Assembly: GCF_005233845.1 (NCBI RefSeq)
Contig: NZ_SZQL01000001.1
Location: 248,001-312,000 of the forward strand
Direction: 5' to 3'
Length of the DNA: 64,000 nt
From: Ilyomonas limi
Lineage (GTDB): Bacteria > Bacteroidota > Bacteroidia > Chitinophagales > Chitinophagaceae
Shown here piece by piece: positions 1 to 64,000 of this stretch. The notes beneath the pieces are model-generated. The model saw only the letters and a program-made list of their open reading frames with translations, had not been told where the DNA came from and searched no databases. The translations under genes and the position numbers were made by a program. How positions within the stretch are numbered: the first letter of the stretch is position 1; each line of letters begins with the position of its first letter.

Positions 1-257
1 AGACCTGGGTAAACCTGCTTGCCAGTGCAATCAATTACTTTGGCATCACTTGCTGGCGCAGCGGTTCCTACGCTGGTTATTTTGCCATTGGTAAATACAA
101 TGGTCCCATTATTAATTACCTGACCGTTACCTACATGGATGGTAGCATGCGTTAAAGCAATGATGCCTTGCTGCGGCGGAGCAGGTAGTACATTGGCTTG
201 TGAAAAAGCGGTTGAAAGACTTGTTGTTAAAAATATGATGAATGCTATTTTTTTCAT
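1..257 (-). CDS. Amidohydrolase-family protein, N-terminal part (runs off the window)
   Basis: The first 85 codons are present; the rest lies beyond the left edge. The ATG at 257 opens a signal peptide (MKKIAFIIFLTTSLSTAFSQ), followed by the start of an amidohydrolase beta-sandwich: an 'ALTHATIHVGNGQVI' strand, then 'KITSVG' and 'KVIDCTGKQVYPG'. This is the usual lead-in to the metal-binding barrel, which is not visible here. The protein is probably exported, as is the related gene at 751-3759 on the same strand. The two may form one operon, now separated by a small four-helix-bundle gene. Substrate unknown; the family includes imidazolonepropionase-like and dipeptidase-like enzymes. Confidence 0.85.
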   Translation of the reverse strand, partial: MKKIAFIIFLTTSLSTAFSQANVLPAPPQQGIIALTHATIHVGNGQVINNGTIVFTNGKITSVGTAAPASDAKVIDCTGKQVYPG

Positions 258-267
258 GGTTTGATTT

Positions 268-298
268 TTTGTGTTTAAAGTTTAAGGTTTAATGTTTA
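268..298 (+). repeat. Left inverted repeat flanking the four-helix-bundle gene
   Basis: An AT-rich 31-base tract built from GTTTAA/AAGTTTAA words. The reverse complement of the tract at 711-741 matches it at about 27 of 31 positions. The pair brackets the four-helix-bundle ORF. Both lie between two same-strand amidohydrolase genes. Confidence 0.65.
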
Positions 299-703
299 AA
301 GTTGGAGTGGCACGAGGCACTTCTTTTTTCGTATCCCGCTTATTTTTGTGGTTAGGAGGTATTCAATAAATTTTTGAATGCAACTGCTGATGTAAATGAT
401 ATGAGCATATAACTCATTGAATTCTTCCTGTAAAAGATACTTTCTGTCTAACACACGGTAAAGCTGTGAGCGCACTTCGCCCGCAGAACCTTTTGCATAG
501 CCTAAGAAAACAATAAATCCAGCTCTGCTGCCCCTTTCAAATCCTTCGGCAATGTTATCCATAATAGAGCCGCTTGCCCTGTCTGTCTGGTCTATTAGCC
601 CGAAATTATTTTTAAACTTTCCACTATCAATAACATTTCCAATCACGTTATAAAAGCTTCTTGCCAGCTTCCATGCTTCAATCTCTTCAAAACATTTAAT
701 CAT
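296..703 (-). CDS. Four-helix bundle protein (TIGR02436 / 23S rRNA IVP-like)
   Basis: About 135 aa from the ATG at 703 (MIKCFEEIEAWKLAR); an ORF start 18 bases further upstream lies inside the flanking repeat and is probably not used. Hallmarks are 'EAWKLARSFY' at the N-terminus, 'DQTDRASGSIMDNIAEGFERGS', 'FLGYAKGSAGEVRSQL' and a final helix before a basic tail. The family is all-helical, forms oligomers, and was first seen in intervening sequences of 23S rRNA genes; its biochemical role is not established. The gene sits between two amidohydrolase genes and is bracketed by inverted repeats, which suggests it was inserted as a unit. Confidence 0.88.
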   Translation of the reverse strand: MIKCFEEIEAWKLARSFYNVIGNVIDSGKFKNNFGLIDQTDRASGSIMDNIAEGFERGSRAGFIVFLGYAKGSAGEVRSQLYRVLDRKYLLQEEFNELYAHIIYISSCIQKFIEYLLTTKISGIRKKKCLVPLQL

Positions 704-710
704 TGCCATA

Positions 711-741
711 ACATTAAACATTAAACTTTGAACGTTAAACC
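711..741 (-). repeat. Right inverted repeat flanking the four-helix-bundle gene
   Basis: Inverted partner of the tract at 268-298, with four mismatches over 31 bases. It overlaps the possible upstream start codons of the four-helix-bundle ORF, so the apparent residues MFNVMA come from the repeat. Confidence 0.65.
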
Positions 742-750
742 TGTAAATTG

Positions 751-3700
751 TTATTGAATCCCCGAACTAACACGCCTGTCTTCTTCACATTCGTTAATCA
801 CATCCGGTGTAAGTACCGCAGGTGTGGTTTTGGCGCCGCCTTTCTTGGCAGTCAGCATTTTTTGAATGAGGCGATTGCGTTCAGCGGCTATGCGTGTGCG
901 CATGATGGAATCTCTTCCCCTATCAAAATACTCGATGCCATCTACCCATGTTTTTTCTACCGTGGCATACACGCTCAATGGGTTCGCATTCCATAATACT
1001 ACATCAGCATCTTTACCTACTTTAATGCTGCCGACGCGGTCGGCGATATGCAGCATAGTGGCAGGATTTAATGTGCAGGTTTTAAATGCCTGTTCTTCGC
1101 TTAAACCGCCATATTTGATAGACTTTGCAGCTTCCTGGTTGAGGTGCCGCGCCTGCTCGGGATCATCGCTGTTTACGGCAACAGTTAAACCTACATCAGT
1201 CATCAAAGCAATGTTGTACGGGATAGCATCCTGCACTTCGGCTTTATAAGCCCACCAGTCGCTAAAGGTGGAAGCATAAGCACCGTGTGCTTTCATCTTA
1301 TCAGCCATTTTATAACCTTCCAGGATGTGCGTAAAAGTATTTACGGTAAAGTTGAAAGAGTCGGCTACATGCAGCAGCATATTGATTTCGCTTTGCACAT
1401 ACGAATGGCAGGTAATGAATCGCTTGTGATGGAGTATTTCGGAAAGCGCATCTAACTCTAAATCGCGCCTTTTATTAGCGTCCATTTTTTGATAATCTTC
1501 AGCACGGGTAAAAGCATCTACCAATACTTGCTCAACACCCATGCGTGTATCCGGAAAACGGTTGTTATTGTTAACGAAAGTGCGCTTTACATTTTCGCCC
1601 AAAGCAAACTTGATAAACGGGTCCCAATCTGCAAACTTCAGGTCTTCGGCATCCTTACCCCAGCGCATTTTTATCAGCTGCGTTTGTCCGCCAATGGTGT
1701 TGCAGCTACCGTGCAGGAGGTGCGCGCTGGTAACGCCATCTGAGAGCTGGCGGTATATCTGAATATCCTCGGGGTCTATTACATCCGCTACACGTACTTC
1801 GGAGGTAACGGATTGAGAACATTCATTGACGCCACCGGTGATGGCAATATGCGAGTGTTCGTCAATAATACCAGGCGACAAATACTTGCCGGTTGCATCA
1901 ATTTGCTTAGTGCCCGATGCGCTTATATTTTTACCAATAGCTGCAATTTTTCCACCTTTAATTAATACATCGGTATTGGGTAAAATGCCAGCGGATTCAT
2001 TCGTCCAAACAGTTGCATTTTTTATGAGTATATCTTCCTGCTTCGGCATTTCGGCAAAGCCATAGCCATTAAATGGATAATACACTGTTTTATTAATATC
2101 CTGCTTCTTTGCCGTATCTTTTTTAGCCGTATCTGCTTTGGCTATATATGCACTGTTGTACAGCATATTCCAGGTTAACGGCTCGCCGTTAGCTGCATAG
2201 CCGGTGCCCACCCAGGTGTTGCCACTGATGATGCCGGTTAAGTGATTTACTTTGCTGCTATCCGTTTTATTGCTCCAGCTAAGATTTACCGAATTGTTAA
2301 GGATATTAATTTTTATATCGGTTTTAGCAGTATCGCCGGAAGCTTTCAGCGTGGCAGATATTTTGCCGGGTTTGCCGCCTACTTCTACCGTATATTCTTT
2401 GGTTTGATTTGGCTGCTTTACAGTCAGTTTGTAATTGCCGCGATAGTCATTCCAGCCGGCATCATCAATAATAAATTTTTTGCCCTGAATCCAGTTTTGC
2501 AAAAACACCGTGCTGTCTTCAAATATGGGTCCGGTAGCGATGATAAAATTTGCGAGCTTACCGGCATCTAAACTGCCAATTTTATCATACACACCAATGA
2601 GTGTAGCCGGTGTTTTGGTTAATGCATCCAAAGCTTTGGTGGTGCTCAAACCATTATCAATGGCTTTGCGCAGGTTTTGTAAAAATTCTTTGCTGGTAGT
2701 GCCGCTGGCAGTGAGGGTAAAATTGAGTCCTGCCTTATCAAACATACCGGGTTCGAGCGGCGCCATTTCCCAATGTTTCATTACACTTAATGCCACCAAT
2801 CTTACAGCATTCGGGTCTTCTACATCTATCGCATCGGGAAAGTTTAAGGGCAGAATAAAAGAGGCTTTGGTAGCTTTCATTTCGTCCATACGCTGGTACT
2901 CGTTGCCACCGCCGCGAAGGATATAGGGTACGCCAAATTCGTTGGCTATCTTTTGCGCGCGCAATACATTCCATTTATCGGCAGCGTCAAAAATTTGTGG
3001 TAAAGATTGGTTATTATTCCATGCTTCGAGTGAAAGATTAGTGCCTTCGCTGGTAGACTTTTCCTTTTGTACAGGCGTGAGGTTTTTATACCATTGTGCA
3101 TCTAAATATGTTTGCCGCAGCAGCGCAATCGCGCCCATCAGCGAGGTGGGATAATCCTGTGTGGAACTGCCCTTATTAAAAGAATAAAAAGCGGCTGCTT
3201 TATCCTTCAGCATATCCATATTCTCCTTATCATCACTTAGCGTTACCAGCGTACCGGTACCCCGCGCAATGCCATCCTGCACATGCGATACGACAGTGCC
3301 AAAGCCCATGCTGCGCAGGTCTTTGGCTTTATCGTCATTTACCTTAAACAGTTTGGAGGCGTCGGTTTCCGGCCTAATGGCTTGGTTCCAGCCATACGCG
3401 CCTTTGGTATTGCTCACCATTTGCTGGCTAAAGCCGCTACGTTGCGGCTGCTCCTGCGGCGCTACACCGTAATCGCTGTAGAGATCTATAAAAGAAGGAT
3501 AAATATACTTGCCCTTGCAGTCTATCACGGCGGCATCTTTGGGCACCGCGCCTCCATTTTCGATGCTGATGATTTTGCCTTCTTTAATGATAAGCGTTGC
3601 GTTGGGAATGGTGGTTTTTGAATCCTTTACCACCGTGGCATGGGTAAAAGCAAAATAGTTGGTTCGATAGTCGTGTACGCCATTCACCGGGAATGTTTCC

Positions 3701-3759
3701 TGCGCCGATGCTGCCATAAACAGGCATAGGCACCAACAAAGCAGTCGGTATTTTTTCAT
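751..3759 (-). CDS. Secreted double amidohydrolase-domain protein
   Basis: About 1002 aa from ATG 3759, chosen because it opens a clean signal peptide (MKKYRLLCWCLCLFMAASAQ); a further 13 codons upstream are unlikely. Two amidohydrolase units are fused. The first (roughly residues 35-430) keeps the beta-sandwich and 'GTLVTLSDD'-like core, but 'PSFIDLYSDYG' stands where the metal-binding HxH should be, so it is probably inactive. The second (roughly 565-980) has 'IDEHSHIAI' (H635, H637), 'FITCHSY', 'FTHILEGYK' and 'NSDDPEQA', the expected metal ligands and catalytic Asp. A Thr/Lys/Asp-rich linker and a beta-rich segment join them. Substrate unknown; a periplasmic peptidase or cyclic-amide hydrolase role is possible. 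Confidence 0.92.
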   Translation of the reverse strand: MKKYRLLCWCLCLFMAASAQETFPVNGVHDYRTNYFAFTHATVVKDSKTTIPNATLIIKEGKIISIENGGAVPKDAAVIDCKGKYIYPSFIDLYSDYGVAPQEQPQRSGFSQQMVSNTKGAYGWNQAIRPETDASKLFKVNDDKAKDLRSMGFGTVVSHVQDGIARGTGTLVTLSDDKENMDMLKDKAAAFYSFNKGSSTQDYPTSLMGAIALLRQTYLDAQWYKNLTPVQKEKSTSEGTNLSLEAWNNNQSLPQIFDAADKWNVLRAQKIANEFGVPYILRGGGNEYQRMDEMKATKASFILPLNFPDAIDVEDPNAVRLVALSVMKHWEMAPLEPGMFDKAGLNFTLTASGTTSKEFLQNLRKAIDNGLSTTKALDALTKTPATLIGVYDKIGSLDAGKLANFIIATGPIFEDSTVFLQNWIQGKKFIIDDAGWNDYRGNYKLTVKQPNQTKEYTVEVGGKPGKISATLKASGDTAKTDIKINILNNSVNLSWSNKTDSSKVNHLTGIISGNTWVGTGYAANGEPLTWNMLYNSAYIAKADTAKKDTAKKQDINKTVYYPFNGYGFAEMPKQEDILIKNATVWTNESAGILPNTDVLIKGGKIAAIGKNISASGTKQIDATGKYLSPGIIDEHSHIAITGGVNECSQSVTSEVRVADVIDPEDIQIYRQLSDGVTSAHLLHGSCNTIGGQTQLIKMRWGKDAEDLKFADWDPFIKFALGENVKRTFVNNNNRFPDTRMGVEQVLVDAFTRAEDYQKMDANKRRDLELDALSEILHHKRFITCHSYVQSEINMLLHVADSFNFTVNTFTHILEGYKMADKMKAHGAYASTFSDWWAYKAEVQDAIPYNIALMTDVGLTVAVNSDDPEQARHLNQEAAKSIKYGGLSEEQAFKTCTLNPATMLHIADRVGSIKVGKDADVVLWNANPLSVYATVEKTWVDGIEYFDRGRDSIMRTRIAAERNRLIQKMLTAKKGGAKTTPAVLTPDVINECEEDRRVSSGIQ

Positions 3760-4123
3760 GTACAAAATATTAAAATGAAAAGATAAGTAGCGCTGCAAAT
3801 GTAGAGGTTAGGAGGAAAGAATGACATTTCAACAAACGGTAGTTTTTCATCAAACTGTTACAAGCAGCAGCTATGTTCAATATAAATAGATAAACTGGAT
3901 TTGTTGACATTGATGTTGTAAGAATATAATGAAGACCTCAACGCTGGGATTAGAAAATAAAGAATAATTGTTTAGCCAAAGTGAGCACAGAGGTTAAAAT
4001 CAACAAAATTTACTTTGACTCTGAAGATTAAAGTACTGGGCTAATAAATACCACTACTGGACACTTATTTACTATCCCTTAGCTGTTTGAAGTTTTTCGA
4101 TAATTTTATTCATCTAAAATTTA
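3760..4123. other. Intergenic region between the amidohydrolase gene and susC
   Basis: A divergent spacer of 364 bases that must hold promoters for both neighbours. I found no confident TTTG/TAnnTTTG pair, no palindrome and no RNA-like structure here. Confidence 0.5.
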
Positions 4124-4129
4124 ATGCCC

Positions 4130-7100
4130 ATGAGAAAACACTACTTATTATTGGTGCTTTGCAGTATTTGCATATCTGCCTTCTCCCAGACCGGCAGGCA
4201 AATATCAGGAACCGTTACCGCTTCCGGCACCAAACAACCACTTGACAAAGTAACGGTAACAGAAAAGGGAACCAGAAATTTTACGCTTACCGATTCGCTG
4301 GGTAATTTCAGCATGGTGCTGAGCACCAATGACGCAACGCTGGTATTCTCATATATTGGTTATCAGGACCTGGAAATTAAAGCAGGTAATGCTACCAATG
4401 TGGATGTGCAACTGCTGCCCAACACCAGCGATCTGAGTGAAGTGGTAGTAACTGCTTTAGGCATCAAGCGCGAACTGAGAAGTTTGGGCTATGCTTCGCA
4501 GCAGGTAAGCAGTCAACAAATAACACAATCTAAACAGCCTAATCTCATCAATGCACTGCAGGGCAAAGTAGCCGGCGTTACGATCTCCAGCACCGGCGGC
4601 GGACCTGGCCAGAGTGCCAGCATTTTAATAAGAGGTATCAATTCTTTAGACCCCGGAAAAAATAACCAGCCGCTCTTTGTAATTGATGGATTGCCCATAG
4701 ATAATTCCACTTTTACAACCGGCACTGAAGGCGGCCGAGGTGTGCAAATGCCTAACCGCGTATCCGATATTAACCCCGAAGATATTGAGAGTGTAAACAT
4801 TTTGCGCGGCGGTGCGGCTACGGCTTTGTATGGTTTGCGCGGGGCAAATGGCGTTGTAGTCATTACCACTAAATCGGGGCAGGCAGGCACGCTGAAAGTA
4901 AATTATTCTTCTACTTACAGCATTGATAATGTAAACAAGATACCCGATATACAACTGAAATATACACAGGGCTTTTCCGGTGAGTATGACTCAAGTAACT
5001 TTTGGCCGGCATGGGGGCCAACGATAGCAGAAGCAAAAGCAATTGATCCCTCTCATCCCGATAAACTCTTTAATAACTGGAAGCGGGCTTATCAAACAGG
5101 GCATCAGTACAAGAATGCCGTGACCTTCTCGGGTGGCAGCGAAAAAGCTACTTTTTCTTCCTCGCTCTCGCACTTCAGGCAGGACGGCACTATTCCTTTT
5201 ACCTGGTACCAGGATGTAACTGCCCGCGTAAATGGTCAGTTGAAATTCAGTGATAAATTTCGCATGGGTACGTCCATCATTTATGCAAATACCGATGGTA
5301 ACTTTTACGATGCCGACCGCTACAACGAAGAACTGATTTACTGGGCGCCCCGATGGGATGTAATGGATTATAAAAAACCGGATGGCACACAAAAGACTTA
5401 TGGCAACGGCAACCCGGTGTACCTTGCAGCTACCAACAAGTTTCGCACGAGAGTGGATCATGTGATTGGCAGTCTCAACTTTGCGTATTCGCCCTTTACA
5501 TGGCTTACCGCCAGCTACCTGCTGGGTATGGATGAATATAGTGATGCCCGCACGGCAACTGCACCGGGCCCGCAAGGTATTCCCGGTGAAATACCAGGCG
5601 AAGACAATGGGTTGGGCTTTGTGCATGAATACCGGCTGAATTATCACCAGTTGAATTCTAATTTACTCTTAACCTTTGATAAAACCTGGGCAGGAAAATT
5701 CCAGACTACTTTACGCATTGGTAATGATGTATTGAATAGAAAGCTCGACCGTACCAGTGCGATTGGCGATGAACTGGATGTATATAATTTATTTAACCTG
5801 AGTAATGCAAAACAAGTAAGCATTGCCCAATATAAAGAAAACTACCGCATTGTGGGCGCCTATGGCGATTTAACGCTTGGCTACGATAATTTCTTATACT
5901 TAAATCTCACCGCTAGAAACGACTGGACTTCCACCCTGGAAACAGCTAACCGCTCATTCTTTTATCCATCGGTAAATCTGAGTTACATTTTTACCCAAAA
6001 CCTCCAATTGCCTGCATGGATTGGATACGGGAAATTGAGGGCTTCGCTTGCCGGTATTGGTAAAGATGCAGCACCCTATCAAACCAGCATTACCTATTCG
6101 CCTTCGTTTGGTACGCCGGTAAATGGGGTAATTGGCTGGAGCCGCGATGATAATGGTGGTATTGCTTCATTACAACCAGAGAAAACAACATCATTTGAAG
6201 CAGGAACCGATCTGAACTTTTTCAAGGACCGGGTTGGATTGAATTTTACCTGGTATAAATCTAATAGTAAACAGCAAATTATTCCGGTGTCCACCGCACC
6301 TTCTACCGGCGGCACTTCGTTTACGCTTAACTCGGGCGAAATAGAGAATAAGGGCGTTGAACTCACCCTGCGCGGAACGCCGGTGAAAACTAAAGATTTT
6401 AATTGGGATGTAACTATTAATTATTCTGCCAACCGAAGCAAAATATTATCTATTTATCCCGGATTGGCAGAAATTGTAGTGGGTAGCCAGTTTGGTTATT
6501 CCAATTCTACTGTAACCATGAAGTATGTGCCGGGGCAATCGGCAGGCGATATTTTTGGTACGCCGTGGGCAAGATATAATGATACAAAAGATCCTTTATA
6601 TTCTGATAAAAGCCTGCCTTTGCTGATCGGCGATGATGGCTTCCCGGTGCTAACACCTTATTCTACACAACGCGTGTTGGGCAATGCGTATCCAAAATGG
6701 ATTGGCTCTATTGGTAACACCTTTAACTATAAAAACTGGAGCCTGTACATGCTTTGGGATGCCAGGCAGGGGCTGGAGAAGTACGACCAGTTCTCCAACT
6801 TTATGGCAGCATTTGGTATATCTGAGATAACACTGAACAGAGACCAGACGATTGTATTTGATGGCGTGCTGGCAGATGGTACCAAAAACACCAAGCCCGT
6901 TTACCTGGGGCAAGGTGTTGGCCCGGATGGTGTGGACTATAGTGCCGGCTATTACCGCAACCGATACCGGGGCATTGCCGAGAATTTTGTAGAAGATGCA
7001 TCGTGGGTGCGGCTGCGATCAGCTTCGCTGTCTTATACATTTCCCAATAAAATGTTTGGCAACTCTATTGTAAAGAACCTGAGCCTTGGCGTTACGGGCA

Positions 7101-7243
7101 ACAACCTGCTGCTCTTTACCAAATACAAAGGCTTCGATCCCGAATCAAGCTCTACGCCTGCAGGCAGCAATGCCAATGGCTTTGCCGGCTTTACGTATCC
7201 TGCCTTGCGCAGCGTTGTCTTCTCCTTAAATGTTGGCTTTTAA
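4130..7243 (+). CDS. SusC/RagA-family TonB-linked outer-membrane transporter
   Basis: About 1037 aa. The ATG at 4130 (MRKHYLLLVLCSICISAFSQ) gives a standard signal peptide; an ATG two codons upstream is the alternative. Next come a carboxypeptidase-D-like regulatory domain (about 22-105, 'ISGTVTASGTKQPLDKVTV'), the TonB-box/linker 'LSEVVVTALGIKRE', a plug domain with 'SILIRGINSLDPGKNNQPLFVIDG' split by ordinary plug motifs ('NILRGGAATALYG', 'GANGVVVITTKSG'), and a long beta-barrel ending in aromatic 'SLNVGF'. It imports a ligand across the outer membrane together with the SusD lipoprotein encoded immediately downstream. No anti-sigma/sigma pair or glycosidase is adjacent, so the ligand cannot be named; peptides or glycans are both possible. 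Confidence 0.96.
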   Translation: MRKHYLLLVLCSICISAFSQTGRQISGTVTASGTKQPLDKVTVTEKGTRNFTLTDSLGNFSMVLSTNDATLVFSYIGYQDLEIKAGNATNVDVQLLPNTSDLSEVVVTALGIKRELRSLGYASQQVSSQQITQSKQPNLINALQGKVAGVTISSTGGGPGQSASILIRGINSLDPGKNNQPLFVIDGLPIDNSTFTTGTEGGRGVQMPNRVSDINPEDIESVNILRGGAATALYGLRGANGVVVITTKSGQAGTLKVNYSSTYSIDNVNKIPDIQLKYTQGFSGEYDSSNFWPAWGPTIAEAKAIDPSHPDKLFNNWKRAYQTGHQYKNAVTFSGGSEKATFSSSLSHFRQDGTIPFTWYQDVTARVNGQLKFSDKFRMGTSIIYANTDGNFYDADRYNEELIYWAPRWDVMDYKKPDGTQKTYGNGNPVYLAATNKFRTRVDHVIGSLNFAYSPFTWLTASYLLGMDEYSDARTATAPGPQGIPGEIPGEDNGLGFVHEYRLNYHQLNSNLLLTFDKTWAGKFQTTLRIGNDVLNRKLDRTSAIGDELDVYNLFNLSNAKQVSIAQYKENYRIVGAYGDLTLGYDNFLYLNLTARNDWTSTLETANRSFFYPSVNLSYIFTQNLQLPAWIGYGKLRASLAGIGKDAAPYQTSITYSPSFGTPVNGVIGWSRDDNGGIASLQPEKTTSFEAGTDLNFFKDRVGLNFTWYKSNSKQQIIPVSTAPSTGGTSFTLNSGEIENKGVELTLRGTPVKTKDFNWDVTINYSANRSKILSIYPGLAEIVVGSQFGYSNSTVTMKYVPGQSAGDIFGTPWARYNDTKDPLYSDKSLPLLIGDDGFPVLTPYSTQRVLGNAYPKWIGSIGNTFNYKNWSLYMLWDARQGLEKYDQFSNFMAAFGISEITLNRDQTIVFDGVLADGTKNTKPVYLGQGVGPDGVDYSAGYYRNRYRGIAENFVEDASWVRLRSASLSYTFPNKMFGNSIVKNLSLGVTGNNLLLFTKYKGFDPESSSTPAGSNANGFAGFTYPALRSVVFSLNVGF

Positions 7244-7256
7244 AAAGAAACTACTT

Positions 7257-8666
7257 ATGAAAAAATTATTGCGATATAGTACCGTTTGCCTCCTTTTACT
7301 TACCGCTTTCGGCAGTTGTAAAAAGTATTTAGACATCAATAAAAACCCCAATGCGGCCGAAGAGCCGCCCATAAGCGGCTTGCTGGCAAATACCACTTAC
7401 AATACTGCTTATGAAGTGTACAGTGCCAGCAACTATACTTCGTATTACGTGCAGTATTTAGCATCGCCCAACCCTGCCAGCGATGTGGATATATATAACA
7501 CCGTTGACCCCAGCACTACATGGTATCGCTTTTACAACATTATGACCGATTTGTATGATATGCGGAAATTTGCTGTGCAAAAAGGGCAAACCGATCATGT
7601 TGCCATAAGCGATATACTAATGGCTTTGCACATCAATATGGCTACCAACCTCTGGGGGGATATTCCCTATAGTGAGGCATTTATTGGCGTTAATAACTTA
7701 ACACCTGCATTTGATAATCAGCAGGCTTTATTTGATACCGCTTTAAATATGCTTGATGCTGGTATTACCCTTTTGCAGCCGATAAACGATACAACAATAG
7801 TAGACTCTACCAGCGATTTTATTCACAATGGACAAACTTCGGCATGGCTTAAAACAGCCCATGCTCTTAAAGCCAGAATGTTGAATCAACTATCTAAAAC
7901 GAACTCTTATAGCCCTGATGCAGTACTGGCAGAACTACAAAATGCTTATACTTCCAACAGAGATGATGCACAGGTTACTTCTTTTGAAGTACGTAATCCC
8001 TGGGCGCAGGTAGCTTTAGATAATGCAGGCTTGGACCTTGATGGCTGGCTGTCTGCTTATTTTGTAGGAGTTACCAAAGATTCTATTTATGATGTATTTG
8101 ACCCCAGGCTTCCCTTAATAGGGACCATTACGCGTTATGGTGACTATCGCGGCACACCAAACGGTAAAGGGCGTACTGGTACCGGTACCGAAAATAAAGA
8201 AAGCTATCTTGCCGTAGGTGGCTGGTATTCCTCCGATAACTCGCCTTTGCAGATTATTACGTATTCGGAATGTAAGTTTATAGAAGCAGAAGCGCAATTT
8301 AGAAAGGGCAATAAAAATACGGCTTATGCAGCGTATATGGAGGGTATTACAGCCAATATGGAAAAGATGGGCGTTGCTGAAACTGCCATTACAGACTATA
8401 CCACCAATCCTGTGGTGGCGGTAGGTGCGGATGCACTTACCCTGCAGCGCATCATGGCAGAAAAATATGTAGCTTGTTTCCTGAGCCCCGTAACCTGGGA
8501 TGATATGCGCCGGATGGATTATGACTACAAAGGTTTTATGCTGCCGCAAAATGCTGCTTTAAACACCTTTATCCGGCGGTTGAGCTATCCGGTAAATGAA
8601 TCTTCGGCCAACAGCGCCCATGTGCCGGACGTGCAGCTTACAGATAAGTTGTGGTGGGACCAATAA
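7257..8666 (+). CDS. SusD/RagB-family outer-membrane lipoprotein
   Basis: About 469 aa from ATG 7257, which opens a lipoprotein signal ending 'LLTAFGSC'; a longer ORF start at 7230 overlaps susC and lacks a signal. The body has the SusD-like TPR helices ('GLLANTTYNTAYEVYSA', 'YRFYNIMTDLYDMRKFA', 'NLWGDIPYSEAF') and the C-terminal 'AEKYVACFLSPVTWDDMRRMDY' followed by 'RLSYPVNE', typical of the SusD-like branch that pairs with RagA-type transporters. It binds substrate on the cell surface and acts as the lid of the SusC channel. Only 13 bases separate it from susC, so the two are cotranscribed. Confidence 0.96.
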   Translation: MKKLLRYSTVCLLLLTAFGSCKKYLDINKNPNAAEEPPISGLLANTTYNTAYEVYSASNYTSYYVQYLASPNPASDVDIYNTVDPSTTWYRFYNIMTDLYDMRKFAVQKGQTDHVAISDILMALHINMATNLWGDIPYSEAFIGVNNLTPAFDNQQALFDTALNMLDAGITLLQPINDTTIVDSTSDFIHNGQTSAWLKTAHALKARMLNQLSKTNSYSPDAVLAELQNAYTSNRDDAQVTSFEVRNPWAQVALDNAGLDLDGWLSAYFVGVTKDSIYDVFDPRLPLIGTITRYGDYRGTPNGKGRTGTGTENKESYLAVGGWYSSDNSPLQIITYSECKFIEAEAQFRKGNKNTAYAAYMEGITANMEKMGVAETAITDYTTNPVVAVGADALTLQRIMAEKYVACFLSPVTWDDMRRMDYDYKGFMLPQNAALNTFIRRLSYPVNESSANSAHVPDVQLTDKLWWDQ

Positions 8667-8769
8667 TGTGAGTAGCGAGTTGTGAATTATTGTAGGTCGA
8701 AAGCTTAAAATAAGTAGTGTTGAAGGCAGTGTGAATACAATATGTGAAGGACATAAAAAATTAGTTTAT

Positions 8770-8808
8770 AAAAAAGTACCTGGATTTTAAATTCAGGCAC
8801 TTTTTTAT
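8770..8808 (+). terminator. Rho-independent terminator of the susCD operon
   Basis: AAAAAGT and CCTG pair with CAGG and ACTTTTTT around an AT-rich loop, with one internal mismatch, and the hairpin ends in six T. It lies about 100 bases after the susD stop and just before the BON-lipoprotein gene. Confidence 0.75.
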
Positions 8809-8835
8809 ATGTATTATGACTATAAAATACCCGGT

Positions 8836-9132
8836 ATGAACAGGACCAAACCAATGTATAGCTTGTTAAGCGCTTTTTTATTGGCAATATGTATTGCATT
8901 TACTTTACCCGCCTGTACTGCCAAAACAGATGATGCTTCCATTCAGCAACGGGTGAATGAGGAATTGAAGAAAGACCGCGCAGGTGCGGCATTAAATGCA
9001 ACAGTAGATAACGGTGTAGTTACCATTACCGGTGAGTGCAGCGGCGATAACTGTGCGCAAGATGTAGCCGACAAAGTAAGAAAGATGCAGGGCGTAAAGG
9101 ACGTGCAAGTGCAGGTGATTGCCAAACCTTAG
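8836..9132 (+). CDS. BON-domain lipoprotein
   Basis: About 98 aa from ATG 8836 (MNRTKPMYSLLSAF), followed by a hydrophobic stretch and the lipobox 'LPAC', so the mature protein is lipid-anchored at Cys. One BON domain follows: 'IQQRVNEELKKDRA', 'LNATVDNGVVTITGEC' and 'VADKVRKMQGVKDVQVQVI'. BON domains bind phospholipid and help maintain the envelope (compare OsmY and DolP). The extra Cys pair in 'GECSGDNC' is unusual and could form a disulfide. The gene stands alone after the susCD terminator. Confidence 0.85.
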   Translation: MNRTKPMYSLLSAFLLAICIAFTLPACTAKTDDASIQQRVNEELKKDRAGAALNATVDNGVVTITGECSGDNCAQDVADKVRKMQGVKDVQVQVIAKP

Positions 9133-9141
9133 TATCAATTT

Positions 9142-9582
9142 TTATGAAGCATCTTCCATAGCTCCCGAACTGATCTCAACGGGTTGTTTGCAATTGTTAC
9201 CACACGCAAAGCAATGCCAGATTTGTTCTGCAGCTTTTGTTTTATTGCCAAACAATTTATTGATTAATACAGCAAACAGATTAGTCTCTTTTTGTGGTAT
9301 GTCAACCATTTGGATCTCGTGGCTGCTGCAATGGGGGCAGGCATAATGCGGATGTTTATTGCCTGCTGCCTGCTTTAATATTTCGACAGCACGGGGCACC
9401 TGCACTTTTGCCACCATCAGTTTAATGCCGCCAACCGCATTAGCAAGTATCGGATCAATCGTTACAGTGTATTCATCCTTCAGCCAGCAATTGATGTGCT
9501 GCTGCTGCAAATTGCCCATAGCGATATGCGCTTCTACATAATTATTGAAAGACTGTACGGGAATAAATTCCATATTGCTCAT
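9142..9582 (-). CDS. DUF2007 protein with C-terminal zinc ribbon
   Basis: 146 aa, cytoplasmic (no signal or membrane span). The first 75 residues fit DUF2007, a ferredoxin-like PII-related fold: 'FIPVQSFNNYVEAHIAMGNLQQ', then 'INCWLKDEYTVTID' and 'GGIKLMVAKVQVPRAVEIL'. The rest carries 'CPHCSSHEI' and 'WHCFACGNNC', two CxxC pairs that should bind zinc. Bacteroidota homologues have the same arrangement. DUF2007 proteins have been called putative signal-transducing proteins, but no partner or ligand is known. Confidence 0.82.
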   Translation of the reverse strand: MSNMEFIPVQSFNNYVEAHIAMGNLQQQHINCWLKDEYTVTIDPILANAVGGIKLMVAKVQVPRAVEILKQAAGNKHPHYACPHCSSHEIQMVDIPQKETNLFAVLINKLFGNKTKAAEQIWHCFACGNNCKQPVEISSGAMEDAS

Positions 9583-9967
9583 GCTTTAGTAATAGCTTTT
9601 ACATTTATAAGAAAAGATATACAATTAATAGTTCACGAAAGGTTAAACCTATACGCGCCGTTTGAGCGGCGGGTAATGCGGTGTAATACCATTCTCAAAT
9701 AAGTTACACTGCATAAGCTGCAAGCAGGAAGCTTAGAAGTAAGTATTTGCCGGTGAAGAACACCGGCAAAGGCATGAAATACTATTTTCAATTAAGTTGC
9801 CCTATATTTAAGCTGCAAGCGGGAAGCTTAGAGCTTTGAGTCAGGCATATATTATGCTACTTGATCTCACCGCTGCCGGTGTTCTTCACGATAAGTAAAG
9901 TATTTGCCGGTGAAGAACACCGGCAAACGCGTGAACACCGGCAAACGCATGAAAAAGGTTCGAAATT
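9583..9967. repeat. Cluster of REP-like palindromes and tandem repeats
   Basis: This gene-free stretch holds two copies of a hairpin, TTGCCGGTG/AAGAA/CACCGGCAA (9747-9769 and 9904-9926), and a diverged inverted half-copy near 9874-9890. An 18-base unit, CACCGGCAAACGC(G/A)TGAA, is repeated in tandem at 9918-9935 and 9936-9953. There are also two direct copies of a 'CTGCAAGC(A/G)GGAAGCTTAGA' tract near 9717 and 9812. The pattern fits a mosaic of dispersed palindromic repeats rather than a gene. Confidence 0.8.
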
Positions 9968-10687
9968 TTATCTATCCACCCTTGTAATAGCTGCATTTTT
10001 TGTGTACTCCTCCCATAGCTCGCTGAATGTTTTACCGGTATGCTCTCTGGCAAAATCATCTGTATATGTTTTGCTCCGCATAGCAGCATCCAGTTGCTTT
10101 ACAAAATCTTTATCATGGTTTTGCTCTATCCATACAAAAAAGCGGGCAGTAATGCGGTAGCTGTTATCATAGTTTTGCTTTGCATTATATTCAGTCAGTT
10201 TCCAGTTGGCACCGGCATTATCTACGCCCATTTTATAACGCACATAATCGGCAATACCTTCTGTTATCCAACCCGGCCCGGCGTCATCGGGATATGCCTG
10301 CACAATATGCATTACTTCGTGCGTTACCACATCAATATCGCCGGGGTGCTTGTGAAACCATTCCGGGTTAAAACGTACTATATCGCCGCTGGTAGCTGCC
10401 ACACCATCATAGGCCGGGTCTATAATAAATGTTACTTTTTTTGCCGTATTCGGGTTATACATATCGGACTCTTTAGGATATACTGCAAAGAAAGCATCTA
10501 TCAGGCGCTGCTTTACAGTAGCATCAAGTGCAGTGTCTTTATTAATAAACAGCAAGGTATATTTCCCTTTGGTAATGCTATTGGTGGATATCGTTTTATA
10601 TTCCTTTGCGGTATCCTGCGCGGAAGAAGAAATGACTGCTGCCAGCAATATGCATAACAGCAAAAAAGAGACTTTTTGATTTTTCAT
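9968..10687 (-). CDS. Basic secretory protein family peptidase (PF04450)
   Basis: 239 aa with a signal peptide (cleavage near 'SSSAQD'). The zinc-binding motif is 'VTHEVMH' (H123, E124, H127), followed by 'GWITEGIADYVRYKMG', the family's second conserved block, where the Glu or Asp probably gives the third ligand. The tail 'HTGKTFSELWEEY' is also typical. The family groups plant defence-related basic secretory proteins with bacterial exported metallopeptidases. Its ATG overlaps the TAA of the upstream GH92 gene (TAATG), so the two are translationally coupled. The shared operon suggests joint processing of glycoproteins. Confidence 0.9.
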   Translation of the reverse strand: MKNQKVSFLLLCILLAAVISSSAQDTAKEYKTISTNSITKGKYTLLFINKDTALDATVKQRLIDAFFAVYPKESDMYNPNTAKKVTFIIDPAYDGVAATSGDIVRFNPEWFHKHPGDIDVVTHEVMHIVQAYPDDAGPGWITEGIADYVRYKMGVDNAGANWKLTEYNAKQNYDNSYRITARFFVWIEQNHDKDFVKQLDAAMRSKTYTDDFAREHTGKTFSELWEEYTKNAAITRVDR

Positions 10688-12972
10688 TAGTTATTATTTG
10701 AAAAAGAATACGGATAATCTTTTGCATCGGTGCCTTTTGAAGTGTTAGGTTTATTGCCCATTACCACACTAAAGCTGCCGCCAGCTTGTATATCGGGCTG
10801 GCTTATCCAGTTATGTGTGTACTGCTTACCATTTAATGTAGCACTTTGCACATAACGGTTGCTATCGCTGTTGTTGGGTGCACTAATAACAAACTGTTTC
10901 CCGTTATCCAATGTAAGCGTTACTTTTTTGAACAGCGGCGTACCCAGCACATACTGGTCGGTTGCAGGGCATACGGGATAAAAACCTAATGCCGAAAATA
11001 CATACCATGCAGAGGTTTGCCCGTTGTCTTCATCGCCGCAATAACCATCGGGTGTGGCTCTGTATAAGCGGTTCATTGCTTCGCGCACCCAATACTGTGT
11101 TTTCCACGGTTCACCGGCGTAGTTGTATAAATAAAGCATGTGCTGTATAGGCTGGTTGCCATGCGCGTACTGCCCCATATTGGCTATCTGCATTTCGCGT
11201 ATTTCGTGTATCACACCCCTATAATAACTATCATCAAAAACGGGTGGCATTTTAAAGACAGAATCGAGCATATTTACAAATACCTTTCTGCCACCCATCA
11301 AGTCAATCAAGCCCTGCACATCATGAAATACGCTCCACGAGTAATGCCAGCTATTGCCTTCGGTAAATGCATCGCCCCACTTGAATGGATTGAAAGGCGT
11401 TGCAAAAGTGCCATCTTCGTTTTTGCCGCGCATCAGGTTGTGCGAGGAATCAAATAAGTGACGATAGTTCTGACTTCTTTTTGCAAATACATCAATTTCT
11501 GTCTGCGGGCGCTTCAATGCTTTCGCCAATTGATAAATGGTAAAATCGTCATACGCATATTCCAATGTGCGCGCTGCATTCTCTCTTATCTTTACATCAT
11601 AAGGCACATAACCCAGTTTGTTGTAATAGGCAACGCCGGTTCTGCCGGTACCTTCGGGACCTTCGTTGTTGGCACCATGCACCAGTGCTTCATACAGGGT
11701 GTTAATATCGTAGCCACGCAAGCCTTTGATATACGCATCCGATACCACTGATGCGGAATTATTGCCTACCATTACATTGGCATAACCGGGACTGCTCCAT
11801 TCGGGCAAGAAGCCACCTTCTTTATAATCGTTAATCAAGCCTTCCTGCATCTCTCTGTTGATGGATGGGAACATGAGATTTAGAAAAGGATATAAAGCAC
11901 GGAACGTATCCCAAAAGCCGGTGCCTGCAAACATATAACCGGGTAACACCTGCCCGTTGTAAGGACTCCAATGTACCGGCTTACCATTAGCATCTATCTC
12001 ATATAATTTGTTGGGAAACATTACCATGCGATATAAGCAAGAGTAAAGTGTACGCACCTGATCTACGCTGCCGCCTGATACGGCTATTTTACCCAGCACT
12101 TTGTTCCATGCAGCTTTGGCTTTCCGTTCTACTGTTTCAAAATTGTCGTTACCTATTTCCTTCAGGTTTTGTGCTGCCTGTTCCGGGCTAATGAAAGAGG
12201 AAGCTACTTTTACATTTACCTGTCCGCCTTTATTTTTTATGCTAAAGCCCACCAATGCGCCCACATGATCCTGCTGCATTTCCAGGCTATTTTTTTCCAG
12301 CACGCTATCGTGCCAGGTGTAGGTAATGGTAAATGGCTGATCGAACTCCATTACAAAGTAATTTTTGAAATTGGTGAGCTTGCCGGCAGCGTATTTGGTA
12401 GAATAACCAACAATCTTATTCTCTCCCGGAATTACCTTGATATATGAACCTTTATTAAAAGCATCTACTACTACAAAGGCGCTATCGGTTTTGGGAAAAG
12501 TAAAGCGAAAACGTGCGGCGCGTTCGGTAGGCGTTATTTCGGTGGTTACATCGTGGTCGGCAAGATATACGCTGTAATAATAAGGCTTTGCCACTTCGGC
12601 TTTGTGTGAAAACCAGCTTGCACGGTCGTCTTCTTTAAACACTGCGTTGCCGGTCACCGGCATAATGGCAAACTGACCATAATCGTTCATCCATGGCGAG
12701 GGCTGATGCGTTTGCTTAAAGCCTTTTATTTTATCGGCATCATACGTGTATTGCCAGCCGCTGCCCATATTGCCCGTTTGCGGTGTCCAAAAGTTCATGC
12801 CCCAGGGCACAGCAACAGCAGGATAGGTATTCCCGTTGGAAAGTGAAGGTTTGGAATCGGTGCCCATTAAGGTGTTTACATATTCTACGGGGTCTTGTAC
12901 TTCATTAACCAATTGTGCATTGGTGATAGTGCATACACACATGCACATCATTAATACAAAAAAGCTTTTCAT
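10687..12972 (-). CDS. GH92 family alpha-mannosidase
   Basis: 761 aa with a signal peptide (MKSFFVLMMCMCVCTITNAQ), so periplasmic or surface. It has a beta-sandwich N-domain ('YPAVAVPWGMNFWTPQTG') and an (alpha/alpha)6 domain with 'GTGFWDTFRALYPFL', 'EGNSWHYSW' and 'GYCGDEDNGQTSAWYV', the blocks that carry the catalytic Glu and the Asp pair of this calcium-dependent family. Known members remove alpha-1,2-, 1,3- or 1,4-linked mannose from N-glycans or yeast mannan. The linkage cannot be told from sequence. Length is normal for GH92. The basic secretory peptidase gene follows with a one-base overlap. Confidence 0.95.
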   Translation of the reverse strand: MKSFFVLMMCMCVCTITNAQLVNEVQDPVEYVNTLMGTDSKPSLSNGNTYPAVAVPWGMNFWTPQTGNMGSGWQYTYDADKIKGFKQTHQPSPWMNDYGQFAIMPVTGNAVFKEDDRASWFSHKAEVAKPYYYSVYLADHDVTTEITPTERAARFRFTFPKTDSAFVVVDAFNKGSYIKVIPGENKIVGYSTKYAAGKLTNFKNYFVMEFDQPFTITYTWHDSVLEKNSLEMQQDHVGALVGFSIKNKGGQVNVKVASSFISPEQAAQNLKEIGNDNFETVERKAKAAWNKVLGKIAVSGGSVDQVRTLYSCLYRMVMFPNKLYEIDANGKPVHWSPYNGQVLPGYMFAGTGFWDTFRALYPFLNLMFPSINREMQEGLINDYKEGGFLPEWSSPGYANVMVGNNSASVVSDAYIKGLRGYDINTLYEALVHGANNEGPEGTGRTGVAYYNKLGYVPYDVKIRENAARTLEYAYDDFTIYQLAKALKRPQTEIDVFAKRSQNYRHLFDSSHNLMRGKNEDGTFATPFNPFKWGDAFTEGNSWHYSWSVFHDVQGLIDLMGGRKVFVNMLDSVFKMPPVFDDSYYRGVIHEIREMQIANMGQYAHGNQPIQHMLYLYNYAGEPWKTQYWVREAMNRLYRATPDGYCGDEDNGQTSAWYVFSALGFYPVCPATDQYVLGTPLFKKVTLTLDNGKQFVISAPNNSDSNRYVQSATLNGKQYTHNWISQPDIQAGGSFSVVMGNKPNTSKGTDAKDYPYSFSNNN

Positions 12973-13448
12973 GTTGTTTTATTGGTGTTTTTTGTTTGAA
13001 TCACAAACCTGCCTGTTGGCAGACAGGGCGTCAAAGTAAAGAAGATTCACAAAGAAGTATCTTGCTTATTTCAAAATTCTTTATGCTCAGCGCACTTTCA
13101 GCTAAATATGTTTAGTGTAGGATAAATCTGTTTAGGTTGTAAGTGTTTTTGAGTGTGATTTCTTATAATCAATTATTGTTTTCCTTTTTTCTCCTGAAAG
13201 AAAAAGTAACAAAAAAGTATGAATGTATTGATGTCTTTTTAATGGTATTCATGAGAATGCTTCGCTTAGTTATTTCGTGAACTACTATTTTCTTTTGCCT
13301 CAATGAGCTACTCCGTGGGTTCAAGGACGGCATGATCGCTCCGCGCGTTTGTCCGGCCAACGCCTCCACTTACTCTAAGATGGATTTTTGTTATTGAGTT
13401 TATGGTTTGGCTAATATAAAATATTCTTGACCTTAGCGCCTTTGCATC
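12973..13448. other. Intergenic region with dispersed-repeat fragments
   Basis: It contains a small hairpin, CCTGCCTG/TTGG/CAGACAGG (13008-13027, one mismatch), of a type seen again near 55175. Around 13180-13370 a tract reads as 'SYFFVTFSFRRKKE' on the minus strand, a pattern I associate with non-coding dispersed sequence in Bacteroidota rather than a gene. No convincing ORF is present. Confidence 0.5.
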
Positions 13449-14009
13449 TTAGCGGTTCAACAAAAAACTACCGATCACCTGCCACCTGCCACTTATATGT
13501 TGCAGCAACTGAAAGGAGTTGACTTCAAATGAAGCATTGTATTGTTGGGTTGCATATTCTTTCCAGGCTTCTTTAAATTGTTGCAGATGCAAATCGCGGT
13601 AAGCAATGGTAATGTGTGGCGAAAAATGGTATTCATTATTACTAATGAATTCTTTAGAATAAGCTTTTGCAAACTGATGCAACACTTCTTTTTGTAAATG
13701 AACAAGTGGTTCGTTCATTACCGGCTGCACATATATTACCGGATTGTGTTTGTTGCTGAAAGCACCAAAGTCTTTTATTTCCTGCGTAAAAGGAGGAGTG
13801 GCAATATTCATTTCATTAAACCACTGCAATACCTCTTCGTGCATGTTTGCAGGCACTTTAAACGGTGCCTTGAGTGTGATGTGCGATGCCGTTCTTAATG
13901 CCCCTTTGCTTTGGAAACGTTGTGCCATATCGTTTTTAAATCGTATGATTTCCTCATCAATTGAATAGGGCAGCATAATGGCAATAAAGTAAAGCTGTTG
14001 CTGTTTCAT
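13449..14009 (-). CDS. 2'-5' RNA ligase family (2H phosphoesterase) protein
   Basis: 186 aa, no signal peptide. Both signature motifs of the 2H superfamily are present: 'SHITLKAPF' (first HxT) and 'SPHITIAYRD' (second HxT). The usual opening 'YFIAIMLPYSIDEEI' and length also fit. Members hydrolyse cyclic phosphodiesters or ligate/cleave 2'-5' RNA linkages; the substrate here is unknown. The gene stands alone on the minus strand, with noncoding DNA on both sides. Confidence 0.88.
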   Translation of the reverse strand: MKQQQLYFIAIMLPYSIDEEIIRFKNDMAQRFQSKGALRTASHITLKAPFKVPANMHEEVLQWFNEMNIATPPFTQEIKDFGAFSNKHNPVIYVQPVMNEPLVHLQKEVLHQFAKAYSKEFISNNEYHFSPHITIAYRDLHLQQFKEAWKEYATQQYNASFEVNSFQLLQHISGRWQVIGSFLLNR

Positions 14010-14220
14010 GTTATTTATTATACGTCAGCCTGTAAGGCGTTTATTACATTTTTGTGCCGGTGTATATTTGCCTGAATAAAATTTTATTGATAGAAACTTA
14101 TTACCACAGCACAAAGGGAGTATAGGCACGGTGGAACACAGAGTAATTAAAACATACTTTGTGAATTTTTGTGCCGTTGTGACTTCGGGATTCAAAAAGA
14201 AGCAGGTGGCTTATAAAAAT

Positions 14221-14251
14221 TACAAAGGCGGCATATACAGCCGCCTTTGTA
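14221..14251 (-). terminator. Terminator of the alpha/beta-hydrolase gene
   Basis: Perfect 12-base arms TACAAAGGCGGC and GCCGCCTTTGTA around a seven-base loop. Read on the minus strand the stem is followed by AATTTTTATAA. It lies 23 bases after the hydrolase stop. Confidence 0.8.
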
Positions 14252-14273
14252 TGTTGTGTTAATAAGAGCATAT

Positions 14274-15194
14274 TTAATCGCGTGTTACCAGTCCTTCGTC
14301 ATTGCTGGGCAATATAACACTGTCTGATGCATAAGAAGGTTCAATGGCAATCGCCGTGCCGGTGGTAATAAAACTTACCAAATGATTGCTAAGACGATTT
14401 TTATCGGTGTAAAACAAACCATGTGGCGACCCTTCATAATTGATGCACTGGTTAACAGGTATCAGTTTGGAAGATTGCTGGCTGCTGGTTTCAGGCGGCA
14501 CTATCTTATCGGCATCGCCATGAATGATGAGCGCAGGCACATTGATGGCGGTTGCATCTTTACGGAAATCGGTATAGCTGAATGATTTGATACACTCCAA
14601 AGTAGCCCTTGGCGATGCCATTGCTGCAATAGTGCGATAATATTGCAGAGAGGCGTCGCTTACCGGATGGCTGAGGAAATGAACACCAAAAAACTCTTTA
14701 CCAAAATTGTCTAAAAAACCAATGCGATCTTCCTTTACGCCTGCGAGCATACCATCTATGGCATCTGCCGGAACACCGTCTGGGTTATCATCTGTTTTAA
14801 GTACAAAAGGTACTATCGAAGATACAAGTACTGCTTTGCTAACCCTTTCGCCGCCATACCTCGTAAAATAACGGGCTACTTCGCCGCCGCCCATAGAGAA
14901 GCCCACCAGCGTTATATCATTAAGATCCAGTTGCTCTATCACTGCACGTAAGTCGTCGGTTAAAGTGTCGTAGTCGTAGCCAAACCACGGACGGTCGGAC
15001 ATACCAAAGCCGCGGCGGTCGTAGGCTATTACACGCAAGCCTGCATTGATTAGATCATCTACCTGGTATTCCCACATTTCTTTACTTAATGGCCAGCCAT
15101 GTATCAATATCACGGGCTTGCCGGTACCATAATCAAAGTAAGCCAGTTGTACTGCTTCGCCGGTGGTCTTGTCTGTTGATTTTATAAATTTCAT
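14274..15194 (-). CDS. Alpha/beta hydrolase, chloroperoxidase-like
   Basis: About 306 aa from ATG 15194 (MKFIKSTDKTTGEAVQLAYFDYG), where homology begins; the longer upstream ORF adds an implausible hydrophobic leader. The triad is visible: nucleophile in 'VGFSMGGGEVARY', Asp in 'IIHGDADKIVP' and His in 'GSPHGLFYTDK'. An oxyanion 'LIHGWPLSKEMW' and the 'YDRRGFGMSDRPW' strand match cofactor-free haloperoxidases/esterases. The C-terminal 35 residues (after 'FITTG') extend past the usual fold and look unstructured. Physiological substrate unknown; esterase or lactonase activity is likely. Confidence 0.92.
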   Translation of the reverse strand: MKFIKSTDKTTGEAVQLAYFDYGTGKPVILIHGWPLSKEMWEYQVDDLINAGLRVIAYDRRGFGMSDRPWFGYDYDTLTDDLRAVIEQLDLNDITLVGFSMGGGEVARYFTRYGGERVSKAVLVSSIVPFVLKTDDNPDGVPADAIDGMLAGVKEDRIGFLDNFGKEFFGVHFLSHPVSDASLQYYRTIAAMASPRATLECIKSFSYTDFRKDATAINVPALIIHGDADKIVPPETSSQQSSKLIPVNQCINYEGSPHGLFYTDKNRLSNHLVSFITTGTAIAIEPSYASDSVILPSNDEGLVTRD

Positions 15195-15639
15195 AGGAGG
15201 AGTTTTTAGATGTGTAAGAAGCAGTAGTAAAAGTATGCCATTTTTAAAGAAGGATTTGATAAGGAATAGAACGAAGGTACCAAGACAATGGAAAGACATA
15301 TCCGTTTTTAACCAAATACAAAATCAGATTTATATTTACTTTATGCTACCTACAGATTCCGTACAAAGCCGCCGCTGAGTTTGATTGTATTTAAGTTTTT
15401 GTACTGGCGGCAATTGCGGAATGACGGTGTCAATTATTACATTAGTAGAAAATAATTCTCCGCAGGCACTTAATAAAACATTCGTAGTATATTTATCCAT
15501 CTATATTTACCGCTGCTGCTTTTATAACCGCCACACTTATACTTTGCTTTAAATCTACATTAAAAAGACGAAGGATGGACGCAGGATGAACGAAGGAACT
15601 ATGGCTTTACTATAACTTTATCATAAAGCATTCTACGCT
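15195..15639. other. Intergenic region, nothing recognised
   Basis: AT-rich spacer between the divergent hydrolase and the small conserved gene at 15640. I see no ORF with coding character, no strong palindrome and no RNA signature. Confidence 0.5.
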
Positions 15640-15936
15640 ATGGCCAAGACTACTGACCCCTTATTTAAACAGGTGAAGGGTACCATTGGAAAGCAAATCG
15701 TAATAAAACAATACGGTGATACAACAGTCATCAGCAAGCACCCGGACATGAGCAGGGTGAAGCCGAGTAAACTGCAGCAAAATGGCAGAAAGCTGTTTGC
15801 CGAAGCAGTGGCTTATGCAAGAGCTGTTAACAGGAATCCCGAGCAAAAAGCGACTTATATACAAAAGGTACCCTGCGGGCAAAGTGTATATCATTATGCA
15901 TTGAAGGAGTACTTGGAGAAGAACAGGGAGGGGTGA
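15640..15936 (+). CDS. Small conserved protein of unknown function
   Basis: 98 aa, basic, no signal peptide or membrane span. It opens 'MAKTTDPLFKQVKGTIGKQIVIKQYGD' in spaced parts: a 'GTIGKQIVIKQY' strand, 'TVISKHPDMSRVKPS', then helical 'LQQNGRKLFAEAVAYARAVNRNPEQKATY'. I recall similar short proteins as conserved hypotheticals in Bacteroidota, but no function is known. It precedes the CRISPR-Cas locus by about 250 bases in the same direction. A transcript from here into cas9 would cross the divergent tracrRNA, so it is probably an independent gene. Confidence 0.7.
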   Translation: MAKTTDPLFKQVKGTIGKQIVIKQYGDTTVISKHPDMSRVKPSKLQQNGRKLFAEAVAYARAVNRNPEQKATYIQKVPCGQSVYHYALKEYLEKNREG

Positions 15937-16185
15937 TATCCTTGTATGAGTTTGTTGCAATTGCAACATTATCAGCAGCGATTTTTGATTGCAGAACTAT
16001 GAAGTTAGAGAAGATACGATTCCGGGTAGAAATCCTTATTTTGTCAATATCTTACTTTGTTTAATATCACCTTTACCGAAAAGGCAATTTTGCTTTTTGC
16101 ATAGGCTATTGCAATTACCTAACTTGACAGCAAAATCCTACAACTTAATACTATATGAGAAAACAACTTAGCACCACCTGGCTAT

Positions 16186-16268
16186 AATAAACAAGGCGAC
16201 TTGCGCCGCCTTACATGTTTTCACAACGGAATAATCCTTATTGTGATTTGCTTTCAAATTAGAATGCT
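16186..16268 (-). ncRNA. tracrRNA of the type II-C CRISPR system
   Basis: Read on the minus strand, TTGAAAGCAAATCACAA (16241-16257) is the exact complement of 17 contiguous bases of the CRISPR repeat, with a further short CUAA/UUAG pairing upstream. It runs into TAAGGATTATTCCGTTGTG and AAAACAT, the nexus region typical of II-C tracrRNAs. A terminator hairpin AAGGCG/CGCCTT (arms at 16193-16198 and 16207-16212) and a T-rich GTTTATTATAG follow. The RNA is divergent from cas9, whose ATG is only 20-30 bases from the predicted 5' end. A minus-strand TATTTTAG at 16267-16274 resembles the TAnnTTTG -7 element. The exact 5' end is inferred. Confidence 0.88.
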
Positions 16269-16288
16269 AAAATAAAAAATATTAATCA

Positions 16289-19200
16289 ATGAATAAGAAA
16301 ATTCTTGGACTTGACTTGGGTACTAATTCTATCGGCTGGGCTTTAATTGAGGAAGATTTTGACAAACGTATTGGTAGCATTATTGGAATGGGAAGTCGTA
16401 TTCTTCCAATGTCGCAAGATGAACTTGGAAAGTTTGATAGCGGTGCGCCTATCAATACAGGTACTGCCGAACGCACTAACTTCAGAGGCATTCGTCGGTT
16501 AAGAGAAAGACATTTGTTAAGGCGTGAAAGACTGCATCGTGTTTTAAACCTCTTACGCTTTTTGCCCGAACATTATGCTGCTCAGATTGATTTTAAAAAA
16601 AGAGTAGGTCAATTTAAGGAGGAATCGGAGCCCAAATTGGCTTATGCTTTTGATGCTGCAACCAACAAAGCTGAGTTCATTTTTAAAACTTCTTTTAAGG
16701 AGATGCTGAACGATTTTGCACAGCATCAACCGCCACTTGTTTCCGATAACAGGAAAGTGCCGTATGATTGGACCATTTATCACCTACGCAAAAAGGCATT
16801 AACTGCGAAAATACAAAAGGAAGAGCTTGCATGGATTCTGCTTAATTTCAATCAAAAACGCGGCTATTACCAGTTGCGCGGCGAAGAAGAAGCAAATGAA
16901 ACGCCTGAGAAAAAGGTGGAATTTTACTCGTTGTTAGTTACAGATGTAGAAGCAGCCGAAGACAAAAAAGGTGCTGATACCTGGTATAACGTGCATCTTG
17001 AAAATGGCTGGATTTACAGACGTACCAGCAAAGTGCCATTGGATTGGGCAGGTAAGATGAAAGAGTTTATCGTAACTACCGATTTAAATGAAGATGGTAC
17101 GGAGAAAACAGATAAGGAAGGGAAAGTAAAAAGATCTTTCAGAGCACCATTGGAGAATGATTGGACACTCATCAAAAAGAAAACAGAGCATGATATTGAT
17201 AAAAGCCATAAAACCGTTGGCGAATACATTTATGACACCTTGCTTGCCACGCCTAATCAAAAAATCAAAGGCAGGCTGGTAAGAGTAGTAGAACGTAAGT
17301 TTTACAAAGAAGAATTAAAAGCTATTTTAGAAAAGCAAAAGGAGTTTCATCCTGAATTGAATGACGGAGATTTATACAATGCCTGCCTTGAAGAATTGTA
17401 TCAAAATAATGAAGCGCACCAGAATAGTATTGCCAAGAAAGATTTCACACATTTGCTTTTGAATGACATCATTTTTTATCAACGACCACTCAAGAGCAAG
17501 AAATCATTAATCAGTAATTGCAAATTTGAAGAGCGCACTTTTGTAAAAGATGGCATTAAGCAAACACAGCCCTTAAAAGGAATTGCAAAGTCTCATCCTT
17601 TGTTTCAGGAGTTTAGGTTGTGGCAGTTTATTCAGAATTTAAAGATTTATAAAAAAGCCACACCGGAAGATGAAAATATTACCGACACTTACCTTTCTAC
17701 AGAAGACGATTATGTAAAGCTGTTTGACTGGTTGAACAGTCGAAAAGACATTGATCAGAAAACACTGCTTAAACAATATTTCAAAGTAAAAAATGCGGAT
17801 GCTTACCGCTGGAATTATGTAGAAAATAAAATTTATCCTGCCAATGAAACAAGAGCAGAAATACTAAAGCGTTTACATAAAGCCAATGTGCCCGAAGATT
17901 TTTTAACTAAAGAAAAACAAGAAGCTCTATGGCATATTCTGTACTCGGTAGAAGATAAAAGTGAAATACAAAAAGCGCTTACAACATTTGCATATAAGAA
18001 CAGCTTGCCCGATGAATTTATAGAGCAGTTTAAAAGATTTCCACATCTGGAGAAAGAGTATGGTTCTTATTCAGCCAAAGCTTTAAAGAAATTACTCCCG
18101 CTGATGCGTATGGGGAAATATTGGGATGAACAAACCATTATTGATAGTACGCCTTTATATCAGCACAATATTCAACAGGTAATAACCAATCTTCAGAATA
18201 AAGAAAAAAAACTGACAGAAGAAGATAGGCAAAGAGGTAAAACAATTAATAATAAGCTACTCGAAAAGCTGCAGCGGCTTGCTGATGATCCAGCCGCTTA
18301 TAAAGGTTTGGAGCATTTCTTAGCCTCCTATCTCGTATATGGAAAACATTCAGAAGATAGTGATGTATTGCAATGGAAAACACCGGCAGCTATTGAAGAT
18401 TATTTGCGGGAATTTAAGCAACATTCGCTGCGCAACCCGATAGTGGAGCAGGTAATTACAGAAACATTGCGGGTAGTAAAAGATGTATGGAATTTTTATG
18501 GAAATGGAGAAGAAAACTTCTTTGATGAGATACATATAGAACTTGGCAGAGAAATGAAAAATCCGGCCGAAGAACGTAAAAAGATTACTGCTCAAATGAA
18601 TGACAATGAAAATACCAACTTACGTTTGAAGGCCTTATTATCGGAGTTGATGAGGGATAGTGAAGTAGAAAATATACGTTCTTATTCGCCTTATCAGCAG
18701 GACATTTTAAAGATATACGAGGAAGGTGTTTTAAATGCCAATGATGGAAATATTCCCGATGATATTTTAAATATTTCCAAACAGGCACTTCCTACTGCTT
18801 CTGAATTGAAGCGGTATAAATTGTGGCTGGAACAAGGTTATCGTTCTCCTTACACCGGTTTAATCATTCCGCTAAACAAGCTATTTACACCGGCTTATCA
18901 GATAGAACATATCATTCCGCAATCAAGGTATTTTGATGATTCGTTAAGCAATAAAGTGATTTGCGAGGCAGAAGTGAATGCGGATAAAGGCAACATGACT
19001 GCTTTTGAATACATAAAGAAAAAAGGTGGTTCTAAAGTAAACGGCTCACCAATAACGCTTCTTGCTCAAAATGACTACGAAGATTTGGTAAAAAGAAGTT
19101 TCTCAAAAAGCCGTAGTAAAGCCAAAAAATTGTTGATGGAAGATATACCAGAAGGCTTTATAGAACGGCAATTAAATGATAGCCGATATATCAGTAAAAT

Positions 19201-20851
19201 AGTAAAAAATTTGCTTAGCAATATTGTACGCGAAGATGATGAGCGGGAAGCCATATCCAAAAATGTAGTGCCTGTAACCGGAGCGGTAACTTCGCAATTA
19301 AAGCACAACTGGGGCCTGGAACATATTTGGAATGAATCGGTAACACCGCGTTTCATCCGATTAAACACTCTTACCGGCACTACCAACTTTGGTAGTATCA
19401 ATCCAACAACAAATAAATTTTTACCACAAGTTCCATTGGAGCTACAAAAAGGTTTTAATAAAAAAAGAATTGACCACCGGCATCATGCTTTGGATGCTTT
19501 GGTAATTGCATGTACCACCAAAGATCACATCAACTATTTACATTCCCTTAATTCTGAGAGAAAGAACTTCAGTTTGGTTTCAAAGCTGCGTGAAATAGAA
19601 GAAGCCCAGGTAAATGGTACTATTCGTAAAGTACCAAAAGCCTTTATTAAGCCCTGGGAAACTTTTACGCAGGATGCTAAAGAAAAGTTTCAACACATTA
19701 TTGTGAGCTTTAAACAAAATACACGGGTAATTACCAAAACAAACAACAGGTATGAGCACTGGGAAAAAGATACAGACGGTAATTTGAAGAAAGTGCCTAT
19801 CAGGCAAACCAAGGGTGAAAATAAGGCAATCAGAAAGCCGATGCATAAAGATACAGTAGCTGGTTTGGTTAAGTTGGGATTCAGGAAGATGGTTTCGCTT
19901 GCAGCAGCATTAGACAGTTGGGAAATGATTACAGATAAGGAGCTAAGAAATGAAATAAAGCTGCTTGTAAGTAAGGGATATGATAAAAAGAAGCTGCTAC
20001 ATTTTTTTAAGACTAAAGAAAACAAGTGGAATAATAAAGAGATGAGCAAAGTAGAAATTTTTTATTGGGATGTAGATAAATACGGCAAGCCCAACAATGC
20101 CGCCTCAAGAGTAAAGCTGGATGAAACATTTAACCCTGTAATGATTGCTTGCATTACCGATACCGGTATTCAAAGAATCCTGTACAATCATCTGTATAAA
20201 TACAATGAAGAGAAAGGAGGTAAAATTATTGAACATCCTGAATTAGCTTTTTCTCCGGACGGCATTGATGAGCTCAATAAAAATATTCAGGAACTAAATG
20301 GGGGTAAATGGCATCAACCTATTTATAAAGTGCGCACGTATGAGCCACGGGGCAATAAGTTTAGCATTGGACACACAGGAAACAAGAAAGACAAATACGT
20401 AGAAGCTGCCAAAGGCACTAATTTGTTCTTTGCTATTTATAGAAATGAAAAAGAAAAGCGAAGCTTTGATACCATTCCGTTAAACATAGTAATTGAAAGA
20501 AAGAAGCAGCATTTATCGCCTGTACCCGAAAAGAACGAACAGGGAGATATATTGGAAATGTATTTATCACCAAACGATTTGGTGTATGTGCCGGAGGAAG
20601 GTGAAAAGCAAAATATTCATTCAATTAATTTTAAAGACTTGTGTAAGGAACAGGTAGATAGAATCTATAAAATAGTTAGTTTTACCAATAACAGATTGTA
20701 TGCAATTCCTTTTGCAGTTGCAAAATCAATTGTTGACAAAGTAGAGTTTACACAGCTAAATAAACTTGAATTTTCTCTGGACAAACGATCCATAAAAGAT
20801 GGATGTATTAAGCTAAAAGCCGACCGTCTCGGAAACATAACACTCGCATAA
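16289..20851 (+). CDS. cas9: CRISPR-associated endonuclease Cas9, type II-C
   Basis: 1520 aa, near the upper end for II-C Cas9 but normal for Bacteroidota. Catalytic positions are intact: RuvC-I 'ILGLDLGTNSIGWA' (D9), RuvC-II 'IHIELGRE' (E751), HNH 'YQIEHIIPQSRYFDD' (H874) with 'LSNKVICEAE' downstream, and RuvC-III 'IDHRHHALDALVIA' (H1066, D1069). The bridge helix is Arg-rich ('RGIRRLRERHLLRRERL', about residues 69-85). The C-terminal ~400 residues form the wedge/PAM-interacting part, so PAM specificity cannot be read directly. It cuts DNA guided by crRNA:tracrRNA. It is followed by cas1 after 10 bases; no csn2 or cas4 is present, which assigns subtype II-C. Confidence 0.98.
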   Translation: MNKKILGLDLGTNSIGWALIEEDFDKRIGSIIGMGSRILPMSQDELGKFDSGAPINTGTAERTNFRGIRRLRERHLLRRERLHRVLNLLRFLPEHYAAQIDFKKRVGQFKEESEPKLAYAFDAATNKAEFIFKTSFKEMLNDFAQHQPPLVSDNRKVPYDWTIYHLRKKALTAKIQKEELAWILLNFNQKRGYYQLRGEEEANETPEKKVEFYSLLVTDVEAAEDKKGADTWYNVHLENGWIYRRTSKVPLDWAGKMKEFIVTTDLNEDGTEKTDKEGKVKRSFRAPLENDWTLIKKKTEHDIDKSHKTVGEYIYDTLLATPNQKIKGRLVRVVERKFYKEELKAILEKQKEFHPELNDGDLYNACLEELYQNNEAHQNSIAKKDFTHLLLNDIIFYQRPLKSKKSLISNCKFEERTFVKDGIKQTQPLKGIAKSHPLFQEFRLWQFIQNLKIYKKATPEDENITDTYLSTEDDYVKLFDWLNSRKDIDQKTLLKQYFKVKNADAYRWNYVENKIYPANETRAEILKRLHKANVPEDFLTKEKQEALWHILYSVEDKSEIQKALTTFAYKNSLPDEFIEQFKRFPHLEKEYGSYSAKALKKLLPLMRMGKYWDEQTIIDSTPLYQHNIQQVITNLQNKEKKLTEEDRQRGKTINNKLLEKLQRLADDPAAYKGLEHFLASYLVYGKHSEDSDVLQWKTPAAIEDYLREFKQHSLRNPIVEQVITETLRVVKDVWNFYGNGEENFFDEIHIELGREMKNPAEERKKITAQMNDNENTNLRLKALLSELMRDSEVENIRSYSPYQQDILKIYEEGVLNANDGNIPDDILNISKQALPTASELKRYKLWLEQGYRSPYTGLIIPLNKLFTPAYQIEHIIPQSRYFDDSLSNKVICEAEVNADKGNMTAFEYIKKKGGSKVNGSPITLLAQNDYEDLVKRSFSKSRSKAKKLLMEDIPEGFIERQLNDSRYISKIVKNLLSNIVREDDEREAISKNVVPVTGAVTSQLKHNWGLEHIWNESVTPRFIRLNTLTGTTNFGSINPTTNKFLPQVPLELQKGFNKKRIDHRHHALDALVIACTTKDHINYLHSLNSERKNFSLVSKLREIEEAQVNGTIRKVPKAFIKPWETFTQDAKEKFQHIIVSFKQNTRVITKTNNRYEHWEKDTDGNLKKVPIRQTKGENKAIRKPMHKDTVAGLVKLGFRKMVSLAAALDSWEMITDKELRNEIKLLVSKGYDKKKLLHFFKTKENKWNNKEMSKVEIFYWDVDKYGKPNNAASRVKLDETFNPVMIACITDTGIQRILYNHLYKYNEEKGGKIIEHPELAFSPDGIDELNKNIQELNGGKWHQPIYKVRTYEPRGNKFSIGHTGNKKDKYVEAAKGTNLFFAIYRNEKEKRSFDTIPLNIVIERKKQHLSPVPEKNEQGDILEMYLSPNDLVYVPEEGEKQNIHSINFKDLCKEQVDRIYKIVSFTNNRLYAIPFAVAKSIVDKVEFTQLNKLEFSLDKRSIKDGCIKLKADRLGNITLA

Positions 20852-20861
20852 GTTTAATGCT

Positions 20862-21758
20862 ATGGTAAAACGCACTCTCTACTTCGGCAATCCAGCTTAT
20901 CTCAAAACCAAAACCGAACAACTCGTCATTGAATCGGCAGAAAGAGACGAGCCGGTAACTGTACCTATTGAAGATATTGGATTGCTCATTGTAGATCATG
21001 CACAGGTGACCATCACATCGGGACTGATGGCAAAACTGCTGGAAAAGAATGTAGCTTTAGTTACCTGCGATGCCACGCATCATCCCACCGGGCTAATGCT
21101 GAACCTTGACGGGCATACGCTGCAAAGCAAGCAATTTGCTGCCCAGTTGGAAGCGCCTTTACCTGTAAAAAAGCAGCTTTGGCAGCAAACCGTAACGGCA
21201 AAAATCTATAACCAGGCAATGCTGCTAAAGCAGCAGGGAAGAGAAAATAAGTTGTTGCTCAACTATGCAAAGGATGTAAAAAGCGGCGACAGCGAAAACC
21301 ACGAGGCTAAAGCTGCCGGCTACTACTGGAAAAATTTGTTTCCGCCAATTATTGAATTTAAACGCGACAGGTTTGGGATGCCACCCAATAATATGCTCAA
21401 TTACGGTTATGCTGTGTTGCGTGCGGTGGTCGCCCGTAGTTTGGTGGGCAGCGGCTTGTTGCCTACGCTCGGCATTTTTCACCGTAACCAGTACAATGCC
21501 TATTGTCTTGCCGATGATATTATGGAGCCTTACCGCCCATTTGTAGATAAGCTCATCTGCACAATGGTGAACCCGCTGGAACCGGAATTTGACCTGACAC
21601 CAGCGCATAAAAAGCAACTGCTTACAGTGCCTGCCATGGACGTGTGTGTAGATGGCGAAAAAAGTCCGCTGATGGTGGCAATCCAACGCACTACTGCATC
21701 ACTTGCCAAATGCTTTGAGGGCAAAGCAAAAAAGATAATATATGCCGAACTGGAGTAA
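20862..21758 (+). CDS. cas1: CRISPR integrase Cas1 (type II)
   Basis: 298 aa, normal for type II. The N-terminal beta domain opens 'KRTLYFGNPAYLKTKTEQL', and 'IEDIGLLIVDHAQVTITSGLM' is the usual strand-turn block. Metal ligands of the helical domain are visible in 'ENHEAKAAGYYW' (Glu), 'GIFHRNQYNAYCLADD' (His) and 'DDIMEPYRPFVD' (Asp). With Cas2 it forms the complex that integrates new spacers at the leader-proximal repeat. It lies 10 bases after cas9 and is surely cotranscribed. Confidence 0.97.
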   Translation: MVKRTLYFGNPAYLKTKTEQLVIESAERDEPVTVPIEDIGLLIVDHAQVTITSGLMAKLLEKNVALVTCDATHHPTGLMLNLDGHTLQSKQFAAQLEAPLPVKKQLWQQTVTAKIYNQAMLLKQQGRENKLLLNYAKDVKSGDSENHEAKAAGYYWKNLFPPIIEFKRDRFGMPPNNMLNYGYAVLRAVVARSLVGSGLLPTLGIFHRNQYNAYCLADDIMEPYRPFVDKLICTMVNPLEPEFDLTPAHKKQLLTVPAMDVCVDGEKSPLMVAIQRTTASLAKCFEGKAKKIIYAELE

Positions 21759-21884
21759 TTTTTTTGAACCACAAAGAATAAAAGGTACTAAGATTCACAA
21801 AGTAGTGGTTTGTGTTTTCCATTGATTTGACAATGAACACTTATACATTTCATGATTGAATGGTAATTCATCAAAACAGCTTGA

Positions 21885-22220
<336 letters not shown>

Positions 22221-22236
22221 AGAAAAAAATGTCAAA

Positions 22237-22275
22237 AAACGAAAAAAGAGGCTCAAATTGCCTCTTTTTTCGTTT
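22237..22275. terminator. Bidirectional terminator between cas2 and the CRISPR array
   Basis: A perfect 16-bp stem, AAACGAAAAAAGAGGC paired with GCCTCTTTTTTCGTTT, with a 7-base loop. A-runs and T-runs on the two arms make it a terminator in both directions. It ends the cas operon from the left and can stop pre-crRNA transcription arriving from the array on the right. Confidence 0.9.
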
Positions 22276-22323
22276 GAATAATTTAGTTCTAATGCAGTTC
22301 TGATGGGGGATTTAGCAAATGCT

Positions 22324-25300
22324 GATGCAAAAGAACTAAAGTTGAAAGCAAATCACAACACTTGTCGCGTGATTGGTGAATAATATAGTGATGCAAAAGA
22401 ACTAAAGTTGAAAGCAAATCACAACTTGTGCCAGTTTTATCAGTGCGTGCCTGTGATGCAAAAGAACTAAAGTTGAAAGCAAATCACAACGCTCTTTCAC
22501 CCTACTTCCGGCTCAGTGGGATGCAAAAGAACTAAAGTTGAAAGCAAATCACAACTACTAAACGAGGGCAACGAAAAGGATGGGCGATGCAAAAGAACTA
22601 AAGTTGAAAGCAAATCACAACGGACACTACGCCCGATAATGTAAAATCATGGATGCAAAAGAACTAAAGTTGAAAGCAAATCACAACTACACTGCCTGAT
22701 GATTCCGCTATCAGTCTGATGCAAAAGAACTAAAGTTGAAAGCAAATCACAACTAGTTTGCCCTATATATCGCACATTTAAAGGATGCAAAAGAACTAAA
22801 GTTGAAAGCAAATCACAACGCCATTCTTGCATACTACTTTACCACAACGATGCAAAAGAACTAAAGTTGAAAGCAAATCACAACAACAGCACATAGGTTT
22901 GCGCGTGCCTGATAGATGCAAAAGAACTAAAGTTGAAAGCAAATCACAACGACCCCTTCGGTGGAAGCGGAACAGTGTGGATGCAAAAGAACTAAAGTTG
23001 AAAGCAAATCACAACATGTTACTTGTCCCTGCCGCGTTGCTTTGAGATGCAAAAGAACTAAAGTTGAAAGCAAATCACAACAATCCTTCACCTAACCTGT
23101 AGTGTTCAAAAGATGCAAAAGAACTAAAGTTGAAAGCAAATCACAACGAAAAGCTGAACGGATTGTGATAGCTTACGATGCAAAAGAACTAAAGTTGAAA
23201 GCAAATCACAACGTAGCTGCTACGCCAATTCTCAGTAACCAGATGCAAAAGAACTAAAGTTGAAAGCAAATCACAACGGACTTGCAGCGATAATCCGCTT
23301 AATACCGGATGCAAAAGAACTAAAGTTGAAAGCAAATCACAACTATGATGGTGCAGGTAGAACTGCCCACCGGGATGCAAAAGAACTAAAGTTGAAAGCA
23401 AATCACAACGCAAGCAGACATTAACAGCCACGAATGTAGATGCAAAAGAACTAAAGTTGAAAGCAAATCACAACAAGCGAATCAAGAATGCCTTGCATTT
23501 CATTGATGCAAAAGAACTAAAGTTGAAAGCAAATCACAACTTGAATGTTACTGATGGCAGTTGCCCGCCAGATGCAAAAGAACTAAAGTTGAAAGCAAAT
23601 CACAACAAGTAAATACTCCAGCATGGCCTTTATATGGATGCAAAAGAACTAAAGTTGAAAGCAAATCACAACCACATCGACGAGTAGGAAAAACGGCTTG
23701 CAGATGCAAAAGAACTAAAGTTGAAAGCAAATCACAACCAATACCGCCATCGGGCGAATAGCCTTTAGGATGCAAAAGAACTAAAGTTGAAAGCAAATCA
23801 CAACGGCACTCTATGCAGTTGCCACACCCTACTGGATGCAAAAGAACTAAAGTTGAAAGCAAATCACAACAATAATGAGACCATTACCATTATGACGGAG
23901 ATGCAAAAGAACTAAAGTTGAAAGCAAATCACAACATGCACCGATACGCTTTAAATGATTTACGGATGCAAAAGAACTAAAGTTGAAAGCAAATCACAAC
24001 ACCCAAAACAAAGGCGTCGTATTCACCCCCGATGCAAAAGAACTAAAGTTGAAAGCAAATCACAACTCATCTATTACCATTACAAATAAGTCAAAAGATG
24101 CAAGAGAACTAAAGTTGAAAGCAAATCACAACCTGGCTCATTAAGACCTATTCCAATGAAAAGATGCAAAAGAACTAAAGTTGAAAGCAAATCACAACTC
24201 CTATTTGCAAGGAAACATTACACCTGTTGATGCAAAAGAACTAAAGTTGAAAGCAAATCACAACGCGCAAATAGGTCGCGCATCGGAAACAGAAGATGCA
24301 AAAGAACTAAAGTTGAAAGCAAATCACAACTTATATGCAGCATAATTGCAAAAAAACAAGATGCAAAAGAACTAAAGTTGAAAGCAAATCACAACATGTT
24401 CGCCGATACGCTGCATAGCATCATTGATGCAAAAGAACTAAAGTTGAAAGCAAATCACAACGGCTTCATGTTCGTGGAGCTTTATTTTCCTGATGCAAAA
24501 GAACTAAAGTTGAAAGCAAATCACAACTGATTTGTGAGCGGTTTATAATCTCAAAGGATGCAAAAGAACTAAAGTTGAAAGCAAATCACAACCAATATAG
24601 GAGTTGGGACAAATGGTTAAAAGATGCAAAAGAACTAAAGTTGAAAGCAAATCACAACTCATACCACAACAGCACCTCTTCAAAATCAGATGCAAAAGAA
24701 CTAAAGTTGAAAGCAAATCACAACTTAAATGCTTCTACAAGCGACAGATAGGTGATGCAAAAGAACTAAAGTTGAAAGCAAATCACAACTCGGGCAGTGG
24801 TGGTACAAGTGGTTTATCGATGCAAAAGAACTAAAGTTGAAAGCAAATCACAACATGCCTTGTGCGTTGCTGTTTGCTGCCAGTGATGCAAAAGAACTAA
24901 AGTTGAAAGCAAATCACAACTATTGCCCTCACAGGGGCTTTGTATTAGATGATGCAAAAGAACTAAAGTTGAAAGCAAATCACAACAGCTTCTTATCCTT
25001 CATTCTGCCATCCCAAGATGCAAAAGAACTAAAGTTGAAAGCAAATCACAACACCTTTCTTCAACAGGCTTACCAACGAATAGATGCAAAAGAACTAAAG
25101 TTGAAAGCAAATCACAACGGTGTTTGATTGGTTGTAAATGCGCCTAAAGATGCAAAAGAACTAAAGTTGAAAGCAAATCACAACATTATGAGGGCAGACT
25201 CTATAACAGTGAGGGATGCAAAAGAACTAAAGTTGAAAGCAAATCACAACATCTTTTTATGCTCGAGCACCACGAGGGATGATGCAAAAGAACTAAAGTT

Positions 25301-26372
25301 GAAAGCAAATCACAACCTACTATAAATTGGCATGGTGAACAGGATGGATGCAAAAGAACTAAAGTTGAAAGCAAATCACAACCCTTAATCCGCGATGCCG
25401 ATACGCATGGTAGATGCAAAAGAACTAAAGTTGAAAGCAAATCACAACCTTTCTGCATAATATACGCATCACAGGTAGGATGCAAAAGAACTAAAGTTGA
25501 AAGCAAATCACAACGAGCAGTACGGTAAGGCCGCACCGGATATTGATGCAAAAGAACTAAAGTTGAAAGCAAATCACAACGCAGTGTCCATTACTACAGT
25601 ATCTCTGTACGATGCAAAAGAACTAAAGTTGAAAGCAAATCACAACGAGGACAGGAACCGGATGTCGGGGCCCTCCGATGCAAAAGAACTAAAGTTGAAA
25701 GCAAATCACAACAGCTCTACTGCGTACCGCACAAAACGCAAAGATGCAAAAGAACTAAAGTTGAAAGCAAATCACAACCAAGTGGCGTGGTAATACCCAA
25801 GCCCCATTGATGCAAAAGAACTAAAGTTGAAAGCAAATCACAACTTCTATATTGTTATTATAACTCATACCATGGATGCAAAAGAACTAAAGTTGAAAGC
25901 AAATCACAACACTATCAATAAAGATGTCTTGCCATCTGATGATGCAAAAGAACTAAAGTTGAAAGCAAATCACAACATAATCGGTTATGTCACATCCTTT
26001 GAAGATGATGCAAAAGAACTAAAGTTGAATGCAAATCACAACAAAGAGCTTCTTTTTATGTTGCGGGTGCAGGATGCAAAAGAACTAAAGTTGAAAGCAA
26101 ATCACAACCCGATTGATAAATGGGTGCTAATGCTTTTAGATGCAAAAGAACTAAAGTTGAAAGCAAATCATAACTGTCTGCTATGAAGGCTTAAAGTTTG
26201 TCGTGATGCAAAAGAACTAAAGTTGAAAGCAAATCACAACTGCTATTAGAGCATTAATAACATTTACAACGATGCAAAAGAACTAAAGTTGAAAGCAAAT
26301 CACAACAAGCATTGCGGAAAGGAAGTACCGGTTGGTGATGCAAAAGAACTAAAGTTGAAAGCAAATCACAAC
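22324..26372 (-). CRISPR. Type II-C CRISPR array, 62 repeats and 61 spacers
   Basis: The 36-base repeat, plus-strand form, starts GATGCAAAAGAACTAAAG and ends TTGAAAGCAAATCACAAC. In transcript orientation it begins GTTGTGATTTGCTTTCAA, as expected for type II, so the array is read on the minus strand towards the cas genes. I counted 62 repeat starts. Spacers are 30 bases (48 of them) or 29 bases (13), and these sum exactly to the 4049-base span. Only three repeats vary: 24097 (position 8, A to G), 26007 (position 24, A to T) and 26139 (position 33, C to T). I noticed no duplicated spacers among those compared. The 66-base period is a multiple of three, which creates long stop-free frames that are not genes. 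Confidence 0.99.
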
Positions 26373-26698
26373 TATCTTCCAGAATAATAAGGATTGAAAT
26401 GCCTTTCGTCCGGAACAGATGCTATTTTATCATTGTGATATAAGGTAATTTCCTTCGTCAGCATAACAAAGCCGGAGTTTGATTACTGAATGTAAATGCA
26501 ATAAATTCCAGGCATTTTAATGTTTCGGACACCTATGGTAATACACTCCGCCGGGTTTGTAAAATAGAAGCCCTACTAAACCAAGGGTAACAGAACAGTA
26601 ACAAAAGCAAACAATGCCTTATTCCCCCTCCACATTGTCGCAATTGCACACCCTGCACACGGGTGGTTACCATTAGTTTTGCCATAAATAAATACTAT
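26373..26698. other. Putative CRISPR leader and gene-free spacer
   Basis: Starts directly after the GTTGTG-end (5' end in transcript sense) of the last repeat, so the first 100 or so bases are the likely leader. The remainder is the upstream region of the RibD-like gene. No ORF or palindrome is seen. Confidence 0.55.
26433..26470 (-). promoter_or_regulatory. Candidate leader promoter for the CRISPR array
   Basis: On the minus strand TTTG (26467-26470), a 19-base spacer and TACCTTAT (26440-26447) resemble the Bacteroidota -33 TTTG and -7 TAnnTTTG elements, although the -7 match is partial. Transcription would start about 60 bases before the first repeat in transcript orientation, where a leader should lie. 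Confidence 0.35.
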
Positions 26699-27274
26699 AT
26701 GAGAAAACTAAAATTACAAATGCAACTATCCGTGGACGGGTATGTTGCAGGACCTAATGGAGAACTGGACTGGATGACCTGGAACCTGGATGACGGGTTA
26801 ATACAATTCATCAACGATTTAACAGACAGTTCCGGTACCATTTTGCTCGGCAGAAAAATGACCGACGGATTCATGAACTATTGGGAGGGTGTGGTAAATA
26901 ACCAGCCGGAAAGCCCTGAATACCCGTTTGCTAAAAAGATGGTGGACACTCCTAAAGTTGTTTTCAGCAAAACCCTGCCCGCATCCAAATGGACCAATAC
27001 GACGCTGGCAAACGGTAACCTGGCTGATGAAATTGCCAACCTGAAAAACCAAAGCGGAAAAGATATTATTGTATATGGCGGAGCCGGCTTTGTTTCGTCT
27101 CTCATTAAAGAAGGACATATAGATGAGTTCAACCTGTTTGTAAACCCTGTAATGATTAACAAAGGCATGCGGATTTTTGACCTCGCCGACAAACGGCAAA
27201 AGCTGTCTCTAATGGATACCACAGCCTATCCATGCGGCATTACCGTATTGCGCTACCAGCTCGCGCGGGAATAA
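26699..27274 (+). CDS. Dihydrofolate reductase-like RibD C-terminal domain protein
   Basis: 191 aa from ATG 26699 (MRKLKLQMQLSVDGYVAGPNG); an upstream start adds residues without homology. Typical blocks: 'LSVDGYVAGPNGELDW', 'TILLGRKMTDGFMNYW', 'KVVFSKTL', 'KDIIVYGGAGFVSSLI' and 'IDEFNLFVNPVMINKG'. This family shares the NADPH-binding fold of RibD reductase and DHFR but does not normally belong to riboflavin synthesis; its substrates are unknown. It has its own strong terminator and no operon partner. Confidence 0.9.
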   Translation: MRKLKLQMQLSVDGYVAGPNGELDWMTWNLDDGLIQFINDLTDSSGTILLGRKMTDGFMNYWEGVVNNQPESPEYPFAKKMVDTPKVVFSKTLPASKWTNTTLANGNLADEIANLKNQSGKDIIVYGGAGFVSSLIKEGHIDEFNLFVNPVMINKGMRIFDLADKRQKLSLMDTTAYPCGITVLRYQLARE

Positions 27275-27294
27275 TAATTTATCCTGTACCCATG

Positions 27295-27347
27295 CCTATG
27301 TTCTTCAGAGTGTTGGCGGTGTACGCCCTGAAGAACATAGGATTTTT
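27295..27347 (+). terminator. Terminator after the RibD-like gene
   Basis: 14-base perfect arms CCTATGTTCTTCAG and CTGAAGAACATAGG, followed by ATTTTTT. The stem sequence TTCTTCAG/CTGAAGAA resembles the dispersed palindrome family found at 36353 and elsewhere, so a repeat may have been recruited as a terminator. Confidence 0.85.
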
Positions 27348-27563
27348 TACACATACCCTGTGGTATTAACCGGGACAACCCACCGGTTGGCATTTACAGC
27401 CGGTTACCTATTTCTTAGCAGGATTTTAGATAGCTATTAGTTAAAAACTGTATTCCCTTAAAGAGGACAGCAGGATTAAAATAGGATGAAAATAGATGGA
27501 AGGCAGCTAAAGGTATCCCCTGTTTACATATTTTTATTTTTTTAAATACATTTTGTACATCGT

Positions 27564-28928
27564 ATGTTTAACAGGATATTGCTGACTGCTTGTATCTGCC
27601 TTTATTTTTTTTCAACCTTTGCCCAGCCTAAAGTTCCGGAACATGTATTTTATCAAAAGCTGGAAAACGGATTAGAAGTGCTTGTTCTGGAAGACCATAC
27701 CATTCCATTTACTACCATCGAAATTGCCTGTAAAAATGGCTCGTTTACAGAAACTCCGGACTTCAACGGGTTAAGCCATTTGTACGAACACCTGTTTTTT
27801 AAATCGAACAAGGACTACAAAACACAGGATGATTATTTGAAAGAGATAAGTGACCTGAATATAGAATTTAATGGCCGCACGCGGGAAGAAGTGGTTACCT
27901 ACTATTTTACCCTGCCTAAAGCAAATACGGAAAAAGGTATGCAATTTATGAACGCTGCCATAAGATACCCGGTCTTTAAAAAGAAGGATATGCAGAAGGA
28001 AAACAGTACCGTAGATGCAGAGTTTCAAAGACAGGAATCGAGCCCGTACTATATGTTGATTGATACCCTCGACCATATGCTATGGGGCAGCAACTACAGC
28101 CGTAAAAACATGATAGGCAACCATAACATTATTCTTACTGCTACTCCCGAAAAAATGGAAACCATACAAAACAGGTATTATTATCCTAATAATTGTTTGC
28201 TTGTTGTTGCCGGCGATGTGGAGCACACCGAAATTTTTACAGAAGCAAAAGGCATTTTTGGTTCGTGGAAGCCATCGGAAAGAGACCCTTTTACAAAATG
28301 GCCGATACCGGAGGTAACACCTTTACAGCAAAATAAATTTGTAGTTATCGAATCGGAGCTTGCGCAGATGCCTTTGCTGCTTTTTCGCTGGCAAGGCCCC
28401 GATACGAGGCACGACTTACAGGCAACTTATACTGCTGATGTGTTTTCTTATATCCTCAACCAGCGGTTGTCTAAACTAACAGCCGCATTGGAGGATAAAG
28501 GGCTGGCAACAAACATTGGGGTAAATTATTACTCGCAAAAATATACAGGGCCTATCACCCTATCGCTTACTCCCAATCCACATAAAATTAAAGAATGTTA
28601 CGAGGCCATACAAAAGGAAATAGCACAATGGGACGACGATAGTTATATAACAGATCAACAGATTGAACGGGCTAAAAAGATATTGTACATTACCCAGGTG
28701 GAAGAACGCGAAGAAGTACAAAGTTATGCCGACCTGCTTTGTTTCTGGTGGGCTTCTGCATCCATAGAATACTACACGTTTTACCGGGAAAATCTCAATA
28801 AAGTTTCCCGCCAGGATATAAAGGACTATGTGAGAAAATATATTAAAGGAAAACCTTTTTGCGCCGGACTTATTGTTCCGCAAGGTGCAGACATGAATGC
28901 TGCCAACAATTTTTACTCGTCTAAATAA
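27564..28928 (+). CDS. M16 family zinc peptidase, catalytic member
   Basis: 454 aa with a signal peptide ('LYFFSTFAQP'). The inverted zinc motif HxxEH is present as 'HLYEH' (H72, E75, H76), and a downstream acidic block 'ENSTVDAEFQRQE' should give the third ligand. Later domains have 'NNCLLVVAGDV' and 'YVRKYIKGKPF', as in pitrilysin/insulinase relatives. It is probably periplasmic and degrades peptides together with the product of the next gene, which starts 8 bases on and lacks the motif. Confidence 0.93.
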   Translation: MFNRILLTACICLYFFSTFAQPKVPEHVFYQKLENGLEVLVLEDHTIPFTTIEIACKNGSFTETPDFNGLSHLYEHLFFKSNKDYKTQDDYLKEISDLNIEFNGRTREEVVTYYFTLPKANTEKGMQFMNAAIRYPVFKKKDMQKENSTVDAEFQRQESSPYYMLIDTLDHMLWGSNYSRKNMIGNHNIILTATPEKMETIQNRYYYPNNCLLVVAGDVEHTEIFTEAKGIFGSWKPSERDPFTKWPIPEVTPLQQNKFVVIESELAQMPLLLFRWQGPDTRHDLQATYTADVFSYILNQRLSKLTAALEDKGLATNIGVNYYSQKYTGPITLSLTPNPHKIKECYEAIQKEIAQWDDDSYITDQQIERAKKILYITQVEEREEVQSYADLLCFWWASASIEYYTFYRENLNKVSRQDIKDYVRKYIKGKPFCAGLIVPQGADMNAANNFYSSK

Positions 28929-28936
28929 ATAAGATA

Positions 28937-30244
28937 ATGCAATTGATTGTATGTAAAACCGGTAAGTTAATGAGCTTGCTGGCGCTGCTGTTTTTATCAT
29001 TCACTGCTTTTGCTCAAACCACTACGGTAGCATTTGAAGTAAATGGCTTAAAAGTGATATTGAAACAAACCCAGAAAGAAACCTTGGTAATGAGTATGTA
29101 TTATAAGGGTGGCTTAACGAACTACCCGGCTGCGGATGCAGGTATAGAATCGTTGGCCTTATCGGGCATTATAGATGGTGGCAACCATACCTTTTCTGCT
29201 AATGATTTTAATGACCAACGGGACGAGTATGGAATACACCTCACCGGGGAAGCTGCCAATGATTATGGCGTTGTTAAGTTAAGATGCATTACCAGGTATG
29301 CCGAAGAAGGCTGGAAGTTATTTGCATCGGCTATTACGGCTCCCATCTTTGATGCAAAGAAGTTTGATATTTTAAAACAACAAAAAACAGACGAATTAAA
29401 TGCAGGGCTTTCCAATGCCGATGCAAGATTGAGCCAACTGGCTACAGCAACAGCTTTTGCCGGCACTCCTTACGCCAATAATCCCGCCGGTACTGTTGAA
29501 AACATAGCCCGTTTAACACGCGATGCGGTAGAAGATTACTATTACAATATCCTGTTGAACAGAAAAAGAATGTTCCTGGTAGTTGCCGGCAATATTTCGA
29601 AGGAAGATCTTGAACAGAAAGTGAAAAATGCTTTTTCGGACATTCCCGAAAAAGCGTACACACCTGTGCCTGTTAAAGAGGAGCCCTTTACAAGAGATGT
29701 GTATAAAATAGAAGGCAGGTCATTGGCTACCAATTATGTTTGTGGTATTGTGAATGCTCCAGGTTTAAACAGCCCGGACTACCCGGCATACAGATTAGCC
29801 GTTACTATTTTGCACAGCACGCTATTCAGGGAAATACGGTTATCAAAGCGCCTCTCTTATGCACCTGCCGCCTACCTGTCGGGAGGTAAAATCTCGTATC
29901 TTACGATGTATGCCAGTACAACACAACCACAGGAAACGGTAAAAGCAATGTATAATGTGTTATCGCATGTAAGAGCATCCATTTATACAGATAAAACAGT
30001 TGCCGACCTGCAGAATAGTGTGTCGCTGAGTTATCTTAAACAGCAGGAATCTATGTCGAATATCGTGGATGCATTGGGTGAAGCGGAAATAATGGGCGAC
30101 TGGAGACTGGCAGAGAATTTTGATGTCCGGGTGAGTGCAGTTACGGCAAAAGAGATTCAAAGCGTATTCAAGGCTTATACAAACAATATTACCTGGGCTT
30201 ATATCGGAAATCCTGGTTTAGGGGAGCAGGCGTTTACGCAGTAA
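28937..30244 (+). CDS. M16 family protein, non-catalytic partner
   Basis: 435 aa with a signal peptide ('LLFLSFTAFAQ'); an internal ATG at 28970 is an alternative start. The fold matches M16 ('LVVAGNISKEDLEQKV', 'AVTILHSTLFREIRL', 'RLSYAPAAYLSGG') but the position of HxxEH reads 'GIESLALSG', so zinc cannot be bound. Pairs of one active and one inactive M16 protein form heterodimers in many bacteria; the 8-base gap to the catalytic gene supports this here. Confidence 0.92.
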   Translation: MQLIVCKTGKLMSLLALLFLSFTAFAQTTTVAFEVNGLKVILKQTQKETLVMSMYYKGGLTNYPAADAGIESLALSGIIDGGNHTFSANDFNDQRDEYGIHLTGEAANDYGVVKLRCITRYAEEGWKLFASAITAPIFDAKKFDILKQQKTDELNAGLSNADARLSQLATATAFAGTPYANNPAGTVENIARLTRDAVEDYYYNILLNRKRMFLVVAGNISKEDLEQKVKNAFSDIPEKAYTPVPVKEEPFTRDVYKIEGRSLATNYVCGIVNAPGLNSPDYPAYRLAVTILHSTLFREIRLSKRLSYAPAAYLSGGKISYLTMYASTTQPQETVKAMYNVLSHVRASIYTDKTVADLQNSVSLSYLKQQESMSNIVDALGEAEIMGDWRLAENFDVRVSAVTAKEIQSVFKAYTNNITWAYIGNPGLGEQAFTQ

Positions 30245-30573
30245 GCGCTTGTTGCCGGAAGGAAGGATGCTACAGAGCATTGCAGCATACTTGAGATTCT
30301 TTTTATCCTTTTTTCTTCGGGCATCTTCGTCTCCCCGTTATGCAGTGTGGTAATGAAAGAAAGATTCACAAGACGACTATGGAGTTGATATAACGTTGCT
30401 GAGTTAGTAGCCTTGGCGACGGCCAAAAGTTGAGATTGCCCCGACGGCTGTACAACCCTATGACATCTTAGCAATCAGATGGTACAAAAGCATATAAAAC
30501 TTTGTTGAACTGGCAGATTAAAAGTATTTTTCGGTACTATTACTCAAAAATATCAGCCAGACAATACAAGCCT
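30245..30573. other. Intergenic region with a partial dispersed repeat
   Basis: Near 30288 the tract 'TTTTTATCCTTTTTTCTTCG' matches the leading edge of the dispersed family whose fuller copy is at 36340-36385. Nothing else is recognised. The ORF start at 30502 of the channel gene reads through part of this region but the ATG at 30574 is preferred. Confidence 0.45.
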
Positions 30574-31392
30574 ATGCCTGTACAAACAAAGAAACATTGG
30601 CAGCAGCGATTGCACGATGTGGTGTATGAGTCTAATACAATAGCGGGCAAAGCATTCGATATTACACTGTTGCTATTGATTTTTACAAGCATACTCGTAG
30701 TGATGCTGGATAGTGTAGAAGCATGGCATTCGCGCTATGGTTATATCTTCAACATACTGGAATGGGTTTTTACCTTTTTATTTACTATTGAATATATACT
30801 GCGCCTCATTTGCATAAAAAAACCGTGGCGTTATGTTACCAGTTTTTTAGGCATGGTAGATTTAATAGCTATTATTCCCTCTTACCTCAGTGTATTCTTT
30901 GCCGGGGCAAATTCGCTGCTGGTGTTCCGGTCGCTACGGCTGTTACGCGTATTCAGAATATTCAAGCTGACGAATTTTATTTCCGAAATGCAGTTTTTAG
31001 GTGCTGCCATCAGGGCGAGCCTTAAAAAGATAAGCATCTTCATGTCTATTGTACTGATGCTGGTGGTTATACTCGGTTCGGTGATGTATCTCGTAGAAGG
31101 CAGGCAGCATGGCTTTACCTCTATTCCCGAAAGTATTTACTGGGCTATCGTAACCATTACTACGGTAGGTTACGGAGATATATCGCCCGCTACACCGCTG
31201 GGCAAGCTGGTAGCCAGTCTTATTATGCTTATGGGCTATGGTATTATAGCGGTGCCTACCGGTATTGTAACCAACGAAATGGTAAATGCCGTACGAAACA
31301 AAAAGCTGCATACCGAAACCTGCCCTGTATGTGGCAGGGAAAGCCACGATGCAGATGCGAAATACTGTAAGTACTGCGGTGCCAAGCTGTAA
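30574..31392 (+). CDS. Voltage-gated-type potassium channel with C-terminal zinc ribbon
   Basis: 272 aa from ATG 30574 (MPVQTKKHWQQRLHDVVYESN). Six membrane segments are expected: S1 about 27-45, S2 about 57-80, S3 about 90-108, an S4 'FRSLRLLRVFRIFK' with regularly spaced Arg, S5 about 153-173, and a pore loop with the selectivity filter 'TTVGYGD' (residues 196-202) before S6. The last 25 residues hold two CxxC pairs ('CPVCG' and 'CKYCG'), a likely zinc ribbon in the cytosol. It should conduct K+ across the inner membrane; the zinc ribbon may act in assembly or gating (inference). Confidence 0.93.
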   Translation: MPVQTKKHWQQRLHDVVYESNTIAGKAFDITLLLLIFTSILVVMLDSVEAWHSRYGYIFNILEWVFTFLFTIEYILRLICIKKPWRYVTSFLGMVDLIAIIPSYLSVFFAGANSLLVFRSLRLLRVFRIFKLTNFISEMQFLGAAIRASLKKISIFMSIVLMLVVILGSVMYLVEGRQHGFTSIPESIYWAIVTITTVGYGDISPATPLGKLVASLIMLMGYGIIAVPTGIVTNEMVNAVRNKKLHTETCPVCGRESHDADAKYCKYCGAKL

Positions 31393-31457
31393 GCCGGTAT
31401 GTTAGAGAATCTATTACAATTGCTGTTTCTACAGGAATAAATGGATTCGCTTTTGTG

Positions 31458-31973
31458 CTAAGCCGTGTTAGCGGTAGTAGTTCCATTCATTTGTTCCAAT
31501 ACTTTTGGCAATTTCTTTCTTAGTTGTTTTTTCCAACCCATTTGCATAATCAAACTGATAATTACAAGCTTTAGTCCCTTGTAACCTGAATGCTCCAAAG
31601 AGAGAATCGTGCCGCCACAAGTTGGTTCTAATGTAAAATTTAGTACGGTGTCTAACTTTGTAAAAATTCCTTTTGTTAGTTTGTCTGCTCTGTCGGAATG
31701 AATACCTGCACAAGCTAATGCCTTTTCGCCTGTTGCTTCGCCACGATAAGTATAAGCAATGTGTTTTTGTGGTTCAACCGCTATTACTTCACAATGTGTT
31801 ATTCCATCCCAACCTTTTTGCGGGTTCATTTTAAATGTGAAATAATGTCCTACCGTTGGTTCAATATTGTTTTCCATAAACCAGTTGCCCAATTGTTTTG
31901 ACTCTGTCAATGCCTGCCAAACTCTATCCTGAGAATACGGCAATACCGTTCTTAGTTTAATTGTCCGTGTCAT
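31458..31973 (-). CDS. SRPBCC / AHSA1-like domain protein
   Basis: 171 aa, cytoplasmic. 'RTVLPYSQDRVWQALTE' is the first strand and helix of the START/Bet v 1-like fold. 'LGNWFMENNIEPTVGHYFTFK' (given in part) and 'IAYTYRGE' follow, ending with an amphipathic C-terminal helix. Such proteins bind hydrophobic ligands or Hsp90-like partners, and the function here is unknown. No operon partner is close; a palindromic spacer follows on the right. Confidence 0.85.
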   Translation of the reverse strand: MTRTIKLRTVLPYSQDRVWQALTESKQLGNWFMENNIEPTVGHYFTFKMNPQKGWDGITHCEVIAVEPQKHIAYTYRGEATGEKALACAGIHSDRADKLTKGIFTKLDTVLNFTLEPTCGGTILSLEHSGYKGLKLVIISLIMQMGWKKQLRKKLPKVLEQMNGTTTANTA

Positions 31974-32029
31974 TGGTTATTGCTTACAAAGTGATGATCA
32001 TATCATTACCGCCAACAAATCAATCAGAT

Positions 32030-32071
32030 GCAAATGTAAAAGCATATCGTAAGATACGCTTTTACATTTGC
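32030..32071. repeat. Long near-perfect palindrome between the AHSA1 and HD genes
   Basis: 14-base perfect arms GCAAATGTAAAAGC and GCTTTTACATTTGC; the interior TATC/GTAA/GATA also pairs, giving an almost complete 42-base hairpin. There is no T-run, so it looks like a REP-type palindrome more than a terminator, though it could protect the 3' end of the HD-gene transcript. Confidence 0.75.
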
Positions 32072-32095
32072 TTAAGGGTGTACTGAATAGTGAAG

Positions 32096-32728
32096 CTATG
32101 CTATGTATGCTTTACCTGCCAAACGTTCAAATTCCTGCATTAAATTAATGCGTGCCTGTTGCTCATATTTATCGGCGAAATAACGGGTCTTATAAATCTG
32201 GTCCATTTGTAAAAAATGCGCTACTACCTTTAGCCTTCCCCGTTTATAAACTGCATCCGGGTAGCAGCGATATTCTTTTCTTATTTGCTCTGTATAAAGC
32301 AGATAATTATCACTACCCGCACCTAAAATGGACAGGTCGGCATCGGTGAAGTAGTTGATGTCTGTATCTATACTTTTACTGTGCGATGCAGTAGCCATAA
32401 TAAACCGGCTTAATTGTTCCAACTGTTCTGTATGAAGTATAGCTGCCAATTCCTTCTGAGCGTACATAGCACTTTCTTCTTCATTATTATGCTTTAGCAC
32501 ATTATAAATTACATCGTGATAAACTATCGCTAACACCAATATATCCCAGTCTTTAATCTGCGGTTGAACCGGTAACAGTTCACTAATAAGATGATCTAAA
32601 TGTTGGATGGTATGATAGTGGCGTGGAGCAGATGTGTAATGATTAACAATGCTGTTCCATAGCAATGTCACTTCCGATTCATTATTGGTATATTTAGCCA
32701 GTATTTCTTTGAAGAGTTGCTCTATCAT
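32096..32728 (-). CDS. HD-superfamily phosphohydrolase-like protein
   Basis: 210 aa, no signal peptide. It matches the COG4339 group: 'RHYHTIQHLDHL', 'VLAIVYHDVIYN' (the HD pair), 'NEEESAMYAQKEL' and 'YFTDADLSILGA' (second Asp). These residues bind two metals in related phosphohydrolases. Substrate unknown. It is a lone gene, read towards the AHSA1 gene and separated from it by a palindrome. Confidence 0.9.
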   Translation of the reverse strand: MIEQLFKEILAKYTNNESEVTLLWNSIVNHYTSAPRHYHTIQHLDHLISELLPVQPQIKDWDILVLAIVYHDVIYNVLKHNNEEESAMYAQKELAAILHTEQLEQLSRFIMATASHSKSIDTDINYFTDADLSILGAGSDNYLLYTEQIRKEYRCYPDAVYKRGRLKVVAHFLQMDQIYKTRYFADKYEQQARINLMQEFERLAGKAYIA

Positions 32729-33117
32729 ACAAGAAAATGGTGTTATAGGAACGTACAGTTTGCAATAATACTCAAGGGGATAATATTAGTTGTGTTTTTA
32801 AATGTATGAAAAGCAAAAGGAACAGTTCTCCAGCGAGATAAATGATTACATCTTAAAGCATAGTTGCTAACCCGCCGGCATTTCCGGTGAGAAAAATAAT
32901 TACAGGCTGTTACATACCTATTGTTTCAATTTGTAATTCAGGTAATGGTGAGTGTAAATAAACTGCCTCACCATTCACTCCTCACTATTTCCATTATTTC
33001 AATACACACAACGCCAGCACCTTCAAAGAACATTAGCCCTTTTGCCAGGGGCAGGTTGAAAACTGCCTTTATCTTGTACTCCTGCACTGGCGTTAATACC
33101 TCGAAAAACAAGGGTAT
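32729..33117. repeat. Gene-free region with dispersed-family palindrome arms
   Basis: Near 33012-33035 'CGCCAGCACCTTCAAAGAAC' and near 33085-33112 'CACTGGCGTTAATACCTCGAA' are diverged arms of the CACCTCGAAGAAC family found at 36353 and 27295. No ORF with coding character is seen. Confidence 0.5.
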
Positions 33118-34050
33118 TTATTGAACGAGGCGAATGCCTGTGGATAGGGTACTGAATTTTGTTTCTAATCTATTAATACATTGCTGCATTTCGTCTTTGG
33201 CGGCAGTGCCTTTGCGTGTTAAGCCATACAGTGTTTCTGAAAGATTTTTTAAGCCGGTGGCAAGTATAAATAAGTTTTGCTTCCCATCGGTTTTAAGCAG
33301 CAGTATAAGGTCACTTATTTTAAGTGATGCATTTGCAATGCTACCTGCATGCGCTTCCATTTCGCCAAACTTGTCTTTATTCATTGCAAGGTGAATACTA
33401 TTTATCCGCTGTTCTATTTGCTGCAACGATTGATATATTGTATCCAGCAACGGCGCGTTGTTGGAGGTGGTAATGGCAGTAGGATCTACCGCTTCTACCA
33501 GCACCGCATGACTGCTGTTTGCTGCCGTGGAGTTGCTGGCTGAACTGTGTTGTTCAACCACCGGCATGCTGTCTGCTTCCACTGCTTCGTTACTCTCTTT
33601 GTTGTCCATACCGGATGGCTGCTGTAGTGCCGTTTGATAAGCGGAACGGAGTGCCTTGCGGAAGCTACTTTGCGCCTGTTGCAAAGTGTTGAAAGCCCTG
33701 GTTATGAATTTATCCTTGCCCGAAAAAGCATTGTTTAATACTAATTTCTCAAACTCCTCTATATCAGTGCGGCAAGCACTTACAAGCGGGGATAAACGAT
33801 AGTAATATTCATCGGGCAGGTATTCCATTTCTGCTTCTATCGAATCGATGTACACCTTTATATTTTCTGCCTGTTGCATCGTTGCCTGCTGTTGACCACC
33901 TGCTATGCTACTGCTAATTGTTGAAAGGAATTGTTCTATGCGGCCTGCATATTTTTGAATATTACCGAGTGTATAGCCGGTTGAATCGTCCTGGCTTTTT
34001 GCCAATGAAAAACACAAGGCTAGTATCAGGAGCATTCCTATCTTTTGCAT
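33118..34050 (-). CDS. Secreted helical protein of unknown function
   Basis: 310 aa with a signal peptide (MQKIGMLLILALCFSLAKSQ). The rest is predicted mostly helical, with a low-complexity linker in the middle rich in Ser, Ala, Asn and Glu ('SASNSTAANSSHAVLVEA'). A C-terminal segment resembles coiled-coil ('QQCINRLETKFSTLSTGIR'). No domain is recognised. It is a lone gene between two repeat-rich spacers. It could be a periplasmic structural protein, but nothing in the sequence proves this. Confidence 0.75.
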   Translation of the reverse strand: MQKIGMLLILALCFSLAKSQDDSTGYTLGNIQKYAGRIEQFLSTISSSIAGGQQQATMQQAENIKVYIDSIEAEMEYLPDEYYYRLSPLVSACRTDIEEFEKLVLNNAFSGKDKFITRAFNTLQQAQSSFRKALRSAYQTALQQPSGMDNKESNEAVEADSMPVVEQHSSASNSTAANSSHAVLVEAVDPTAITTSNNAPLLDTIYQSLQQIEQRINSIHLAMNKDKFGEMEAHAGSIANASLKISDLILLLKTDGKQNLFILATGLKNLSETLYGLTRKGTAAKDEMQQCINRLETKFSTLSTGIRLVQ

Positions 34051-34707
34051 ACTATTTCACTTAAATAATTATAGCGCAGCGGGAGCCGTCGTAACGTATT
34101 CTGCTGATACAGACCTTGGAAATTGCAATAAGTTTATACTGCTTTCTATCTTATCAAAACGTTATGGAATTGAATAAAATTTTGCTGTGGGTGCGGGATT
34201 CGATTAAAATGGAAGATGCGGGCATAAGAGCTTATTGGACAGGTGGGAAAGAGTTATTTTAATCCTTACTTTGAGGTGCGCTGGCATGGCATCTGCCGCT
34301 CCGGTTCGTGTCTTCACGAACCGCAGTTGAGTTAAGTAAAAAGGCCATTTAGTGGTAAAGAGAACACATTCGAAATGTTTAGTACTTTTGAAAAATCATC
34401 TTCTGATATAACGCAGTCGGCGGTTCGTGAAGACACGAACCGCGGCGGAGGGATTAAGTAAATAAGGCTATTTAGTGGTAAAGAGCATGCAATCGGATGT
34501 TTAGTATTATTGAAGAAAGGTCTTCTAATATAACGCAGTTAGCGGTTCGTGAAGACACGAACCGGAGCTAAGGCTTTTACTTTGATGTGGTGATTCAAGG
34601 AAAAAAATCTTTATCATTCTCTTCCAGGTGCGCAGCGCACCTGGAAGAGAATGGGGATAAAAGCGTTCACACAACCTGCTGTTTTATTTCCACCAAATAC
34701 TTCTCTT
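34051..34707. repeat. Repeat-dense intergenic region with REP-like hairpins
   Basis: Three hairpins built on CGGTTCGTG/CACGAACCG, with TCTT or AAGA loops, lie at 34302-34323, 34421-34442 and 34543-34564. The last two sit in an imperfect tandem duplication of about 121 bases (34331 onward and 34453 onward), each unit with 'TTTAGTGGTAAAGAG' and 'ATATAACGCAGT'. A 39-base perfect palindrome follows at 34615-34653. Near 34258 'CTTTGAGGTGCGCTGGC' is a copy of the CTTCGAGGTGCGCTGG family. No gene is present. Confidence 0.85.
34615..34653. repeat. Perfect 39-base palindrome
   Basis: Arms CATTCTCTTCCAGGTGCGC and GCGCACCTGGAAGAGAATG pair without mismatch around one central base. It has no adjacent T-run. 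It lies about 55 bases after the stop of the sugar-dehydrogenase gene read on the minus strand, so it may stabilise that transcript's end. Confidence 0.85.
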
Positions 34708-35910
34708 TTATCCTTTTACAATTTTATATATCGCGCCACGAACGCCTGCTTTGGAACTATAGAATCCTGATAGGTACAACTCATTATCATACCCTCTGTT
34801 GCAATTACAGATAAGAAAAGTTTCTTTGGAAGGATTAGCAACCTTCAATGTTGCTCTTACCCACTTTCCTGCATCATTTTTTGATAAAGAAAAAAGTTTA
34901 CCTGTAAGATCGGCAAACACATAATTATTCCGGAGAAAAGGAACGCCTTCGCCGTAATAAAAATCACCTCCTATTACACAAATACCTTCTTTGTGCGAAT
35001 AGGTATTAATGGGCGCGGCATACAGCCCGTGAACTACTTTTGTTGTAGTATCATAAATGGAATCACCTTCCATTGCAGGCCATCCGTAGTTACCGCCCTT
35101 TTCAACCGAATCAATTTCTTCCTGGTTTATATCGCCCACGTCACCACCAAACAAAGCACTTGTTTTAGGATCGAATGAAAAATGCCAAAGCCGCCTGAAG
35201 CCGTAAGCATAAATTTCGGGCTTTGCATCTTTCCTGTTTATAAAAGGGTTATCGTTGGGTATCGCATAAGGTGCAGCGTTCACATTTATACGCAACAGTT
35301 TGCCGTTATAAACGTGCAGGTCTTCCGCCCTGTTAACATAGGCAGGACTTCCATGATCGCCGATGGCGATGTAGAGATAACCATCTGGCCCGAATGCGAT
35401 CTGACCGGCAAGATCATACACTTCCTTACATTCAAATGAAAATATGCGACGTTCTGATTGTAGATCCGCCTCATCCTTCCTTCCGTTTGTACTAAACTCA
35501 GCAATAAGAAGCATGCAATCATCAGCCGTGTCTTTTGCAGGTGCATTGTAACACACATACAACTTACCGTTTTTAGCAAAGTCGGGATGCAGCGCAATGC
35601 TGAACATAGAATGCGCACGACCCGTTGCGACTTTCTGTTCAAGCTTTGTACTAAGGTTAAGAAAAGGTTTCTTATTTACAGAATCGTTGTTGAGCATCCA
35701 TATTTTACCCGATTGATCGGTAATCAACATGCTGTGTGAGTTACCGGGCAAAGGCGTTACCTGTATCGGCATAATATCGACGGCTGAAGTAATCAATTGA
35801 AGTTTGATGGAGTCTTGTGCGGATTGCTCCGCTCCATTTTTATCAATTGAATTACAGGCACAGAAAAGGAGGGCAAAAGAGGAAAGGAGGAAGAGAGAAA
35901 GCAATTTCAT
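34708..35910 (-). CDS. PQQ-dependent glucose/sorbosone dehydrogenase-like lipoprotein
   Basis: 400 aa. The N-terminus is a lipoprotein signal ('FALLFCAC'). The six-bladed propeller of the GSDH family shows 'SIALHPDFAKNGKLYV', 'IAFGPDGYLYIAIGDHG', 'GKLLRINV', 'EIYAYGFRRLWHFSFDP', 'GDVGDINQEEIDSVEKGGNYGW' (in part) and 'YVFADLTGKLF'. Known relatives oxidise aldose sugars with PQQ in the periplasm. No PQQ synthesis genes are in the window, so the cofactor is unproven and may come from outside. Length is typical. Confidence 0.92.
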   Translation of the reverse strand: MKLLSLFLLSSFALLFCACNSIDKNGAEQSAQDSIKLQLITSAVDIMPIQVTPLPGNSHSMLITDQSGKIWMLNNDSVNKKPFLNLSTKLEQKVATGRAHSMFSIALHPDFAKNGKLYVCYNAPAKDTADDCMLLIAEFSTNGRKDEADLQSERRIFSFECKEVYDLAGQIAFGPDGYLYIAIGDHGSPAYVNRAEDLHVYNGKLLRINVNAAPYAIPNDNPFINRKDAKPEIYAYGFRRLWHFSFDPKTSALFGGDVGDINQEEIDSVEKGGNYGWPAMEGDSIYDTTTKVVHGLYAAPINTYSHKEGICVIGGDFYYGEGVPFLRNNYVFADLTGKLFSLSKNDAGKWVRATLKVANPSKETFLICNCNRGYDNELYLSGFYSSKAGVRGAIYKIVKG

Positions 35911-36406
35911 AAAGCGGCTGTTGATGGCGCAATGTAGCTTAGTTTAAGCCGCGCTGCAAATAACCCGCAATGTTTTTCAATGTGTTAGCGTATTAAAAAA
36001 ATAGCTCTACTGTGAAACGATGTGTAAAGTACTATAGCACTTCATTATTTCAACACATCATTGTTCTTTTAAAATCAGGTAAGATTATTCAACGCTGTTT
36101 CGTGCGGTTTTCATAGCCGGTAGGTGCAAGCAGGAGACTTTCCGTTGTAAGAGGTTGCCGTCATGCTGAATTTATTTCAGCATCTCTTGACAAAATGCTT
36201 AGGTTCTTCGAAGTATTAGCGCAGAAGTAAAAGATAAAAATATATCTCTAATATGCTCATTCTTCAGATAAGTGGAAGCAGTGCCATTTGCTTTCTTATT
36301 ATGCTAGCTTACAGTATAAAGAACGATTCTGAAGAATTATTTTTATCCTTCTCTTCGAGGTGCGCTGGGCTAACACCTCGAAGAACGTGGGACGTTGTTG
36401 AATAAA
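35911..36406. repeat. Intergenic region with dispersed repeat copies
   Basis: Near 36226-36259 'AGTAAAAGATAAAAATATATCTC' resembles the tract at 37541-37563. Near 36340-36385 'TTTTATCCTTCTCTTCGAGG' opens a copy of a dispersed palindrome, with arms CTTCGAGGTG at 36353-36362 and CACCTCGAAG at 36374-36383. No gene is seen. Confidence 0.65.
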
Positions 36407-36856
36407 TTAAATTCTTTCCATTTCTTCGTAAATATTTGATATTATATTACCTAAGACCTTTCCATAGATTTTTTGTACTTGGTTAGGCTGTTTACTTTCC
36501 ATAGTCTTTAAGTATTCAAAAAAAAGTTTTACGAATCCTTTCCTAAATTCTAAATTTCTAACACCTTCTGAATTTGATTTTGGAAAATCTTCTTTTAATG
36601 AGTTAAAATAATTGATATCAAAAATGGGAGTATCTTGAAAAATTAAATCATAATAAAGAAATCTATTAATAAGCTCATTTAAATAATAATGTCCCTTGAG
36701 AGTTAAATACAAGTTGAAAGATGTGGGTAGCTCATTCCAGTTTATATCTGACAATTGTTCATCTGTATCAATGAGAGCGCCTTTGATTAAACTTGATAAA
36801 GCTGAATTGACGACATTAGATTTATATCCCCTGCTTGGCGTAGTCTCCAGACTACG
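36407..36856 (-). pseudogene. C-terminal remnant of a larger gene, cut by the RAYT inverted repeat
   Basis: The minus-strand frame is open from 36856, just after a TGA inside the inverted repeat, to the stop at 36407 (about 149 codons), with no ATG; only an internal TTG at 36754 could start it. The first 8-9 codons come from the repeat. Gene-like sequence begins exactly at its edge: 'GYKSNVVNSALSSLIKGALI', a winged-helix-like start, then 'LTLKGHYYLNELINRFLYY' and 'FQDTPIF'. I recall such motifs near the C-termini of bacterial P-loop NTPases, but the identification is tentative. No matching N-terminal part is visible on the other side of the transposase element. The remnant has probably lost its function. 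Confidence 0.7.
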
Positions 36857-36888
36857 TCACACCGTCAGCAAATCTCCTGATTTGCATA
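36832..36888 (+). repeat. Left 57-base inverted repeat of the RAYT element (REP pair)
   Basis: It contains two hairpins, CGTAGTC/TCCA/GACTACG and GCAAATC/TCCT/GATTTGC, joined by TCACACCGTCA. The reverse complement of 37465-37521 matches it at 54 of 57 positions. The GTAG at the hairpin foot recalls the conserved tetranucleotide of REPs handled by their transposases. Confidence 0.9.
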
Positions 36889-36893
36889 ACGTT

Positions 36894-37439
36894 TTACAAC
36901 AAATCTATCTCCAGTACACTCTTCAATCCTGCATAGTTTCTCGCACTGCTATATAAATAATCCTCCGGCTTTTCTACTATACCTGTTCGTACCGGATTGT
37001 TGTGAATATACTCCATCTTTTGTTGCGTAAAAGCAGGTGTAAACAATTCAACAGCATGGTTCTCATGCGTCCATAACTGATAATGACTATTTCGTTGATG
37101 CTCACGTGCGGCAAACTCAAAACGCTTCATTATCCAATCGCTGCGGCTTTCCTGTGGTAGTTGCAACAGCGGTAACAGTTGATTGGCTGTAAACTTTTTA
37201 AAATCACGGATGATATCAGATAATTGAAAAGGTTCTTTGGCACGTGCAATCAGGTGAATGTGGTTGGTCATCAGCACATACGCGTACAGTTCCAACCCTT
37301 TATGTTTACGGCAATAATCAAAGCTGTTGATGACGATTTGCTTGTATTCGTTTCTCGTAAAAACATCTACCCATTTCACAACTTGAAACGTGAGATAATA
37401 GGGGTTATTCTGGTCGTAGATTTGGAAGCCTTGGCTCAT
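36894..37439 (-). CDS. REP-associated tyrosine transposase (Y1/HUH family)
   Basis: 181 aa from ATG 37439 (MSQGFQIYDQNNPYYLTFQVV, in part); the longer ORF upstream reads through the inverted repeat and is rejected. Catalytic features are 'VLMTNHIHLIAR' (HUH pair H-I-H) and a downstream Tyr in 'EYIHNNPVRTGIVEKPEDY'/'YSSARNYAG'. It should nick and join single-stranded DNA at REP hairpins. The gene sits between two inverted copies of a 57-base double hairpin, the classical RAYT arrangement, and the element truncates the gene at 36407-36856. Confidence 0.93.
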   Translation of the reverse strand: MSQGFQIYDQNNPYYLTFQVVKWVDVFTRNEYKQIVINSFDYCRKHKGLELYAYVLMTNHIHLIARAKEPFQLSDIIRDFKKFTANQLLPLLQLPQESRSDWIMKRFEFAAREHQRNSHYQLWTHENHAVELFTPAFTQQKMEYIHNNPVRTGIVEKPEDYLYSSARNYAGLKSVLEIDLL

Positions 37440-37464
37440 ATAGCAAAATAAGAAAAAGGTGGTA

Positions 37465-37521
37465 TATGCAAATCTGGAGATTTGCTGACGGTGTGACGTA
37501 GTCGGGAGACTACGCCAAGCG
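37465..37521 (-). repeat. Right 57-base inverted repeat of the RAYT element
   Basis: Inverted partner of 36832-36888 with three mismatches. A further single hairpin, GCATATCTCCAGATTTGC (37556-37573), lies just beyond, and the tract 37527-37550 ('CCAGCGCAACCTCGAAG' then AAAAGATAAAA) belongs to another dispersed family. Confidence 0.9.
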
Positions 37522-37599
37522 GGGCGCCAGCGCAACCTCGAAGTAAAAGATAAAAGCATATCTCCAGATTTGCTCAAAGCCCTGCCGAAACACAATCAT

Positions 37600-39777
37600 T
37601 CATCCTCCAACCCTCTTCCACTCCACAACACTATATTGATTCACACCCCCCTTTGCAACGCCACTTCTTTTTATACTGCCTTTCTTTGCAGCAGCAGCCC
37701 ACAACAGTTCCACTTTTACCAGAGTTGGATTCAACTGTTCATCACTTTCATATAGCGTAGCAGGTTGAATGTTATTACCAAATACCCATGCAGTTAATTG
37801 ATAGCTGTCGGGGTCTGCTGTATGCAACGTGGCTTTTGCAAGTGGCAAAATAGTGCCCGATTTAATAAACACCGGAATCTCTTCCAGCGGTACCTCTATT
37901 TCGTACTCCTTTTTACCGCTGTACCTTTGATACGACCAGAAATGAAACCACTCACCTTCAGGCAGATATATTTTACGCATCTTTTCTCCTTCCACCACCG
38001 GAGCCGCCAGCATGCTGTCACCTACTAAAAACTGGTTGCTGATATCTCTTACTGCTTCATCACTGGGATAATCCATCACTAATGCCCTGAACGGCGGAAT
38101 ACCTTCTTTTTTATAGCGTACAAAAGCTGCATGGAGGTAAGGGATGAGGCTCATTCGTAGCTCAATAATAGCGCGGCATTGTGCTTCCAGTTGTTGCCAG
38201 CCTTCGGCAAACTGTCCTTTATTGTTTGCCTCTCTTTCAATCTGCTTCCACGGCGCATTCTTCAGGTACCACGCATTCACCATAGCAAGGGGCGAAAAGA
38301 TAACAGACTGTAATCTTCTGATAAGGTCTTCATTGCTGCTTGCATCCCGTACTTCGGGTGTCCACAACAGCCCGGTAAAGCCCGATTGTGCAATGGCATG
38401 AATAAAGGTGCGATGGTTATACAAATCGCTGTACAACACAAACGGGTAAGGTGCTGCTAATGCACCGGAAGAACGCACCAATCCATACGTAGGCACACCT
38501 TTTTGATTGAATACATTCAACAGCGTATCCTGGTAACGCAATCCAAACAAGCTGTGCATTTGCTCACCATCTGCACCGGAAGGAAAGCGGCTTAGTTCGG
38601 GAAAAGACCAGTTGCGGGTGAAGTCCGAATTATCACATTCATCTGCTTTATAGCCCGATACACCAATATCCACATGTTCCTTTTTGTGAAAGGCGCCGAA
38701 TATATTTCTCCCTTCTTTTTGCAGAAAATCAGGCACCAGCCCATCCCACACCAGGTAATCACCGGAGTAAGGTATTAACGCATCATAAAAAGGAGCAGTG
38801 GGATGCACAAACGCATGTTCCCACAGGTTTACTCTAAAGTGGTTGTCTTTTAAATCAGCCAGCATTTGTGCAGGATCAGGAAAGTTACTACTCCACACAT
38901 ACGAGCAGGAATAAGAATGTGTTTGCCAGTGCGGTTCCAGCCCTAATACATCACAGGGTATTTTACTATTGCGAAAGTAGTTGCCCATTCCTTTTACTTC
39001 CTCCTGGGTAAGATTAGATTCCACTCTATACCAAAAGCCCAGTCCCCAGCGTGGCGGCACAACGCCTCCACCCGAAAATAAGTTGTAGCGCTGCACGGCA
39101 TTGAGTAGTGTTGGACCACCAAAAATATATACGTCAACACCCTTAGCTACCGGCACTTCAACCAATATTGCACTATCGTCTCCCAAGCCATATCTATCCT
39201 CTTTATTTAACCCATTCCATCCGGCAGTACCTTCTTTTGCATTGTCGGGTTTAGCTGCATTGGCAGGCTGTTTCTTTTTATTGCCCATGTAAAAAGTAGC
39301 ATACCGGGCGGTATCTACCAACACACCATAGCCACCTGTAGATACAAAAAAAGGCACGGGTGCATGGGAGTCGCCGGAGTCTATCACAGGGTCAGCGTTC
39401 ACCCGTAATTTCTTCTTTAATCCTCTTTGCTGAAACGACTGGAACTGCAATCCTAAACCATATAAATATTCATTTGGCTGTAGTGGCATGCTGATGATAA
39501 CACCACGTTCATTGATGTCACTGGTAACTGTAACAGGACAATCTTTCACGCCGGGTAAGTGCTGTAGTGATGCAGCGTCGGGAGCTATTAGCCTGGTGGA
39601 TTGTGGTGTAATATTTTCCGGGGTGCCGAAAGTGAACTTCCAGATGCCCGGATGTACCTGTTGTGGATCGCTAACGGGCGTATCTGCTGATGCAGTCCCT
39701 TGTTCAGCAAATGCCGGCGGCATCAGCATCATACCGGATAAAGCACTCACGGTATTGATAAATTTTCTTCTTTGCAT
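37600..39777 (-). CDS. GH31 family glycosidase, secreted
   Basis: 725 aa. The N-terminus 'MQRRKFINTVSALSG' with a hydrophobic stretch and 'PPAFAEQ' is a signal peptide, possibly Tat-type. The barrel contains 'RWGLGFWYRVESNLTQEEV' and the nucleophile block 'GVSGYKADECDNSDF' (D379), in the place of the GH31 Asp. Later 'RSSGALAAPYPFVLYSDLY' and 'LWTPEVRDASSNE' give the acid/base region. GH31 includes alpha-glucosidases, alpha-xylosidases and related lyases; the specificity is not clear. It is followed by the GH5 gene in the same direction (178-base gap). Confidence 0.93.
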   Translation of the reverse strand: MQRRKFINTVSALSGMMLMPPAFAEQGTASADTPVSDPQQVHPGIWKFTFGTPENITPQSTRLIAPDAASLQHLPGVKDCPVTVTSDINERGVIISMPLQPNEYLYGLGLQFQSFQQRGLKKKLRVNADPVIDSGDSHAPVPFFVSTGGYGVLVDTARYATFYMGNKKKQPANAAKPDNAKEGTAGWNGLNKEDRYGLGDDSAILVEVPVAKGVDVYIFGGPTLLNAVQRYNLFSGGGVVPPRWGLGFWYRVESNLTQEEVKGMGNYFRNSKIPCDVLGLEPHWQTHSYSCSYVWSSNFPDPAQMLADLKDNHFRVNLWEHAFVHPTAPFYDALIPYSGDYLVWDGLVPDFLQKEGRNIFGAFHKKEHVDIGVSGYKADECDNSDFTRNWSFPELSRFPSGADGEQMHSLFGLRYQDTLLNVFNQKGVPTYGLVRSSGALAAPYPFVLYSDLYNHRTFIHAIAQSGFTGLLWTPEVRDASSNEDLIRRLQSVIFSPLAMVNAWYLKNAPWKQIEREANNKGQFAEGWQQLEAQCRAIIELRMSLIPYLHAAFVRYKKEGIPPFRALVMDYPSDEAVRDISNQFLVGDSMLAAPVVEGEKMRKIYLPEGEWFHFWSYQRYSGKKEYEIEVPLEEIPVFIKSGTILPLAKATLHTADPDSYQLTAWVFGNNIQPATLYESDEQLNPTLVKVELLWAAAAKKGSIKRSGVAKGGVNQYSVVEWKRVGG

Positions 39778-39955
39778 AATGCATGTAATCGTTTTTTATT
39801 TCGCTATCGGTAGGTGTTTCGCCAACCGGAATAATACATATTGATGAATTGCGGGCTTATCCGTTGCTCCTGAATAATATCAGGTGCTTCGTTGAGACAT
39901 CAACTAATAGCAATTTGATTTTTTATTGCCTGTAAGAAATCTATCCCCAACCTAA

Positions 39956-41095
39956 TTATCCCCTTTTTCTGATCAACTCCAGCAGTTTCCTATCCAGTTG
40001 ATGACCATGCCAGTCTTCATACGCCACATCGCTCCTGCCGGAGTCCAGGATGCCGAAATCACCTATAAAGTTCCACAGGGCAAAACCAATCTGGTGAGCA
40101 TGTAAAATATCTACCACATCACCAAACCATGCAAGAAATACATCATGTGGCGTACGCTTCCAGCAGCCACCTTCGCCACAATGCACGCCCACCCCCTTAC
40201 CAGCCAATTCAATCCAGGGTTTATAAAAAGCTTCCAGTTTAGCCCTGTCGAAGTACGTATTACCCATTTGTCCCGGATACACAGGTGTAGGCAGGTTGGT
40301 GGTGTCTTTATTAGCCCACGGTGCTTTATAATGCGATATCTGCCCGGGATAATACGCGCGGCAGCTTTGCGCTATGTCCAGATCGGTAATTTCGGGTATT
40401 ACGTCGCTGCCCACGTTGTTGCCATCGGCAATTACCAACCGGTCGGGCGTTTCTTTACGAATGGCATCAAGCGCACCCTTCGCCACTTTGCGGTACACGT
40501 CCCCAGGCACAGCGCTACGCTTTGAGTGTTGATCGTTCATGTCTTCGCGCATACTGGGCTCGTTCACCAGGTCGAAGCTTACCAGCTTGTTCGATACATT
40601 TTTATACCTTTTTGCCCACATGTTCCAGTGATAATAAAACGCATCCTGCGCTGCTGCATCCCTCCACAGATTGAAAGGTTCATTAAAGCCGGCGTTTACA
40701 CAATAACCGGGTGCCCGGTGCAGGTTGATGCTCGTGTGCAGGTTGTATGTATGCGCCATTTGCACCAGCTTGTCTATTTTATCAACGGCTTTGTCGTCGA
40801 TCTTATAAGTATCTTCTGCGGTAATGTCTTTGGTTCTATCTATGTTGAGATAACAGGGATAAGCAATGGGAATGCGCACAAAGTCAAAGCCCCAGTCGCG
40901 CATCCATTTAAAGTGCTCTTCGGTAGTGGTATTGTGATTATTGGCAGGAGCCGGATTAAAGAAATCCAGCAGGTTAAAGCCACGCCACTCGGGTAGTGGA
41001 TTAGTCGCTTTATTGGTAAAGGCAAGAGAGGCTCCGGCAGTAGCTACAGCAGCGGCTGCCATACTGGTGTTTTTGAGGAATGCGCGGCGTTGCAT
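39956..41095 (-). CDS. GH5 family glycoside hydrolase (cellulase-like)
   Basis: 379 aa. 'MQRRAFLKNTSMAAAAVATAGA' (in part) is a twin-arginine-type signal. The barrel has 'RGFNLLDFF' near the start, 'FDFVRIPIAYP', the acid/base Glu in 'FDLVNEPSM' (E179) and the nucleophile Glu in 'GVHCGEGGCW' (E308), the expected GH5 pair. Substrate could be cellulose, mannan or another beta-glycan; subfamily not assignable by eye. It lies upstream of the GH31 gene, and the two probably act on the same polysaccharide. Confidence 0.93.
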   Translation of the reverse strand: MQRRAFLKNTSMAAAAVATAGASLAFTNKATNPLPEWRGFNLLDFFNPAPANNHNTTTEEHFKWMRDWGFDFVRIPIAYPCYLNIDRTKDITAEDTYKIDDKAVDKIDKLVQMAHTYNLHTSINLHRAPGYCVNAGFNEPFNLWRDAAAQDAFYYHWNMWAKRYKNVSNKLVSFDLVNEPSMREDMNDQHSKRSAVPGDVYRKVAKGALDAIRKETPDRLVIADGNNVGSDVIPEITDLDIAQSCRAYYPGQISHYKAPWANKDTTNLPTPVYPGQMGNTYFDRAKLEAFYKPWIELAGKGVGVHCGEGGCWKRTPHDVFLAWFGDVVDILHAHQIGFALWNFIGDFGILDSGRSDVAYEDWHGHQLDRKLLELIRKRG

Positions 41096-41743
41096 ATCAT
41101 TAGTGATGTTACAGGTAAATAAAAGTTGTTCATCTGCTTTACAGCAAGCGGGATAAAGATAGTGGGAAGGTGTAGTTTATCCAAAGAGCAGGCTTTCCTT
41201 TACCATTAAATAAGTACAGGTATCTGATGTGTTTTTCTAATGCGATAATAAGCGCTGGTTATAATTGCATCATTAGCCGGCAGATGATTGTGACTTCCGT
41301 TCCGGTGTATGTTCTGGATTACATTTTCCTGAATATCGGATATTTCTGGTTAAAAACGTCACGGTGTGTTTATCACTATTTGGTTTAAAAGTATAGCTAC
41401 TCAATGGCTTCAACCGATGTGGTTAGCTACTTTACCTATTTTAACAGGATAACCTGGTTCAAATAATTACTTTCCCTTGCACTTCAATGGCTTAGGCTAT
41501 ACTGAAGTAGGATGGCTCCCATAAACCACCAACTATTTCTTAGTATGTTAGTTTTTTCTAAAAAGGAAAAGCGATGCATTAAGCCTTCGGAATTTGAGTA
41601 TCGACAATTATAGGATTTTATAAGGAAGACGACGGATGCAGAAATGTTGATCCTGCGATAAAACTAATAGACATGTTTGACCACGGTTGTACCAAATAAA
41701 AAAGCAGCTATGAAAAACTATCATAACTGCCTGATTTAAAGCG
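41096..41743. other. Gene-free region of about 650 bases
   Basis: Upstream of the minus-strand GH5 gene. Apart from the tRNA terminator at its right end, I see no ORF, palindrome or RNA. The GH5 promoter must lie here but no clear element was found. Confidence 0.5.
41698..41730 (-). terminator. Terminator of tRNA-Phe
   Basis: On the minus strand GCAGTTATGA pairs with TCATAGCTGC (one G·U or mismatch) around a T-rich loop, followed by TTTTTT. It lies 14 bases after the tRNA 3' end. Confidence 0.8.
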
Positions 41744-41816
41744 TGGTGTGGGGCGGGATCGAACCGCCGACACAAGGATTTTCAGTCCTTTGCTCTACCG
41801 ACTGAGCTACCGCACC
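41744..41816 (-). tRNA. tRNA-Phe (anticodon GAA)
   Basis: A 73-base cloverleaf without encoded CCA. D-arm GCTC/GAGC, anticodon stem AAGGA/TCCTT with loop CTGAAAA (GAA, Phe), a five-base variable loop, and T-arm GGCGG/CCGCC with TTCGATC. The acceptor stem GGTGCGG/CCACACC has one mismatch, C5·A68. Confidence 0.97.
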
Positions 41817-41831
41817 ATCCGTAAAGGGCTG

Positions 41832-41861
41832 CAAATATAAGCCGCATTTACAAATATCAAA
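41832..41861 (-). promoter_or_regulatory. Promoter of tRNA-Phe (Bacteroidota type)
   Basis: On the minus strand TTTG (41858-41861), an 18-base spacer and TATATTTG (41832-41839), a perfect TAnnTTTG. The start should fall near 41826, about ten bases before the mature tRNA. Confidence 0.75.
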
Positions 41862-41891
41862 ATTCAATTTGCAAAAAATAGCAAGCCAGTG

Positions 41892-43328
41892 TTAAAACTC
41901 ACAGTTTTGCGGGGTACGGGCAAACGGAATCACGTCGCGGATGTTGGTCATGCCCGTTACAAACTGCACCATGCGCTCGAAACCCAGTCCAAAGCCCGCA
42001 TGTGGCACCGAGCCAAAGCGACGCGTGTCTAAGTACCAGCTCATTTCTGCTACCGGTACATGCATTTTCTCCATACGACTGATCAGTTTATCTAAGCGCT
42101 CCTCACGCTGGCTGCCACCCACGATTTCGCCAATACCCGGTGCTAAAATATCCATGGCGGCTACCGTTTTACTATCCTCATTTTGCCGCATGTAAAATGC
42201 TTTGATACCTTCGGGATAGTTGATTACAATTACCGGCTTTTTAAAATGCTTTTCTACCAAATAACGCTCATGCTCACTTTGCATATCTATGCCCCATTTC
42301 ACCTCGTACTTAAACTTTTTCTTTTTATAAGCAGGCGATTGCAGCAAAATATCTATTGCTTCGGTATAGGTAATGCGTTCAAAATTATTATCCACCACAA
42401 AACGCAATTTTTCCAGCAATCCCATTTCGTTGCGCTCTGCCTGTGGCTTGCTTTTTTCCTCTTCTGCCAGTCGTTGGTCCAAAAAAGCAAGATCATCCGC
42501 ATTGTTTTGCAACACATAATTGATGAGGTATTTGATGAACTCCTCGGCTAAATTCATATTGTCTTCCAAATCGTAAAACGCCATTTCCGGCTCTATCATC
42601 CAAAACTCCGCAAGGTGGCGGGTAGTGTTGCTGTTCTCTGCACGAAAGGTAGGACCGAATGTGTAAATGTCACTAAACGCCATGGCGCCCAACTCGCCTT
42701 CCAACTGACCGCTTACAGTAAGATTGGTACTCTTGCCAAAAAAATCTTCTTTAAAATCAATGGAACCGTCTTCTAAAGTCGGCGCACTATTCAGCGGCAA
42801 AGTGGTTACCTTAAACATTTCGCCCGCGCCTTCGGCATCCGAAGCAGTGATGATAGGAGTGTGCAAATACACAAAACCTCTTTCGTTGAAAAACTGGTGC
42901 ACGGCAAATGCCAGTGAGTGCCGCACGCGAAACACGGCACCGAATGTATTGGTACGAAAGCGTAAATGCGCAATCTCCCGCAAAAACTCAAGGCTGTGTT
43001 TTTTAGGCTGCAACGGATATTTTTCGGCATCGCTATCACCCAGTATTTCTATGCTGTTGGCTTTCACCTCTACGCTTTGCCCTTTGCCAATGCTCGGTAC
43101 CACTTCGCCCGTTACTTTCACCGAAGCACCGGTGGTAATACGTTTTAGTGTGTCATCGTCTGCTAATCCCAATGGTACTACTACCTGCAGGTTATTATTG
43201 GTGCTGCCATCGTTGAGTGCTATAAACTGGTTGTTTCTAAACGTGCGTACCCAACCCATTACGGTTACTTCCCTGCCTGTTTCGCCGGCATCGAGTATGC
43301 TTTTTATTTTTGTCCGGTTGTTGAACAT
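41892..43328 (-). CDS. asnS: Asparaginyl-tRNA synthetase
   Basis: 478 aa, the usual length. An OB-fold anticodon-binding domain opens the protein ('[21 protein letters not shown]'), followed by the class II catalytic core with motif 2 '[20 protein letters not shown]' and motif 3 '[16 protein letters not shown]'. '[14 protein letters not shown]'-like sequence and '[12 protein letters not shown]' are typical of AsnRS rather than AspRS. It charges tRNA-Asn. It is a single gene on the minus strand, just upstream of tRNA-Phe. Confidence 0.98.
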
Positions 43329-43548
43329 ACAAACTCCAAAATTTTTGCAAATAACCTAAAACTGCTACACAATTCCATATACAAATATTACCGCAGGCTT
43401 TAAACCGGGTACACCTAAGCTTTATTTTGCAACAAATTGAATTGATTTTTTGTTTGGAAATGCGCACACTACCGCTTTACAATACGGAAGTTTTGCAATT
43501 ACTACAGATGAAAGTTTTAGTTCTATATTGAGCAATTATCCTTGCAAA

Positions 43549-44148
43549 TTATTCTTTTCCTTCCCTAAACCGTTCTACATCTCTTATGGTATCAATATCA
43601 ATTATACCTTTCTCAAAAGGTACCAAAGCCACATCTTCCTGGTGTTGAAGCATTATCTTTTTGGCGCCGGTATCTCCACTCAAATGCATGAGTGCATCAA
43701 AATACTTGTTACTAAATAAAGCTGGTACACCCTCTGTTTCAGCGTAGGTACTGGCAACAATGCCTCTACCTGTTTGTTCCTGTTGTGCTATCAACGTTCG
43801 CAGTAAAGCAGCATCTGCATAAGGCTGGTCGCAAACCATCATTATTGCAGCAGTAACCGTATTTTCAGCCTGCTGCAACGCTTTTATTCCAGCAGCAATA
43901 GAAGTGCCTATGCCTTGCTTCCAATGATCATTATGAACAATAGCAGTGGGTGAAAAATGAAAATGTGCTAAATGTGCCAGAATAGCATCAGCATGAGCGC
44001 CGAGCACCACTACAACCGGCTGGCAACCTGCGTCTTGTGCTGCAGCTACGGCATGTTGCAACAATGGCTTGCCTTCGTAAAGTATGGTTTGCTTAGGCGT
44101 GCCCAGCCTTACAGAAGCACCTGCTGCCAATATAACTGCACCAGTCAT
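43549..44148 (-). CDS. Molybdenum cofactor nucleotidyltransferase, MocA-like
   Basis: 199 aa. 'AVILAAGASVRLGTPKQTI' carries the LAAGxSxRxGxxK nucleotide-binding loop of the MobA/MocA family, and 'MMVCDQPYADAALL' holds the metal-binding Asp. 'IDIDTIRDVERF' is the typical C-terminus. MocA adds CMP to molybdopterin, giving the cofactor of PaoABC-type aldehyde oxidases, and the nearby pao-like genes support this over a GMP-transferring MobA. It lies 10 bases after xdhC at the 3' end of the cluster. Confidence 0.9.
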   Translation of the reverse strand: MTGAVILAAGASVRLGTPKQTILYEGKPLLQHAVAAAQDAGCQPVVVVLGAHADAILAHLAHFHFSPTAIVHNDHWKQGIGTSIAAGIKALQQAENTVTAAIMMVCDQPYADAALLRTLIAQQEQTGRGIVASTYAETEGVPALFSNKYFDALMHLSGDTGAKKIMLQHQEDVALVPFEKGIIDIDTIRDVERFREGKE

Positions 44149-44158
44149 AATAATGTTG

Positions 44159-45283
44159 TTATATATGAGAGTGAATAGTATGTAGTTTGCTTCTTAACGG
44201 CGAACCATTGCTACCTGCCATTACTGCTTTTATCTCTGCCAAAACAGATAAAGCAATCTCTTCTGATGTTTCGGCACCCACATCCAGCCCCATTGGACCA
44301 TAAACAGATTGAAGCTGCTGTGGTGTTATTTCCATGCCCTTTTCCTCTAATTCATGCAACATTCTGTCCAGCTTTTTCCTGGGGCCCAAAACGCCTGTAT
44401 AAGGCAACTGCAAAGGCAACAATTGCTGTAATAAAGCTATGTCGTAATTGTAATTATGCGTCATTAATACAACAGCAGTTTTAGTGTCGAAGGATACGTG
44501 AGCGAGTGCGGTATCTGCTTTGGCAATGATTACCTGTTGTGCTAACGGAAAGCGCTGTTGGGTAGCATAATTACTTCTGCCATCAACTACTGTTAGCTGC
44601 CAGCCTAATACCGCCGCCATTTGCATAACCGGCAGTGCATCGTTACCGGCACCAAAAAGGATTAGTGCAACAGGTGGGCTTATCAATTCTATAAAGCCGG
44701 TAAGTATTGTATGACTACAATATTCTTTTATGGCAGAGCGATTTTCCTGCAGGGCTGCCTGCATATCGCGGAGCAGTTTTTCCTTTAATTCCGGTTGTAA
44801 GCAGGCACTCTTTATTACTCCATCTTCCGTAAGCAATAAGCAGGTGCCCGGCTGCGCAGCTTTGCGGTCTTGTAAGGAAAATAAGGTCGCAATTACTGCG
44901 CTTCTTCGTTTGCCGGTAACAATTTTCAGCAATTCAACCGGGTTGTTTTCATCTGCTGTATTAATTGGTTCAATCAATATATGCACAATGCCATTGCAGC
45001 CCAGTTGCACACCAAGTTTGGCATCATCCTCATCCGTGGTATCATACGTTGCCAGCATGGGCTTTTGCTGTTGCATTACCAGCAAGGCTTTGCGCAAAGC
45101 ATCCCCTTCGAGGCAGCCGCCGCTAATGGCACCGGTAAGCATGCCATCATCGGTCACCAGCATGCGTGCACCTGGCCGGCGGTACGATGAGCCTTCTACA
45201 CTTACTACCGTTGCCAGCGCACTTTGCCTGCCCGCTTTTACTGCTTCGTTATATGCCTTAATGATGTCTGTTATTTCTTTCAT
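44159..45283 (-). CDS. xdhC: XdhC/CoxI family molybdenum-enzyme maturation factor
   Basis: 374 aa from ATG 45283 (MKEITDIIKAYNEA); an upstream start overlaps moeA and is less likely. N-terminal XdhC_CoxI domain: 'LATVVSVEGSSYRRPGARML' and 'GAISGGCLEGDAL'. C-terminal Rossmann domain: 'LILFGAGNDALPV', 'GWQLTVVDGRSNY' and 'VLMTHNYNYD'. The family (XdhC, PaoD) binds matured cofactor and inserts the sulfurated form into xanthine-dehydrogenase-type enzymes, so it should serve the two molybdopterin subunits upstream in the cluster. Confidence 0.94.
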   Translation of the reverse strand: MKEITDIIKAYNEAVKAGRQSALATVVSVEGSSYRRPGARMLVTDDGMLTGAISGGCLEGDALRKALLVMQQQKPMLATYDTTDEDDAKLGVQLGCNGIVHILIEPINTADENNPVELLKIVTGKRRSAVIATLFSLQDRKAAQPGTCLLLTEDGVIKSACLQPELKEKLLRDMQAALQENRSAIKEYCSHTILTGFIELISPPVALILFGAGNDALPVMQMAAVLGWQLTVVDGRSNYATQQRFPLAQQVIIAKADTALAHVSFDTKTAVVLMTHNYNYDIALLQQLLPLQLPYTGVLGPRKKLDRMLHELEEKGMEITPQQLQSVYGPMGLDVGAETSEEIALSVLAEIKAVMAGSNGSPLRSKLHTIHSHI

Positions 45284-45294
45284 GCACTTTATGC

Positions 45295-46482
45295 TTAGCA
45301 ATACGTTACTTCAAAAATATCACCTTCCTCAAAGGTATCCTTTTCTGCAGGTAATGTAATAATGCCGCCTGCATTGATAAGGCTTGGCATGTCTCCTGAG
45401 TTAGCTCCAATGATAGGATTTGCATAGCATATTCCTTCCTGATACTCCAGCGTAACCAATACATGGAAAGAGAGCTTGGGCTGGAAACTTATTGGCTTTT
45501 CTAAACGGGCTGTTATCTTTTTTGTTGCGCGATGCAATGAAGTATGCAGCCATGTTTTGAAGTGAATATGATAACATACAAAAGTAGAAACAGGATTGCC
45601 CGGAAAGCCAAATACCAGTTTGCCATTGGCAAAAGCACCAAACAAAAAAGGCTTGCCTGGCCGTTGCGCCACCCGGTGAAAAACAGTTTGCATGCCTAAT
45701 GAAGTAAGTACTTCTGGTAAATAATCAAACTTGCCTTTTGATACGGCACCGGATAAGAGCAGTACATGACATTCATTGAGGATGGTTGTAAGCTGTTCCT
45801 GCATTGCCTCTTTATCATCCTTTAAGTGATGCAACTGCGCTGCGATCCCTTCCTGCTGCAATGCAGCCGCGAGCATATATACGTTTGATTTTCGTATCTG
45901 GTGTGGTAAAGGTGTTGCTGCGATATCAACCAACTCATCTCCGGTAGAACATATGGCAACAACAGGATTTTTATACACCATAACTTTATGCAAGCCAACC
46001 GTTGCCATAATACCAATATGTGCTGGTGTAATGACAGTGTCCTTTGGAATTAAAACAGTTTCTTTTTTACAGTCTGTACCTTGCAGATGTACATTTTGAT
46101 ATTGCCTGATACTTGGTGACTGTACCGTGGCAATGCCATTTGTTATATTACATTCCTCATAAGGAATTACGGCATCGGCACCACCGGGCAAAACAGCACC
46201 GGTCATTACTTCTATGCAATTAGCATCGTCTTTTAGTACCTGTAAAGGCGTTCCGGCGGCTTGTATATTTTCTATGTAAAAGTCTCTTTTTCCTGCATCA
46301 AAAGCTTTGGTATTAATGGCAATGCCATCCATGGTTACGCGATGATACGGTGGAAAATCGCGGTCGGCAATTACATCATCAGCCAACACGCTTGCTGTTG
46401 CTGATAATAATGGTATTTCTTCTTTTCCAAAATTTTTTGCACAGGCTGTAATCTGTGTAAGCGCTTCGTGTACGGTAATCAT
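45295..46482 (-). CDS. moeA: Molybdopterin molybdenumtransferase
   Basis: 395 aa. It shows the MoeA domains: 'FPPYHRVTMDGIAI' (the PxxxxSxMDG-type motif), 'VMTGAVLPGGADAVIPYE', 'GDELVDIA' and 'LLLSGAVSKGKFDYLP', then 'KPFLFGAFANGKLVFGFPGNPVS' in part. MoeA inserts molybdate into adenylated molybdopterin. The adenylating partner MogA/MoaB is not found in this window. It lies between moaA and xdhC on the same strand. Confidence 0.95.
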   Translation of the reverse strand: MITVHEALTQITACAKNFGKEEIPLLSATASVLADDVIADRDFPPYHRVTMDGIAINTKAFDAGKRDFYIENIQAAGTPLQVLKDDANCIEVMTGAVLPGGADAVIPYEECNITNGIATVQSPSIRQYQNVHLQGTDCKKETVLIPKDTVITPAHIGIMATVGLHKVMVYKNPVVAICSTGDELVDIAATPLPHQIRKSNVYMLAAALQQEGIAAQLHHLKDDKEAMQEQLTTILNECHVLLLSGAVSKGKFDYLPEVLTSLGMQTVFHRVAQRPGKPFLFGAFANGKLVFGFPGNPVSTFVCYHIHFKTWLHTSLHRATKKITARLEKPISFQPKLSFHVLVTLEYQEGICYANPIIGANSGDMPSLINAGGIITLPAEKDTFEEGDIFEVTYC

Positions 46483-46589
46483 GAAGGAAGTAAATTGATT
46501 GAACTGCTAAAACAAGAAGTAAATATAAAAGGATAACTGCTTTATGCAGTTTTTTGCCTGCTTTCGGGCAGGTTTGCGGTTCGATAAAA

Positions 46590-47579
46590 TTATCCCCCCA
46601 AAACAGACATAGAATCATGTACTGTTTTTGTATTCACCCTCTCTGCTGCAAAACCGTCTTTCAGCCTGTTGCTTACAGCTAATAAGATCATTTCCCTTAT
46701 TGCCGCTTCATCAGCCCCGTTGCGCAGTACATCGCGCAAATTAGCAGCGGGTGCACCATACAGGCAGGTTCTTAGTTCTCCGGTTGCAGAAAGGCGTATT
46801 CTATTGCAGGTACCACAAAAAGTCCGGCTGAAAGAAGGAATAATGCCAAACGTGCCTTTATAGCCCGGAATGGCATAATTAAGTGAGGTGGAAGTTGGGC
46901 TGTTTTCCAGCGTAATCACTTCGTCGTAATGCTGACTTATATGGTTGTAAATATCTTTATAATTCCAGTTAATGTCATCAAAAGCAGCACTGCCGTTAAA
47001 AGGCATTTCTTCTAAAAAACGAACAGATAACGGATGTGCTTTAGTAAGCTCTATAAATGGAATAATATCATTCACATTTTTAGCAGCGGATAATACGCAA
47101 TTCAGCTTTACTTCAAATCCCTCATTCAACAACGCAAATACTGTATTGTACACTGCATCAAAGCTATCGCGCCGGGTGATTTGATAAAATCGCTGCCGGT
47201 CCAAAGAGTCAAGACTTACATTAATTTTCCGGATGCCAGCAGCTTTTAACTGCTGAATATATTTGCCGGTTAATGTGGCATTAGTAGTAATGGTTATCTC
47301 CTCTAAACCTTCTAACGTACTGATGTTTTCTAAGAAAGGCATAATGCCATTTCTCACAAAAGGCTCTCCGCCGGTAATTCTTATTTTAGACACGCCCAGG
47401 CTGCAAAAAACAGCAGTGAGCATATACATTTCTTCAAAATTTAGCAAATCCTTTCGCTGTGCAAAGTGCATTCCCTCTTCGGGCATACAGTAGTAACACC
47501 TGAGATTGCACCGGTCTGTTACCGATAACCTCAGGTAGTTTAACTGCCTGCCATATTTATCAATCAGCGCCTGCTTCAT
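46590..47579 (-). CDS. moaA: GTP 3',8-cyclase
   Basis: 329 aa. The radical-SAM motif 'CNLRCYYC' (C24, C28, C31) binds the first 4Fe-4S cluster; 'ISKIRITGGEP'-like sequence binds SAM. The C-terminal cluster is bound by 'CGTCNRIRLSATGELRTC'. The protein ends in GG, needed for activity in known MoaA. With MoaC it makes cyclic pyranopterin monophosphate from GTP. The overlap-free spacing to moaE and moaD supports one operon. Confidence 0.97.
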   Translation of the reverse strand: MKQALIDKYGRQLNYLRLSVTDRCNLRCYYCMPEEGMHFAQRKDLLNFEEMYMLTAVFCSLGVSKIRITGGEPFVRNGIMPFLENISTLEGLEEITITTNATLTGKYIQQLKAAGIRKINVSLDSLDRQRFYQITRRDSFDAVYNTVFALLNEGFEVKLNCVLSAAKNVNDIIPFIELTKAHPLSVRFLEEMPFNGSAAFDDINWNYKDIYNHISQHYDEVITLENSPTSTSLNYAIPGYKGTFGIIPSFSRTFCGTCNRIRLSATGELRTCLYGAPAANLRDVLRNGADEAAIREMILLAVSNRLKDGFAAERVNTKTVHDSMSVLGG

Positions 47580-47631
47580 TGCCTTACAACTTATTGCTTA
47601 TTATTGTATACACTGTCAACTGTCAACTAAT

Positions 47632-48042
47632 TCACGGGTGCGCATTCACCCACACACTATTGTCCTTAAAAAATTCATGTTTCCAGATGGGCACTGTCTT
47701 CTTTAACTCATCTATTAAAAATTCACATGCTTCAAAAGCTGCTTTGCGATGCACGGATGAAGCGCCTGTTATCACTACTGCTTCACCGGGCAACTTTTCA
47801 CCTACCGCGTGTATCATCACTATTTTATCCAGTATCCATTTTTCCTGCGCAGCAACAGCAATTTTATGCATTTCTTTCAAAGCCATTACCTCGTATGCTT
47901 CAAACACCAGCTTTACCACTTCTTTTCCATGCGAATGATTGCGCACCGTACCTACAAACAAATTAACTGCGCCCGACGTTGGTGATTGTAAATATTGATA
48001 CGCTTCAGCCAAATTTATATTATCAACAATTCTTATCAGCAT
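47632..48042 (-). CDS. moaE: Molybdopterin synthase catalytic subunit
   Basis: 136 aa. Family blocks are 'GAVNLFVGTVRNHSHGKEV', 'FEAYEVMALKEM', 'VVITGASSVHRKAAFEAC' and 'IDELKKTVPIWKHE', the last with the Lys residues involved in sulfur transfer from MoaD. It forms the MoaD2-MoaE2 complex that puts the dithiolene sulfurs on precursor Z. It follows moaD directly, 9 bases apart. Confidence 0.96.
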   Translation of the reverse strand: MLIRIVDNINLAEAYQYLQSPTSGAVNLFVGTVRNHSHGKEVVKLVFEAYEVMALKEMHKIAVAAQEKWILDKIVMIHAVGEKLPGEAVVITGASSVHRKAAFEACEFLIDELKKTVPIWKHEFFKDNSVWVNAHP

Positions 48043-48051
48043 ATCTGTTTA

Positions 48052-48288
48052 TTATCCGCCGCTTACAGGCGGGATAAGTGCAATTTCATACGCGTTCTGT
48101 AAACTTTGATTATCTTCTGCATACTCACTGTTTACGGCCACCGCTACGGAGCGTAGCTGCTGCAACTTTGGGTACTGCTGCGACAGCCATTGCTTCAATT
48201 CGCCTACCGTTGCAAAATCTTCAGCAGTAATAGATAGTTTATTACTCCCGATTATATCTTTTGCAACACCAAATAACTTCAGTTCCAT
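48052..48288 (-). CDS. moaD: Molybdopterin synthase sulfur-carrier subunit
   Basis: 78 aa from ATG 48288 (MELKLFGVAKDIIG). It has the ubiquitin-like fold and ends 'PPVSGG', the double Gly that is thiocarboxylated by MoeB. No moeB is visible in this window. It directly precedes moaE. Confidence 0.95.
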   Translation of the reverse strand: MELKLFGVAKDIIGSNKLSITAEDFATVGELKQWLSQQYPKLQQLRSVAVAVNSEYAEDNQSLQNAYEIALIPPVSGG

Positions 48289-48460
48289 ATAACAAAGTAA
48301 CAGCAATTGTATGAACCGGACGGGGATTTAGGGGATTTTTGGGATTAATGCGATGAATTACTAATCACTTATTTAAACACCACTTTTTATTTTGTTGACT
48401 GCTATATGTTCTCCCTCTTGGCGGCTGGGGAGAGCCGATCAATCGGGAGGCCGGGTGAAA

Positions 48461-50701
48461 TTATATCAACTTATCCGGTGTTATCGGCAATTCTCTTATT
48501 CTTTTTCCGGTAGCATTAAAAATAGCATTGGCAATAGCAGGCGCTACCCCAATAATGGCTATTTCACCCAAACCCTTAGAGCCTATCGGATCTACCAGCA
48601 AATCGGGTTTATCTACAAACAATACTTCCACTTTCGGCACATCAGCATGTACGGCTACATGATAATCGGCAAGATCTTTTGTTATATAGCGGCCAAAACG
48701 GTCGTCTATTACAGCTTCCTCTTCCAGCGCCATACCAATGCCACCGCTTACGCCACCAATCATCTGGTTGCCGGCTGTTTTTTTATTAATAATCCTGCCG
48801 GCGTCAGCACAGGCAACCACTTTTGCAACCTTGGTTTGCCCGGTTACTGCATGTACATGCACTTCGGCAAAGTGCATAGAAAAAGCATACATGGCATATT
48901 GCTGCCGTTCACTGCCGGGCCGGGCGCCTTCAATTACATCAATATCTCTCGCGCCGCCACCTTTCAAAATATCTTCGTAAGCAATGCTGGTACTTTTATC
49001 CTTAGGGAATAATTTGCCCTCTTCAAACATTACTTCTTCCATTTTCGCATTGGCAAACTCCTGCTTATTCCTGCCCGCCATTTCCAACAGTTTTTGCTTA
49101 ATGCTGTTGCAGGCAGCCACCACAGCCGGACCTACACTGTTTACTGTACTGGAACCGCCTTGATTACCCATTTCCGGGAAATCGGAATTGCCCCACTGGA
49201 ATGTTACTTTCTCTACCGGAAGGCTCATGTTATCAGCCGCAATCTGTGTCATAGCGGTGCCGGTACCCGGGCCAATATCAGTAACTGCGCATTGCATCAG
49301 TACAGTGCCATCGCCATACAACTTGCCCCGCACTTTGGCTGCTTGCCGGTTGGCACCAAACATGCCTATGGCCATACCATAGCCAATCTGCCAGTCGCCA
49401 TCGCGCAACATACCGGGCTGCTGTTTTCGGTTTTTCCAGCCAATAGCCTCTGCACCCATTTTGTAGCAATCTCTTATGTAGTTGCTGCTCCAGGGCTTAC
49501 CATTATCGGGGTCTTTTTCCGGGTAGTTGCGGAGCCTGAATTCAATAGGGTCTATGTTTAAGGCATGTGCCATTTCGTCTATCGCACATTCCAGTGCCCA
49601 GGCACCGGTGGCCTCGCCCGGACCGCGCATGGGCGTTGGCGTGCTTACATGCAGCGGCAGTAAGCGATAGCGGGTGCTTATATTAGGGCATTCGTACAAC
49701 GTGCGTGTTTGCTGTAAAGTACCTTCGGTGAATTGTTCATAGGAAGAGGTTTGTCCCACTACGCTGTGCGTAATGCCTACCAGTTTACCGTCCTGTGTAG
49801 CGCCCATGTTTATTTTTTGCCATGTGCGCGGGCGATAGCCTACCATATAAAACATCTGCTCGCGGGTAAGCATGAGCTTTACCGGGCGGTTGACCATTTT
49901 GGCAGCAATAATAGCTGCTGTTTCGTGCGGCCAATTGCGCAATCCATTGCCAAAAGCGCCGCCTACAAAAGTGGAAATCACCTTAATGTTTTCTACGGGT
50001 ATCTGCCATTCTCTGGCAAAGTTTTGCTGTGTGGGTTGTGTGCCTTGCACTTTGTCGTATAGTGTAAGCCGGTCATCCGTTTCCCAATGCGCAATAATGC
50101 TTTGCAATTCCATGGGATTGTGAAACTCTGTTGGCTGAAAATATTCCGTTTCGATCTTTACCGGCGCCGATGCATAGCCATCCGGTGTGCCGCGGGTGTA
50201 GTCTGCCACCGCTGCTTTTGGGTTTTGCTTTGCCTGCTCCGGCACAATTGCCTTGTTCATATTTTCCTCAAAAGCGGTTTGCGGCGTTTCCTTATCGTAT
50301 TGCACCTTCACCAGCGATGCGGCATACCGCGCCCGCTCAAAGGTGCCGGCAACTACTACAGCAATTGGCTGTCCGTTGAAATATACCTTATTATCATAGA
50401 ATACTCTCAGGGGACGTCCGGCTGGCTTGGGTTGTCCGGGTTCGCCATGCTGCTCCTGGTAGCCCGGTACTTTTATGGAGTTTACGTGCGAGATAACAGC
50501 GATAACGCCCGGCGCGTTTTCAGCCGCTTTAGTATCTATATTTTTGATAGTGCCTTTGGTAATGGTACTGCTTACCAACACTGCATAAGCGATATTTGCC
50601 AGCTTATATTCTGCCGAGTAAGTAGCCGCGCCGGTTACCTTCAGCTTGCCATCTACCCGGTTCATCGGCTCTCCAATCACCTTATTACTTTTTGTACTCA
50701 T
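48461..50701 (-). CDS. Molybdopterin-binding large subunit, PaoC-like (second copy)
   Basis: 746 aa, no signal peptide; it would be exported with the Tat-bearing 2Fe-2S subunit. It follows the xanthine-dehydrogenase family order: 'YKLANIAYAVLVSSTI', 'FVGGAFGNGLRNWPHE', 'GPGEATGAWALECAIDE', 'QCAVTDIGPGTGTAMTQIA', 'GNQGGSSTVNSVGPA' and the C-terminal 'GSKGLGEIAIIG' with the catalytic Glu. It is close in plan to the upstream gene at 51165-53378, so this is a tandem duplication of the large subunit. A 463-base spacer with inverted repeats separates them. Confidence 0.95.
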   Translation of the reverse strand: MSTKSNKVIGEPMNRVDGKLKVTGAATYSAEYKLANIAYAVLVSSTITKGTIKNIDTKAAENAPGVIAVISHVNSIKVPGYQEQHGEPGQPKPAGRPLRVFYDNKVYFNGQPIAVVVAGTFERARYAASLVKVQYDKETPQTAFEENMNKAIVPEQAKQNPKAAVADYTRGTPDGYASAPVKIETEYFQPTEFHNPMELQSIIAHWETDDRLTLYDKVQGTQPTQQNFAREWQIPVENIKVISTFVGGAFGNGLRNWPHETAAIIAAKMVNRPVKLMLTREQMFYMVGYRPRTWQKINMGATQDGKLVGITHSVVGQTSSYEQFTEGTLQQTRTLYECPNISTRYRLLPLHVSTPTPMRGPGEATGAWALECAIDEMAHALNIDPIEFRLRNYPEKDPDNGKPWSSNYIRDCYKMGAEAIGWKNRKQQPGMLRDGDWQIGYGMAIGMFGANRQAAKVRGKLYGDGTVLMQCAVTDIGPGTGTAMTQIAADNMSLPVEKVTFQWGNSDFPEMGNQGGSSTVNSVGPAVVAACNSIKQKLLEMAGRNKQEFANAKMEEVMFEEGKLFPKDKSTSIAYEDILKGGGARDIDVIEGARPGSERQQYAMYAFSMHFAEVHVHAVTGQTKVAKVVACADAGRIINKKTAGNQMIGGVSGGIGMALEEEAVIDDRFGRYITKDLADYHVAVHADVPKVEVLFVDKPDLLVDPIGSKGLGEIAIIGVAPAIANAIFNATGKRIRELPITPDKLI

Positions 50702-51164
50702 CGGTTAGCTTTTTGTAATACAATTTATTCTTCTTTACCTGTTATTTTATAATGATTTGGACGTGCCCGCACCGCCAGTTCGTAGCTCGGAAACATTCAA
50801 TTTCAAAATTATTTCAAAATAATTCAGCGGTGCGGTCGGGCTTTCTGCACTACTCCGGCACAGCGCCTTAGCGCAAAACCTTCACCGGGGTAGATGCTGC
50901 CAATCCCTCACGCGCTCCGCAACTACAGCTTTGTAACTTATAGTTTTATAGGCTATAATGCTATGTTTGAAAGATGAGCAATTATTGTTATTGCGAGCGG
51001 TAGCGAAATAATCTGTGAATGGTAGTATAATCAAAATGAGCCATCTGATAATCTAACCTGCCAAGTTTAAGAGCCTGACAGTTATACTTCAAACGAAGCC
51101 ATCAATAATGATTCTTAATAAAACAACTCACAGATTGCTTCGCTACCGCTCGCAGCACGGCTTC
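50702..51164. repeat. Spacer between the two PaoC-like genes, with inverted repeats
   Basis: Two pairs of inverted repeats. 50992-51018 and 51128-51154 match at 25 of 27 positions; both carry TGCGAGCGGTAGCGAA or its complement, a short dispersed repeat I associate with many bacterial genomes. A second pair, GCCCGCACCGCC near 50765 and GCGGTGCGGTCGGGC near 50826, is about 50 bases apart. No ORF is seen. Confidence 0.75.
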
Positions 51165-53378
51165 TCACACCAGCTTATCTGGTGTAATAGGCAAATCGCG
51201 CACCCGTTTGCCCGTAGCATGGTACACCGCATTGGCGATGGCTGCAGCAACCCCTACAATGCCTATTTCACCCAAACCTTTTGCGCCGATTGGCGTAAGA
51301 ATATCATCGCTTTTATCAATGAACAGTACTTCAATTGCAGGAATATCAGCATTGACCGGTACATGATAATCGGCTAAATCTTTTACCATCCAACGTCCAT
51401 ACCGGTCGTCTATAACCGATTCTTCTGTAAGCGCCATGCCAATACCCCAGGTAACGGAGCCGTACACCTGGCTACGTGCCGTCTTCTTATTCATGATTTT
51501 ACCGGCATCAATTGCCGAGACTACACGGTTTACCTTTAGCTGATTGGTGAGCGCATGTACGCCTACTTCCACAAAAGTGGCGTTGTAAGAATAACTGCTG
51601 TATTTATCTGCTTCTTCGCTGCCTTTGGAATCTACGGTTACCTCAATAGAAGGCAAATGCTGCTGCTGTAAAAGATCTGCATACGAAATGCTAACAGCAT
51701 CATCTTTTGTCTTAATCTTTCCATCACCAAATGCAAAGTTTTCAACAGGTGTATTTTGTAATGAAGATTGACTCTTCTTTAAATACTCAATAGCCTTTTG
51801 CCTCAATGCCACGCACGCATCATTCACCGCCGAACCAACAGAAGTAGTCGTTAATGAGCCAAACTGCCCAATAGCAGGGGGCAGGCGCGAATCGCCCAAT
51901 TCAAATTTTATTTTTTCCACCGGGATACCCGTTGCATCCGCCGCTATCTGGCTCATGATGGTAGCGGTACCTACGCCTACATCTGCCGTCGCGCTTTGTA
52001 CTACCAGCGTACCGTCGCTATTAAGCACTGCTCTCGCAGACGAAGGTGCTCGCCAGGCGCCGTAAATGCCCGTTGCCATACCATAACCAATCAGCCAATT
52101 GCCGTTGGTTGTGGAGCGCGGTTGAGGGTTACGCTTTTCCCAGCCAAACTGTGCTGCACCACGCTCGTAGCATTCGTTTAAAAATTTGGTACTCCAGGGC
52201 TGTTTGGTATCAGGGTTTTGCGCAGCATAATTTCTTTTGCGCAGCTCCAGCGGATCTATTTTTAGTGTATAAGAAAGCTCATCGAGCGCTGATTCCAAAG
52301 CAAAAGATCCGGGCGCTTCGCCGGGTGCACGCGTCCAGCAAGGCGTGCTTACATCCAGGGGTACCAGCCGGTATAGCGTGCTCACATTATCACAAGCATA
52401 CAATGCCTGTGTAAGAGAGGTCATGTTAGCGGTGAACTGCTCATATGTGGAAGTGTTACCATACGCTTCATGGTGTATACCGATGAGTTTACCGTCTTTA
52501 TCAGCACCTAATTTTATTTTTTGAAGCGATTGCGGACGATAACCTACCATGTTGAATAGCTGGTCGCGGTTGAATACTACTTTTAATGGTCTGCCAATCT
52601 TTTTGGCACCAATGGTAGCTGCCATTTCCTCCGGCCATACCCGCGATGCACCACCAAATGCACCTCCTACAAATTTGGATACAATATGCACGTTTTCTTT
52701 CTGAAGTTTCCAGGCTTTGGCTATATCTTCCTGTGCTATGGGCGACGATTGGGTTTTGTTGTAAACCGTAATGGCATCAGCTCCTTCCCAAACAGCAATC
52801 GCCGCGTGCGGCTCCATTGGGTTGTGCACCTGCAGCTGCGTTTGATATTCCTGTTCAAAAGTGAAAGCAGCATTATCGAAAGCATTTTTATCACCACGAT
52901 TGTAATCCGGATCTGACTCTTTTGGTACAACAGCTTTATCCATATTCGACAGCATGTCTGTTTGGGGCGGCTCTTTTACATACTGCACTTTTACGAGGGA
53001 TGCTGCATACCGTGCCCGCTCAAAGGTGTCCGCAATAGCTAAGGCTACCGGCTGGCCACTGTATAAAATAACATCGTTATAAAACACGCGGTATTCCCCG
53101 CCTTCGGTTCTCGGGTCGCTGCTTTCTTTGCCACCAAAGTAGCCGGGTGGTTTGGGTGCATTTAAATGGGTAATAATGGCAATGACGCCGGGTGCTTTTT
53201 CTGCCGCAGCCGTATCTATACTTTTGATGCGGCCGCGTGCAATAGCGCCCGATGCCAGCACACCATAAGCTAAGTTGGGAATAATGTACTCAGCAGCGTA
53301 TTTGGCAGCGCCGGTGACCTTTAGCTTACCATCTACGCGACTTAGCGGCTGTCCTGCCATTTTTATGTCATCGCCCAT
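51165..53378 (-). CDS. Molybdopterin-binding large subunit, PaoC-like (first copy)
   Basis: 737 aa. The same motifs as the second copy: 'YIIPNLAYGVLASGAI', 'FVGGAFGGASRVWPEE', 'APGEAPGSFALESALDEL', 'QSATADVGVGTATIMSQIA', 'GQFGSLTTTSVGSA' and 'GAKGLGEIGIVG' with the catalytic Glu. It lies in the expected place after the FAD subunit in a PaoA-PaoB-PaoC order, and is probably the main catalytic subunit. It oxidises aldehydes, with electrons passing through the Fe-S and FAD subunits. Exact substrate unknown. Confidence 0.95.
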   Translation of the reverse strand: MGDDIKMAGQPLSRVDGKLKVTGAAKYAAEYIIPNLAYGVLASGAIARGRIKSIDTAAAEKAPGVIAIITHLNAPKPPGYFGGKESSDPRTEGGEYRVFYNDVILYSGQPVALAIADTFERARYAASLVKVQYVKEPPQTDMLSNMDKAVVPKESDPDYNRGDKNAFDNAAFTFEQEYQTQLQVHNPMEPHAAIAVWEGADAITVYNKTQSSPIAQEDIAKAWKLQKENVHIVSKFVGGAFGGASRVWPEEMAATIGAKKIGRPLKVVFNRDQLFNMVGYRPQSLQKIKLGADKDGKLIGIHHEAYGNTSTYEQFTANMTSLTQALYACDNVSTLYRLVPLDVSTPCWTRAPGEAPGSFALESALDELSYTLKIDPLELRKRNYAAQNPDTKQPWSTKFLNECYERGAAQFGWEKRNPQPRSTTNGNWLIGYGMATGIYGAWRAPSSARAVLNSDGTLVVQSATADVGVGTATIMSQIAADATGIPVEKIKFELGDSRLPPAIGQFGSLTTTSVGSAVNDACVALRQKAIEYLKKSQSSLQNTPVENFAFGDGKIKTKDDAVSISYADLLQQQHLPSIEVTVDSKGSEEADKYSSYSYNATFVEVGVHALTNQLKVNRVVSAIDAGKIMNKKTARSQVYGSVTWGIGMALTEESVIDDRYGRWMVKDLADYHVPVNADIPAIEVLFIDKSDDILTPIGAKGLGEIGIVGVAAAIANAVYHATGKRVRDLPITPDKLV

Positions 53379-53535
53379 AGCTGAATGTGGTATAAAAGGG
53401 TGAATGTTTGAATGGAATACAATGGATTATTGAACCATGAAGACAAAAAACACAAAGGTTCACTAAGAAAAATAAGCGTAAAAACTCTTTGTGTAACTTC
53501 TTCTTTTTTGTGCTTTTTTGGTTCAAAGAAAAATC

Positions 53536-54525
53536 TTACACGCTCTTCAATCCCGATGCTACACTCAATGCCTGTACAATGGTATTGGGCCCAAGCTTTA
53601 ACTTATATTGATTATGCTTAAATGCCTTTGCTCCCTGAAAGGCTATTTGCGCTGCCTGTTGAAAGTTTTCTTCCGTTGCTGTTTTACTTTTTAAGAAGGT
53701 TTCTGCATCAGTTAACCGCCAGGGCTTGTGTGCTACGCCACCCATTGCGAGCCTTGCTTCTTTTATGGTATTGCCGTCCATATTTAGTGCGGCAGCTACC
53801 GATACGAGCGCAAAAGCATACGAATTGCGGTCGCGCACTTTTAAGTAATACGCATTTTTACTGAATGGCGAAATGGGAATAGTAACCGCCGTTATCAATT
53901 CATTTTTATCCAAGTTGGTGTCTTTCTCCGGTGTATCGCCGGGCAGGCGGTGAAAATCGGCTATTGGAATTTTACGCTCGCCCTTAGGACCGTTTACAAC
54001 AACGGTTGCATCCAAAGCACGCAATGCCACATTCATGTCGCTGGGGTTTACGGCAATACATTTATCACTAAAACCAAAGATGGCATGCATGCGGTTGAAG
54101 CCTTCCAAGGCGCCGCATCCGGTACCTGGCTCGCGTTTGTTGCAGGGCATGGCGGTATCGTAAAAATAAGGGCATCGTGTACGTTGCAACAGGTTGCCGC
54201 CTGTGGTTGCCATGTTGCGTATTTGTGCCGATGCGCCGGCATTGATAGCCATTGCTAAAAGGGGCAGGTTTTGCAAAATGGTTTTGTCTTCGGCTATTTC
54301 GGTATTGCGTGTGAGTGCGCCAATGCGAATGATATTGCCTTGCTGCGTAATGCCTTTGAGTGGCAGGCGCGTAACATCCACGAGCTTTTCGGGCTGCATA
54401 ATGTGGCGCTTCATGAGATCAAGCAAATTAGTGCCGCCACCTAAGAACCTGGCAGTTGGCTCGGCAGCAACGGCTGCGATAGCGGTTTTTTGTTCGGCAG
54501 GGCGAACATATTGAAACAGGTTCAT
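53536..54525 (-). CDS. FAD-binding subunit with 4Fe-4S motif, PaoB-like
   Basis: 329 aa. The FAD domain has '[19 protein letters not shown]' and '[20 protein letters not shown]'. '[20 protein letters not shown]' then TGC (C118, C128, C137) matches the extra 4Fe-4S cluster of E. coli PaoB, absent from ordinary xanthine dehydrogenases. Its ATG overlaps the upstream 2Fe-2S gene's TGA by four bases (ATGA). A spacer with an 'AACCATGAAGACAAAAAACAC' dispersed repeat separates it from the large-subunit gene. Confidence 0.95.
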
Positions 54526-55142
54526 ACTTTTTGCCCTCCTTTTTGTACTTCTTCTATGGCGTCAACAATATTTGGATAAGCACCGCAACGGCAGATATTG
54601 CCACTCATATACTCGCGTATCTGATCGCGGCTGCTGGCATGTCCTTCGCGAATACAAGCCACCGCACTCATGATTTGTCCCGGTGTGCAATAGCCACACT
54701 GGAAGCCATCATGCTTAATGAAAGCAGCTTGCATCGGGTGCAATTCATCACCATTCGCCAAACCTTCAATGGTAGTAACTTTGCTGCCATCGGTAGTAGC
54801 GGCAAGCGTAAGACAAGACAGGACGCGCTCACCATTAACATGCACGGTACAGGCGCCGCACTGACCATAATCGCAACCTTTTTTGGTGCCGGTAAGGTGC
54901 AGATTTTCACGTAGCAAATCGAGCAGCGAAGTGCGTGGATCAATGTCCATCGTGTGCCTGGTACCATTAATTTCTACACTGAGCGATACATTTTCTATAG
55001 CAGCAGCAATATGCTCATCCCAGTGGTTGTTGGCGGCATTGATGGCGGCAGCCGGGGTGAGCGCAACCGCTGTAATAACGGTTGATTTTTTAAGAAAGCT
55101 ACGCCGCGATTCGTTGGGACAAAAAGGCTCTTGTTCGTTCAT
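54522..55142 (-). CDS. 2Fe-2S subunit with Tat signal, PaoA-like
   Basis: 206 aa. '[20 protein letters not shown]' is a clear twin-arginine signal, so the complex is exported folded. The plant-type 2Fe-2S site is C90, C95, C98, C110 ('[21 protein letters not shown]' in pieces) and the second site uses C149, C152, C184, C186 ('CGYC' and 'CRCG'). It is the first gene of the three-subunit set, preceded by the mobA-like gene at a 214-base gap. Confidence 0.96.
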
Positions 55143-55356
55143 GATCAGCGTTTTGTTTTTGAACCACAGACCTGCCTGCCGATAGACAGAGACACAGAAA
55201 ACATAGAGGACTTAATGTTTACAGGTGTGGTTGTTTACAATTTAATGTGTAAAGTGTAATGTTGCTTAACTGTGTGCCATTTGGACACACCAGAATGAAC
55301 TAAAAACAGCAACCATTAATAACACTACTAAAATATGGAAATTGCAAATAAAAGCA

Positions 55357-56523
55357 TCAAGAATTATGCTTGTTGTGAAGAATAGTTAGTGCTTCGTTGT
55401 ATTCTTCTGTAGTATTGACATTTTTAAAGGCGAATGCGTCGGGCGCTTTTAAAATTTTTACATCGGAGTTGATGAGTGCTTTGCGTGGACAGCTGTATCC
55501 CTGACTTAAAAATTGTAATAAAACAGGATAAGCACGCGGCTCCCAGATAGTCACCAGTGGTTCAGGAAATACACCTTCAGCATCTAAGAAGGCGGTAGCC
55601 ATTTTGGAAGGATTGCGACTATTAATAAGATACTGAATAATATCTGTTGAGAGTAAAGGTAAATCGCAGGCGACGGTGAGCCATGCTACATTCGGATTCT
55701 GCTGAAAAGCGGATAATATGCCGCCTAAAGGTCCTAAACCTAAAAAACTATCTTGTATAATGGGTAAATCAGCAATGGTTTTTGCCTGCTCCCCATTGCA
55801 GGAAACAAACACCTCTTTGCAATGAGCAGCTAATAAGTTGAACACATGCCGGCGCTGTGTAGTGCCGTGATATTGTATCTCACCCTTATCGCTGCCCATG
55901 CGTGTGCTCTTTCCGCCAGACAACACCAAGCCATTGATAGCGGGTATTTGCTGCTGCAGAAAGCCGGATACAAAAGCAATAATCGCATACGTATCGTTGA
56001 ACGAAAGCACCGGAATGGAAGAAAAACCAGGCAAATGATTGGTGATGTAATCAGGAATGGCTCCGGTATAACCTTTTAACAAAATGAGCTGCACATTGGT
56101 GAGCTTCTCTAATTTGTTTTGCAATGATTTGGCCGGGTCTAACACCAGGATTTGCTTAGATGCAGCAAAGTGATTACCGTTAATCAGCACCAGATCACAA
56201 TCGTTGAGCATTGCCCTTTTTTGAAAAACATTGGGTTGCTTATTAATGTCTAAACGGGTAAAAAAAATTTTATTGATATACTCCGCATAACCGTTATTGT
56301 TAATAGCTGAGATACGTTGCCTACCCGATTCTGCGTTTTTGTGATCGGCATCCGCGTATGCTATTTTATAGGCGTTTAACTGCGAAATAATCTGATAAGC
56401 CAAATGCTGTATATTTTCGCAGGTAGTGCCTACAATACTTAATTCGTTGCGTCCAAATTCACCTCCTTCTGGTCGTGTAAGTTTTGCATGTTTCTGATAT
56501 AGTTCATTTGCTGGTGAAGTCAT
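55357..56523 (-). CDS. MobA-like nucleotidyltransferase with a degenerate MobB-like N-domain
   Basis: 388 aa. The C-terminal 190 residues hold 'GLVLSGGKSTRMGSDKGEI' (LxGGxSxRxGxDK), 'GPLGGILSAF' and 'VACDLPLLSTDII', standard for MobA guanylyltransferase. The N-terminal half resembles MobB/P-loop GTPase folds ('LSIVGTTCENIQHLAYQII', 'YKIAYADADHK') but lacks a GxxxxGKT loop, so it is probably not a GTPase. Fusions of MobA with MobB exist; this one looks decayed in the MobB part. It overlaps moaC by 20 bases. Confidence 0.85.
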   Translation of the reverse strand: MTSPANELYQKHAKLTRPEGGEFGRNELSIVGTTCENIQHLAYQIISQLNAYKIAYADADHKNAESGRQRISAINNNGYAEYINKIFFTRLDINKQPNVFQKRAMLNDCDLVLINGNHFAASKQILVLDPAKSLQNKLEKLTNVQLILLKGYTGAIPDYITNHLPGFSSIPVLSFNDTYAIIAFVSGFLQQQIPAINGLVLSGGKSTRMGSDKGEIQYHGTTQRRHVFNLLAAHCKEVFVSCNGEQAKTIADLPIIQDSFLGLGPLGGILSAFQQNPNVAWLTVACDLPLLSTDIIQYLINSRNPSKMATAFLDAEGVFPEPLVTIWEPRAYPVLLQFLSQGYSCPRKALINSDVKILKAPDAFAFKNVNTTEEYNEALTILHNKHNS

Positions 56524-56986
56524 TTTTACCTCCGGTTTTAGAAATGAGTTTGGTTTCTTTTATTACAATGGCATGGCTCATGGCCTTACACATATCGTAA
56601 ATAGTGAGCGCTGCAACGGATGCACCAGTTAGCGCTTCCATTTCTACGCCGGTTTTGGACGTGATAGTGGTAGTGCATTGGATAACAACTTCATTCATTT
56701 CATTTATTGTAATAGTAATCTTGCAATTTTCCAATGCTAACGGATGACAAAGCGGAATCAAATCCCACGTCTTTTTTGCAGCCATCGTGCCGGCGATGAT
56801 TGCTGTTTGAAACACGGGACCTTTTTTGGTGGGAATCTCATTTCCTGCTAAATGCTGCATAATTTCATTACCCAACACCACAATGCTTTGTGCTGTAGCG
56901 GTGCGCTTGGTGATTTGTTTATCGCTTACATCCACCATAGCAGCGTTTCCATTAGCGTCTATATGTGAGAGAGAAGGTTCGCTCAT
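56504..56986 (-). CDS. moaC: Cyclic pyranopterin monophosphate synthase
   Basis: 160 aa. Blocks 'GNAAMVDVSDKQITKRTA', 'AAKKTWDLIPLCHPL' (with the catalytic Lys/His region), 'TSKTGVEMEALTGASVAAL' and 'MCKAMSHAIVIKETKLISKTGG' in part match MoaC. It works directly after MoaA in the pathway. It is the first gene of the minus-strand molybdenum block; its stop overlaps the start of the mobA-like gene by 20 bases. Confidence 0.97.
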   Translation of the reverse strand: MSEPSLSHIDANGNAAMVDVSDKQITKRTATAQSIVVLGNEIMQHLAGNEIPTKKGPVFQTAIIAGTMAAKKTWDLIPLCHPLALENCKITITINEMNEVVIQCTTTITSKTGVEMEALTGASVAALTIYDMCKAMSHAIVIKETKLISKTGGKNDFTSK

Positions 56987-57210
56987 AAATTTTGCGTTGC
57001 TAATGGCAAAGTTCCGGATTTGTATCGTTTTTAAAGCAAGGAAAATAGAATCCAGTACAATACCAGAGTTTATCCACTATCTTTTCAACCACAGAATAAC
57101 AGGAGTAAAGACATGGGGTAGGCACCGGGTTTAGTATTGAATATCACAGGCCTGGCGTAAACAGGTTTTACTCGTTAAGAAACTCCGTACATAAAACTTG
57201 CGTAAACAAG

Positions 57211-57234
57211 AATGCCGCTTGTTACGGCGGCATT
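57211..57234 (-). terminator. Probable terminator of the DUF4834 gene
   Basis: Eight-base arms AATGCCGC and GCGGCATT with a short loop. The following minus-strand bases TTCTTGTTT are only partly T-rich, so the assignment is moderate. It lies 42 bases after the DUF4834 stop. Confidence 0.55.
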
Positions 57235-57275
57235 TATTTATATAAATAATATTTAAAGCAGATATAAATAACGGA

Positions 57276-57530
57276 TTACTTTACTTCCTCAAAATCTATA
57301 TACTCGCCATCGGTAGTGGTACTGTCGTGGCGTTTGCCAGCCGAAGCAGTATAGCTATTGTTGGGCGGTTGCTGATAATTTTGCTGATTGCGCATTTGCT
57401 CCTGCTGCATTTGCTGCATACGGTTGCGTACTGTTGTAGTAGCCTTTGACACCGGTACAATTACGTTATACACCAGCTTGTACAGCAGGTATAAAATAAA
57501 GATGATAAAAATTAATTCACCAAGTTTCAT
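57276..57530 (-). CDS. DUF4834 family membrane protein
   Basis: 84 aa. One membrane span near the N-terminus ('LIFIIFILYLLYKLVYNVI'), then a Gln/Asn-rich cytoplasmic tail with 'RNRMQQMQQEQMRNQQNYQQ' and a closing 'DGEYIDFEEVK'. The C-terminal EYIDFEEVK motif is typical of this Bacteroidota family. Function unknown. It stands alone between moaC and HU. Confidence 0.88.
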   Translation of the reverse strand: MKLGELIFIIFILYLLYKLVYNVIVPVSKATTTVRNRMQQMQQEQMRNQQNYQQPPNNSYTASAGKRHDSTTTDGEYIDFEEVK

Positions 57531-57856
57531 AATGGGGCAAAGATACTTACATTACAGGTTGACGGGGTATTAATATTTTGATTTCTGCAAACCTTAACAG
57601 AAAGCAGGTAAATAGCTGATAGTTATTTAGTTAGGCGTCTTTTATCGCTCCGGATATGACTATAATTTGCTGTAAAATTGCACGCCTATATGCGGCTGCT
57701 GCAAGCTGCAATAATGAAGTGCTGCCGGCGCAAATGCAGGCAGGATAAGGCTTTCAGCAGTTTATAATACAGTTAAGGATGAGAAAATTTATTTTGCTGC
57801 TTCGCAAAAGCTAATAAATTTGCGACCATTAATTTATAAACAACAAAAAAACGATT
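57531..57856. other. Upstream region of the HU gene
   Basis: 326 bases between divergent DUF4834 and HU genes. Its right end holds the HU promoter. Nothing else is recognised. Confidence 0.6.
57793..57822 (+). promoter_or_regulatory. Promoter of the HU gene (Bacteroidota type)
   Basis: TTTG (57793-57796), an 18-base spacer and TAAATTTG (57815-57822), a perfect TAnnTTTG -7 element. The start should fall near 57828, leaving an untranslated leader of about 29 bases before the ATG at 57857. Confidence 0.75.
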
Positions 57857-58126
57857 ATGAACAAAGCTGAATTGGTTGCCAAAATAGCTGAGGATGCAGG
57901 CATCTCTAAAACACAGGCTAACGATGCACTCGACTCTTTTGTAGATGCCGTAACCAAAACTTTAAAGAGCGGCGATAAAGTAACACTGGTTGGTTTTGGT
58001 ACTTTCTCGGTGAGCAAGCGCCAGGCACGCACCGGACGCAACCCGCAAACCGGTGAATCCATTAAAATAAAGGCGAAGAAAGTTGCCCGTTTTAAAGCCG
58101 GTAAAGAACTTTCTGCAAAAATCTAA
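57857..58126 (+). CDS. HU family DNA-binding protein
   Basis: 89 aa, basic. '[20 protein letters not shown]' starts the helical dimer part; '[20 protein letters not shown]' and '[21 protein letters not shown]' make the DNA-binding beta arms. It bends and compacts DNA as a dimer. A strong promoter lies upstream and a terminator follows. Confidence 0.97.
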
Positions 58127-58149
58127 AAATAGTTTTAGTAATACACCTG

Positions 58150-58182
58150 AAAAGCAGAGGCAAGCACCCTTCTGCTTTTTTG
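58150..58182 (+). terminator. Terminator between HU and THX
   Basis: Nine-base arms AAAAGCAGA and TCTGCTTTT, loop GGCAAGCACCCT, and a T-run (TCTGCTTTTTTG). It ends the HU transcript and lies before the THX gene. Confidence 0.85.
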
Positions 58183-58236
58183 TTGTACTACCTGCTATAA
58201 TTTATTCAACTTTGTAACAAATAAATAAACAATACT

Positions 58237-58353
58237 ATGGGAAGAGGTGATAAAAAGACGAAGAAAGGTAAAATCTTTAAAGGCTCTTTTGGCAAGAGCC
58301 GTCCGGCACGTCGTGCTAAGAAAGCCACAGACGCTGCAAAAAAAGAAGCTTAG
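58237..58353 (+). CDS. 30S ribosomal protein THX
   Basis: 38 aa, too short for most ORF lists: MGRGDKKTKKGKIFKGSFGK, then SRPARRAKKATDAAKKEA. This is the small basic THX/S31e-like protein that sits in the head of the bacterial 30S subunit. The ATG at 58237 and TAG at 58351-58353 are clear. It is a single gene with its own terminator structure downstream. Confidence 0.93.
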   Translation: MGRGDKKTKKGKIFKGSFGKSRPARRAKKATDAAKKEA

Positions 58354-58376
58354 CATTTTTTAAGTTGATATGAAGG

Positions 58377-58410
58377 CTGGTAAACATTGTACAAAAGCAA
58401 TGCTTACCAG
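58377..58410. terminator. Hairpin between convergent THX and pdxH
   Basis: CTGGTAA-A-CATTG and CAATG-C-TTACCAG pair over 12 of 13 positions. No strong T-run follows on either side, so it may act as a bidirectional stop or transcript stabiliser. Confidence 0.55.
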
Positions 58411-58425
58411 TGTATCAGCTTTTGT

Positions 58426-59070
58426 TTATGGCGCCAGCCGTTCTACTTTCCAGGTATTATTACCAGGCTGTAGTGTGTACAATATTCTATCGTGCAGCCG
58501 GTTACTGCGCCCCTGCCAAAACTCTACTTTTAAAGGCTTCACTATATAACCGCCCCAGTGCGGCGGGCGGGGTATGCCTTCTTTAAACTGCGCCACATAT
58601 TGCTCTACATTTTCTTCCAGTACATGCCGGCTGGGTATTACTGCGCTTTGCGGCGATGCCCAGGCACCAATACGGCTGCCTACCGGCCGCGAGTTAAAGT
58701 ACGTGTCGCTTTCTTCACTGCTTAGTTTTACTACATCGCCTTCTATGCGTACCTGCCGTTCCAGTTCTTTCCAAAAAAATACCAGTGCTGCTTTGGCGTT
58801 TGCTTCCAGCATTTTGCCTTTGACACTATTGTAATTGGTAAAAAAAGTAAAGCCTGTTTCATCGAAACTTTTAAGCAATACAATTCTTGCCGATGGTATG
58901 CCATTTGGCGTTGCCGTGGCAAGTGTCATGGCATTTACTTCATCTATCTCGCTGGTTACTGCTTCTGTCCACCAGCGGCCGAACTGCTGTATAGCGGTAG
59001 TAGCAACATCTTCTTCGTTCAATGTTTTTAGGCGGTAATCTTTGCGCAATGCAGCAATTTGTTCGTTCAT
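58426..59070 (-). CDS. pdxH: Pyridoxamine 5'-phosphate oxidase
   Basis: 214 aa, normal length. 'EVNAMTLATATPNGIPSARIVLLK' (in part) and 'RQVRIEGDVVKLS' bind FMN, 'SRPVGSRIGAWASPQS' is the family signature, and the protein ends 'VERLAP' as usual. It makes pyridoxal phosphate from the pyridoxine and pyridoxamine phosphates. Lone gene, convergent with THX. Confidence 0.97.
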   Translation of the reverse strand: MNEQIAALRKDYRLKTLNEEDVATTAIQQFGRWWTEAVTSEIDEVNAMTLATATPNGIPSARIVLLKSFDETGFTFFTNYNSVKGKMLEANAKAALVFFWKELERQVRIEGDVVKLSSEESDTYFNSRPVGSRIGAWASPQSAVIPSRHVLEENVEQYVAQFKEGIPRPPHWGGYIVKPLKVEFWQGRSNRLHDRILYTLQPGNNTWKVERLAP

Positions 59071-59159
59071 AGTTGGTGTGATGATTATTGTAATTAAGCA
59101 GGCTGCTAACGGGTAAATTGGTTATTATGAGCCTGCAGCAAAGATACGTGCAACAAAAA

Positions 59160-59182
59160 ACCCAAAGCTTACACTTTGGGCT
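59160..59182 (-). terminator. Terminator of the lipoprotein gene
   Basis: On the minus strand CCCAAAG pairs with CTTTGGG around a short loop and is followed by TTTTTTG. It lies about 40 bases after the stop of the gene at 59224. Confidence 0.85.
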
Positions 59183-59223
59183 CACACGTTTATAAGGAGG
59201 ATTGTAAATTATTATTACTATTA

Positions 59224-59682
59224 CTACTCTTTCACTTTGGTAAAATAGTAGCTCATGCCATCGTAGCCGGGCTCGTACATCACTAAAGTATCACTATAAA
59301 TGCGGTCGGGCGACAGGTGGTGCATAATTTGGTCGTTGGCAAAAAACTCCATTACATTTATCTGCTTGCCAATCCATTCCTGCTTAAACCAAGTAATACT
59401 GGTATCTGCCCAAATGGTCTTGTCAATTGTCCATTTAATATGGCTGCTGGCCTGGCTGAACGTATAAAATTCGTTGAAGCGCTGGTATTCGCACATGCCG
59501 CAAAAGCCCCCTTTCAGAAAATGCAGTTGCCATTTGCCATTCAGGATAGCCCGCACTTCGGGCAGTGGCTTGTTGCTCAGGTTAATATTATGTGGTGTAG
59601 GAAGGTTGTGCGTTTTATCGCAACCAGCAATAGTGGCTGCAATAACAATGACAGCAAATGCAAAAAACAGGGCTTTTTTCAT
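59224..59682 (-). CDS. Lipoprotein of unknown function
   Basis: 152 aa. Signal peptide ending 'ATIAGCDK' gives lipid attachment at Cys. The mature part has 'GKWQLHFLKGGFCGMCEYQRF', with CxxC, and 'KTIWADTSITWFKQEW', suggestive of a lipocalin-like small beta domain. No domain is confidently named. Lone gene with its own terminator. Confidence 0.78.
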   Translation of the reverse strand: MKKALFFAFAVIVIAATIAGCDKTHNLPTPHNINLSNKPLPEVRAILNGKWQLHFLKGGFCGMCEYQRFNEFYTFSQASSHIKWTIDKTIWADTSITWFKQEWIGKQINVMEFFANDQIMHHLSPDRIYSDTLVMYEPGYDGMSYYFTKVKE

Positions 59683-59976
59683 AAAACAGAATGGTATTTT
59701 TTAGTGTTGTGCATAATAGAGGCTGCACAAATCGCAAATGTTGCCTGCTAAGAAAAATTTTTTTATGGTTTTTTGCAGAGGAATAGTTTATAAAAAAATG
59801 AACATCAGCACTATTAGTCTGATCAGCATCGTTGTATTTAGCTGTTATTACTTTCCTATCAGTTATCCCTAACTCACCGTTAAATTCTGCCCTTGGGAAA
59901 GCCTGGTATCATTTTTTAGCTGTTGCTGCGTACATAGTTTGTATTTTCACGCGCAACAATTTATTATAAAGAGGAC

Positions 59977-60975
<999 letters not shown>

Positions 60976-60976
60976 G

Positions 60977-61109
60977 GAGGGGAGAAGCAGCCCCCAGCCC
61001 TAAAGGGAGCTTAGATACAGCCAAACAAGTTAAACTTTAACTACATGAAATCATTCTTTATACCAAATCACTTTCAATACTCCCCTTCCGGGGCTGGGGC
61101 TTTGGGGGC
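60977..61109. repeat. Dispersed CCCC-rich repeats before the DUF559 gene
   Basis: One copy near 60986-61012 reads GCCCCCAGCCCTAAAGGGAG; the second near 61079-61110 is inverted and reads CTCCCCTTCCGGGGCTGG then GGCTTTGGGGGCA. The DUF559 ATG directly follows the second copy. A third copy in the same orientation as the second is at 61494-61520. Confidence 0.8.
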
Positions 61110-61469
61110 ATGCACTATGGTGCTCATCCTCTGATATTTAAGAAAGCGGAAGATTTGAGAAATAAAATGACACATGCAGAGGAGTTGTTGTGGAATTATT
61201 TAAAAACAAATGAATGGGGTTATAAGTTTAGAAGACAGCATCCCATCTTTATGTATGTGGCAGATTTTTATTGTCATCAGCTAAAGCTTATCATAGAAGT
61301 TGATGGCAGCATACATGAATCAGAAGATGTAAAACGTGATGATGCAATCAGAGAAAATCACTTAAAAAACTTAGGCTTAAAAAGCTTTCGTTTTAAGAAT
61401 GAAAAAGTAATGAATAATTTAGAAAGTGTACTCAATCAAATAAAACAAATCATTCAACATGAACAATAA
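61110..61469 (+). CDS. DUF559 endonuclease-like protein
   Basis: 119 aa. 'MTHAEELLWNYLKTNEWGYKFRRQ' (in part), 'YVADFYCHQLKLIIEVDGS' and 'LGLKSFRFKNEKVMNNL' fit the vsr-like PD-(D/E)xK fold of DUF559; the Asp and Glu of 'VADFYC...LIIEVDG' would bind metal. The first codon lies in the repeat copy at 61079-61110. The gene interrupts the moxR-DUF58 order, is flanked by repeats and ends 11 bases inside DUF58, so it looks inserted. Confidence 0.9.
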   Translation: MHYGAHPLIFKKAEDLRNKMTHAEELLWNYLKTNEWGYKFRRQHPIFMYVADFYCHQLKLIIEVDGSIHESEDVKRDDAIRENHLKNLGLKSFRFKNEKVMNNLESVLNQIKQIIQHEQ

Positions 61470-62388
61470 CTCCCCTTCCACCTCAGCAGCTACAAGCTCC
61501 CCTTCAGGGGCGGGGGGGCATGATGGTATCACTTCGCTTCTCAAGAAAGTGCGCGAGCTGGAAATCATCAGCAAGCGGCTCACCAATCATTTATTTACGG
61601 GCGAATATCATACGGCTTTTAAAGGCAAGGGCATGTCTTTTAAAGAAGTGCGCGAGTACCAGCCGGGCGACGACATCCGCTTTATAGAGTGGAATGTATC
61701 GGCGCGCATGGGACATACCTACAGTAAATTATTTGAAGAAGAGCGGGAACTGAGCGTGTACTTATTGATAGATGTAAGTGCCAGCAGTTTGTTTGGTACG
61801 TTCAGGCAAACAAAAAGGGATTTGATTACGGAAATAGGCGCGGTGCTGGCTTTTTCAGCCATCAGCAATAACGATAAGGCAGGACTGATTTTTTTTAGCG
61901 ATAAAGTAGAAAAATTTATTCCGGCAAAAGGAGGTCGCGACCATGTACTGTATATGGTGCGCGAGTTGCTTACGTTTCAGCCACATTCTGCTAGTACTGA
62001 TATTGTAAAAGCCATCCGTTTTTTAAATAATATTACGAGGCACAAAAGTATTGTATTTATCATGAGCGATTTTGCCGATGCGGGTTATAAAGATGTATTA
62101 CGCGTAACGGCACGGCGGCACGATGTAGTAGGCATACAGGTGTATGACAAAAGAGATAGAGAACTGCCGCGCATAGGCTTGATACAGGTGCGCGATGCCG
62201 AAACCGGTAAAACCGTATGGCTCGATACCAACGATACGTACACAAGATTTCAATACAACAAGCAGTTTCACCAGATAATAGATGATGCAAAACTCACCTT
62301 TCGGAATGCCGGTGCCGACTTGCTGCAAATTGCTACCGGCGAAGATTATGTAAAAGTGTTACAACAATTCTTTATCAGGAGAGCATGA
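61459..62388 (+). CDS. DUF58 protein with a repeat-derived N-terminus
   Basis: 309 aa. The core starts at 'ITSLLKKVRELEIISKRL' and holds 'YQPGDDIRFIEWNVSARMGH', a VWA-like 'VYLLIDVSASSLFG' with MIDAS residues, and 'IVFIMSDFAD'. The first 22 residues (MNNNSPSTSAATSSPSGAGG) are encoded by the dispersed repeat at 61471-61520 and are not conserved in my view. The start overlaps the DUF559 stop (ATGAACAATAA). DUF58 proteins work with MoxR in the Bat locus. Confidence 0.92.
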   Translation: MNNNSPSTSAATSSPSGAGGHDGITSLLKKVRELEIISKRLTNHLFTGEYHTAFKGKGMSFKEVREYQPGDDIRFIEWNVSARMGHTYSKLFEEERELSVYLLIDVSASSLFGTFRQTKRDLITEIGAVLAFSAISNNDKAGLIFFSDKVEKFIPAKGGRDHVLYMVRELLTFQPHSASTDIVKAIRFLNNITRHKSIVFIMSDFADAGYKDVLRVTARRHDVVGIQVYDKRDRELPRIGLIQVRDAETGKTVWLDTNDTYTRFQYNKQFHQIIDDAKLTFRNAGADLLQIATGEDYVKVLQQFFIRRA

Positions 62389-63467
62389 GAAGGAGAGGGC
62401 AGCTACAAGACACAAGCAATAAGCAGCAGGCGGCAGGCAATAAAAGGCAAATTGTAAGTTATAAAGCATTAGCTACAGGCTTGCTATTGTATGCTTTTTG
62501 CCTTCGGCTCACAACCCGCACTTCAAGGCTTATCACCCGCAGCTTGCCACTTGTAGCCTGTAGCTTCTTCTTTCTTTCCCTTGCTTCTGCCCAGCAGGTC
62601 TCTGCCTCTATTGACCGTGATAAGATATTGATTGGTGAACAAATTACGCTACAGTTGAAAGCAGAGGGAATTCGTACAGGGGACAACCCTATCGTTATGT
62701 GGTTTAACCTGCCCGATACCATCAATCATCTGGAAGTAGTAAAGCGCTCGCCTGTTGACACGCTGGATGTAGATGGCAGCACTACCTACATGCAAAATTT
62801 CACTATTACTTCTTTCGATTCAGGTAAATGGGTATTGCCGGCAATGCAGTTGAATTTGCAAAACAGCAATACTGTTTTAATTACCGATTCGTTTGCCATA
62901 GAAGTATTGCCGGTAGATGTAAGCAACCTGAAGCAATATCACGAGATGAAGGACATCATTCCGGTGGAAGTAAAAACCAACTGGTGGCGCGTTGCCATTT
63001 TTGCAATCATTTTGCTTGCAATGGCAATCTTCATTTATTATTTAACCAAAAGAAAAAAGAAACAACCTGCCGTAAAACAACTTACCGTAAAGCCTTCGCT
63101 TTTTGAAGAAACTATTGCCAAATTAGAAGCTTTGCAAAAGGAAAATTTACCTGCAACCATTTTTTATGCAAAGCTGGATGCTATATGCCGCCAGTATTTG
63201 CAGGAACAATTGTACATACGTGCCTTACACCTTACGCAGGATGAACTGACACAGCAACTAAATGTTTACCTGCAACAACAGGATGTTCGCATTACATTTT
63301 ATCAATTGTTACGATTGATAAATGCAGTAAAGTTTGCAAAATATACACCGCCGGCAGCACAGCAAACCGAAAGTATCAACACGGCAAAGGCAACTGTTCA
63401 ATATATACATTATCAACTGCAACGTACTACACAACAACATGCTCAATCACTGGTTTCAAAATATTGA
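62385..63467 (+). CDS. BatD-like membrane protein with repeat-rich N-terminal extension
   Basis: 360 aa; ATG overlaps the DUF58 stop by four bases. The first 60 or so residues (before 'LVACSFFFLSLASAQ', which closes a signal peptide) include 'NKQQAAGNKRQ' and 'RLTTRTSRLITRSL', coded by repeat-like GCTACAAG/GCAAGC DNA. The periplasmic part (about 70-195) is an Ig-like beta domain and a single span follows at about 205-227 ('VAIFAIILLAMAIFIYYL'). The cytoplasmic part is helical. It fits BatD/DUF4381-like partners of VWA proteins in the Bat operon, but the assignment is by context. Confidence 0.8.
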   Translation: MRRRGQLQDTSNKQQAAGNKRQIVSYKALATGLLLYAFCLRLTTRTSRLITRSLPLVACSFFFLSLASAQQVSASIDRDKILIGEQITLQLKAEGIRTGDNPIVMWFNLPDTINHLEVVKRSPVDTLDVDGSTTYMQNFTITSFDSGKWVLPAMQLNLQNSNTVLITDSFAIEVLPVDVSNLKQYHEMKDIIPVEVKTNWWRVAIFAIILLAMAIFIYYLTKRKKKQPAVKQLTVKPSLFEETIAKLEALQKENLPATIFYAKLDAICRQYLQEQLYIRALHLTQDELTQQLNVYLQQQDVRITFYQLLRLINAVKFAKYTPPAAQQTESINTAKATVQYIHYQLQRTTQQHAQSLVSKY

Positions 63468-64000
63468 ATTTGCTTATCCCTGGGTATTTACGCTGCTTAT
63501 TCTTATACCAGCATTGATATATGAATACAGCCTTAGACATAACCGGCAGCAGGCATCTATGCTGGTAACTACCACCCACTTTGTAGGCAATGCACGCAGC
63601 TATAAAACACTCCTGTTGCACGTGCCGTTTATGCTGCGTTGCCTGGCATTGATATGCCTGGTTGTAGCGCTTGCCCGACCACAACAGCGCTTTACCGAAA
63701 GTGAAACAACAGGTGAAGGCATAGACATTATTTTGTGCTTCGACATCAGCGGCAGCATGACCGAAAAGGATTTTTTGCCCAACCGCCTGGAAGCAGCTAA
63801 AGATGTAGCCGCCGACTTTGTACAGCAGCGCCCCGGCGACCGTATTGGCATTACTATTTTCAGCAGTATTTCTTTTACACTTTGCCCTATAACTACCGAC
63901 CATAATGCGGTGCTTACGCAAATTAATAATATACAAAGCGGGTATTTAAACGATGAAGGCACAGCAATTGGCTCGGGGCTGGCTACAAGTGTGGACCGGC
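63439..64000 (+). CDS. BatA-like VWA-domain protein, N-terminal part (runs off the window)
   Basis: 187 residues are visible, starting at ATG 63439, which overlaps the preceding gene by 29 bases. 'FAYPWVFTLLILIPALIYEY' and 'MLRCLALICLVVALARPQQ' are membrane spans. The VWA domain follows with the MIDAS motif 'CFDISGSMTEKDF' (D102, S104, S106) and 'RPGDRIGITIFSS'. This is the aerotolerance/Bat arrangement: moxR, DUF58, BatD-like, BatA. Confidence 0.9.
   Translation, partial: MLNHWFQNIEFAYPWVFTLLILIPALIYEYSLRHNRQQASMLVTTTHFVGNARSYKTLLLHVPFMLRCLALICLVVALARPQQRFTESETTGEGIDIILCFDISGSMTEKDFLPNRLEAAKDVAADFVQQRPGDRIGITIFSSISFTLCPITTDHNAVLTQINNIQSGYLNDEGTAIGSGLATSVDR

Follow-up and report, generated by a model that had tools for sequence, protein, structure and literature searches.

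Inteins with homing endonucleases place a nuclease in frame within essential genes, and the Rickettsia palindromic elements (RPEs) are palindromic repeats read in frame within housekeeping proteins; the DUF559 genes described here resemble both. To our knowledge, RPEs carry no nuclease gene, unlike DUF559 units. YcjD is presumably a DUF559 protein. One paper counts YcjD-like proteins among the Vsr-related members of PD-(D/E)XK (PMC1189080), and a Thermosynechococcus study, where it discusses inteins, assigns a DUF559 gene to the EDxHD homing family (PMC9403480); a nuclease link of DUF559 is therefore already known. The EDxHD homing endonuclease I-Bth0305I appears in a review among the group I intron homing endonucleases, as a long multi-domain form with a very long DNA target (PMC3943268). 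REP-RAYT systems are described in two papers (PMC3116915, PMC3733652), and in the latter, CGTC repeats are apparently without a dedicated transposase. The repeats at DUF559 genes are similar to REPINs and their RAYTs in being short palindromes with an outward tail, often in inverted pairs and with tens of copies in some genomes, and in having one nuclease family as the likely partner. Unlike in the REPIN/RAYT case, a PD-(D/E)XK/Vsr-type nuclease, not an HUH transposase, is the probable partner, the units lie in frame within genes, and there is no overall link with RAYT.

The window analyzed here, a 64,000-nucleotide stretch of the Ilyomonas limi genome, contains a very small nuclease gene that lies between short mirror-like repeats and has moved into the beginning of a functional gene, DUF58. 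On the forward strand, moxR (an AAA_3 ATPase gene, 59977 to 60975; PF07726, E = 7.5e-67) lies upstream, and the DUF559 gene, of 119 aa, occupies 61110 to 61469 (profile match to PF04480, E = 1.1e-31, 109.4 bits against a gathering score of 20.6). The sequence-only reading had seen three CCCC-rich repeat copies bracketing this gene, and we recovered all three. The left, REP-like copy is inverted (60986 to 61012, reverse strand) and 73% complementary to the right copy over 22 nt. The inner, direct copy (61080 to 61109, forward strand) runs into the ATG of DUF559 at 61110, as had been claimed, and the right copy (61494 to 61520, forward strand), 90% identical to the inner one over 20 nt, ends the mobile unit and is indeed translated in frame, as SSPSGAGG of the new DUF58 N terminus. 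Repeat comparison added a weak fourth copy (65%) at 61470 to 61489 on the same strand. DUF58 as now read extends from 61459 to 62388, also on the forward strand (PF01882, E = 1e-74), and its present start, ATGAACAATAA, is supplied by the element at 61459 and overlaps the DUF559 stop codon.

Between the left and inner repeats, the sequence ATGAAATCATTCTTT (MKSFF; 61045 to 61059, forward strand) looks like a remnant of the original DUF58 start, judging by the N termini of DUF58 in relatives. One relative (L234) starts DUF58 with MKLFRRNKENQQINHAPPVGDGITSLLKKVREL, and the window DUF58 resumes at HDGITSLLKKVREL past the right repeat. This remnant and the resumption beyond the repeat suggest that the element displaced the old start and supplies the new one at 61459. 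The earlier view that the gene lies between moxR and DUF58, overlaps DUF58, and provides its start thus stands, with the site refined to the inside of the first DUF58 codons rather than beside the gene.

The I. limi genome has three DUF559 genes: that of the window, one on contig C4 of the assembly (G000:C4; locus L003), and one in leuS. The 456-bp block from 61062 to 61517 (forward strand), which we take as the mobile unit, has 455 positions identical to the C4 copy and a single 1-nt gap. The neighbors of this copy are a homoserine dehydrogenase gene (thrA-like) on one side and a GHMP kinase gene (by Pfam; thrB by eye) on the other, and the right end is the end of the REP in both loci. In L003, thrB begins MNNNSPSTSAATSSPSGAGG-IRVFSPATVANLVCGFD, the same new N terminus as that of the window DUF58. 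To the left of the element, the host's own first codons seem to survive in both loci (MKLQFT for thrB and MKSFF for DUF58), which suggests that the element landed within the first codons of both genes. The old start is 66 nt from DUF559 in L003, in frame, and 65 nt in the window, where one G is missing; since the inner repeat is one G shorter than that of L003, the window DUF559 is out of frame with the old DUF58 start. Each locus also has an inverted repeat further upstream, preceding that start (a 23-nt stretch of the window's left repeat is 96% identical to that of L003), as if a repeat had occupied both sites before the element arrived. On its left side, the 456-bp block extends ~18 nt past the inner repeat, and no target-site duplication was clear by eye. 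Among the loci read, the window and L003 are the only recent within-genome pair.

DUF58 orthologs occur in 121 of the 147 genomes of the family, and we read the loci of 29 relatives. In 27 of these, moxR adjoins DUF58; a profile search found DUF559 at none of the 29, including all 27 with adjacent moxR. The empty sites that had been predicted for the moxR-DUF58 operons of relatives thus exist, and the position of DUF559 varies instead of being fixed. With the near-identical second copy that has the same right end in thrA-thrB, they bear out an insertion between repeats, and movement of the DUF559 unit is well supported. In two relatives (L237 and L253), the same slot holds a four-helix-bundle gene, so the moxR-DUF58 junction may be a hot spot; by coordinates, such a gene adjoins DUF58 also in genomes G021, G027, G051, and G125. 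In L257, a solo repeat is read in frame in the DUF58 N terminus.

The 5.88-Mb genome has 17 copies of a strict form of the repeat pattern, CTCCCCTTYNGGGGNNGGGG, and none of the reversed control. Four of these copies are the flanks of the window and L003 DUF559 genes, and several others form REPIN-like intergenic inverted pairs whose members are a few tens of nucleotides apart. As single strands, the short window repeats folded no better than dinucleotide shuffles (z = 0.17, 0.77, and −0.63), and the leuS repeat folded better than its shuffles (z = −2.41).

We gathered DUF559 loci with their flanks and compared the 170 nt to the left of each domain with the 170 nt to the right, using as the threshold the 99th percentile of 577 windows slid over the same loci (6 of the 577 exceed it by construction). 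Repeats scored over the threshold at 55 of 84 DUF559 domains (inverted at 45, direct at 22). At the same fixed threshold, a second set of 86 loci (80 records of a genome scan plus 6 plasmids) gave 50 of 82 testable domains, compared with 12 of 796 controls, or 49 of 79 after removal of three loci that are the same DNA in both sets (L216, L218, and L221 of the scan; L072, L080, and L073). Repeats at the flanks, on which the sequence-only reading had staked its case, are therefore found at over half of the DUF559 domains tested, and over a third of the domains (29 of 84 and 32 of 82) fell below the threshold. Outside the Bacteroidota, taking phyla as named in the records and counting L170 as outside, 22 of 30 domains were positive, compared with 4 of 264 controls; the positives come from Cyanobacteriota, Chloroflexota, Alphaproteobacteria, Methylomonas, Desulfuromonadales, Deinococcus, Kiritimatiellae, Patescibacteria, and Kryptoniota. 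By eye, the inverted ends follow a grammar in which an outward tail, CCTCACCCC or CCCC, is followed after a few nucleotides by a palindrome, such as CCCCT..AGGGG, CCCTCTCC..GGAGAGGG, or CCCCTCTCC..GGAGAGGGG. Two patterns built on this grammar, one of them slightly loosened, matched within 170 nt of 34 of the 84 domains and in 6 of 422 slid windows. At L133, on a 3.7-kb contig, the inverted repeat that flanks DUF559 is unusually long (score 172, ~100 nt).

A point absent from the sequence-only reading is that many DUF559 relatives lie in frame within essential genes. The third DUF559 gene of I. limi is in frame inside the genome's single leuS match, in an open frame of 1,117 aa, and only ~100 nt of the insert lies outside the DUF559 domain. 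DUF559 occurs in 76 of the 147 family genomes, and 61 of the 123 matches listed at 87 bits or more, the best in these genomes, lie in open frames of at least 300 aa, a count that includes fusions ahead of a downstream gene. Among the best matches listed for two other families, the corresponding numbers were 0 of 150 for RAYT (Y1_Tnp) and 1 of 150 for the four-helix bundle (PF05635), which points to in-frame residence as specific to DUF559 and rules it out as a general trait of small repeat-bounded genes. Across the class, DUF559 was matched in 153 of 396 genomes (E up to 1e-20); the 150 best matches listed, which lean to top scorers, include 87 in frames of at least 300 aa.

We read 85 domains in context, from 80 fetched regions plus the three I. 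limi loci, and called a copy in-gene when at least 100 aa of open frame lay on both sides, a definition under which out-of-frame insertions could appear only as standalone. On this basis, 47 copies are in-gene and 30 are standalone; another 7 precede a downstream gene to which they are fused (L077 among them being cut by the contig end), and the remaining copy has a long frame on its upstream side only; the 47 of 85 leans to high scorers because the 80 regions come from the upper part of an E-value-sorted list. The 10 hosts typed by Pfam include leucyl- and methionyl-tRNA synthetases (leuS, metG), methionine synthase (metH), chorismate synthase (aroC), CinA (cinA), adenine deaminase, a fused methylmalonyl-CoA-type mutase, IspG (GcpE; ispG), peptidase M23, and HsdR (hsdR). 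Four in-gene cases lie outside the Bacteroidota (L199, L209, L211, and L217). In four Pedobacter loci (L157, L159, L165, and L179), DUF559 appeared by eye to be fused in frame, via a GGG-rich repeat-like peptide, ahead of a HisF-like protein. The HsdR frame of L057 (1606 to 5745) carries, besides its in-frame DUF559, an in-frame GIY-YIG nuclease domain at residues 265 to 331, which suggests that other homing-type nucleases may share the in-gene habit.

The leuS gene was found in 142 of the 147 genomes, with a single match in 140, and its frame reached at least 1,070 aa in 19; in each of these 19, DUF559 was also matched on that contig, in a frame of identical length. Two copies lie in one leuS at L061 and L064, and the doubly occupied L061 gene still scores 909.6 bits against a leuS cutoff of 548.4. 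Both insertion sites are, unlike those of inteins, variable-length loops. At site 2, the 30 loci that best matched one query, which are not a random sample, comprise 22 with a short 25-aa form, 2 with DUF559, and 6 with a lengthened form without DUF559; at least 3 of these 6 (L261, L274, and L275) have a solo GC-rich palindrome-like repeat in their DNA. Filled and empty alleles thus both exist, as with homing endonucleases, and cutting and copying of the empty allele is putative. The presence of nuclease relatives in frame in essential genes looks like a mobile element hiding in host proteins without splicing.

A tree built from 120 columns of 84 domains leaves 17 of its 81 forks open. Within it, 45 domains form a supported clade (98/96) that has no standalone member and consists entirely of in-gene copies, one of them cut by a contig end. 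Host-site labels change 22 times on the tree, where the least possible is 11 and shuffled labels give 50 (none of 200 shuffles was as low), and leuS site 1 accounts for at least 4 label changes on well-supported branches. This in-gene clade changes host often. DUF559 and an orthologous host diverge to a similar degree, which suggests that residence is mostly vertical and moves are rare or occasional. The window copy groups with lodgers of thrB and argB (97/85).

An alignment of 17 diverse DUF559 proteins proved too variable to serve for scanning a genome collection. The catalytic residues D54, E65, D67, and H71 are intact in 47 of 47 in-gene and 30 of 30 standalone copies. These residues (among them D52, E63, and H69 in window numbering) are probably equivalent to the EDxHD motif. 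The in-gene copies appear to be under purifying selection, with dN of 0.09 to 0.27 and dS of at least 0.86 or saturated in 11 pairs. An AlphaFold2 (AF2) model of the window protein (pLDDT 86.7) has as its best Foldseek matches in the PDB 3hrl, an endonuclease-like protein, and then 3r3p, the catalytic domain of I-Bth0305I (E = 6.5e-4, TM 0.64/0.76, 21% identity). The window gene is therefore predicted to encode the EDxHD/Vsr-like nuclease fold of that homing endonuclease. Unlike I-Bth0305I, DUF559 consists here of the 119-aa domain only and has REP-like ends, and no intron or intein was found.

The sequence-only reading had grouped DUF559 with a four-helix-bundle gene and a RAYT unit of the window as small genes bounded by short repeats. 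For the four-helix family, this held in part: 23 of 24 testable PF05635 genes (L288 to L317; 6 of the 30 loci were too short for the repeat test) are bounded by inverted arrays of ~7-nt units (TAAGTT.TAAGT, AGGCAA, TTGACAGATGACAG), and the window copy (374 to 688, reverse strand) has, by eye, TTTAAAGTTTAAGG-type repeats on both sides. A single common system did not hold, as these repeats are of a different type; the four-helix genes with their own repeats are a separate, mobile-looking system. The RAYT part fared worse, since the CCCC repeat was absent from the five Y1_Tnp loci of I. limi within the 1.5 kb read, and other palindromes were seen by eye at two or more of them. One, L140 (37176 to 37367, reverse strand), is a partial, RAYT-like Y1_Tnp match with the palindromes GTAGTC..GACTAC and GCAAATCTCC.. 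on both sides. The different repeat types suggest several systems, not one.

We think it reasonably probable that DUF559 is a nuclease gene of the homing type, spreading in REP-like repeats and able to live unspliced in host proteins. It would then belong to a small mobile element that has REP-like palindromes at its ends. REP copies, as their sequences suggest, would spread or arise in genomes, some of them within coding loops, and the EDxHD/Vsr-type DUF559 endonuclease would recognize and cut either a REP copy or the DUF559-free allele of a REP-marked site. Repair of the break from a locus with the arrangement REP-DUF559-REP would copy the gene into the new site, and REPs already present in coding loops or gene starts would act as landing pads. 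Because such repeats can be read as linkers (SPSPKERG, PSPLERAGG, or SPSGAGG-like), the element could be translated within a host protein and splicing would be unneeded. Frame-keeping insertions in loops, again as the sequences suggest, would survive, the fusion presumably being tolerated, and host translation would carry the nuclease. In the window, landing inside the first DUF58 codons would have created the new DUF58 start. The idea that DUF559 is the agent of its own insertion, raised from the sequence at the outset, is made likelier, short of proof, by the homing-endonuclease fold, the intact catalytic residues, and the co-occurrence with repeats described below.

To relate the repeats to their possible movers, we counted two grammar-based patterns in the 147 genomes, with overlapping matches counted repeatedly; the reversed-pattern control gave 1 match for the first pattern and 0 for the second. 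DUF559-positive genomes held 1,561 REP matches and DUF559-negative genomes 150. Five or more matches were present in 42 of 76 positive and 7 of 71 negative genomes (odds ratio [OR], 11.3; P = 2.8e-9; statistics that ignore kinship), and in 14 same-genus pairs differing in DUF559, REP was higher in the DUF559-positive member in 6, lower in 2, and tied in 6. That the repeats are instead moved by RAYT or an unknown transposase, with DUF559 riding between two of them as passive cargo, we consider unlikely. RAYT presence did not predict the repeats overall (OR, 1.6; P = 0.22; kinship again ignored) or within DUF559-positive genomes (OR, 0.93), although it was weakly associated with them in DUF559-negative genomes (6 of 34 versus 1 of 37; OR, 7.7; P = 0.049), and the existence of REP-RAYT systems, the Y1_Tnp genes of I. 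limi, and the seven DUF559-negative genomes with at least five matches would all fit such a mover. We rejected RAYT as the main mover of the CCCC repeat on this overall result and on the five I. limi Y1_Tnp loci, which lack that repeat in the stretch read, notwithstanding the one contrary subtest. The passive cargo reading can also draw on the terminal inverted repeats at four-helix genes, the presence of which was likewise associated with REP (OR, 8.5, ignoring kinship); against it, small repeat-bounded genes of the other families hardly ever lie in frame within genes (0 of 150 and 1 of 150 of the best matches listed). Least credible of all is an ordinary juxtaposition, by chance, of small intergenic genes and GC-rich terminator repeats: many REPs are intergenic and paired, but the slid and reversed-pattern controls and the near-identical second copy speak against it.

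Patchy presence in 76 of 147 genomes, more than one insertion site per host, and two copies in one leuS (L061 and L064) also make it rather improbable that DUF559 is a Vsr-like repair or defense nuclease kept for its benefit, with insertions as domain fusions and REPs as fragile spots. The hosts have no common theme (tRNA synthetases, aroC, ispG, metH, and adenine deaminase), although some are restriction genes (hsdR by Pfam, others by eye). The purifying selection on in-gene copies would agree with a useful domain, as would a Caulobacter DUF559 protein, VsrA, that is functionally tied to the methyltransferase ScmA (PMC12907096). Removal of DUF559 from the host product, as an intein, an intron, or by translational bypass, is very improbable, even though a homing-type nuclease in frame in essential genes, with terminal inverted repeats able to pair, would suit it. 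We rejected the intein reading since searches of 10 host proteins (E up to 1e-8), and of 5 of them at a looser limit (E up to 0.1), turned up no intein family and in particular no Hint splicing domain, a difference from inteins. A known structured RNA or group I/II intron was likewise rejected, as no Rfam family matched at its gathering score in positions 60500 to 62000 of the window or in 10 in-gene loci, and the ~100 nt beyond DUF559 in the leuS insert leaves no room for a group I or II intron.

We found no report of REP bounding or unspliced in-frame residence of DUF559 in the titles and abstract starts of the open-licence PMC papers listed. We propose, tentatively, that these units make up a selfish element of a new class. 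Homing nuclease genes bounded by REPs would spread by cutting REP landing pads, and would be kept in essential proteins as domains that are translated but not spliced out (two within a single leucyl-tRNA synthetase); several bacterial phyla have repeat-bounded counterparts. A widespread nuclease family of "unknown function," DUF559, thereby gains a likely role, and a class of CCCC-rich palindromic repeats gains a likely partner enzyme, so that the spread of REP-like repeats without RAYT becomes directly testable. For annotation, there is a warning that many leuS, metH, aroC, and hsdR genes hold a second gene. Single-copy essential enzymes can accommodate entire nuclease domains while showing no trace of a splicing domain.
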